Shown here piece after piece: positions 1 through 35,025 of a DNA stretch of 35,025 nt. The notes beneath the pieces were generated by a model. That model was given only the letters and a program-made list of their open reading frames with translations. It was not told where the DNA came from and searched no databases. How positions within the stretch are numbered: the first letter of the stretch is position 1; each line of letters begins with the position of its first letter. The position numbers and the translations under genes are program-made. The stretch spans positions 1 through 35,025 of the forward strand of contig JABXJX010000010.1 of the NCBI GenBank assembly GCA_013375375.1, written 5' to 3'. The stretch is from Desulfobacterales bacterium. Lineage in GTDB: Bacteria > Desulfobacterota > Desulfobacteria > Desulfobacterales > C00003060.

Positions 1-724
1 CCTGTTCAACTGCATTGGCTATTTTGTCCAATTGGGTTTCCACCCGGCCATCCACATTACCAAAAGCCGTTTCCATAAAACATCCACCAAGGGAAATGGA
101 CGGGTCAGACTCAATGGTGATCGACTTTAACCCGCTGATGCGATCAAAAAATTCCGGCCTTATTTCTTTTACATATTCAATCTCTTCGGGATTGATCCTT
201 ACCGTCACCTTCGAACGATCGGCAGCAAGGCTGAAGGCCTCAAGGATAGTTTCCCGAACAATCCGGTTATCCACCTTGGCCGTCCCCTGTACAACTTTCC
301 CGGCAACAGCAGAGACCAGCCGCAGCATCTCTTTTTCATATTTCTTTACAAACTCCCCCCTGTAAGCGACCATATCCTCCAGGATGCCATGGATCCGGTC
401 AAAAATCTTTTCAAGCTTCTTGGCCCCCATCTCAAGGCCGTCTTTTTCGCCCTGAGCAAAACCTTTTTCATAGGCTTTACTTTCGATCTCGGTCGCCTTT
501 TTTTGGGCCTCCTCTATAATCCCGATAGCCTTCTCCCTATCCTCAAACAAGGACATAGGTTGAAACGTATCACGATCACTGACCCCTGTATAGGAGGACT
601 CAAATGTGCTACGACGTGTACCGGGATCCGAGGAGGAATCCGAAGTATCAAAGGATTTCATTTCAGGAATCTCAAATTTCCGATCCCGGCCGCCGGTCTC
701 AGCATTGGTATCAGACGAGGACAT
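1..724 (-). CDS. fliH: Flagellar export-apparatus protein FliH, C-terminus outside the window
   Basis: FliH is the stator-like regulator of the FliI ATPase at the cytoplasmic base of the flagellar export gate. The frame is open from the ATG at 724 to the window edge, about 241 codons. It shows an acidic, serine-rich N-terminus, then a charged helical stretch containing AYEKGFAQGEKDG, the small-residue heptad segment typical of FliH. A globular part follows, with VSAVAGKVVQ, TILEAF and VTVRINPEE, then SDPSISLGGC and TAFGNVDGRVETQLDKI, which match the conserved C-terminal FliH/YscL region. It overlaps the end of fliG by 14 bp and has a G-rich ribosome binding site (GGGGGGTGAAG) directly before the start. 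Operon position after fliG agrees. Only the last residues are missing. The call is confident. Confidence 0.93.
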   Translation of the reverse strand, partial: MSSSDTNAETGGRDRKFEIPEMKSFDTSDSSSDPGTRRSTFESSYTGVSDRDTFQPMSLFEDREKAIGIIEEAQKKATEIESKAYEKGFAQGEKDGLEMGAKKLEKIFDRIHGILEDMVAYRGEFVKKYEKEMLRLVSAVAGKVVQGTAKVDNRIVRETILEAFSLAADRSKVTVRINPEEIEYVKEIRPEFFDRISGLKSITIESDPSISLGGCFMETAFGNVDGRVETQLDKIANAVEQ

Positions 725-1721
725 CTTCACCCCCCTTCCACAATACGATCTTACCCTCGTCTTCAAGCTGCCTGGCGACCCTTAGAACTTTCTGCTGGGC
801 CTCTTCCACCTCGGAGAGCCTCACAGGGCCCATGTCCTCCATGTCTTCGCGAAGCATGTCTCCTGCCCTTTCTGAGAGGTTGTTGAAGATCTTTTCCTTA
901 ACTCCTTCGGATGCAGTCCTGAGGCCCACGGCCAGATCCGCTCTATCCACATGTTTTAAGATCTCTCGAAAAGCCCGATCATCCACTTTGACGAGATCTT
1001 CAAAAACAAACATCAGTTGTCTGATCTCCTCGGCCACCTGCTCATCATCTTCTTCAAGCCTCGACATTATCTGTTCTTCAGTAGTCCTATCTATCTCGTT
1101 CAATATGTTGGCAAGGGTCGTCGTACCCTCAACGTCTCTGGTTCCGGAATCGCCCAGGCCCCTGACCTCTTTTTGAAGCACATGGTCCACTTCCTGGATA
1201 ACTTCCGTGGGGACCTGTTCCATTTTTACAATACGCATTGCAACATCTGCCTGTATTTGCTCCGGCAATCCTGAAAGGATCGCGGCAGCCCTGTTGGATT
1301 CCAAGTATGCCAGTATCAATGCTATCGTCTGGGGATGTTCCCCTTTGATTATGTTAACTACCAGATTGGCATCAATACTTTCAAAATAACTGAACGGGTC
1401 GCCCTGCCTATTCTTCTCAAGCTCCCTATAAACGGCCCTGGCCTTGTCTTTGCCCAATGAGCCTTCCACTTTCCTTAAAAAAGTTTCATATTCCACCATG
1501 AATTGACCGGTGGATTCACTTTTGTTAAGAAACTCTTCCATGATCCGCCTCAGGTCTTCCTCGGGGACATACTTGATTTCCGACATTTTAGCGACAAGTC
1601 TGCTGATCTCATCCGGCTCAAGATTCTTAAAAACCTCTGAGGTATACTCTTCCCCCATCATCATGAGAAATATTGCGGCCTTCTCCGCCCCCGTCATTTT
1701 CCTGTCCCTTACATCCGGCAT
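711..1721 (-). CDS. fliG: Flagellar motor switch protein FliG
   Basis: FliG is the rotor protein of the C-ring; it contacts FliF on the membrane side and MotA through its C-terminal domain. The 336-residue product has the usual family length. The N-terminus contains TGAEKAAIFLMMMGEE, the middle domain contains GEHPQTIALILAYL (the EHPQ motif that contacts FliM), and the C-terminal domain contains FVFEDLVKVDDRAFREIL, where the charged torque-generating helix lies. It ends in a basic/hydrophobic tail. The start ATG shares one base with the fliF TAA stop, so translation is probably coupled. No anomaly is visible. Confidence 0.98.
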   Translation of the reverse strand: MPDVRDRKMTGAEKAAIFLMMMGEEYTSEVFKNLEPDEISRLVAKMSEIKYVPEEDLRRIMEEFLNKSESTGQFMVEYETFLRKVEGSLGKDKARAVYRELEKNRQGDPFSYFESIDANLVVNIIKGEHPQTIALILAYLESNRAAAILSGLPEQIQADVAMRIVKMEQVPTEVIQEVDHVLQKEVRGLGDSGTRDVEGTTTLANILNEIDRTTEEQIMSRLEEDDEQVAEEIRQLMFVFEDLVKVDDRAFREILKHVDRADLAVGLRTASEGVKEKIFNNLSERAGDMLREDMEDMGPVRLSEVEEAQQKVLRVARQLEDEGKIVLWKGGEDVLV

Positions 1722-3289
1722 TATCTCTCTCCCAACCAGCCTCTGAGCACCTGTTGCGTCTTATCAACATCTTTTTTTGCTACCATCATCGTCTTATCCC
1801 GTATGGTTTTTGCTTCGGATTCCGGCAGCGAGGCAGACTCAAGTCCCTCAGTCGTTGCCGGTAAAGTCCTCGAGATGCCGGTAGTTGTAAAGACCCCTTT
1901 GGCCGATCTTAAAAGCGGACGCACCACAAAAAGAAATACCACAATCCCTAATAAAAGATTAATAGCCGGCTTGATGTACGGCTTGATGTATTGCATCCAG
2001 CCCGTTTCCACCACTTCTTCTGCCTGAACTTCTTCCGTGATTGTGGAAACAGAAAGAGGGAAACAGCTCATCTGGACCTGATCCTCGCGGTCCGCATTAT
2101 AACCCATAGCCCTTTTGACAATATTTTCAAATTCCCCCAATTCCTTTGAGCTTCTGGGAATATATTTTTTTGTCTTTGAGCCATCTTCATTGGTAACTAC
2201 GTCATAGGTGCCGTCAACCACTGCGGCCACCGAAAGTCGCGTCACTGTGCCCGATGGTTTTATGATCCGTCTTGTGACTCTGTTGATTTCATAATTGATA
2301 ACCTCATCTTCTTTTTGAGACCTTGTACTTGGTTCAGCTCCTTGTGATGGAATCTCGGCCTGACCGGTATTCAAGGCCGGCGTCGTTGGATTTTTCCCGC
2401 CTTTTGCGGACGACTCTGCTTTGCGTTGTCTGCTTCTGACCACAGTGTTATCAGGATCGTATTTTTCCTCACTAAGATCAATTTGATCAAAATCGATCTC
2501 AGCACTCACGCGGACAATGGCTTTACCTGTGCCTACAATACCCTCCAGCATACTCTGAACACGTCCCGCAATCTTTTTCTCAACCTGACGTTGATAATCG
2601 AGCTTGTTGCTGGTAAAAAGGGCCGTCTGATCCCCCTGGTGAGGCCCTTTGAACAACACCTTTCCGGTAGTATCAACCACCGTAACTTGCTCCGGCGCCA
2701 GCCCTTCAACGGCGCTTGCTACAATATGGACGATTCCCGCCACTTTGTCCTGAGATAGACTTGATCTTAGTTTCAACAAAACCGAAGCTGTGGGCGGTTT
2801 GGTATCTTCGATAAATAAGGAGTCCTTCGGCAACACAATAAGGATCCTTGCGTGGTCCACCTCCCTAAATTCACCTATAGTCCGGGACAATTCCCCTTGA
2901 AGGGCTCTTTGATAGTTGAGCCTCTGGACGAACTCGGTGGTACTAAAATTTGTCTTGTCAAAGATTTCAAACCCGACGTTACCCCCCCTCGGGAGCCTTT
3001 CACCAGCCAGTACAAGTCTCGTTTCATGGACCTTATCTGCCGGAACCATGATGAGCGAACCGCCGCCTTCAAGCCTATATGGAACGTGCTGTTCCTTTAG
3101 CTTGGAGATTATGCTGGATGCATCCTCGTCGGCAAGATTACTGTACAGGACCTGATAATTAATCCGATTGACCCAAGAAATCATCAATGCAAACCCCGCC
3201 ACCACTAACCCCAGCATAACGACCATGGAGATTTTCTTTGAAAGCGGCATGACCCTGAGCGCTTCACTAAACTGTTCAGTTGTTTTCAT
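1721..3289 (-). CDS. fliF: Flagellar MS-ring protein FliF
   Basis: FliF forms the inner-membrane MS ring on which rotor and export gate assemble. The 522-residue protein has a first transmembrane segment at about residues 20-42 and a ring-building region with LYSNLADEDASSII, then NFSTTEFVQRLNYQRALQGELSRTI and VDHARILIVLPKDSLF, all hallmark FliF stretches. A second transmembrane segment (INLLLGIVVFLFVVRPLL) lies near residue 445, followed by a cytosolic tail that binds FliG. The start gives the normal short N-terminal extension. The base context is odd: only a weak GTGAG-type ribosome site precedes the ATG, and repetitive intergenic sequence abuts it directly. Confidence 0.97.
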   Translation of the reverse strand: MKTTEQFSEALRVMPLSKKISMVVMLGLVVAGFALMISWVNRINYQVLYSNLADEDASSIISKLKEQHVPYRLEGGGSLIMVPADKVHETRLVLAGERLPRGGNVGFEIFDKTNFSTTEFVQRLNYQRALQGELSRTIGEFREVDHARILIVLPKDSLFIEDTKPPTASVLLKLRSSLSQDKVAGIVHIVASAVEGLAPEQVTVVDTTGKVLFKGPHQGDQTALFTSNKLDYQRQVEKKIAGRVQSMLEGIVGTGKAIVRVSAEIDFDQIDLSEEKYDPDNTVVRSRQRKAESSAKGGKNPTTPALNTGQAEIPSQGAEPSTRSQKEDEVINYEINRVTRRIIKPSGTVTRLSVAAVVDGTYDVVTNEDGSKTKKYIPRSSKELGEFENIVKRAMGYNADREDQVQMSCFPLSVSTITEEVQAEEVVETGWMQYIKPYIKPAINLLLGIVVFLFVVRPLLRSAKGVFTTTGISRTLPATTEGLESASLPESEAKTIRDKTMMVAKKDVDKTQQVLRGWLGER

Positions 3290-3295
3290 AGTAAC

Positions 3296-3422
3296 TCACT
3301 GTTCGTTGTTTGGTTACTGGTCATTCGTTATTCGAAAATCGTTTTCTGTTTACACGATCTCTGATTCACGATTTAGCGCAAAGCTTCACTCCGTGTCCGA
3401 TTACACGAATCACGAATCAAAA
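3296..3422. repeat. Stuttering short-word tract between fliF and fliE
   Basis: This gap holds reiterated near-identical words: gttcgttg, ggtcattcgttattcg, then gattcacgatt and acacgaatcacgaatca. The stretch at 3372-3399 is almost identical to 8709-8737, near the beginning of the TPR gene. It is non-coding and sits inside a co-directional flagellar operon. It touches the fliF start codon, where a good ribosome site would be expected. Confidence 0.6.
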
Positions 3423-3578
3423 CTGATGCTGTCGTAAAAAGTCTGAAAATAGACGGCAAAGTAAAAAGCTCCAGATGCAAGGCGCGCGAATTTTGAGGAA
3501 TGAGGTCCGCCTCAGGCGGATCGCAATGACGAAAGATGAAGCGCAACGCCGCAGATGGACTTTTTATGAAGCCGTCAG
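3423..3578. mobile_element. MITE-like inverted-repeat element overlapping the fliE stop codon
   Basis: A 156-bp element with imperfect terminal inverted repeats. The left arm (3423-3444) and the reverse complement of the right arm (3557-3578) agree at about 16 of 22 positions, including TAAAAAGTC. An internal hairpin (ggtccgcc/ggcggatc) lies near 3504-3522. There is no open frame and no transposase. The right arm contains the fliE TGA stop. This looks like a non-autonomous repeat, but no second copy exists in the window, so the assignment rests on structure alone. Confidence 0.55.
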
Positions 3579-3865
3579 AATTGCATTCGCATGATTTCCC
3601 TATATGCATCCATAACTTTGTTTCGAACCTGAAGCAGAAGGCGGAGAGAAATATCGGCCTTTTGAACGGCCATCATGGTCTCATGGACGCCGGCCTCTCC
3701 TTTTAAAAGCTGTTCAATAGATTGATCGGCCTGAATTTCCATATCATTCACCTGTTTTATGGCCTGTTTTATGACATCGCCAAAGTTTTTTTGGCCGGCA
3801 CGGGTCTTCTTGTCGCCCTGATACAGGCCGGGCTGTATCTTGTGTTGAATCTTCAAATCACTCAT
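3575..3865 (-). CDS. fliE: Flagellar hook-basal body protein FliE
   Basis: FliE links the MS ring and export gate to the proximal rod. The 96-residue product has the expected length and ends with the family signature: ADISLRLLLQVRNKVMDAYREIMRMQF. A GGAG ribosome site (TAGGAGAAAAA) precedes the ATG, 8 bp after the flgC stop. The order flgB-flgC-fliE is the standard rod operon. The stop codon lies inside the terminal repeat of the neighbouring MITE-like element, yet the C-terminus is of normal length, so the gene appears intact. Confidence 0.96.
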   Translation of the reverse strand: MSDLKIQHKIQPGLYQGDKKTRAGQKNFGDVIKQAIKQVNDMEIQADQSIEQLLKGEAGVHETMMAVQKADISLRLLLQVRNKVMDAYREIMRMQF

Positions 3866-3873
3866 TTTTTCTC

Positions 3874-4305
3874 CTACCTTCCAATCTCAAGCGCCTTCAG
3901 GAGCATTGCCTTGGTTGAGCCAATGGCGGTCACGTTTGCTTCATAGGACCTTCTGGCAAGCATCATATCGGTCATTTCGGTTATGACATCTATATTTGGC
4001 ATATAGACATAGCCGTCTTTGTCTGCATCCGGATGGCCCGGGCTATACATCCTTCTGAAAGAAGTCGGGTCTTCCACAATTCCGGCCACTGTGACCCCGC
4101 ACAGCGACTCGGTTTCCGATCTTAAGATCGATTCAAAGTCCTCAACCGGCTTGGGCTCTAGTACGACTATCTGCCTTCTGTACGGCCCCCCTGTCGCGGT
4201 GCGGGTCGTATACATATTAGCAAGATTGGTCGAAATAACATTCATACGCATTCTCTGTACGGTTAAGCCCATTGTACTGACACGAAGTGCATTAAAGAAA
4301 TCCAT
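3874..4305 (-). CDS. flgC: Flagellar proximal rod protein FlgC
   Basis: FlgC is a proximal rod subunit exported through the flagellar apparatus. The 143-residue protein begins with an N-terminal flagellar rod helix (ALRVSTMGLTVQRMRMNVISTNLANM) carrying the SxNLAN rod motif. It contains the FlgC motif YSPGHPDADKDGYVYMPNID, and ends with the C-terminal helix MMLARRSYEANVTAIGSTKAMLLKALEIG. It starts two bases after the flgB stop. Everything is typical. Confidence 0.97.
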   Translation of the reverse strand: MDFFNALRVSTMGLTVQRMRMNVISTNLANMYTTRTATGGPYRRQIVVLEPKPVEDFESILRSETESLCGVTVAGIVEDPTSFRRMYSPGHPDADKDGYVYMPNIDVITEMTDMMLARRSYEANVTAIGSTKAMLLKALEIGR

Positions 4306-4306
4306 A

Positions 4307-4687
4307 TTATCGCCCTCCTTCGGATATGGCGAATTTTAATTTAGACAATTTCCTTAAAAGGACTTCTACGCTTGCTCTGTGCCGCAGATTGTTTTCCGCA
4401 AGCTTCGACATCTCTTTATCAATATCGACCGAGCCTGTGCCGTTTGAGGATGGCTCTGTATAAAAAACCTTGGAACCAAAATGGGCTGGGTTGGTTCGAG
4501 AAAGATCGACCGAGGTCCCCTCCAGGGCATCCTTCAAGGCACTCTTAAAATCAATGTCTTTCGCCTTGTAACCCGGGGTGTCCAGGTTGGCAATATTGCT
4601 GGTTATGAGCCCGTGCCGCTTATTGGTAATGTCAAGAGACCTCTCAATGGCGTGAACTGTTTTTCCAAATAAAGACTTAACCGGCAT
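4307..4687 (-). CDS. flgB: Flagellar proximal rod protein FlgB
   Basis: FlgB is a proximal rod subunit. I choose the ATG at 4687 because AAGGA lies 8 bases upstream and the resulting N-terminus (MPVKSLFGKTVHAIERSLDI) is standard. A longer frame reaches 4726, but it would begin inside the promoter leader. The protein is 126 residues with the rod motif HGLITSNIANLDTPGYKAKDIDF and a C-terminal helix (EMSKLAENNLRHRASVEVLLRKLSKL). It is the first gene of flgB-flgC-fliE-fliF-fliG-fliH, driven by the sigma-54 promoter just upstream. Confidence 0.96.
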   Translation of the reverse strand: MPVKSLFGKTVHAIERSLDITNKRHGLITSNIANLDTPGYKAKDIDFKSALKDALEGTSVDLSRTNPAHFGSKVFYTEPSSNGTGSVDIDKEMSKLAENNLRHRASVEVLLRKLSKLKFAISEGGR

Positions 4688-4720
4688 GATGATTCCTTTC
4701 GTTTTTATCTTTATCTTCTG

Positions 4721-4738
4721 TAGCAATTTCCGTGCCTT
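4721..4738 (-). promoter_or_regulatory. Sigma-54 (-24/-12) promoter of the flgBC-fliEFGH operon
   Basis: Read on the minus strand, the site is GGCACG, four bases, then TTGCT. GG and GC are exactly 12 bases apart, as the RpoN consensus requires. Predicted start is near 4711, leaving a leader of about 24 bases before flgB. The -24 box abuts the TAA of the upstream activator gene, whose product is a candidate activator of this promoter. Confidence 0.85.
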
Positions 4739-4740
4739 TG

Positions 4741-6099
4741 TTACAATCCTCCTGAAGCGGACATCTTTTCTCGGTATTCATTCAACTTATTCCTTAACGT
4801 CCGAACACTAATGCCAAGGATCTCAGCAGCATGGGTTCTGTTACCATTCGTCTGGTTAAGGGTATTTAAGATCATCCTTTCTTCCATCTCTTTTAGTGAA
4901 CCAGCCGGTACGGATGAGAATTCCGACACCCCGGCAGCTTTGGGATTCTCCCCTATAAAAAGGTCATCTTTGTCGATCAGTTTTCCCCGACATAGGAGTA
5001 CGGCCCGTTCCATAATATTTTCCAGCTCTCTTACATTCCCGGGCCACTGCATGCGCATGAGGATACGCGCGGCATCCTTTGTCAAGCCCTTGACGTTGCG
5101 ACCGTCAATCTTGTTGTATTTCTTAATAAAATAATCAGCTAACAGTAGTATGTCATCCTCTCTCTCCCGCAGGGGCGGTAGTCTGATCGGTATGACGTTC
5201 AGACGATAATAAAGGTCTGCTCGAAACTTTTCTGCCTGTACGGCCGCTTCAATATCCTGGTTAGTAGTTGAAATCACACGCGTATCTATGGGAACAGGAT
5301 GCCGGCCGCCAACCCTGTCAATCTCTGACTCCTGCAATACCCGAAGCAGCTTGGCCTGGAGATGGATGTTCATTTCGCTTATTTCGTCTAAGAGCATGGT
5401 GCCGCCCTGGGCCAATTCAAACTTTCCGAGTTTTTTTGAGACCGCCCCGGTAAAAGACCCCTTTTCGTGTCCAAAAAGTTCGCTTTCCAGAAGGCCTTCC
5501 GGAAGTGCTGCACAGTTTACAGCCACAAAAGTTTTATTACGTCTGGAACTTTGGTTGTGAATAAAACGAGAAAATAGTTCTTTTCCTGTACCGCTTTCTC
5601 CCTGAATCAACACAGATGCCTTGCTGTCGGCTACAGTCTTTACCAAATTCAACTGATCAAACATCTGACGATTCCTGGTAATAATGGAGGCTGCCTCTGG
5701 TTTTGTATCTTTTCCGGGGGATGAAGAAGATATCCTGCTGTGAATGGCCTTTGTAGCAACAGTCTTCATGGCTTTTGGCGAAAAAGGCTTCAAAATAAAG
5801 TCAAAGGCCCCAAGCTTCATGGCCTCAATGGCGGATTCTACTGTCCCGTATCCTGAGATGACGATGAAAGGGATATCGATCTCTTTTTCATTAAGCTTTC
5901 TTAATAATCCTAAGCCATCCAGTTCCGGCATTCTAAGGTCGGAGATAATAAGGTCGTAATTGTGTCCTTTGAGTTCTTCTAAGGCACTGACACCGTTGCC
6001 GACGGCTGTAACTCTATATCCCTCGCCCTTTAAGACCTCGCACAAAGAGGCCCTTTCTTGATCTATATCTTCTATGAGTAAGATGTTACCTTTATGCAC
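4741..6099 (-). CDS. NtrC-family sigma-54 activator, FlrC/FlgR-like (REC-AAA+-Fis HTH)
   Basis: This response regulator probably activates sigma-54 flagellar promoters. Residues about 4-118 form a receiver with acidic IEDIDQE, phosphoacceptor in IISDLRMPELDG and the KP switch. Residues about 140-375 form an AAA+ domain with Walker A GESGTGKE, Walker B LLDEI and the R-finger region. The C-terminus carries a Fis-type helix-turn-helix (NGNRTHAAEILGISVRTLRNKL). The sigma-54 contact loop reads GSFTGA rather than the usual GAFTGA. It starts 25 bp after the TPR gene, probably co-transcribed, and lies directly upstream of flgB, as FlrC/FlgR homologues often do. Cognate kinase candidate: the gene at 13404-14216. 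Confidence 0.9.
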   Translation of the reverse strand: MHKGNILLIEDIDQERASLCEVLKGEGYRVTAVGNGVSALEELKGHNYDLIISDLRMPELDGLGLLRKLNEKEIDIPFIVISGYGTVESAIEAMKLGAFDFILKPFSPKAMKTVATKAIHSRISSSSPGKDTKPEAASIITRNRQMFDQLNLVKTVADSKASVLIQGESGTGKELFSRFIHNQSSRRNKTFVAVNCAALPEGLLESELFGHEKGSFTGAVSKKLGKFELAQGGTMLLDEISEMNIHLQAKLLRVLQESEIDRVGGRHPVPIDTRVISTTNQDIEAAVQAEKFRADLYYRLNVIPIRLPPLREREDDILLLADYFIKKYNKIDGRNVKGLTKDAARILMRMQWPGNVRELENIMERAVLLCRGKLIDKDDLFIGENPKAAGVSEFSSVPAGSLKEMEERMILNTLNQTNGNRTHAAEILGISVRTLRNKLNEYREKMSASGGL

Positions 6100-6124
6100 G
6101 GAAATCCTCGATCCGGATTCGGTC

Positions 6125-8746
6125 CTAAGAAGTTTTCAAGGTACGACTGAGCCTATCAACAGATTCTTCTATATTCATCTCTCTGATCTTTGACTCGGCC
6201 ATCTTGCTCCAAAATGGGTCCCCGGATGCCACAATCCGACTCAGTATCCCCTCTGCTTTATCTCTTTGCCGGAGCCTTTGATAACATTCAGCAAGCCTGA
6301 ATTGAACGCCGTGGTCGCCTTGGCCCTTTGTGCCGGCCTTTAGCGCCTTTTCAAAGGCAGACACAGCATGCTCATTTTTTCCAAGTTTAAGATACGTTTC
6401 GCCCAGCCGCTGATATGCCTCATAGGTGCCTGGAAACGAATCAGCCTTGTTCTGACTAATCAACGTAACAGCTTCGTTTAGCGCCCTGGATGCCTCGTCA
6501 TAATTCTCCTGATAGTTTAAGGCATCTCCCATGGCCAAAAGTATCTTGATCCTGTAAGGTTCATCCGGATTTTTCTGCATGGCAGTATGAAAAGCAGTTA
6601 TCGCCTTTTCATATTTTTTTTGCTTCAGCATAACATTCCCAATCAGGAAATATGCCTCTAATGCCCTTCTGTCCTCAGGATATCTTGTAATAAAGTCTTT
6701 CAGTACCCGCAGGGTTTCTTCAAACTTTTGTATATTGTAGAAAGACTCCCCCAAACCAAACAGAAGCGATGCCGGCTGATCTTGTGCCGTATACGATCTT
6801 CCGGCCCCTTCGAATGCGGTAACAGCGCTTTCATACAGATGAAGCCTCTTGTATGCATCGCCGAGTATCAAAAGGAGATTCGGTATATCTTTAGTGCCCA
6901 GGTCGGTCTTCACCTGTTCGTAGTAACCTATGATTTTCCCATAATTTCCTGTCTCCTGTTCTCTTTCAAAAATGTGTTGCAACGGTGCTCGAAAAGCAAC
7001 CTTTATCTGCTCCCTCAAGGGTGTATCAGGATGTTCGGCCAAGATATCTCTAAGGGTATTGATACTTCCATCATAGTCTTTGTCTTCATGTTTCTTGATC
7101 GCAAACTTTAGCTCGGCAAGTTGAGATAGAGGGCTGTCTCCGTGGGCCTTAATGATCTCTTTATATGTCTCCGGCGCAGTCCTCTTATAGGGAGCCATTT
7201 CTTCAATAGGTACCGTAGGTATTGTGAAATGCAGCATTTCGGGTTCAACTTTTTTTATGTTCGCGGCATGACGAAGCATGCTGATCGCGCTCCCTTCGCT
7301 ATTGGGGTATTTCCTTAACACCATATTGTACAATTTTAATGCCTTGTTCTCCATGCCACGATCACGGTAGGTGTCGGCAATCCTTGTCAAGATCAAATGA
7401 CTCGATTCCATATCAGGATAGTAGTTGAAAATTTTACAAAAGAGATCCCTTGCTTTTTTTAATTTTCCAAGTTCATAGTGATTATAGCCGGAATACAGGA
7501 GAATATCCGGATCCTCATAAACTTTGCTTGGCCCTTCTGTTATGATTTCATCAAACACCTTAATGGAGTGCTCAAAGCTGTTCATATCAAAGAGTCTCTT
7601 CGCCCTTTCCATCTTTGCCGTGTCGGCAAGCGGTGTTCCGGGGTAGAGCCTCTCAAGCTGCTCAAAAGTCTTAACGGCCTCCTGCAGCTTGTTAGCTGAG
7701 GCAAGGGCCTTCCCTCTCTGAAACAGGGCCTCGGGGGCCGCTGGATAGTCTTTATAATTCCCGTACACGAGGTTGTAATATGCCAGGGCCTCGGAGTAAT
7801 TTTTTACCTTAGCGTAGCAGTTCCCGATAGACAACATGGCGTCCGGCACAAAAACAGAATCAGGAAATCTGCTTATTGCAGCCTGGTAGTGTCTTGTTAC
7901 CTCCATAAAATGATCTGAAATGTTCTTTTCGAACATACGATCAAAACTCTTTGCCAGGAGAAAATAAGCCCGTTCTAAATGCCGGCTCCCGGGATATGCC
8001 TTAATGAGTTCTCTGAGAATCCGGATCGTTTCATCCCATCTGCCCGCCTGAAAGTGTCCGGTAGCCTGAAGGAAAAGATCCGTGTCCGGTGTGTTATCTC
8101 CGGCATCCGGGTTCAATAACTGATCAATACCACCTGCCTTACTCAAAGTTGCAGGGGACGGTGCCGGCATCTTTGTTTGCAAAGGAGAGGAATCTGATTC
8201 ATCCGGTTTTAAAACTTTCTTGGGAGAGGTTTTGGTGGATGTGGCTCCCGGCGTTCCTGCTTCAGCCATTATCCGGACGTGCAGCCTACCCTTGCCTGGC
8301 TCTATCTGATGGTCGATACCAATATATGGTTTGCGTAGTTTCACAAGCAAACAGATCACATTGTTGGGCCTTTTGTTCATTTCTACCCTATGTATCAGCC
8401 CCTCATCCGTGACCTCTTTACTGGGAAGCCCTTTGGAAAGCCTGGTATCCTTTAGTGCAATCAGGATCTCTTTTTTCTGTAGCCCGATCACCTTGTAGGT
8501 GGGATTCCCTCTTAGCTTGATTATTATGCTGGACCCGTTTTTTTCCGATTTGGTCAACACCTCATGAATCACGGCAAAGCTCCGCGGGGCAGCATCCTGA
8601 GCCACCATAAGACTCAACACTAAGGCTATCCATATTATAGCATTTCGGATTTTGGATTTGCGGCTCACGCCTTGACACGAAGTGAAGCCTGCGACAAAAT
8701 AGTCTGGATTTAGCGCAAGCTTCACTTTGTGTCGAATTTGGCCCAA
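6125..8746 (-). CDS. Exported TPR-repeat protein upstream of flrC-like gene
   Basis: A long protein (up to 873 residues) of unknown exact function. Near residues 30-50 is a hydrophobic segment (AIIWIALVLSLMVAQ) consistent with a signal peptide. Residues about 55-155 resemble an AMIN-like beta domain (VTDEGLIHRVEMNKRPN). The rest is a long series of TPR units such as AEALFQRGKALA-type and PEDRRALEAYFLIGNVMLKQKKYEKAITAF-like helices. Such a protein could act in the periplasm in flagellar assembly or placement; that is inference. The start is uncertain: the longest frame uses TTG at 8746, and GTG at 8668 would fit the signal peptide better, but neither has a clear ribosome site. The region 8641-8740 consists of repeat words, so the N-terminus may be repeat-derived. 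It shares an operon with the downstream activator. Confidence 0.75.
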   Translation of the reverse strand: MGQIRHKVKLALNPDYFVAGFTSCQGVSRKSKIRNAIIWIALVLSLMVAQDAAPRSFAVIHEVLTKSEKNGSSIIIKLRGNPTYKVIGLQKKEILIALKDTRLSKGLPSKEVTDEGLIHRVEMNKRPNNVICLLVKLRKPYIGIDHQIEPGKGRLHVRIMAEAGTPGATSTKTSPKKVLKPDESDSSPLQTKMPAPSPATLSKAGGIDQLLNPDAGDNTPDTDLFLQATGHFQAGRWDETIRILRELIKAYPGSRHLERAYFLLAKSFDRMFEKNISDHFMEVTRHYQAAISRFPDSVFVPDAMLSIGNCYAKVKNYSEALAYYNLVYGNYKDYPAAPEALFQRGKALASANKLQEAVKTFEQLERLYPGTPLADTAKMERAKRLFDMNSFEHSIKVFDEIITEGPSKVYEDPDILLYSGYNHYELGKLKKARDLFCKIFNYYPDMESSHLILTRIADTYRDRGMENKALKLYNMVLRKYPNSEGSAISMLRHAANIKKVEPEMLHFTIPTVPIEEMAPYKRTAPETYKEIIKAHGDSPLSQLAELKFAIKKHEDKDYDGSINTLRDILAEHPDTPLREQIKVAFRAPLQHIFEREQETGNYGKIIGYYEQVKTDLGTKDIPNLLLILGDAYKRLHLYESAVTAFEGAGRSYTAQDQPASLLFGLGESFYNIQKFEETLRVLKDFITRYPEDRRALEAYFLIGNVMLKQKKYEKAITAFHTAMQKNPDEPYRIKILLAMGDALNYQENYDEASRALNEAVTLISQNKADSFPGTYEAYQRLGETYLKLGKNEHAVSAFEKALKAGTKGQGDHGVQFRLAECYQRLRQRDKAEGILSRIVASGDPFWSKMAESKIREMNIEESVDRLSRTLKTS

Positions 8747-8803
8747 AAGAGTATTTCCCGTGAAAATCAGTTAGGTTACAGAATCATTAACAACAGATCC
8801 GCT

Positions 8804-8897
8804 TCCAGCGGGACAACCATTGGCTGACATTGCCAAAATTTGGCCATGCCGGTTGTCCGCTGTTGGTAGCGATTGGAATTTTTATAATTATTCCAAT
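8804..8897 (-). other. Structured leader between sigma-54 promoter and TPR gene
   Basis: Two inverted repeats lie in the predicted untranslated leader. One pairs AGCGGGACAACC (about 8809-8820) with GGTTGTCCGCT (about 8851-8861), with one bulged base. The other is a perfect 8-bp stem (8872-8879 with 8890-8897). Neither is followed by a T tract, so they are not obvious terminators, and I match no known riboswitch class. Confidence 0.45.
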
Positions 8898-8968
8898 ATC
8901 CTAATTGGAGCAAAGCCCCTAAATAAATTCAGTAAGGGATCTAAAGATGCTTATCTGATAGGATATTC

Positions 8969-8985
8969 AGCAATTACTGTGCCAA
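8969..8985 (-). promoter_or_regulatory. Sigma-54 promoter of the TPR protein-FlrC operon
   Basis: On the minus strand it reads TTGGCACA, four bases, TTGCT, which differs from the RpoN consensus at one position only. GG to GC spacing is exact. Predicted start near 8958 gives a leader of about 210-290 bases depending on the true start codon. The stretch between this promoter and the MITE-like element (8986-9109) shows nothing recognisable. Confidence 0.85.
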
Positions 8986-9109
8986 GAGAAGTTCTTGTGA
9001 ATATTTGAGGGCTGGGAAAGGGCCGGGAAAAAGAGGTAATAATAAAAAGAAGTTGCCGTCTGTGCCTGATGTTGACATGTTATTTGGGCAACAGCTTGTC
9101 GATATCTTC

Positions 9110-9309
9110 GAGACCTTTGCATAACTCATTTGAGCGGTAATTATGAACTTTTGGGGCACCCATCCGGGCGAAGCGAACGGCCCACGCCAGTGGGCAAATC
9201 CTAAACTGTTTGAGGCCCTTGGGCCGAGTTTTTAGGATTTAGTGAGCAAGCCCGTGCATGGGTCAAAAAGTTCATACAAAGGAGTGAAAAGGGGTTATGC
9301 AACGGTCTC
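9110..9309. mobile_element. MITE-like palindromic element, about 200 bp
   Basis: The ends are GAGACCTTTGCATAAC (9110-9125) and its inverted copy (9294-9309), matching at 15 of 16 bases. Inside are nested inverted repeats: TATGAACTTTT arms with CCCAT/CGGGC extensions (about 9141-9168 and 9249-9277), then AAATCCTAAA (about 9196) against TTTTTAGGATTT, centred on ggccc-tt-gggcc near 9222. The whole unit can fold into one long hairpin. There is no coding frame and no clear target duplication. It fits a non-autonomous transposon-derived element in the gap after the NtrC-type gene. Confidence 0.7.
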
Positions 9310-9360
9310 CCTTCGTAAAGCAGGGCTGTCAAATTTTTGACGACGGCAGGCGGAACTTAA

Positions 9361-10758
9361 TTAACCAACGGCGGGCTTGTAAAGTTTTTTCCTTTTCATC
9401 TTTTCGATGAGGGTTGTGCGATTCATGTTGAGCAGTCTTGCCGCCTTTGTCTTGACCCAGTTCGCCTCACTCAGGGCCTGCAAAATCAATTGCTTCTCAT
9501 ACTCTTCCACAGCATCATCAAAAGGGACCCCCCCTCTCTTGGGGATGGCGACTTTAACATGGTCGATCGTTTTAGTTCCTTCTTTGATAGATTCAGGGAT
9601 ATCCTCTAACCCAACCTCATCACCATTTGAAAGGATAACAACGCGTTCTACCAGATTCTCAAGTTCTCGCACATTTCCGGGCCAATCATGCTCGAGCAGG
9701 ATACTAGTCGCTTCTGATGTAAATCCCGTTACATATTTTCTCTTCTCTTTGTTAAACTTCTTGATAAAAAAATCGATAAGCAAAGGAATATCCGACTTTC
9801 TGTGTCTTAAAGGGGGGACTTTTATTGGAATAACATTGAGTCGGTAATAAAGATCTTCCCTAAATGTGTTCTTGTCGACTGCACTGATCAAATTCATGTT
9901 AGTTGCGGCAATAATGCGCACATCGACCTTGATGGTCTTCGTGCTCCCAACCCGTTCAAATTGATGTTCCTGAAGCACCCTTAACAGTTTAACCTGAAGG
10001 TTGGGACTCATATCACCAATCTCATCTAAGAAAACTGTCCCCCCGTTTGCCATCTCGAAACGGCCGATGCGAGCCTTGTGCGCGCCTGTGAAGGCTCCTT
10101 TTTCATGGCCAAAAAGCTCACTTTCCAAAAGCTCTTCAGGTATTGCGCCGCAATTAATAACAACCATGGGGTTGTCTCTTCTGTAGCTGTTGTAATGAAT
10201 GGCCTTGGCTATTAATTCTTTTCCCGTGCCACTCTCCCCGGTAATCAATACCGTGCTGTCTGTATCAGCAACCTTTTCTATGAGTTCAAACACCTTTTGA
10301 ATCGGCCTGCTGTCACCAACAAAGTTTTCAAATCGATACTTTTTCTTAAGCTGTTGCCTTAAGAGAATGTTCTCTCTCTCCAAATGTTTGTATCCCAAAG
10401 CCTTTTCCACTACCGTCAGTATCTCGGCAGACTTGATGGGTTTGGTAATATACTGAAACGCCCCCGCCTTGATGGCTTCAACGGCATTCTGAATGCTGCC
10501 ATAACCTGTTAGGATGATGCATATCGTGTCGGACGATTGATCAACAACATGTTTTAGGACAATCATGCCGTCAATCTCGGGCATTTTTAGATCCGTGATA
10601 ACCAGATCGTAAAACTCAGCATCAATATACCTTATGGCCTCCAGCCCGCCTGCGGCCGTATCGACTGAATAGCCACCTTCTCTCAGGATTTCTGCCATGA
10701 TTTTCAGAATCTCGAGGTCATCATCTACTATCAAGATCTTTTGCATCGTTTTTGTCAT
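9361..10758 (-). CDS. NtrC-family sigma-54 response regulator (REC-AAA+-Fis HTH)
   Basis: This transcription activator has a receiver at about residues 6-120 (VDDD acidic pocket, phosphoacceptor in [15 protein letters not shown] switch ITKPIKS). A central AAA+ domain at about 145-380 has Walker A GESGTGKE, an intact GAFTGA sigma-54 loop, and Walker B VFLDEIGD. The Fis-type helix-turn-helix is [21 protein letters not shown]. It is a second activator in the cluster, distinct from the FlrC-like one, and may be the upstream (master) regulator or respond to another signal. No Shine-Dalgarno is visible before the ATG, which directly follows repetitive sequence. Assignment to the NtrC family is firm; the exact regulon is not shown by the sequence. 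Confidence 0.92.
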
Positions 10759-11079
10759 ATTCGTAAATCGTTATTAGTTATCCGTTATCCATTATCAAAT
10801 ATCCATTATCAAATATCAAATATTTATTATCTATCATCCGGCATCGGGCATCAGAGATCCGGCATCATTAGACTTGATTTTCGGATAACGAATCTATTTA
10901 AACCCAATCGATTTATAAACCTAATTTAATCATAATTCAAGTAGATTATCAAGGCTATTGTACAAATAGCCATAATGAAGATGTTGAGGTGGGATTTTGC
11001 TGTTTACGCTTTTGCTTGCACGGCTGGAAACGCGTCGACTGGAAGGGTACAAGCGAACAGGTTTGTTTTCTTTCGAGAT
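10759..11079. repeat. Stuttering-word intergenic tract and weak hairpin
   Basis: A 321-bp gap. The part at 10765-10903 is made of reiterated words such as gttatccgttatccattatc, ccattatcaaatat, and catccggcatcgggcatc. A short hairpin (GGCTATT/AATAGCC) spans 10953-10971, without a T tract. I found no convincing promoter for the downstream regulator and no gene in 10972-11079. Confidence 0.6.
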
Positions 11080-11532
11080 TTACGGAACATAGTCGCCACG
11101 CTGGAATTTAATGGTTTCAACACCGGCTGTGACGGCTATAGCATTTATAATCCTTACAAGCTCATGATCTTGGCCTAAATTCTCTATAGATTGCACGTCA
11201 AAGCCTTTGAGTTCCTGCTCTATTCGGGTCACAATCGGTTCAATTCCCTTCAAGGTCATATGGGGGTTATTTAAGGCCTCGGAGTATTCTTCCAGCAAGT
11301 CGAGAATAGTATAAGCCTGTTTGAAGACCAGATGCTCCACGTTTCCGGGACCCCATGACGCAGGCAACTCCACGCCTTTTACCGGAGAAACTTCGCCTGC
11401 ATTATGTCCCTCACGGGCAACGCTATCCACGGCATTGTTCAAGATCTGTTCAAATCTCTTTTTACCTTCTGCCTTCCGATCTGTATAAAGCTGTTTTGGG
11501 TGGGTAGAGCCCTTGACCTTGTCGATATTCAT
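11080..11532 (-). CDS. Hypothetical protein in flagellar/chemotaxis cluster
   Basis: I do not recognise the family. The 150-residue product is soluble and mostly helical, with no signal peptide or membrane segment. The N-terminus is charged (TDRKAEGKKRFEQILNNAV). The middle has a predicted helix (EHLVFKQAYTILDLLEEYSEAL) and the C-terminus a second one (GQDHELVRIINAIAVTAGVE). Codon usage and direction match the neighbours, and it lies between the cheY remnant and the NtrC-type gene, so a role in motility regulation or flagellar assembly is likely but unproven. The start ATG at 11532 has G-rich sequence (AAAAGGGGG) about 6 bases upstream, which supports translation. Confidence 0.7.
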   Translation of the reverse strand: MNIDKVKGSTHPKQLYTDRKAEGKKRFEQILNNAVDSVAREGHNAGEVSPVKGVELPASWGPGNVEHLVFKQAYTILDLLEEYSEALNNPHMTLKGIEPIVTRIEQELKGFDVQSIENLGQDHELVRIINAIAVTAGVETIKFQRGDYVP

Positions 11533-11550
11533 TTAGCATACCCCCTTTTG

Positions 11551-11664
11551 CTAAAATATCTTTTCTAATACGTTTGTAAAACCGATCTGCTTAAGAACAT
11601 TCTTTACTATACGCCGCATGGTGGCAAAATCATCAACCACCAATACCCTCATGTTTAAATCCAT
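11551..11664 (-). pseudogene. cheY: Truncated cheY, first 37 codons only
   Basis: From ATG at 11664 the frame reads [18 protein letters not shown] and continues [19 protein letters not shown] before TAG. The first 34 residues match the CheY N-terminus: the VVDD acidic pocket, FATMRRIV and QIGFTNV. The normal continuation (AEDG and everything after, including the phosphoacceptor Asp and the Thr and Lys switch residues) is absent. Only 18 bp separate the stop from the next gene, so the missing 85-90 codons were deleted rather than frameshifted. A strong GGAGG site remains, so a short peptide could still be made. It lies between cheR and the hypothetical gene. Confidence 0.85.
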
Positions 11665-11728
11665 ATCTCAGCCCTCCTTAGCTATGGTTCCTTACAAACT
11701 CGAGAAACCCGGTAACACATTGCCCCTT

Positions 11729-12562
11729 TTATAGCTTCTGATAGACGCTCGGCCTGATGTAGTTGAACCTATGGTCAACGCCGGTCAGGGTTTCTGAGTG
11801 TCCGATGAAGAGATAACCCTCATTAAGCAGCGCATCGTAGAACTTGTTCGCCAGGGTCTGCTGGGTCTTTTTATCAAAGTAGATCATAACGTTTCGACAA
11901 ATTATCAGATTAAAAGTCTCTTTGAACGGGAACGGCTCAATAAGATTAAACCGCTTGAATTCAATAAGTTGTCTTAATAATGACTTAACCCTGAAATAAC
12001 CCTCCTGCCTGCCGTGGCCTTTTTGAAAATACTTCTTGACCATAGAGATCGGTACCTTTTCAATCCTAACCGCCGGATAGATCCCCTTCTTGGCTTGCCC
12101 CAGTACCTTTGTGGAGATATCGGTCGCCAGAATCTTTATATCAGGACCCCGGCTTGTATTAAAATATTCCGACAGCCATATGGCCAGAGAATAGGGCTCC
12201 TCCCCGCTTGAACACCCTGCGCTCCAGAATCGGAGCCTGCGGAAACGTACTCCGCTTTTGCCTGCCACATAGGACGGGAAGACCACCTGCTTCAGAAAAT
12301 CAAAGTGCTTTTCTTCTCTAAAAAAGCTGGTCAGGTTGGTGGAGATCGCATCCAGCATGTACACCAGCTCATCCCCAACATCCTCTTTGGTCACGAACCT
12401 ATAGTAGGCATTAAAATCCTTAAAACCAGTTTCACGCAGCCGCTTGCCCAGCCGGGCGCGGACCAGCTCCTTCTTGCCCTCATGAAGATTGATCCCGCAT
12501 TTTTCATAAACCAGGGCACTGAATCTGTTAAAATCTCGGTCTGATAATTCCGTAAAAACCAT
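11729..12562 (-). CDS. cheR: Chemotaxis protein methyltransferase CheR
   Basis: CheR methylates glutamates of chemoreceptors using S-adenosylmethionine. The 277-residue protein has the N-terminal all-alpha CheR domain (residues about 5-60, with ARLGKRLRETGF), then the NLTSFFRE motif. The catalytic domain has the SAM-binding FWSAGCSSGEEPYSLAI, ILATDIS, and NLIICRNVMIYFD, ending with LFIGHSETL. All hallmark residues are present. It starts about 50 bp after the HTH-PAS gene, probably in the same sigma-28 operon. No other chemotaxis core gene is in the window, and the neighbouring cheY is broken. Confidence 0.97.
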   Translation of the reverse strand: MVFTELSDRDFNRFSALVYEKCGINLHEGKKELVRARLGKRLRETGFKDFNAYYRFVTKEDVGDELVYMLDAISTNLTSFFREEKHFDFLKQVVFPSYVAGKSGVRFRRLRFWSAGCSSGEEPYSLAIWLSEYFNTSRGPDIKILATDISTKVLGQAKKGIYPAVRIEKVPISMVKKYFQKGHGRQEGYFRVKSLLRQLIEFKRFNLIEPFPFKETFNLIICRNVMIYFDKKTQQTLANKFYDALLNEGYLFIGHSETLTGVDHRFNYIRPSVYQKL

Positions 12563-12613
12563 ATTGCAATCTATAGAAGTTCGAAGTGCCTAAAGTTCTT
12601 GAAGCAAACACTT

Positions 12614-13201
12614 TCAGTATTCTCTTACGATCAGCAGAAAAGCATCCGGTAACTGCTTCAGGGAGTCGATTGAAATCTTAACCCTCTTTTTCCCCATCGT
12701 CTCCGTCTTCAAGCAAGCTTTATAATGTGGGCGCCCCTGACCAGGATGCTCCCAGCGCTTTTGAGCCAAATCGACCAATCTTGCTTGAAAATTACTATCT
12801 ACGACTTCGGCAACATCCCGTCCGATCAGATCAGCCTGGGAATATCCCAGCAAATTTGCAAAGGCCTCGTTGGCGCCTATGATAGCCTTCTTGCGACATA
12901 TAATGGCGGGATCTTCTATCTCCTCAACGATTAGAAGCTTTTCCAGGGCAGAAGCATGCCGGCGTGCCGAGGATGAGCCCTCACCCTCGCTCATTAGCTT
13001 GAGTTTATATTTGCGTAATGATTCAGGAAGGGGCAGGTTATGACCATCCAGTATTCGGAGCACTTCATCGGCAGGGATCTTATAATTTCTTCCTACCCTG
13101 ATACCCTTTATCTTTCCTCGCTCGATCCATCGCCTGACGGTGGTATGAAATATACCCAGAAATCGGGCTAACTCCGGCGTGGAATAGAGTGTTTTCTCCA
13201 T
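12614..13201 (-). CDS. Excisionase-like HTH protein with PAS domain
   Basis: A small regulator combining an excisionase/MerR-type DNA-binding helix-turn-helix (residues about 4-55: STPELARFLGIFHTTVRRWI, then KIKGIRVGRNYKIPADEVLRIL) with a C-terminal PAS domain at about 85-190 (IICRKKAIIGANEAFANLLG, then SQADLIGRDVAEVVD). I choose ATG 13201 because AGGAG sits 7 bases upstream; the ATG at 13207 would leave only one base. It is directly preceded by an excellent sigma-28 promoter. It may modulate late flagellar or chemotaxis transcription, but that is inference. No catalytic output domain is present. Confidence 0.82.
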   Translation of the reverse strand: MEKTLYSTPELARFLGIFHTTVRRWIERGKIKGIRVGRNYKIPADEVLRILDGHNLPLPESLRKYKLKLMSEGEGSSSARRHASALEKLLIVEEIEDPAIICRKKAIIGANEAFANLLGYSQADLIGRDVAEVVDSNFQARLVDLAQKRWEHPGQGRPHYKACLKTETMGKKRVKISIDSLKQLPDAFLLIVREY

Positions 13202-13242
13202 TGCCATGCTCCTAAAGACTCAAAATATCCTGTTGCTCTTAT

Positions 13243-13269
13243 ATATCGGCAGAATAGTCCAAATCTTTA
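13243..13269 (-). promoter_or_regulatory. Sigma-28 (FliA) promoter of HTH-PAS and cheR operon
   Basis: Minus strand: TAAA, 15 bases, GCCGATAT. This matches the FliA consensus (TAAA-N15-GCCGATAA) at all but one position, with ideal spacing. Predicted start about 13236, leaving a leader of about 35 bases. It places HTH-PAS and cheR in the late (class III) set. Confidence 0.85.
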
Positions 13270-13369
13270 AAGCCGTCTTTCTGTTGGGAGCTTTGAACCG
13301 CAATAGCGAACGCATTCCCTAAAAGCAATACTGCCATTTTTTTGACAGGAGCAAACGGACTTAACGGGC

Positions 13370-13402
13370 TGTTAACTAATGACCGTTGACCAATGACTGC
13401 TA
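13370..13402. repeat. Stuttering-word tract after the histidine kinase gene
   Basis: Words of the gttaactaatgaccgttgac and caatgactgctaacta type, closely resembling tracts near 19195-19232 and 28829-28862. It immediately follows the kinase stop codon and contains no gene. Confidence 0.55.
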
Positions 13403-13403
13403 A

Positions 13404-14216
13404 CTACTTAACCCGGCAGGGAATTTTCACGGTAAAAACAGTCTTCCCGGCAACGCTTTCACAAGCAATGGTTCCGTTGTAATCCTCAAGCAAAAAACAT
13501 ATAAGTGAAAGGCCAAGGCCGAGACCCGGCTTTCCTTTATCCGCGGCCCATTTCCGAGTCGTGAAGGATACATCATATATGTGTTCACGGTCCTGTTCAG
13601 GAATACCGCAACCCGTATCCTGAATCCTGATGATCACCTTGTCATCTTGGCCTGAGGTTTCAATGGTGAGGTTTTTGTCTTGAGCATCGACCATTGCCTC
13701 AAGCGCATTCTGAATAAGGTTCAAAACAATAATACAGAAGTCTGTTTTCCGCCCTGTCAATACCGGAAGGTTTCTATCCAGCCTAAGAGTCTTTTTTACT
13801 TTGTGCTTGAAAAACATGTCCGCATTCAGGAGAAAAAGAGAGTCCTTTATGACTCGATTGATCTCAACGTCCCCAATCTCAGAGTGCCTTTCAGCGATCA
13901 AATCACTTGTAAGGTGCATCAACTGGGCATTCAAATCGTCAAGCTTCGTTGAGATCGCCTTGACCTTTTCCTCCATGCGGCCCACTAATTCCTCGGCCTC
14001 AGGCAAGGCTTCCGATTGCAGGGTATCCCGTAATTGTTGCAGACCCTGCTCCAATTGTTCAGATCGAATATAAAGAACTTGAAGCGGGCTATTGAGGTTG
14101 TGGACTACTCCTTCGATGACTCGAACCAGGAAAGTGCCATAATAGTCGTCAGCAAGTCTTCTCAGCAGTTGCCGATCCGTTTCCGATGCCGGCTCTTGTA
14201 TATCAATTTTTCGCAA
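13404..14216 (-). CDS. Cytosolic sensor histidine kinase, FlrB/FleS-like
   Basis: A histidine kinase with a conserved H-box (GVVHNLNSPLQ, His at about residue 39), an N-box (LNLIQNALEAM), G1 (DTGCGIPEQ) and G2 (GLGLGLSL). I choose TTG 14216, 17 bp after the PilZ stop, because GGAG lies just upstream. The longer frame (from 14402) overlaps the PilZ gene and begins with implausible sequence. This leaves 270 residues with no membrane segment and little sensory sequence before the H-box, as in FlrB/FleS kinases that control FlrC. A partner among the two NtrC-type regulators is likely. Whether it autophosphorylates cannot be told from sequence. Confidence 0.85.
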   Translation of the reverse strand: MRKIDIQEPASETDRQLLRRLADDYYGTFLVRVIEGVVHNLNSPLQVLYIRSEQLEQGLQQLRDTLQSEALPEAEELVGRMEEKVKAISTKLDDLNAQLMHLTSDLIAERHSEIGDVEINRVIKDSLFLLNADMFFKHKVKKTLRLDRNLPVLTGRKTDFCIIVLNLIQNALEAMVDAQDKNLTIETSGQDDKVIIRIQDTGCGIPEQDREHIYDVSFTTRKWAADKGKPGLGLGLSLICFLLEDYNGTIACESVAGKTVFTVKIPCRVK

Positions 14217-14232
14217 GTTTCTCCGTGAGTGA

Positions 14233-14847
14233 TTATGTATTGTTATTCTTTTTTTCTTTTCGGATTGTATCTCTTTGCACTTGAAATGTATAGGAGATAA
14301 TCTTCTCTCTATCCTCTTCATCCAGATCAATAAACCCCAGAAAAACATTGAAGCGCTGCCTGCCTCCCTCTTGAACCGGCGCAACACGCACAACTTCTCC
14401 AAATACCACCAACGGTATGACAGGGAATCTTGGGATCATGAAATTTGCCTTAATGATCTGCCCTTCCTCCAAAGCCTTATCGCATATTATACCCATCCCG
14501 GCGCCGCTAATATCTAAACCCTGTCCGGCAAAGAAAACCTCATCTCCCTTTCCCTTGTCATCACTGTAAGCCGGCGACTCGAGGCCGGAGAGCCTGGACA
14601 TGAGTCTTAACATGCGATCCAATTTGTGATCTATGTCGATCAAAAAGTCAACCATGCCTGAATAAAAAGAACTATCAGCCTCATGTTGCCCTCCTTGATC
14701 AAAGGAGAAGATTGCCCGGCGTCGGGCCTGCTGTTCAGATTGCCTGACAGCTTCGTACTCATCCCTGCTCACAACTGCAAACTCAACATCGACAAATAAG
14801 GGCGCCCGTACATACTCTCTTCTCTCTTGGCTCTGGGACTCCTCCAT
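14233..14847 (-). CDS. PilZ-domain c-di-GMP receptor with helical insertion
   Basis: PilZ proteins bind c-di-GMP. In the 204-residue product the RxxxR motif (REYVR, residues 10-14) and the DxSxxG motif (DISGAG, from residue 112) are both intact. They are separated by about 95 residues instead of the usual 20-30. The extra part is charged and probably helical (EYEAVRQSEQQARRRA and FLIDIDHKLDRMLRLMSR). Tetramerising PilZ proteins with an inserted heptad helix are known in Xanthomonas; similarity to them is inference. I choose ATG 14847 because GGAGG lies 5 bases upstream. The ATG at 14871 has none. It precedes the kinase gene by 17 bp, and a candidate sigma-54 promoter lies upstream. Confidence 0.85.
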   Translation of the reverse strand: MEESQSQERREYVRAPLFVDVEFAVVSRDEYEAVRQSEQQARRRAIFSFDQGGQHEADSSFYSGMVDFLIDIDHKLDRMLRLMSRLSGLESPAYSDDKGKGDEVFFAGQGLDISGAGMGIICDKALEEGQIIKANFMIPRFPVIPLVVFGEVVRVAPVQEGGRQRFNVFLGFIDLDEEDREKIISYTFQVQRDTIRKEKKNNNT

Positions 14848-14935
14848 GTTTTCCTCCGGGTTTGGGTTCATTGGGAGAGCATTGAAAAACTACTTTAAAC
14901 GGCCATGCTCTCTGTCTCTATGAATGAACGTAATA

Positions 14936-14952
14936 TGCAATAGTTATACCAC
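14936..14952 (-). promoter_or_regulatory. Candidate sigma-54 promoter of PilZ-kinase operon
   Basis: Minus strand: GTGGTATA, four bases, ATTGCA in correct GG to GC spacing. The invariant GG and GC are present, but C and A at the -24 box are partly lost, so this is weaker than the flgB site. Predicted start is near 14925. Confidence 0.5.
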
Positions 14953-14969
14953 ATTTCATAACCGCTGTC

Positions 14970-15062
14970 GCATCGCATAGAGCATGGCGCATGGCGCATA
15001 GCGTATCTTTACTTTTCTTTTACTTGGCACCATGCTCTATGCGCTATGCTTCTTTATCACGC
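14970..15062. repeat. Palindromic gcgcatagagcatgg-type element
   Basis: Words of the type gcatagagcatgg and gcgcatagcg are arrayed left and right of a T/C-rich centre. The arms (about 14976-14990 and 15030-15045) form a stem of 15 bp or so. A related element lies at 19110-19175. The remaining gap, 15063-15263, shows no gene or clear signal. Confidence 0.6.
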
Positions 15063-15263
15063 ATTTGACCACGACAATTTTCGTGTGTCAGCCAACTAAC
15101 TGATAATGTAGGGAATACTCTTCCAGTAAAACAACCGGCCACGAACACTATAATTATAACCGGATAAACAGGGGGCTTGAACCTGACAGGACAGGGCTCG
15201 AGGTGTCGCCATGAGTGTTTCAGACGACCCCATGTGCGGTATAGCTTGAGGGGAATGCACTCA

Positions 15264-16859
15264 CTATTGCGGTTCATTATGGACGGTATCGGAGGAGGCC
15301 ATATCATGCTCGCGAAACTCGCCCCTTTTATAGATAGACATAAATGCCTTAACAACCTCTTTGTCAAATTGGATGCCGGCATTTTGCTGGATCGTCTTGA
15401 GCACAACATCATCAGGGAGTCTTTCCCGATAGGAACGGTCGGAGGCCATGGCATCATAGACATCGGCTACGGCCAGAATCCTGGACAGAAAAGGGATCGA
15501 TTCGCCCTGGAGGCCATCGGGATATCCTTTCCCATCCCATCTTTCGTGATGATGCAAAATGATTTCCTGCTCACCGGTCAAAAGGCCCAGGTGGCCGACA
15601 ATGTTCGCGCCGATTAAGGGATGCTCTTTAATGGCGTCATATTCCTGATCGGTCAAAGGGCCGGGTTTCAGCAAGATATTGTCGGGAATGCCGATCTTGC
15701 CGATATCATGTAAGTGTCCCGAAAAATTTAACAGTTCAAGTTGTTCATCGGAACATCTCATCTCCCTACCTATTTTTATTGCAAATTCGGTCACCCGACT
15801 CGAGTGCTGCTTGGTGTAAGGGTCTTTCGCCTCAATCGCTTCTACGAAGGCATAAAGGGTAGAGAAAAGATTCTCGTAGATGTTTTCGTAAAGAGCGATA
15901 TTCTCTATCACAAAAGTTGCCCTCTCAGCCAGGAAATTCAGATAATACAGATCCTTTTCAGTAAAAGGCTTTGATCCGTTCCTGGCAATGGCGATCAGCA
16001 TGCCAAACATCTTTTTTCGAATTTGGAAGGGGATGGCAACTAACGAACAGATATTCGCATCCGAAAGTGCTTTGTCATAACCACCGTCAACAATAAGCGG
16101 GACCCCTTCGGAGATTTTCTTTGCAATAAGATCTGCGACACAACCATTTTTCTCCCCGAGCCGATAGGTTCGATCGACCTGTCTGTCCGAAACGTCATTG
16201 CCGCCGGATTCGGCTTCTCTATGAAAAGAGGCTATAGGTGTCGGCTGTCCCAAAGTCTCGTCTAATATATGGAAATGGACTTCGTTGCAATTGGTTATAT
16301 CCGCGGAGAGCTTAACGATCAGATCAAAAAGGCCCGAGCTGCTTGTTACCCAGTCCACCTTCCGCAAAATCATGTTCAATATCTTGAGATCGCTCACCCT
16401 GTCGGACAGCTCTTTATTCAGCCGGGCAATATGTTCCGTCTTTTTAATCTCCTCCTTTAAAAGCATGTTTTCCATCAAGAGGGCCTTTTGTTCTAAAGCC
16501 TTCTTGATCGTCAGATCTATTTCATTGACATGAAACGGTTTGACCAGGAAGTCCACCACGCCGTGTTTCAGGGTAGCTATCGCGGTATCCGTAGAAGGAT
16601 ATCCGGTCATAACAACAACTGGTATGGTATTGTCTATCTCATGAATCTTCTTGGCAAATTCTATCCCGTCCATCCCCGGCATATTGATGTCTGTAAAACA
16701 AAAATCGATCTTGCTGTCCTCAAGGATCTTAAGGGCTTCCACCCCATCTTGGGCGGTCAAGATCGAATAGGTTCCGATCCTGTCAAAAAAATCCTTGAAA
16801 ACCTCAAGGATCGCTTCATCATCATCAACAACCAATATGTTCAGGGTTTCTTCACTCAT
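15264..16859 (-). CDS. REC-GAF-HD-GYP response regulator, predicted c-di-GMP phosphodiesterase
   Basis: HD-GYP proteins hydrolyse c-di-GMP. The 531-residue protein has a receiver at about 6-125 (VVDDDEAI, phosphoacceptor in FCFTDINMPGMDG, VKPFH), a GAF-like domain at about 175-320 (LVAIPFQIRKKMFGMLIAIAR), and an HD-GYP domain at about 345-510. Catalytic signatures are HSSRV, HDIGKIGIPDNIL (His-Asp near residue 383), and HHHERWDGKGYPDGL near 434. All are intact, so activity is expected. It follows the REC-SHOCT gene by 35 bp in the same operon. Along with PilZ and the riboswitch it makes up a local c-di-GMP circuit. No GGDEF synthase is in the window. Confidence 0.95.
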   Translation of the reverse strand: MSEETLNILVVDDDEAILEVFKDFFDRIGTYSILTAQDGVEALKILEDSKIDFCFTDINMPGMDGIEFAKKIHEIDNTIPVVVMTGYPSTDTAIATLKHGVVDFLVKPFHVNEIDLTIKKALEQKALLMENMLLKEEIKKTEHIARLNKELSDRVSDLKILNMILRKVDWVTSSSGLFDLIVKLSADITNCNEVHFHILDETLGQPTPIASFHREAESGGNDVSDRQVDRTYRLGEKNGCVADLIAKKISEGVPLIVDGGYDKALSDANICSLVAIPFQIRKKMFGMLIAIARNGSKPFTEKDLYYLNFLAERATFVIENIALYENIYENLFSTLYAFVEAIEAKDPYTKQHSSRVTEFAIKIGREMRCSDEQLELLNFSGHLHDIGKIGIPDNILLKPGPLTDQEYDAIKEHPLIGANIVGHLGLLTGEQEIILHHHERWDGKGYPDGLQGESIPFLSRILAVADVYDAMASDRSYRERLPDDVVLKTIQQNAGIQFDKEVVKAFMSIYKRGEFREHDMASSDTVHNEPQ

Positions 16860-16894
16860 GTAGTTTCAAGGCTGATTTAGCTCACTTTTGCGGT

Positions 16895-17581
16895 TTAATA
16901 GGTCGTAGAACTTTCGAGATATTTGATGATCTGGGTTTTTAAGGTCTTGAATTCCTTTTCGGTCAATAATCCGTCTTTTTTCAGCGCAGCGATATTTTGC
17001 AGTTGTTCAAAATAGTTGGACTCCCCTGTCGAGGCATTGCGCACAAGATGAAGACCGGGCCGGTTGCTGGCAAAAAAATTGAGCCGAGCCCTCTCCTGTT
17101 CCGTTTCCCGCTCATAATCGCCTTTTTCCTTTTCTTCCTTGACGGCAACCAGTTGGGCATAGGCATTCTCTAACTCTTTGAGTAACCGGGCGTTTTCCCG
17201 TATCAGCTTGACTCTCTCAACCGCGTTATTGAATACAATCTCCATCTCCTGGAGTTTGAAAGGTTTTTTGATGTAATCATATGCGCCCCCGCGTATGGCC
17301 TCAATAGCGGATTCAAGTGACCCGTGCCCTGTTACGATGATAACGACCACCTCGGGATTAATCGCCTTGGCCTGGCTTAACACCTCAAGGCCATCAACCT
17401 TGGGCATCACAAGGTCGGTAATGACGATATCAAAAGGGTTTCTCTTGATGAACTCTATGGCCTCAAAACTATCGTTGAAGACCTCGACCGAGGCATGCTC
17501 CTTTGAGATCAAATCCTTCAGGATGTCGCCGATCGTTTTGTCATCATCTATGATTATACTCCTGATTGAAGATTCTTGCAT
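16895..17581 (-). CDS. Response regulator with coiled coil and SHOCT-like C-terminus
   Basis: The first 120 residues are a receiver (IIIDDDKTI, IVITDLVMPKVDG, KKPFKLQEME). A coiled-coil segment follows at about 125-175, rich in K, E and R. The last 40 residues (FEQLQNIAALKKDGLLTEKEF and following) match the SHOCT fold, a short oligomerisation or membrane-proximal domain. No HTH or enzyme domain is present, so output is presumably protein-protein contact. It stands directly upstream of the HD-GYP gene in the same orientation. The combination REC plus SHOCT is unusual in my experience; I cannot name a function. Confidence 0.82.
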   Translation of the reverse strand: MQESSIRSIIIDDDKTIGDILKDLISKEHASVEVFNDSFEAIEFIKRNPFDIVITDLVMPKVDGLEVLSQAKAINPEVVVIIVTGHGSLESAIEAIRGGAYDYIKKPFKLQEMEIVFNNAVERVKLIRENARLLKELENAYAQLVAVKEEKEKGDYERETEQERARLNFFASNRPGLHLVRNASTGESNYFEQLQNIAALKKDGLLTEKEFKTLKTQIIKYLESSTTY

Positions 17582-17708
17582 GCGGGCATTACCTGTTTGT
17601 TAATTACCGTCAAAATAGGGTCAAACGCGAATGTCTTAATAAATTATAGCACAGAAGTGAGCTAAGGTGGAGTGTTTTCTGTGGAGAAGAAACTTCTTTC
17701 ACTTCCTC

Positions 17709-17779
17709 TTTTCGTGTCTTCGTATTTTCGTGCTTTCGTGATAGATTTATTTTTTTTTTGTTTCGGTCTATCCGGTTAG
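17709..17779. repeat. cgtgctttcgtgat-type repeat, copy 1
   Basis: The stretch has reiterated words ttttcgtgtcttcg and tattttcgtgctttcg and continues through a T run to tccggttagg at the flaG stop. Part 17724-17779 is closely similar to 31175-31229 at the end of the GT9 gene. It starts right at the stop of flaG. Confidence 0.6.
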
Positions 17780-18123
17780 GCTTTCTTGTCAAAGAGGATA
17801 CCCATCATCTCGTCAATCTTTGCCACTAAGTTTAACACCTCTTGAGGCGGAATTTCCCGGACCATTTCCCCCGTATCTTTGTCGAACACCGTCACTTTAA
17901 TCCGGTTGGTCTCTTTATGAACCGAGAACTCGAGTCCGATGTTCCGGATGTGAAAATGCTCCTGTGCAACATTCAACATCTGCTGAAGAAGTTCAGCATC
18001 CGGCTTCCTCTCTTCTTTGTTCCCGGATGATGTTTTTTCTGGTTCTGCAGCTTTCGGCTTCGGTTTATCAGCCGACTGACTCTCTACCTGAAGCTTTCCT
18101 GCAGAAACCGAGTCAATTAACAT
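17776..18123 (-). CDS. flaG: FlaG family flagellar protein
   Basis: FlaG is a small cytosolic protein linked to filament length and often adjacent to fliD. The 115-residue product has a variable, charged N-terminus and the conserved C-terminal domain: HIRNIGLEFSVHKETNRIKVTVFD, then DTGEMVREIPPQEVLNLVAKID. It lies 20 bp after the chaperone gene and ends at a repeat tract. The order fliD-fliS-fliT-flaG supports the call. Confidence 0.94.
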   Translation of the reverse strand: MLIDSVSAGKLQVESQSADKPKPKAAEPEKTSSGNKEERKPDAELLQQMLNVAQEHFHIRNIGLEFSVHKETNRIKVTVFDKDTGEMVREIPPQEVLNLVAKIDEMMGILFDKKA

Positions 18124-18143
18124 GGTGTCATCCCCTCGTATAG

Positions 18144-18611
18144 TTATCTTTTCATATCCAAAAATCTCGGGGTTTGACGGCGTGCCTGCCTGTATCCATT
18201 AACCACACGACGTCCTTGTTGTATCTTCAATATCTCGGATTTGACGCTGTCGTGTTCAGTCCGGGCCAGATCCAAGCAACCCTTGTCTATACCGGAAAGC
18301 GATTCCAAAACATCCCTTATCCGGTCAACATAGCCCCTGAACAAATCCCTGGCCTTTTCCGACAGTTTCTCTATTGAAAAGCCATTCTCCCTGGTGAGCA
18401 TATTCACCTCTTTATCAATTTGCTCGATTTTGTCAATAAGCCTCTGGCGCTCCTTTAGGTAACGACCCAAACGCCGAAGATCTTTTAACTCAAGCGTCTC
18501 CTTGATCTTTGATGTAGCCAGTTTATAGCTGCTCAACAGCTCGATCTTCTCTTTTAATCGAGAACAGCATTTCTTGCAAATCTCTTCAACTTTCATCATT
18601 CCCATCCTCAT
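18144..18611 (-). CDS. FliT/FlgN-like flagellar chaperone
   Basis: A 155-residue, mostly helical, charged protein (EICKKCCSRLKEKIELLSSY, then ELKDLRRLGRYLKERQRLID) ending in RQTPRFLDMKR. It has no signal peptide. Position between fliS and flaG, ATGA overlap with fliS, and coiled-coil character fit a FliT or FlgN-type export chaperone. Sequence conservation in this family is low, so the exact member is uncertain. Confidence 0.7.
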   Translation of the reverse strand: MRMGMMKVEEICKKCCSRLKEKIELLSSYKLATSKIKETLELKDLRRLGRYLKERQRLIDKIEQIDKEVNMLTRENGFSIEKLSEKARDLFRGYVDRIRDVLESLSGIDKGCLDLARTEHDSVKSEILKIQQGRRVVNGYRQARRQTPRFLDMKR

Positions 18612-19048
18612 TGTGTTGCGCCCACAACCTGCCCGCTTGATTCCTCAGCCACATAGGAGCCCGCCTTTATATTTTCTTTGTCCCCATAAAAAGCCTCTTC
18701 CCAGGCCTCCTTGAGTTCCTCAAGCATGCAGATAACTTCGTCAACCGCCTTGGTGTCCCTTTTCGCCTCAACATCCAACAGGCGACGTTGCATGTAATTG
18801 TATAGGGTATCTAAGTTTTTTGCGATTTCACCGCCTTTTTCAAAATCAAGGGCCTGCATCAATTCGCTGATAATATCCTGTGCCTTCTGCATGGCCTTTG
18901 CCTTGGCCTCGTATTTTCCGGACAAATACCTTTCCCTGGCAATCTTCAAGTTGGTGATAGCTCCCTCATAGCACATGATAACCAGCTTCTTGGGATCTGC
19001 TGTAAGCACATTCGTTTCATGATAGGCCCTAACCCCGTTCCCATACAT
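18608..19048 (-). CDS. fliS: Flagellin export chaperone FliS
   Basis: FliS binds flagellin and prevents premature polymerisation in the cytosol. The 146-residue protein begins with YHETNVLTADPKKLVIMCYEGA, the FliS signature, and has GGEIAKNLDTLYNYMQRRLLD. It has a GGAGG site before ATG 19048. It follows fliD by 186 bp of repeat-rich spacer and overlaps the next gene by four bases. Confidence 0.97.
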   Translation of the reverse strand: MYGNGVRAYHETNVLTADPKKLVIMCYEGAITNLKIARERYLSGKYEAKAKAMQKAQDIISELMQALDFEKGGEIAKNLDTLYNYMQRRLLDVEAKRDTKAVDEVICMLEELKEAWEEAFYGDKENIKAGSYVAEESSGQVVGATQ

Positions 19049-19059
19049 TGATGCATCCT

Positions 19060-19234
19060 CCCTTTGTTCGTTATTTGTTATCCGTTATTTGTTATCAATT
19101 ATCCGTTGGCGCATAGGGCAGAGCGCATAGCGTATAGTGTTTTTTTGCTCTGCTCCATGCTCTATGCACTCTGCGATTACACGATTCATGATCCCCCAAT
19201 GACCAATGACTACTGACCAGTGACTAATGACCAT
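19060..19234. repeat. Stuttering-word tract and palindrome between fliD and fliS
   Basis: The tract begins with cgttatttgttatccgttat words. A gcgcatagggcagagcgcat palindrome (about 19110-19175) is related to the element at 14970-15062: arms GCAGAG-GCATAG pair over about 13 bp with one wobble. The end (19190-19232) has aatgaccaatgactactg words. No gene. The hairpin could slow or stop transcription after fliD, but has no T tract of terminator type. Confidence 0.6.
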
Positions 19235-22200
19235 TTACCAACTCCAACCACTCCAGCTCGCATTGAGCTGTCCGGCCAACCAGTTGCTCTGGTTCTGTAT
19301 CTGGGCCAGGGCCAGTTCCATGTATACGAACCGGTTGATCATCGTCTCCATCTTTCGGTTAAGCCTTGCTTCCATCTCTTCGATGTTGTCTTCAAGATCG
19401 TCAATCCTGTCCCCCATGGACTCGAGCCTGTAGTCAAGGTAACCATCCGCTTCGTTGGTAATATCATACAGCACCCTGTCAAACAGCTCGGCAACCCCCA
19501 TGGTAATTTTAACGTTGCCTTGGTTTTCTCCTTGAGAAGCCAATTGGGCAGAGGTAAGCGTCACCTTAACAGATAACCCCTCTACGCTCGTTGTCTCACC
19601 CTCTCCCGGCGCGTCACCTTTCAAAAGCTGCCCAGATCCTGTGGCGTCCTCGCTGTTGATGGTGCCGTCCACGTCAACGCCCTGGTGCGTTGCATTGTCC
19701 GTCAAGCCAAGATCTGTACCACTGACCTCTACGGTAAAACTTGCACCGCTCCCGTATCCATCGTGCGTCAGGACCAGATGGTCGCTTGCATCCTTTGAAG
19801 CGGTGACACCAACGCTATAGCGACCTGTGACACCGCCGGCAAGGGTTCCAAAATCGACCCCGCCGCCGCTCGGTTCAAATATTTCTATTCCCAAAGTACT
19901 GTTTGATGTGCCATCTTTAATCACGATACGGCCATCTTGAATTTCGACTGTAACGTTCCCACCAGCGTTATCATAGGCCGTTTTGATCTGGCCCAGGAAA
20001 ATACTGAGTGCATCTGCCTTGTTCACCTGATAGCTTCCTTCCACAGCATTACCATCTACTGTGTGTCCGCTAAAGTATACCCATTCTCCACCAGCGAGTG
20101 TTTCGCCGTCTATATCGTCCCATGTATCAGTTGCCTCGATCGCATTGGCCCCTGCATTTTTTGTATTCCTCACACTGCCCACAAGATTCGATGCGGTCAC
20201 ATCCCCGAAATCAAGATTATGGGCATCGGTATAATCAAGAGATATTGAAAGCTGGCTGTTGCCCGTGGTGTTGTCGGTAACAACTATATAGCCATTCGTA
20301 TTTATACCCGCTGATACCTCATAGCCGTATGCAGCCTCAATGGCCGACAGCAACCCCTGCACCGTATCTTCGGCCACTTTTGAAATCGTATAACTCCCGC
20401 TGACTTCCTGCCCGTTGCTCTTATGTCCCGTAAACTTGATAACATCGTTATCTGCAAGCCCGGCTGAGCTGCCGCCGCTGTACACTGCATCCCATGTTGT
20501 GCTGCTCGTAATAGGGTTCTCCTGCGCTGCATCGGTCGTATTCTTCACATTCCCCATGATGCTCTGCGCATACTCCGTGTCAAGTTCCGAATTAATGGCA
20601 TTAACGATATTATCGATGGTGCTGCCGTTTTCACCCGTGGCACCGTTAAGAGTGATGGCTGCTGTCTTCGATCCCTGAGTAATGGTAAGGGTCTCTATAT
20701 CTGTTGCTCCAATGCCACTAGTCAGGATTTCAGTGCCGGTTGTCTGCGCTTGTTCAGCCGCCTGGGTAATCTTGACGGCATAATCACCTGCCACGGTCTT
20801 TCTGGTATGGCTGATATACTGGATGTCACCGTCCGTTGTGGAACCCTCTGCAATAAAAATCCTTCTCAGGTCATTGAAATTGTCTTCAAATGCGTCCTTA
20901 AAATCATCATCGTCAATAGAAAGCATCCCGTCATTGTCAGATGTAATACCTATGAGTGAAAGGGCATTCATGGTGGAGGGAAGGCCGGTGATAGTGCTCA
21001 CAACGATATTTACAAGGTTTGACTTTATGGAACTGAGCGTGCCGTCTCCCTGAAGGAGCCCGGCAGTTCCGGTCTCCTCATCATAGGCGAACTGCTCATT
21101 GATGTCCGACATGACATCGTTATACTGGTTCAGGAGAGTCTGGACAGAGGATTTTACGGCATCATAGTCCCGCGATATAGTAAGGGTTACTGTCTTGGTC
21201 TGCTCCACGGTCAGGAGATTCAGCGTCACCCCGGCGATGACATCGTCTATGATATTGCTGGAACTGGTGATCGTGGTACCGTCTATGGTGATATTTGCAT
21301 CCTTCCCCGCCTGGGTTTCCATGTTGTAACCTTCGGTTGTGGCTGAGATGGTATCAAAGTCAAGTGTACCCCCACCGTTGTTATTAGCAACAAGAGTAAG
21401 GCTTAACTGGCTGTCTCCGGGGGTATCGTCTTCGATAACAATCTTTCCGCTAGAAAGACTGGCCGTGGCCGTCCTTGAGCCGGTTTTGCCAAAACCATTG
21501 GTCGTGTTGTTAATTTGGTCAAGAAGTGTCTGTATCGTATTTCCCGCTCCGATGGTGTAATCGAAATTAACTACTGAACCATCTCCCCTTGTTCCTTTGA
21601 TAGTAATTTTATCTCCCACTGCTACATTGGAATTTGTCTCGTTAGACCAAAGGTTGGTTAAGACGGTTGCTGTTGTAATTTGTGTCACAGCATCCCCATC
21701 AGTATTCACGATTGATCCTTGGGCGTGCACCTCAGCCACGTTACTCTGGCCTCCCACCAGAATCCCCAAGGTTTGAAGAACGTTGTTCTTGTCGCCAAAA
21801 TTGGTTGTCCCGCTGATATCTATGTAGTATCTGGTGGTTCCATCTTCGGTAACACTCTCCACGGAAGCAGAGACGCCTGACAGTGCGTTAATCTTGGTGG
21901 CAATGCTTGTAAGAGAATCAACGGCCAGATCAATGTCAAGCGTGCTGGTGGTGCCTACGGTTATATCGATGCCCTCTTGGGCATTGGTAAGACCAAGCAG
22001 TGAGCCGACCGCCACATCACTGCTGGAAAACCTGTCGGACTCTGCCCCGTCGCTGGTAATATTCTTTATCGTGGGAGTTGTGCTGTCCAAAAATCCCAAC
22101 CCGGGCTTTGTGGAACTATTTTGCAAGATGTCCACTGTATCCGCACTGGCATCCAGGATACTGAAGGCGTCTTCGCCTGTCTCGTCGCTGGTCAGTATCA

Positions 22201-22765
22201 GGCGATAATCAGTTGAAGAAACCGTCAGGATGGAAGCGGTGACCCCTGTCGCGTTTGTTCCGGTATTCAGGTTGTTGATCTTGTTGCGTATGTCCATCAG
22301 GTCGTCGGTGTCATCCACCTTGATGGCCCTGCCGTTAATAACAAACTCCGAGTCGTCCGGTAACCCCAAGGCCGTGTCATAAGTCGTAAAACTCTTTGAC
22401 GATATCTGGCGGGTCTGAGCCACCTGCGAACTTGAACCCATCGTAATCGTATGGGTGCCGGGGGCCGCGCTGGTACTGGTGGAAACACTCAGAAAATCCG
22501 AGGCCTTGTAAGTCGTGGAATCGGTGGTGAGCGAAGTCGCAAACACATTGAACGCATCGCTCTTGCTTAAGGTATCTGCCTGGGTCTTAAAGGCCAAAAG
22601 CTTGGTATTGATCGATTGGAGTATGCTAAGTTTTGATTGATATTCTGTTTTTTGGCCCTCCACCAGATCGACCCGGCGGTGCTCGATCGCAATCAACTGG
22701 TCGATCATGCTCCGCCAGTCAAAACCGCTTGAAAGCCCGGCTATCAGTTGCGTGCTCAGTGCCAT
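19235..22765 (-). CDS. fliD: Flagellar filament cap protein FliD, greatly enlarged
   Basis: FliD caps the growing filament and helps flagellin fold at the tip. The 1176-residue protein has the N-terminal helix region (LSSGFDWRSMIDQLIAIE), a FliD_C-like part (SRDYDAVKSSVQTLLNQYND to DNFNDLRRIF, about 530-640) and the C-terminal coiled coil (RIDDLEDNIEEMEARL to LALAQIQNQSNWL, about 1105-1165). Typical family length is 450-700. Between LRRIF (about 632) and VAELFDRVLYD (about 1092) lies a roughly 450-residue insertion. Three modules of about 100 residues (about 368-471, 755-851 and 872-970) resemble one another and carry flagellin-IN-like motifs (VQGLLSAIEAAYG, TGNSQLSI). An AAGGAG site precedes ATG 22765. 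Sigma-54 and sigma-28 promoters are upstream. Confidence 0.95.
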   Translation of the reverse strand: MALSTQLIAGLSSGFDWRSMIDQLIAIEHRRVDLVEGQKTEYQSKLSILQSINTKLLAFKTQADTLSKSDAFNVFATSLTTDSTTYKASDFLSVSTSTSAAPGTHTITMGSSSQVAQTRQISSKSFTTYDTALGLPDDSEFVINGRAIKVDDTDDLMDIRNKINNLNTGTNATGVTASILTVSSTDYRLILTSDETGEDAFSILDASADTVDILQNSSTKPGLGFLDSTTPTIKNITSDGAESDRFSSSDVAVGSLLGLTNAQEGIDITVGTTSTLDIDLAVDSLTSIATKINALSGVSASVESVTEDGTTRYYIDISGTTNFGDKNNVLQTLGILVGGQSNVAEVHAQGSIVNTDGDAVTQITTATVLTNLWSNETNSNVAVGDKITIKGTRGDGSVVNFDYTIGAGNTIQTLLDQINNTTNGFGKTGSRTATASLSSGKIVIEDDTPGDSQLSLTLVANNNGGGTLDFDTISATTEGYNMETQAGKDANITIDGTTITSSSNIIDDVIAGVTLNLLTVEQTKTVTLTISRDYDAVKSSVQTLLNQYNDVMSDINEQFAYDEETGTAGLLQGDGTLSSIKSNLVNIVVSTITGLPSTMNALSLIGITSDNDGMLSIDDDDFKDAFEDNFNDLRRIFIAEGSTTDGDIQYISHTRKTVAGDYAVKITQAAEQAQTTGTEILTSGIGATDIETLTITQGSKTAAITLNGATGENGSTIDNIVNAINSELDTEYAQSIMGNVKNTTDAAQENPITSSTTWDAVYSGGSSAGLADNDVIKFTGHKSNGQEVSGSYTISKVAEDTVQGLLSAIEAAYGYEVSAGINTNGYIVVTDNTTGNSQLSISLDYTDAHNLDFGDVTASNLVGSVRNTKNAGANAIEATDTWDDIDGETLAGGEWVYFSGHTVDGNAVEGSYQVNKADALSIFLGQIKTAYDNAGGNVTVEIQDGRIVIKDGTSNSTLGIEIFEPSGGGVDFGTLAGGVTGRYSVGVTASKDASDHLVLTHDGYGSGASFTVEVSGTDLGLTDNATHQGVDVDGTINSEDATGSGQLLKGDAPGEGETTSVEGLSVKVTLTSAQLASQGENQGNVKITMGVAELFDRVLYDITNEADGYLDYRLESMGDRIDDLEDNIEEMEARLNRKMETMINRFVYMELALAQIQNQSNWLAGQLNASWSGWSW

Positions 22766-22842
22766 ATTCCTTCTCCTTGGGCCATATCTTCACCTCTTCC
22801 TGTTGATTAGGGGTCGGCAAGATATACCCGTCCTTATTCCAT

Positions 22843-22870
22843 CTATCGGAAAACTTTGCCGAAAACTTGA
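22843..22870 (-). promoter_or_regulatory. Candidate sigma-28 promoter of fliD
   Basis: Minus strand: TCAA, 16 bases, TCCGATAG. The spacing and the TCCGATA core are the same as in the flagellin promoter. The -35 box has one change from TAAA. Predicted start is near 22836, about 70 bases before the ATG. Confidence 0.55.
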
Positions 22871-22880
22871 ATTTCTCGTC

Positions 22881-22912
22881 GGCAGACTAAAACACAGCAA
22901 AATACCTGCCAA
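22881..22912 (-). promoter_or_regulatory. Sigma-54 promoter of fliD (32-bp repeat, copy 1)
   Basis: Minus strand: TTGGCAGG, four bases, TTGCT with exact GG to GC spacing; one change from consensus. The full 32 bp is identical to 27231-27262, upstream of the c-di-GMP riboswitch. Predicted start near 22885 gives a 120-base leader. Confidence 0.85.
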
Positions 22913-23101
22913 ACAGGTGGTCCTGACAAAAGAAACATCCCTCACCACTGAGGCGCGAAGTACGCAGAGAGGAAGCGCTTTTTGTTTGTCGGGAGATTGC
23001 GACAAACAAAAAGGTTCCTCCGCCCTGTCAGTCATTGCCAAGCTGGTTTGGATTGCCTGGATTGCCAATGAAGGACCATTTAGCTTTTTTGTAAATATAA
23101 T
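22913..23101. repeat. Repeat-rich gap with a perfect 14-bp hairpin
   Basis: Between the fliD promoter and the abiE promoter. A perfect inverted repeat (CTTTTTGTTTGTCG at 22978-22991 and its complement at 23000-23013, loop of 8) is flanked by outer AGGAA/TTCCT. Other parts (cgcgaagtacgcagagagg and ggattgcctggattgcca) are stuttering words. No gene is evident. Confidence 0.5.
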
Positions 23102-23183
23102 TTGACGTTCTCCAATTTTTATAGTATTATATCTAATAACTGCGGGGTAGATATTATATTTCGATAATTGGAGGGACTCCAAT
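23102..23183 (+). promoter_or_regulatory. Promoter and operator-like repeats of the AbiE pair
   Basis: A -35 box TTGACG (23102-23107) and -10 box TATTAT (23125-23130) are 17 bases apart. The word CTCCAAT occurs in the spacer (23110-23116), in inverted form at 23167-23173, and again at 23177-23183. The last two form a 7-bp hairpin (ATTGGAG-gga-CTCCAAT) that covers the ribosome site and the first two bases of the ATG. AbiEi antitoxins are known to repress their own promoters by binding inverted repeats. Confidence 0.75.
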
Positions 23184-24024
23184 GAATGTAAGAAATAATC
23201 AAAAGCATACTCGATTAGGTGTAGAGCTGGTGAGAAAGTTATCCGAAGAGTGGAAGCGTATATTTACCGTACAGGACGCACGAAAGTCTGCATCTTCCTG
23301 TGGAATAGCAAATGGCTATGTAGTTGAATCTTTACACCATCTCTCAAATACTGGTTGGATAGTTCGTCTCAAGAAGGGTCTCTATATTATCTCCTCTTCT
23401 TTTCCGGGTATGACTCCTATCCATGAGTTTGAGATTGCTATGGCTTTGGTTCATCCGGCTGCCATAAGTCATTGGTCTGCTATGCATTTTCATGGTATGA
23501 CAGAACAAATACCGCAAAGAGTATATGTTACGACTACGCAAGCAATTGTTGTATCAAGGTCTGCCAAGAGACTAAAGAAGAGTCAAAGAAGTTCCAGTCG
23601 AGAAATAAATGGTGTCATTTACGAGTTTGTTAGAATAAAGCCTGAAAGATTCTTTGGCGCTAAGGACTATTGGGTTGGGGAGGCTAAGGTAACAATAACG
23701 AACCCTGAAAGAACACTCATAGATGGACTTGTTGCTCCTAAGTATTTTGGTGATTGGCCGGAAGTTTATTCTGCGTTTGAATCCCAATTCTCTAAGCTCG
23801 ATTTGGATAAGATGGTTGACTATTCCATACGGCTTGGTGCTGCTGTTGCTAAGAGATTAGGTTGGATATTCGAAAAGCTGGGAGTAGCGGATTCGATATT
23901 ACAGAGGCTTGAGGATGTTCCTATTAAGGGTTACCGTGTTCTTGACCCCACCGGTCCCAGAAAGGGGCCTTGCAACAAAAGATGGATGATTCAGGAAAAC
24001 TTTCCGGGGAAGGTGGTGAGATGA
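23182..24024 (+). CDS. AbiEi-type antitoxin / transcriptional repressor
   Basis: AbiEi proteins are the antitoxins of type IV-like AbiE systems and repress their own operon. The 280-residue product has an N-terminal winged-helix part (RIFTVQDARKSASSCGIANGYV, then HLSNTGWIVRLKKGLYII) and the conserved middle HEFEIAMALVHPAAISHWSAMHFHGMTEQIP, followed by ITNPERTLIDGLVAPKYFGD. The gene is on the plus strand, more AT-rich than its flagellar neighbours, with GGAGG before ATG 23182. Its stop overlaps the toxin start by ATGA. It was probably acquired by transfer. Confidence 0.92.
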   Translation: MNVRNNQKHTRLGVELVRKLSEEWKRIFTVQDARKSASSCGIANGYVVESLHHLSNTGWIVRLKKGLYIISSSFPGMTPIHEFEIAMALVHPAAISHWSAMHFHGMTEQIPQRVYVTTTQAIVVSRSAKRLKKSQRSSSREINGVIYEFVRIKPERFFGAKDYWVGEAKVTITNPERTLIDGLVAPKYFGDWPEVYSAFESQFSKLDLDKMVDYSIRLGAAVAKRLGWIFEKLGVADSILQRLEDVPIKGYRVLDPTGPRKGPCNKRWMIQENFPGKVVR

Positions 24025-24896
24025 AACCCTTAAGAAAAAGGCTCGAGGAAGCAAGGGAAGACACAGGACTACCATGGGAAATAATTGAGTGTGATTATAT
24101 TCTTTCCTGGGTATTGGCCGGCATCGGAGTTAATGAGAGATTACAAAATGGACTTATTCTCAAAGGTGGAACAGCCTTGAAGAAATGCTACTTTGGCGAG
24201 TACAGGTTTTCAGAAGACCTTGATTTTACTGCTAAGAAGAGCACCCAAAGGAAAAATGAACTTGAGGAAGAAATACGGCGCTCTTGCAGGTTAGCCACTG
24301 AATTAGCCCAGAAATTCTCGCCCCTGGAACTAAAGGCAGAGAGATATACGGAAAAGGAGCCTCATCCCGGTGATCAGGAAGCCTTTATCGTAAGAGGCAA
24401 ACTTCCCTGGCATCGCCAATTTCTGATAAGGGTGATGATTGAGATTACTGTGGATGAGCCGGTAAAGATCAAACCGGAGAGAAGGCAAATAATTCACGGT
24501 TACGGAGAAAAGATTTTTCAGGAAATCCTTGTGTATTCAATTGAAGAGATCGTAGCCGAGAAAATGCGGGCCATATTGCAACACCTCCAAAAACTGGAAG
24601 GCCGTGGCTGGAGTCGATCACGAGCAAGAGATTATTATGACCTCTGGAAAATATTGAATCATTATCCAGGTCCGTTGAGGATGGAGATTTTACCAAACCT
24701 CTTTTTAGAAAAGTGTAAAGTTCGGAAGGTTGATTTCAGCGGACCAGAGAAATTTTTTGATAAAGTTTTGTTGGATTATGTGGCTAAGACTTGGGAGCAA
24801 TGGTTAGGCCCGTTAGTCCTTGAGTTGCCACCATTTGAGCCGGTAATAGATAATCTTAAACAGAAACTTTTTGATTTATTCAAACATGCTGAATGA
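24021..24896 (+). CDS. AbiEii-type nucleotidyltransferase toxin
   Basis: AbiEii toxins are nucleotidyltransferases of the MNT superfamily that inhibit growth. The 291-residue protein, from ATG 24021 (GGTGGTGAG just upstream), has GLILKGGTALKKCYFGEYRFSEDLDF, matching motif I GGTxLxK...SxDxDF, and later EIVAEKMRAILQHL and RSRARDYYDLWKIL, the DxxDLW region. An alternative start at 23970 would overlap the antitoxin by 55 bp and has no ribosome site. The gene ends 61 bp from the oppositely oriented SBBP gene, with no terminator visible. Confidence 0.92.
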   Translation: MKPLRKRLEEAREDTGLPWEIIECDYILSWVLAGIGVNERLQNGLILKGGTALKKCYFGEYRFSEDLDFTAKKSTQRKNELEEEIRRSCRLATELAQKFSPLELKAERYTEKEPHPGDQEAFIVRGKLPWHRQFLIRVMIEITVDEPVKIKPERRQIIHGYGEKIFQEILVYSIEEIVAEKMRAILQHLQKLEGRGWSRSRARDYYDLWKILNHYPGPLRMEILPNLFLEKCKVRKVDFSGPEKFFDKVLLDYVAKTWEQWLGPLVLELPPFEPVIDNLKQKLFDLFKHAE

Positions 24897-24956
24897 ATGA
24901 CCCCGCCGCTATACCCCCTCCCACTAAATCCTGTACATCCTGTCAAAAAAGTCCCG

Positions 24957-26987
24957 CTACAGCAATGTTTGTAAATAGGCCACCAATATATCAACCAAAG
25001 AGGTTATTTCTTGCTGGATTTCCGGGTCCGTGACCCAATCATTATTGGGGTTCCCACCAACAGAACCATCTGCCTTGGCTCTGATATCATTCAGTAATTT
25101 ATCTATCGCATCCTGATAGTCGCCTGCATCTATCAAGGCAATCGCATCAGCAAGTTTCTCGGACAGGGCGTTTTGCCGTTGAGCGGCATTGTTTTTAAAC
25201 ACATCAGCCGGCAAATCCTGGATATAATCATCGATTGACCCTATAGCCTCTTGAGGGCTCGCCACAGTGATGGTTGTTGTGCTTTCTCCCACTCCGCCAT
25301 CATCGTCCGTCACTGTCAAAGTTACAGTATAGGATCCGGGTGCTGAATATGCATATGTCATTGTGCATGTGCCGGTGGCATCCGGCTGCTCATTTTCTTC
25401 TTCGAGAGTACCGGCATCACCTGACCCATCACCAAAATCCCAATAAGACTCATGGGTATCCAACCATCCTGGATCCGTGAAACTGCCATGGAATGTCAGT
25501 TCGTGATACGGCAGTATGAATTCCGGCTCAGGCTGTTCAACAGAATCTATACTGACAGTTGGCGGAAGATTGAAAATATTAACAGTTGTCATGTCTGTAT
25601 CTGTAAGCCCGCCATTGTCTGTCACTCTTAAGGTAACACTGCCTGTATAGTCATCACCCCATGTGTGGGTGATAGTCGGTGACGCAGAGCTCGCATCATA
25701 TATTCCATCATCATCAAAATCCCATTCATACAATACAATCGTGCCGTCAGGGTCTGTCGAACCTGAAGCGTCAAGGGTAACCGCAGCGCCTTCGTCACCA
25801 GCATAAGGTCCGCCAGCATCAGCTATGGGAGGCTGATTCTGCGACACTTGACCAGAGAGTTTGGCAATGAACACATCGCTATATCCTGCAGAGGTCTGAC
25901 CCGGAAAGATACCGTAAGTCTGCCCTGTGACATAGGCGTTTCCTGAGAAGTCCAAGGCTATTCCATAACCGCTGACAACGCTGCTCGATCCGAACTGTCT
26001 GAGCCAAAGCTGGTTACCTGCGCCATCGTACTTGGCAACGAACGCATCGTAACTTCCTGCAGAGGTCTGACCCGGCAAGGTGCTTGCAGTATATCCCGTC
26101 ATATAGGCATTTCCTGAGGAGTCCAAGGCTATGCTATGAGCTATTTCATGACTGCTCGATCCGAACTGTCTGAGCCAAAGCTGATTACCTGTGCCATCGT
26201 ACTTGGCAACGTACACATCATAACCTCCTTGATTGTAGGTCTGCCCCGGGAAAGTACCGTATGTTCCCCCCGACACATAGATGTTTCCTGATGAGTCCAA
26301 GGCCATCGCAGAACTATAGTCAAGATGGCTCGTCCCGAATTGCTTAAGCCAGATCTGGTTCCCTGCGCCATCGTACTTGGCAATGAACGCATCGTCATCT
26401 CCTGCAGAGGTCTGACCCGGGAAGGTGCCGCCACACGTCCCCCCCGACACATAGACGTTTCCTGATGAGTCCAAGGCTATTCTACGAGCGAAGTCCCCAT
26501 GGCTCGTCCCGAACTGCCTGAGCCAGATCTGGTTCCCTGCGCCATCGTATTTGGCAATGAACGCATCGTAATATCCTGCAGAGGTCTGACCCGGAAAGAT
26601 ACCGTAAGTATTCCCCGCCACATAGACGTTTCCTGATGAGTCCAAGGCCATTTCATAGACGAGGTCCCAACTGCTCGTTCCAAACTGCCTGAGCCAGATC
26701 TGGTTCCCTGCGCCATCGTATTTGGCAATGAATACATCGCGATATCCTGCAGAGGTCTGACCCGGAAAGATACCGTACGTATACCCTGTCACATAGACGT
26801 TTCCTGATGAGTCCGGGGCTATTTCATAGGCGGAGTCATGACCGCCTGTCCCAAACTGCCTGACCCACTCGATTTCCGGAGCTTGTGCCTCTGCAGATAC
26901 GGCAGTCGATACAACTAACGCTATCGTGGTTGCACATATCAACGCCGCTATTGCAAATGCTATACTTTTTATTTTTATCCTTTTCAT
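24957..26987 (-). CDS. Exported SBBP-repeat and PKD-domain protein under riboswitch control
   Basis: A predicted secreted or surface protein of 676 residues from ATG 26987, chosen because AAGGGGGG lies a few bases upstream and a clear signal peptide follows (MKRIKIKSIAFAIAALICA, cleavage near SAEAQA). Residues about 60-380 hold six SBBP repeats of 52-54 residues with cores such as ALDSSGNVYVSG, FPGQTSAG and FIAKYDGAGNQIWLRQFG, probably a beta-propeller. Residues about 382-575 hold two PKD domains (YEWDFDDDGIYD, SYWDFGDGSGD). The tail (about 577-676) is acidic and helical (GDYQDAIDKLLNDIRAKADG) and unrecognised. It probably works in adhesion or matrix; inference only. A sigma-54 promoter and c-di-GMP-I riboswitch control it. 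Confidence 0.9.
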   Translation of the reverse strand: MKRIKIKSIAFAIAALICATTIALVVSTAVSAEAQAPEIEWVRQFGTGGHDSAYEIAPDSSGNVYVTGYTYGIFPGQTSAGYRDVFIAKYDGAGNQIWLRQFGTSSWDLVYEMALDSSGNVYVAGNTYGIFPGQTSAGYYDAFIAKYDGAGNQIWLRQFGTSHGDFARRIALDSSGNVYVSGGTCGGTFPGQTSAGDDDAFIAKYDGAGNQIWLKQFGTSHLDYSSAMALDSSGNIYVSGGTYGTFPGQTYNQGGYDVYVAKYDGTGNQLWLRQFGSSSHEIAHSIALDSSGNAYMTGYTASTLPGQTSAGSYDAFVAKYDGAGNQLWLRQFGSSSVVSGYGIALDFSGNAYVTGQTYGIFPGQTSAGYSDVFIAKLSGQVSQNQPPIADAGGPYAGDEGAAVTLDASGSTDPDGTIVLYEWDFDDDGIYDASSASPTITHTWGDDYTGSVTLRVTDNGGLTDTDMTTVNIFNLPPTVSIDSVEQPEPEFILPYHELTFHGSFTDPGWLDTHESYWDFGDGSGDAGTLEEENEQPDATGTCTMTYAYSAPGSYTVTLTVTDDDGGVGESTTTITVASPQEAIGSIDDYIQDLPADVFKNNAAQRQNALSEKLADAIALIDAGDYQDAIDKLLNDIRAKADGSVGGNPNNDWVTDPEIQQEITSLVDILVAYLQTLL
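25860..26860 (-). repeat. Six tandem DNA repeats of about 160 bp coding SBBP units
   Basis: Repeats are near-identical at DNA level, with the phrase tcgtacttggcaacgaacgc and variants recurring about every 155-162 bp. Homogeneity suggests recent duplication or gene conversion, and copy number could vary by slippage. Confidence 0.85.
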
Positions 26988-27004
26988 AGCACCCCCCTTG
27001 CAAC

Positions 27005-27039
27005 AAAAAAGCCCACCCTTCACAAAGAAGAGTGGGCTT
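27005..27039 (-). terminator. Intrinsic terminator of the riboswitch expression platform
   Basis: A 13-bp stem with one wobble (AAGCCCACTCTTC at 27039-27027, against GAAGGGTGGGCTT at 27021-27009), a 5-base loop, and a run of T residues after it. The 5' arm contains CCCACTCTT, complementary to the aptamer at 27112-27120. It lies 18 bases upstream of the ATG of the SBBP gene. Confidence 0.9.
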
Positions 27040-27047
27040 AATACACT

Positions 27048-27150
27048 AAACGTTTCGGCAATTCAGCCGCCATATCCCGGTAGCTCGGGATGTAGGCCTG
27101 TAACTTTGCGTCCCACTCTTTCGAGAGGCTTGCCTTTATCGAACTTCGAG
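27048..27150 (-). ncRNA. Cyclic di-GMP-I (GEMM-I) riboswitch aptamer
   Basis: Read on the minus strand it shows in order: AAAGGCAAGCC, a GAAA tetraloop hairpin (CTCTC-GAAA-GAG), GGGACGCAAAG, GGCCTA, a second hairpin (ATCCCG with CGGGAT), then GGCGGCTGAATTGCCGA. This order is the GEMM-I pattern. Aligning with the known Vc2 aptamer, the ligand-contact residues G20, A47 and C92 fall on bases 27133, 27106 and 27058 and are conserved. G rather than A at position 20 predicts c-di-GMP rather than cGAMP preference. It is followed directly by a terminator and the SBBP/PKD gene. Confidence 0.92.
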
Positions 27151-27230
27151 GTTTAAAAGAGCAATCGAAGCCGTACTTCTTCATTTATCGTGAAAGCCAG
27201 CCCAAATGTTTAGTCTTTTTGTGGCAGAGT

Positions 27231-27262
27231 GGCAGACTAAAACACAGCAAAATACCTGCCAA
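27231..27262 (-). promoter_or_regulatory. Sigma-54 promoter of the riboswitch-SBBP transcript (32-bp repeat, copy 2)
   Basis: Identical over 32 bp to 22881-22912. Minus strand TTGGCAGG, four bases, TTGCT. Predicted start near 27235, leaving about 85 bases before the aptamer and a leader of about 248 bases before the ATG. Confidence 0.85.
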
Positions 27263-27277
27263 GTATATGCCCCAACC

Positions 27278-27310
27278 AAAAAACCCCGCCTCCCTTTCAG
27301 GAAGCGGGGT
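27278..27310 (-). terminator. Intrinsic terminator of the flagellin gene
   Basis: Stem ACCCCGC (27310-27304 on the minus strand) with GCGGGGT (27289-27283), extended inward, followed by six T residues. It lies about 80 bp after the flagellin stop. A gcgctatgcgctatgcgc word tract (27345-27372) precedes it. Confidence 0.9.
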
Positions 27311-27390
27311 CTTGGTTTGAGGTTTATTGCCTGCTTTGAGCCTTCACGCTTTGCGCTATGCGCTATGCGCTAAAATCAGCCCTTAGCCTA

Positions 27391-28806
27391 TTACCCCATC
27401 AACTGCAGCACGACCTGCGGTGCCATGTTCGCCTGGGCAAGCATGGCAGTACCGGCCTGGAGCAGGATCTGGTTCTTGGTAAACGCGGTCATCTCAGCGG
27501 CCATATCCACGTCACGGATGACCGATTCAGCAGCCTGAATGTTCTCAATGGTCGTGGCCAGGTTCGCAGCAGCATAAGACAACCGGTTCTGGGCGGCGCC
27601 TACACCACCCCTAACTCCTACCAGGGTCGAGATAGCAGAGTCAATTGTGTCAAGGGCAGATTGTGCGCCGGCGGCAGTGGTATAATCCAGAGCGTCTATG
27701 CTAAGGCCGGACGCGGTGGCATCCCCAAGACTGATGTCGACCCGGTCATTAGCGGTGTTGCCTGCGCCCACCTGGAAAGTGGAGGCACCGCTGCTGCTGA
27801 CTACAAATTTGAGGGTGTCAAACTCATCATCCGCATACCCTGAGTTGAGAGTGAGTTTAATACCAAGTTGATCAAAGTCAACAGTCTGCGCAGAACCATC
27901 TACAGTGGTCACGGTCTGGGCATCACTGGTTCTGGAGTTAGTAAGTGTAATAGAGTTTGCAGTGGCGCTGGTTACTGACCAGGTCCCGGTCGGGGTAGTG
28001 TTCGATACCGACATAGATGAATACCCGATATCAGACACCGCAAATGTGTCGCCTGCAAGGCTTGTAGTGGTTAAAGCGCTCTCTCCGGTTACGGTCAGAC
28101 CGATATCACTGAAACTTAGTGTCTTGGCCGTTGCATTGTACGTCCCCACATAGACAACACTATTTGTTCCGCCAGTTGCAGAAACACCACTAGACAATGT
28201 GGCACCCATTGTGGCAAGGGTGTATGTCTGCGCAACAAGATCAGCCACATCGGAGGCAAAAGTGAAACTAACAGTGGCGGTATTGGTGCCAGTATCAGTA
28301 TATAAATATTTATTACCATTAACTGTATCGAGGTCATACGTAGTATCAACAAGTTCGTTACCCCATGCAGCCGAATACGTACCGAACGTTCCGTCAATGA
28401 GCTTTGACCCGGCGTATTCGGTTACGTTGGCAATCCGGTCGATTTCTTCGACCAACTCTTCCTTTTCCGCTTCGAGCTTGTCCAGGTTGGCTCCTGCATT
28501 GGCTGATGCAGCCTGGGTGGCCAGCTCTTTCAAGCGGGTCAGCATGTTGCCTATCTGGTCCATGGCGCCCTCACCAACCTGAAGCAGAGAAGCAGCCTCA
28601 GAGGTGTTACGCGAAGCCACACCAAAACTGGCTATGTCCGCGCGGAAACCTTGCGAAATAGCCAGACCGGCTGCATCATCGGCCGCACGGTTGATCCGAT
28701 AACCGGACGAAAGCCTTTCAAGAGATTTGGCCAGCCCGGCGTCGGAAATACTCAACATGCGATGAGCGTTCATCGCCGCGATATTGTGTTGAATTCTAAG
28801 TCCCAT
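27391..28806 (-). CDS. fliC: Flagellin
   Basis: Flagellin is the filament subunit, exported through the flagellar type III apparatus. The 471-residue protein has the conserved N-terminal D0/D1 (LRIQHNIAAMNAHRMLSISD, then RLSSGYRINRAADDAAGLAI, about 1-150) and the C-terminal D1/D0 (AAQNRLSYAAANLATTIENI, then ILLQAGTAMLAQANMAPQVVLQLMG). The centre (about 150-340) is a serine/threonine-rich variable domain, exposed on the filament and a possible O-glycosylation target. An AAGGAGG site precedes ATG 28806. The sigma-28 promoter is 230 bp upstream, and three glycosyltransferase genes are just upstream of that. Confidence 0.98.
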   Translation of the reverse strand: MGLRIQHNIAAMNAHRMLSISDAGLAKSLERLSSGYRINRAADDAAGLAISQGFRADIASFGVASRNTSEAASLLQVGEGAMDQIGNMLTRLKELATQAASANAGANLDKLEAEKEELVEEIDRIANVTEYAGSKLIDGTFGTYSAAWGNELVDTTYDLDTVNGNKYLYTDTGTNTATVSFTFASDVADLVAQTYTLATMGATLSSGVSATGGTNSVVYVGTYNATAKTLSFSDIGLTVTGESALTTTSLAGDTFAVSDIGYSSMSVSNTTPTGTWSVTSATANSITLTNSRTSDAQTVTTVDGSAQTVDFDQLGIKLTLNSGYADDEFDTLKFVVSSSGASTFQVGAGNTANDRVDISLGDATASGLSIDALDYTTAAGAQSALDTIDSAISTLVGVRGGVGAAQNRLSYAAANLATTIENIQAAESVIRDVDMAAEMTAFTKNQILLQAGTAMLAQANMAPQVVLQLMG

Positions 28807-28826
28807 AGTTTTATCCTCCTTGATTT

Positions 28827-28977
28827 TTGGTCATTAGTCACTGGTCATTTGTCATTAGTGACTTAATGCCTGTTTTTTTGCCCTAGCTGTCAGCTATCAG
28901 CCGTCAGCTATGAGCACCTTGGCATCCCTGCCAAAATGGTTTTCTGTCTACTGACTACTGTCTTCTGGCTACTGGTA
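28827..28977. repeat. Stuttering-word tract in the flagellin leader
   Basis: Three word families in sequence: ggtcattagtcactggtcat words, agctgtcagctatcagccg words, and ctactgactactgtcttctg words. It lies inside the predicted 220-base untranslated leader of flagellin. Nothing coding. Confidence 0.6.
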
Positions 28978-29034
28978 ATATCATCCCTCCTTTCTTCATG
29001 AATTGAACGGACTTAATCCTCAAATTTGATTATT

Positions 29035-29062
29035 TTATCGGAAGAACAGGGGATTCACTTTA
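29035..29062 (-). promoter_or_regulatory. Sigma-28 promoter of flagellin
   Basis: Minus strand: TAAA, 16 bases, TCCGATAA. One base from the FliA -10 consensus, with spacing one longer than the E. coli optimum. Predicted start near 29028. Confidence 0.8.
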
Positions 29063-29133
29063 GGATTTTTTCGAGGGGGTATTTTATGGAGGGATATGGG
29101 AAACGTCTTTAAGGTGGGCAGTTTTCAGCGGAG

Positions 29134-31146
29134 CTATGCGGAGCTGAGCTCACCACTCTCTAATCTCTCTGTCATTATCTGTACAAGGTTCAAGTTTTCC
29201 GGGTTCTTGGGATCTATGGCCAGGGCCGCCTCCAGGATCTTTGCAGCGCGTTCGTATTCACCCATGCCAAAGGCTGATTGTGCCAATCCTGTGAGCGCAT
29301 CCCCCCTTTCCGGCCCCAAAAGCAGTGCTATCTCAAGGGCAAGGTCGAAGGCCTTCAAGCGATCTTCCTTTAAGAGTTTTCCCGCGATACCAAGGAAAAG
29401 CTCGGCCAGTTGGGAAATCGATTCTATCAAAAAATCTGACGGCAAATCAAGACAGCGCAGCGCCTTTTCACAGGTTCCAACCATGGCCTCTATTTCTCCT
29501 GTTTCAAGGTAAGCCCTTGAAAGAGCGAGGCAAAGGTAAACATTTTCGGCAAAATCGGCCGCACTCTTTTCCAAATATTCCCTTGCCCGCGCATAATCCC
29601 CCTGTTTGAAGTAGAAAAGGCCCAAATTGAGATTGCCCTTCGGCGAATCCGGGTCGATGGCCAAAGCGGCGCGGTATTTTTCCTCGGCTATCTCCTTAGC
29701 CCCTCCGTCTTCCAGGGCCAGGCCCCAGTTAATCCAGGCATCAACATAATCCGGGCTTCTCTTTGCCGCTTTTTCAAAGGCCGCTGCGGCCTCATCATAT
29801 CTGTTCAGTTTCAGGAGGAGCGATCCCCGTTTAAAAGGAATTCCCGCGTTCTCTTCAAAGGTGCTTTCAATTTGATTATATAGCGCTACTGCCTCATCAA
29901 GTCGGCCCAAGCGCTCATAGTTTGCGCCCAGCTCCATAAGGCCATGCTTATACTGTCGTTCCTCTCGTGGCAATTCATCCAAAAACCAGGTCGCCTTTTC
30001 CCATTCCTTTAACAGTACCAAATTCAGCCCGATTTCTTGCCTCAAGGTGTCGGCGTCACATGCGGGAGCGCTCTTTGCCGCCTTGGTCAAGAAATCCACC
30101 CCTTCATCATGGTGACCGAGATATATATGGGCATATCCCATAGCTCGGTAAACGATCCAATCTTTGTGAGCGGTTTCAAACTGAAATGACTTAAACTGCG
30201 AAAAGTTTTCACAAAGTTCCTCGCGGAGCCTGAAGAATTCCCTCCCATGTTTAAGTATCTTATTATAGTCTTTCTTTACAAATCCAATTTGGACAATACA
30301 ATGATGGATGTCGATACTTTTATCGAAAAATCGAAGTGCCTCATTCGCGAGGGTCTCTGCCTCATCGATTCTTCCGAGGTTGATTAATGACATCACGGCA
30401 ATAAAGTATGTCCAGGAAAAATTGGTGTCTATTTTTCCCTGTGCCTCCATCATATCAAGCGTCAGCTTTGCGTCCTGATACGCCTTCTCATATTCCTTGG
30501 AAGACAGCCAGGTCATGGCCAGGTGGTGCCGCGTGGGGAGGTCGTCTGGGAAATCCTTGATCTGTTTATTTAGAAGGGCCAGCGACCTCTCTCGCTTTGC
30601 CTTAAGCTGCTCAGGAGAAAGGTCATAGCCATAATGCCAGATAGCTACGGGATAATGTGTCGCTTTTTTGTCTTTAAAAATCAACTGGTTGTGGACGTAT
30701 CCCTGGTAGTGGATACCAAGGCCGCTTCTGAAAAGCCTTGCAGACGTCCCTTCAGTGTGATAGTTTTTATTACTTAGAAAGCTTTTTACGTTAAATAGAA
30801 ACACGGGGGTGAGGGCTTCTTCCACACCCTTTCTCAGCATAGGTGCCGTTTCCGCATCCAATTCCTCATCCGCGTCCATGATTAGTATCCAGTCCCCTGT
30901 TGCATAGGAAATAGATTGATTACGATGTTTGCTGAAATTATTTTCCCATGGGTGATGATATACCTTGGCTCCATAGCTTTTGGCTATTTCAACGGTTCGG
31001 TCCGTGGACCCCGTATCCACGACAACAATTTCGTCCACATGGTCCTTTACGCTGTCCAGACACTGCGGAAGAAATTTTTCCTCGTCTTTCACGATCATGC
31101 ACAGAGAAATTCTTTTTTTATCCCTTTTCTGCTTTTTCTTAACCAT
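29134..31146 (-). CDS. GT2 glycosyltransferase with C-terminal TPR repeats
   Basis: The 670-residue protein opens with a lysine-rich segment and a GT-A family 2 domain (ISLCMIVKDEEKFLPQCLDS, VDTGSTDRT, DADEEL metal-binding motif; about 13-200). The remainder is TPR-like helices, clear from about 390 on (YVDAWINWGLALEDGG, GNLNLGLFYFKQGDYARARE). No membrane segment. Such TPR-GT2 proteins act in glycan or peptide glycosylation. Together with GT9 and GT41 genes directly before flagellin, flagellin modification is likely; sugar and target are unknown. GGAG precedes ATG 31146. Confidence 0.88.
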   Translation of the reverse strand: MVKKKQKRDKKRISLCMIVKDEEKFLPQCLDSVKDHVDEIVVVDTGSTDRTVEIAKSYGAKVYHHPWENNFSKHRNQSISYATGDWILIMDADEELDAETAPMLRKGVEEALTPVFLFNVKSFLSNKNYHTEGTSARLFRSGLGIHYQGYVHNQLIFKDKKATHYPVAIWHYGYDLSPEQLKAKRERSLALLNKQIKDFPDDLPTRHHLAMTWLSSKEYEKAYQDAKLTLDMMEAQGKIDTNFSWTYFIAVMSLINLGRIDEAETLANEALRFFDKSIDIHHCIVQIGFVKKDYNKILKHGREFFRLREELCENFSQFKSFQFETAHKDWIVYRAMGYAHIYLGHHDEGVDFLTKAAKSAPACDADTLRQEIGLNLVLLKEWEKATWFLDELPREERQYKHGLMELGANYERLGRLDEAVALYNQIESTFEENAGIPFKRGSLLLKLNRYDEAAAAFEKAAKRSPDYVDAWINWGLALEDGGAKEIAEEKYRAALAIDPDSPKGNLNLGLFYFKQGDYARAREYLEKSAADFAENVYLCLALSRAYLETGEIEAMVGTCEKALRCLDLPSDFLIESISQLAELFLGIAGKLLKEDRLKAFDLALEIALLLGPERGDALTGLAQSAFGMGEYERAAKILEAALAIDPKNPENLNLVQIMTERLESGELSSA

Positions 31147-31174
31147 TTTCTTTCTCCATCAGAGTGAAGTTTGT

Positions 31175-31229
31175 CTTTTTCGTGCTTTCGTGATTAGTTT
31201 CCTTTTTTGTATCCCGGCCTGTCCGGTTC
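31175..31229. repeat. cgtgctttcgtgat-type repeat, copy 2, forms the GT9 C-terminus
   Basis: Closely similar to 17724-17779. In this copy the reading frame runs into the repeat, and the last residues of the GT9 protein (EPDRPGYKKGN) are coded by it. Confidence 0.6.
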
Positions 31230-32846
31230 AGGAATTAATTCAGCTTCCAAATTTCTTATAAACAATTTCGCAATTCCCCAAAGCTTCGAATACTTATCTT
31301 TAAATTGACGGGCAAGCTCAGGATATTGAACAAAATCCATGTCCATGATTTCAATATTATGCAAGTGTTTAATCATGCCGAGTGAGCCGTCTAATTTTGA
31401 GATATTCGTCTCAACTTTGCCCAGATCCTCAGCTAAGGATATAACCCTGGCTTGATTTATCGGTCTTCTGCCAAATTCTTTTATAATTTTTTGGGCTGCT
31501 TTTATTCCCAGAGAATATTCTTCCATCAAGCGATTCAATCCTTTCTTGTACTCCTCCACCTTCGCGGCGAATCCATCTACGGTCCTCATTCTTGGCATCA
31601 GCTCCTCAACAAAGGATCTATCATGCTCCAGGCCTAATGCAGCCTCCCACATTACCCTGTTCATGAATCCCGCTTGATATTGCTCTGAAATAGTTGACGA
31701 TATCGGCGCATAGACAAGGGTGCCATTAGAAAGGAAGCCGGACTGATATACCGATAAGTTGGGAAAATCAAAGCTTAGATCACTTTTTCCGTCAAGAATC
31801 ATCTCCGCGACCTGGCTTACGGCCTCGACACTCAAATAATTTCTACACTCCATCTCTTCACACATTTCTCTTTCATGGCAGGGGGAGCACGGCAGCTCTG
31901 CCTGGATAATGACGTTGCCTTTTCCATAAGGCGCGGTCTCTGAAAAATAGGCTGTTGAAAAGTACAGCCCCAAAACCTTTGTCTTGACCGCTGCGGCAAT
32001 ATGTATCGGACCGGTATCGTTGCTTATAAGAAGGTCACAGTGCTCGATTACGGCAGGCAAATCAGCAAGGCCTGTTTTGCCAATCAAGTCAATTACAGGA
32101 AACTCAGCTTGCCTTTGGAACCTGTCACCTATTTCTCTTTCTTTTTCACTCCCCAGGAGCACGATCTCAACATCCGTACGTTTTATTAACTGATCGGCAA
32201 GTAAAACAAAATTGTCTGCCGGCCATGCCCGGTGAAGTTTATTTGCCCCCATCTGAAAAGCGATTAATCTGCCTTTCTCCTCGTAGCCATTTGCCTTCAA
32301 GAGCGCGTATGCTTTGTCACGATCATCCGCCGCAACTTCCAGATAATCTTCTATTGGTTTCTGTGGTATGCCGCCTATCCCCACGTACATATCAACAAGA
32401 TTGAAAGGATTCTGGGTTCTGTTCCGTGAAAAAGCAAAAAGGTATTTTACCCAATCACCCGAGAGCCTGATCTCTCCATCATGTGCGTTGATTCGTCCGG
32501 TTTTCCTTTTTCCGTTAACCCTTTCACAAATGCGTCCCGAGCCTAATGTATGAGTTAAGTTGATGATAAAATCATAGTCTTCTCTTAGTTCGGGGATCTC
32601 CAGTATGGGATCTATGTTTGAAAGATTTACCTGATCGTCCGGCTTCAGCACCTTCTTAACATCTCCGAAGGGCAAGTAAATCAATCGATCTGCCAGCCGG
32701 CTATTTCCTATAACTTCACTGAACTCCCGTACGCACATCAGCGAAATTTCACAGTCTGCCTTTTCCTGTTTTAACCTTTTTAACAAAGGAAGCGTTTGAA
32801 CCAAATCTCCCATTCGACTCAATTGTACAACGAGTATCTTTTCCAT
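31194..32846 (-). CDS. Glycosyltransferase family 9 (heptosyltransferase-like)
   Basis: From ATG 32846 (AGAGGA upstream; the longer frame to 32939 overlaps the neighbour and is unlikely) the protein has 550 residues. Residues about 1-350 are a GT-B family 9 enzyme: ILVVQLSRMGDLVQTLPLLK, FQMGANKLHRAWPADNF, and CDLLISNDTGPIHIAAAVKT. A cysteine motif (CSPCHEREMCEEMECRNYL) follows. The remaining 200 residues are a helical extension with no recognised fold. GT9 enzymes transfer heptose-like sugars from nucleotide donors. The position between GT41 and GT2 and before flagellin suggests flagellin glycan building rather than LPS core, but either is possible. Confidence 0.88.
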   Translation of the reverse strand: MEKILVVQLSRMGDLVQTLPLLKRLKQEKADCEISLMCVREFSEVIGNSRLADRLIYLPFGDVKKVLKPDDQVNLSNIDPILEIPELREDYDFIINLTHTLGSGRICERVNGKRKTGRINAHDGEIRLSGDWVKYLFAFSRNRTQNPFNLVDMYVGIGGIPQKPIEDYLEVAADDRDKAYALLKANGYEEKGRLIAFQMGANKLHRAWPADNFVLLADQLIKRTDVEIVLLGSEKEREIGDRFQRQAEFPVIDLIGKTGLADLPAVIEHCDLLISNDTGPIHIAAAVKTKVLGLYFSTAYFSETAPYGKGNVIIQAELPCSPCHEREMCEEMECRNYLSVEAVSQVAEMILDGKSDLSFDFPNLSVYQSGFLSNGTLVYAPISSTISEQYQAGFMNRVMWEAALGLEHDRSFVEELMPRMRTVDGFAAKVEEYKKGLNRLMEEYSLGIKAAQKIIKEFGRRPINQARVISLAEDLGKVETNISKLDGSLGMIKHLHNIEIMDMDFVQYPELARQFKDKYSKLWGIAKLFIRNLEAELIPEPDRPGYKKGN

Positions 32847-32895
32847 ACTGAATCCTCTTTTGCTATTTGGGGTTACATTGTCTGACCCACAAAGG

Positions 32896-35025
32896 TCACC
32901 TGTTTTCTCCGGGTGGAACCACAGCTTTTTGGGCCACAATATTGAGACTAATTGGGATCCCGTGAAATTTCATTGTGCTGGTGTCTTTGAAGATCCCGAA
33001 ATCATCAACCACTCTCAGGTTAATGAACCCTGCCTTTATCAGAAATGATTCCAGAATCTCTCGGTTAAATCCAACCTTATGGTAATCATGGGCGCTGGTT
33101 TGACCACCAAACATCATTCGCATTACGTGGAAGCGTTCCTGCAAGCTTAGCTTGTTCTTCATTAGAAACAGATTGGCAAGTTTGTCCATGTCGGGAACGC
33201 TGATGTAAAGCTTGCCACCGAGCTGAAGCACACGGGCCCACTCCTTGAGGACTGCATCAAGTTCGCTTACATAATCGAAGTGTTCCAGCACATGTGAGGC
33301 GTAAATCTCTGAAAAAGTTTCATCACCAAACCGTGACAGATCTTTGGCATCGCCAAGATGATCAACATAGGAAGCAGGCACAGCATTGATTACTTCCCAT
33401 TCTGAGTAAAATGCCGTACCGCCAACGTGCAGTTTTCTTTTTGCCTGGCCCTTTTGTTCGCCTCCTCGAATCAATGTATATCGCGTTTGGGCCGAACTGC
33501 CGAGAGTGGAACTGTTTGATTTTTCGCACCAGCATCGCCACATCTGGCGATAGGCATCCTCTAATGAGCCGGTAAACCGTTGCGCGTCGGTCAGATTCGA
33601 TCGGGTTATCATGTGGCGCAGATTTGTCCTCATCTGTTGCAGCCAATTGAGATCGCCAGCCAAGCGCACTGCAGTATCAACATAGGCATCTGATGTCTCC
33701 GTGATCAGATCAGTTAGCCCGATATTAGAAAGCAGGCTCACTCCCACTCGGGAAGCATGATAGTCCCCTGCCAGTACAATGACCGGTACGCCCATCCACA
33801 CGGCTTCACAGGTAGTCGTCGTCCCATTGTACGGGAATGTGTCTAGGCCGATATCGACCTCATTATAAAGTGACAGATGCTCGGCAAAAGGAGGTAAAAA
33901 GCCGATCAATTTGATTCGGTCGGTAGAAACAGCATTTTGAGCAAACATCGCTTGGAGACGCTGACGCGTTCCTGTGTCAGCAAGAGCTCTTGATTTCATA
34001 ATCAACCGGGCATTGGGTATTGCCGTCATAATTGAGGACCACAAGGCAACTACCTCTGGGGTCACCTTGGAAAGGTTGTTAAAGGAAGCAAAGGTGACCC
34101 TTCCCCTTTCAACCGCAGGCAGCTTCCCAACCTCTGGAACGTCATTGGGTGGGTTATAGCATAAAAACCCGTGCGGTAGCCGCACCAGTTTCTCGGTATG
34201 ATAACGATCCGTCTTATGTAAGGGGTCGGCCCAGGTATCGGTGATTCGATAGTCCATGATTGGAAGACCCGTGGTGTTTGGATAGCCAAGATAGGTTACC
34301 TGGACCGGAGCTGGTTTGCGGGCGAACATGAGCATGCGGTTATAGGCAGTGTGTCCCGCAAGGTCGACGAGAATGTCTATCTGGTCGTCACGTATCAGGT
34401 CAGCCACCTGTTCGTCGGACATTCCGACAATATCCCGCCAACAGCTTGCCAGACCCTTAAAACGATCTGTAACCGTATCGGGACCGACAACATCCGAGTA
34501 ACAAAAAACCTCGAAAGCAGAGCAGTCGTGTGAAGCAAGTATGGCCTCTATAAAGTAGGCCACAGAATGCATACAAAAATCAGGTGAAACATAACCAACG
34601 CGGAGACGCCGGTCTGGTGATTTTTTGTTGAGATGGGGTCGTATCGTGGCTGCCAATGGTGCGGCATGCTGTGCGGCCCATTGCTGATGTTCTGTGAATA
34701 ACTGAACAGTATCAATAGAGCTATTGTAGTGTAAGCTAAATAGAAGGTTGGAATGTGCGACTGCAAAGTCCGGTTTTAACTGTAGCGCCTTCTGATAACT
34801 CGAGACCGCTTCGTCTAACCTGCCCTGATCTTTAAACGCATTACCCAGGTTGTTATATGCCTCTGCGTAATCCGAATTTAATTGCAGCGCTTTTTGATAG
34901 CAGGAGACCGCTTCGCCTAACTTACCCTGACCGTTAAACGCGGCGCCAAGGTTGTTGTATGCTATGACATAATCTGCTTTTAGCTGTATGGCCTTCTGAT
35001 AACTCGAGATCGCTTCGTCCAACCT
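32896..35025 (-). CDS. TPR-GT41 (OGT/SPINDLY-like) glycosyltransferase fused to methyltransferase, N-terminus outside the window
   Basis: The frame is open to the window edge, so the beginning is missing. At least two and a half TPR units (EAYNNLGNAFKDQGRLDEAV) precede the GT41 region: RRLRVGYVSPDFCMHSVAYF, YLGYPNTTGLPIMDYRITD, FASFNNLSKVTPEVV and DTFPYNGTTTTCEAVWMGVP match OGT/SPINDLY catalytic motifs. This is followed by a linker and a SAM-dependent methyltransferase-like domain (FSEIYASHVLEHFDYVSEL, then GGKLYISVPDM). GT41 enzymes O-glycosylate serine/threonine in proteins. With flagellin downstream, flagellin is the obvious target candidate. The fusion could methylate the added sugar. The TPR DNA repeats are near-identical at 102-bp spacing. 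Confidence 0.88.
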   Translation of the reverse strand, partial: RLDEAISSYQKAIQLKADYVIAYNNLGAAFNGQGKLGEAVSCYQKALQLNSDYAEAYNNLGNAFKDQGRLDEAVSSYQKALQLKPDFAVAHSNLLFSLHYNSSIDTVQLFTEHQQWAAQHAAPLAATIRPHLNKKSPDRRLRVGYVSPDFCMHSVAYFIEAILASHDCSAFEVFCYSDVVGPDTVTDRFKGLASCWRDIVGMSDEQVADLIRDDQIDILVDLAGHTAYNRMLMFARKPAPVQVTYLGYPNTTGLPIMDYRITDTWADPLHKTDRYHTEKLVRLPHGFLCYNPPNDVPEVGKLPAVERGRVTFASFNNLSKVTPEVVALWSSIMTAIPNARLIMKSRALADTGTRQRLQAMFAQNAVSTDRIKLIGFLPPFAEHLSLYNEVDIGLDTFPYNGTTTTCEAVWMGVPVIVLAGDYHASRVGVSLLSNIGLTDLITETSDAYVDTAVRLAGDLNWLQQMRTNLRHMITRSNLTDAQRFTGSLEDAYRQMWRCWCEKSNSSTLGSSAQTRYTLIRGGEQKGQAKRKLHVGGTAFYSEWEVINAVPASYVDHLGDAKDLSRFGDETFSEIYASHVLEHFDYVSELDAVLKEWARVLQLGGKLYISVPDMDKLANLFLMKNKLSLQERFHVMRMMFGGQTSAHDYHKVGFNREILESFLIKAGFINLRVVDDFGIFKDTSTMKFHGIPISLNIVAQKAVVPPGENR

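Follow-up and report, generated by a model that had tools for sequence, protein, structure and literature searches.

The window analyzed here, a stretch of 35,025 nucleotides, carries a flagellar neighborhood with the genes for flagellin, FliD, FliS, FlaG, FliF, FliG and CheR, together with those of PilZ and HD-domain proteins. Between flagellin and fliD, a minus-strand gene encodes a protein with six SBBP beta-propeller repeats, two PKD domains and, as judged by eye, a signal peptide. The Pfam matches and the signal-like N terminus bear out the exported SBBP/PKD product proposed in the initial annotation. The coordinates of the gene and its leader are given in Table 1.

Table 1. Features of the SBBP/PKD gene and its leader in the window.
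Feature	Position	Strand	Remarks
Exported SBBP/PKD protein, 676 aa	24957..26987	-	Pfam SBBP 9.5e-52, PKD_4 5.8e-30
Shine-Dalgarno AAGGGGGG, outside the terminator	26992..26999	-	from sequence
Intrinsic terminator hairpin	27009..27039	-	13 pairs; full-length predicted pairing 0.98; T-run 27010-27005
Switching strand CCCACUCUU, terminator 5' arm	27028..27036	-	pairs with P2 3' strand or terminator 3' arm
c-di-GMP-I (GEMM-I) aptamer	27053..27143	-	RF03167 65.5 bits, RF01051 76 bits
Predicted antiterminator strand AAGAGUGGG	27112..27120	-	perfect 9-nt complement of 27036-27028; partner kept in 33/35 relatives
Sigma28 (FliA)-type promoter TAAACATT-N12-CACGATAA	27185..27212	-	score 22; homology with paralogous leader L001 starts at its -35
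32-bp element TTGGCAGGTATTTTGCTGTGTTTTAGTCTGCC with sigma54-like site	27231..27262	-	exact second copy 22912-22881, upstream of fliD

The gene lies in a segment of about 4.35 kb (22881-27262) that is bounded by exact 32-bp direct repeats and looks inserted. Between the repeat copies, the riboswitch and the SBBP/PKD gene occupy the minus strand and an AbiEi/AbiEii type IV toxin-antitoxin pair the plus strand (23182-24896). In two relatives (L233 and L235), the segment is absent and fliD directly follows flagellin with its own sigma28-type site, accompanied in L233 by a sigma54-like site. In another relative (L234 of genome G009, 1244-5050), a different PKD protein of 1268 aa fills the gap, without a c-di-GMP-I aptamer, and the gap is a possible hotspot for surface-protein cargo. 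We found no riboswitch at the flagellin-fliD site of the relatives, and no ortholog of the SBBP/PKD gene among the genus relatives, where only its domains were matched. Because fliD comes right after flagellin in relatives and the gap accepts inserts, the position of this gene in a flagellar cluster says little. Thus, the flagellar cluster of the initial annotation stands as a description of the neighborhood but is weak evidence on function; the promoter of the gene says more than its position.

The leader carries a class-I c-di-GMP aptamer with conserved ligand contacts

Performing covariance-model searches, we found the GEMM-I aptamer that had been claimed on the minus strand as the sole above-threshold Rfam match in the window. 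It exceeded both the gathering score of RF03167, c-di-GMP-I-GGC (59 bits; E 1.7e-13), and the cut-off of the parent model RF01051 (35 bits). PyrR, Thr leader and other Rfam families gave chance matches below threshold. By alignment to Vc2, and in Vc2 numbering, the predicted ligand contacts are G20 (27134), A47 (27107) and C92 (27058). In the alignment of 75 genus aptamers, A47 and C92 are invariant (75/75) and position 20 is G in 72, so that the conserved contacts of the initial annotation were found as well.

The ligand is probably c-di-GMP. Sensing of 3',3'-cGAMP is the least probable of the alternatives that we weighed, even though Geobacter GEMM-I RNAs, first named c-di-GMP switches, bind that nucleotide (PMC6456294; PMC9262584) and three aptamers of the genus behind sigma28-type promoters (L009, L101 and L097) have A20. 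In the literature, cGAMP binding goes with a G20A change (PMC6274999); the aptamer of the window has a G at this position, along with G21 and C46, and lacks the A20 of the GEMM-Ib (cGAMP) subclass.

A sigma28-type promoter motif precedes the aptamer

Upstream of the aptamer lies a candidate sigma28-type site that scores 22 of 27 (p 0.02 against shuffles), from which transcription would begin at about 27178. Its -10, CACGATAA, is weaker than those of flagellin (29062) and fliD (22870) in the same window (TCCGATAA and TCCGATAG), which share the motif. The motif was searched as TAAAGTTT-N11/12-GCCGATAA, with a background of about 0.03 per 150 nt. A sigma70 promoter, sought on the minus strand of the leader region, gave no site. 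The genome encodes FliA (277.7 bits) and nine GGDEF proteins over the cut-off.

The 32-bp element, present in just two copies genome-wide, holds the sigma54-like site TGGCAG-N5-TTGCT at 27261-27246 on the minus strand; sigma54-like matches in the window number three against 0.23 expected. Elsewhere in the window, another sigma28-type site, TAAAGATT-N11-GCCGATAT (13243-13269, minus strand, score 24), lies 35 nt before the gene for an HTH+PAS protein (12614-13207).

The terminator arm is complementary to the P2 strand of the aptamer

The terminator, seven of whose pairs are G-C, has a 5-nt loop followed by TTTTTT. It begins 11 nt past the modelled aptamer segment and lies wholly downstream. The strong terminator noted before the ATG is therefore present, and the distance needs correction from 18 to 17 nt between T-run and ATG (26987). 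The predicted antiterminator strand takes in the two final A of the GAAA tetraloop, the P2 3' strand and the G that follows. Its exact complementarity to the terminator 5' arm over 9 nt, already seen in the initial annotation, exceeds that of dinucleotide shuffles (p 0.01) and, as described below, recurs across the genus.

We modelled the folding of the minus-strand RNA for a series of transcripts of increasing length, all beginning at the predicted start, with energies computed without ligand or tertiary contacts. As long as the terminator 5' arm has yet to be transcribed, P2 pairs with a predicted probability of 0.75-0.78. With the arm out to 27030, the value for P2 is down to 0.02 and that for the antiterminator has climbed to 0.96; the latter stays at 0.94-0.96 once the arm has emerged. 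Upon completion of the 3' arm, the terminator wins (0.98). At the decision length (27022), the ensemble energy is -47.8 kcal/mol with the antiterminator and -38.1 kcal/mol in the aptamer fold; given this advantage of about 10 kcal/mol for the antiterminator, the ligand would have to act kinetically, holding P2 and the docked tetraloop before the arm invades. In the predicted fold, the antiterminator helix runs on into the conserved J2/3 strand ACGCAAAG and would therefore destroy the ligand pocket.

In these models, the terminator is compatible with the ligand-bound aptamer, which would leave it free to form as had been suggested, and is excluded by an antiterminator that destroys the aptamer. 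Since the antiterminator forms first and the terminator second, the folding is best read as that of an OFF switch. At equilibrium, the full-length leader RNA prefers the terminator even without ligand; hence, the switch must be kinetic, and it could be leaky or mostly off.

The pairing and the promoter recur across the genus

The genome of the window (2.18 Mb, 197 contigs) holds 11 c-di-GMP-I aptamers, and at least one is present in 21 of 22 genus genomes. Using a purpose-built covariance model, we collected 75 matches from the genus and 83 from the wider order. The comparison covered 35 genus leaders that combine a sigma28-type promoter with a downstream terminator; they share ancestry and are therefore not independent counts. 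In 33 of these, the terminator 5' arm finds its best match in the tetraloop/P2 3' strand. The pairing score reaches at least 20 in 26 of the 35 (74%), as compared with 5.7% among 805 control pairings, for which 23 unrelated terminators from the same loci and the window were used. The arm-P2 pairing comprises 9-12 pairs in most sigma28-linked leaders. Both the comparison and the folding by transcript length thus support the P2 strand as the antiterminator partner. In the wider order, some groups have a P2-based antiterminator and others seem to pair with J1/2 (AAAGGC), so that we claim the P2 design for the genus only.

The complementarity might be an incidental by-product, if the terminators derive by copying from one common stem, GCCCAYYCTTT. 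The arms are indeed very alike across leaders, and permuting them among leaders gives p 0.02 only. Against this, unrelated terminators of the same loci lack the pairing at the rates given above. Many leaders, moreover, have the arm CCCAUUCUUUCG; its last bases fall in the terminator loop, CUUUCG, which is dispensable for termination, and these too pair with GAAAG of the tetraloop and P2. In the two leaders of L007, a U-A pair is replaced by C-G through changes in each of the strands. We consider a by-product quite improbable.

Promoter and terminator layout go together. With class thresholds set after the data were seen, a terminator finder that misses some cases and two leaders assigned by hand, a sigma28 promoter lies upstream of 34 of the 38 downstream-terminator leaders (the other four fall below the threshold), none of the nine leaders whose terminator overlaps the aptamer and 5 of the 25 with no terminator detected (Fisher 5e-7 and 8e-11). 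In overlapping cases such as L002, L047, L081 and L092, the 3' part of the aptamer itself serves as the terminator 5' arm, an ON layout by anatomy as known from pilM (PMC9262584).

This bears on the possibility that the window leader is itself a transcriptional ON switch, in which ligand binding would keep the terminator from forming; Bc2 and the cGAMP riboswitches of Geobacter work in this way. Class-I ON switches are established in Bc2 (PMC4933901) and pilM, and the same genome holds one by anatomy (L002). The window terminator, however, lies clear of the aptamer, its arm pairs with P2 rather than with the P3 or P1 3' strands, and the predicted ligand-bound fold is compatible with it. An ON switch is accordingly unlikely here.

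A leader that does not switch, or is nearly always terminated, is also unlikely, if marginally less so than an ON switch; its RNA would act as a terminated small RNA or as a c-di-GMP sink, the role proposed for Bdellovibrio merRNA (PMC3627812). The full-length equilibrium, which yields 0.98 for the terminator with or without the antiterminator, fits this, as do three leaders of the wider order (L127, L160 and L143) with sigma28 site, aptamer, terminator and a gene only some 300 nt further on. The conservation of the antiterminator pairing argues against it, as does a good Shine-Dalgarno with an ATG just past the terminator; in L011, L034, L101, L097 and L086, folding still favors the antiterminator at full length.

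Further leader types were observed. In six leaders from other families of the order (L127, L160, L143, L156, L124 and L117), the aptamer and terminator lie about 235-320 nt upstream of a conserved gene beginning MRKKISF, behind which most have a SecA-like gene (names assigned by eye). A sigma28-type promoter is present in four of these (L127, L160, L143 and L156), and some have a sigma70-like TTGACA after the terminator; they possibly make a stand-alone terminated aptamer RNA. Another six leaders (L023, L024, L025, L031, L037 and L083) have no clear terminator and no sigma28 site and precede secreted FN3/Ig-type proteins; in this apparently translational type, a CACCTCC...GGAGGTG pairing would cover the Shine-Dalgarno.

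Leaders of opposite layout precede overlapping sets of targets

The sigma28-class leaders precede FliD-like genes (L008 and L112), FlgE/FlgG-like hook or rod genes (L050 and L046), multihaem cytochromes, and secreted proteins, namely a collagen-like and two propeller proteins. The targets of the ON class include PEP-CTERM proteins (L026 and L084) and again cytochromes. Multihaem CxxCH cytochromes thus stand behind OFF-type sigma28 leaders (L007 with two aptamers, L011, L102 and L104) and ON-type leaders (L002 and L047), and in genome G000, L007 and L002 share one contig (C70).

At the base of P2, 18 of the 75 genus aptamers carry C21-G46 in place of G21-C46. All aptamers in ON layout (L002, L047, L081, L092, L084, L027, L026 and L040) have this swap; none of those in downstream-terminator sigma28 leaders does. 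The C21-G46 aptamers may be a subtype tied to sign and promoter, and possibly to another ligand.

Leader L001 is a near-identical paralogue of the one in the window. The two are homologous from the -35 box through the terminator but no further, and L001 precedes a different secreted propeller protein with 31% identity in part to the window protein. The pair looks like a duplicated regulatory cassette.

Discussion

We propose, with a probability of roughly three in four, that the window leader is a sigma28-started c-di-GMP OFF switch with a P2-strand antiterminator that gives motile-phase expression of the SBBP/PKD protein. A flagellar promoter (sigma28, perhaps also sigma54) would start the RNA, with the class-I aptamer as its first module. 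In the absence of ligand, the early-made terminator 5' arm would invade P2 and pair with the tetraloop/P2 3' strand into the J2/3 strand of the binding pocket; the terminator 3' arm would then find no partner in time, and RNA polymerase would read on into the gene. Bound c-di-GMP would lock P2 and the docked tetraloop, free the 5' arm and let the terminator form, turning the gene off. With FliA active and c-di-GMP low, the exported propeller/PKD protein would thus be made as a surface or secreted protein of the motile phase.

The initial annotation had predicted an OFF switch with expression at low c-di-GMP, and the genus comparison and folding models favor this. Of its two explanations, a "reversed logic" peculiar to the SBBP/PKD gene is not needed, since the leader is one of a motility-linked group of OFF leaders that also stand before flagellar genes, and its near-identical copy precedes another secreted propeller protein; given targets such as FliD-like, hook or rod, cytochrome and secreted proteins, the logic would simply be that of motility-phase expression. 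The alternative, a motility-phase surface protein, gains from the sigma28-type promoter, which would tie the leader to the motile state.

C-di-GMP-I OFF control of flagellar genes and ON control of surface proteins are already known. Cd1, before the C. difficile flgB operon, is likewise a class-I OFF switch that works through a transcription terminator on motility genes (PMC6366702; PMC9262584). However, its antiterminator is described with the aptamer-closing strand, and it precedes one early flagellar operon with sigD, whereas the genus leaders use the tetraloop/P2 3' strand and stand before many separate genes, each with a sigma28-type promoter. The Geobacter GEMM-Ib ON riboswitches, such as pilM, share the aptamer superfamily, terminator control and cytochrome targets (PMC6456294) but differ in sign, ligand and the overlap of terminator and aptamer; the ON-type leaders L002 and L047 resemble them more. 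In Bdellovibrio, a FliA-driven swimming program likewise coexists with a c-di-GMP riboswitch RNA, merRNA; unlike the window leader, this RNA lacks a gene downstream, and FliA control is not indicated for it in that work (PMC3627812). Bc2, before a collagen adhesion protein of B. thuringiensis, is also a class-I terminator switch with a surface-protein target; in contrast to our prediction, it is an ON switch, and the adhesin is made at high c-di-GMP (PMC4933901). In the searchable literature, with most subscription journals outside the search, we found no description of P2/tetraloop antitermination with sigma28 promoters as a repeated cassette.

More tentatively, at somewhat under even odds, we suggest that a portable sigma28 and c-di-GMP-I OFF cassette (FliA AND NOT c-di-GMP) has been copied before unrelated genes throughout the genus, among them those of secreted propeller proteins and multihaem cytochromes, jointly with a cytochrome exchange of opposite sign. 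Because paralogous cytochromes stand under ON-type class-I leaders with C21-G46 and without sigma28, swimming and attached cells would exchange their extracellular cytochromes.

If this is true, a simple two-input device would operate at many loci, the flagellar sigma factor starting the RNA and c-di-GMP deciding its completion. The direction of c-di-GMP control, which a review holds is to be settled case by case (PMC6366702), would become predictable from sequence, namely from the aptamer strand that the terminator arm matches and the preceding promoter. Motility would then be linked to the choice of extracellular multihaem cytochromes.
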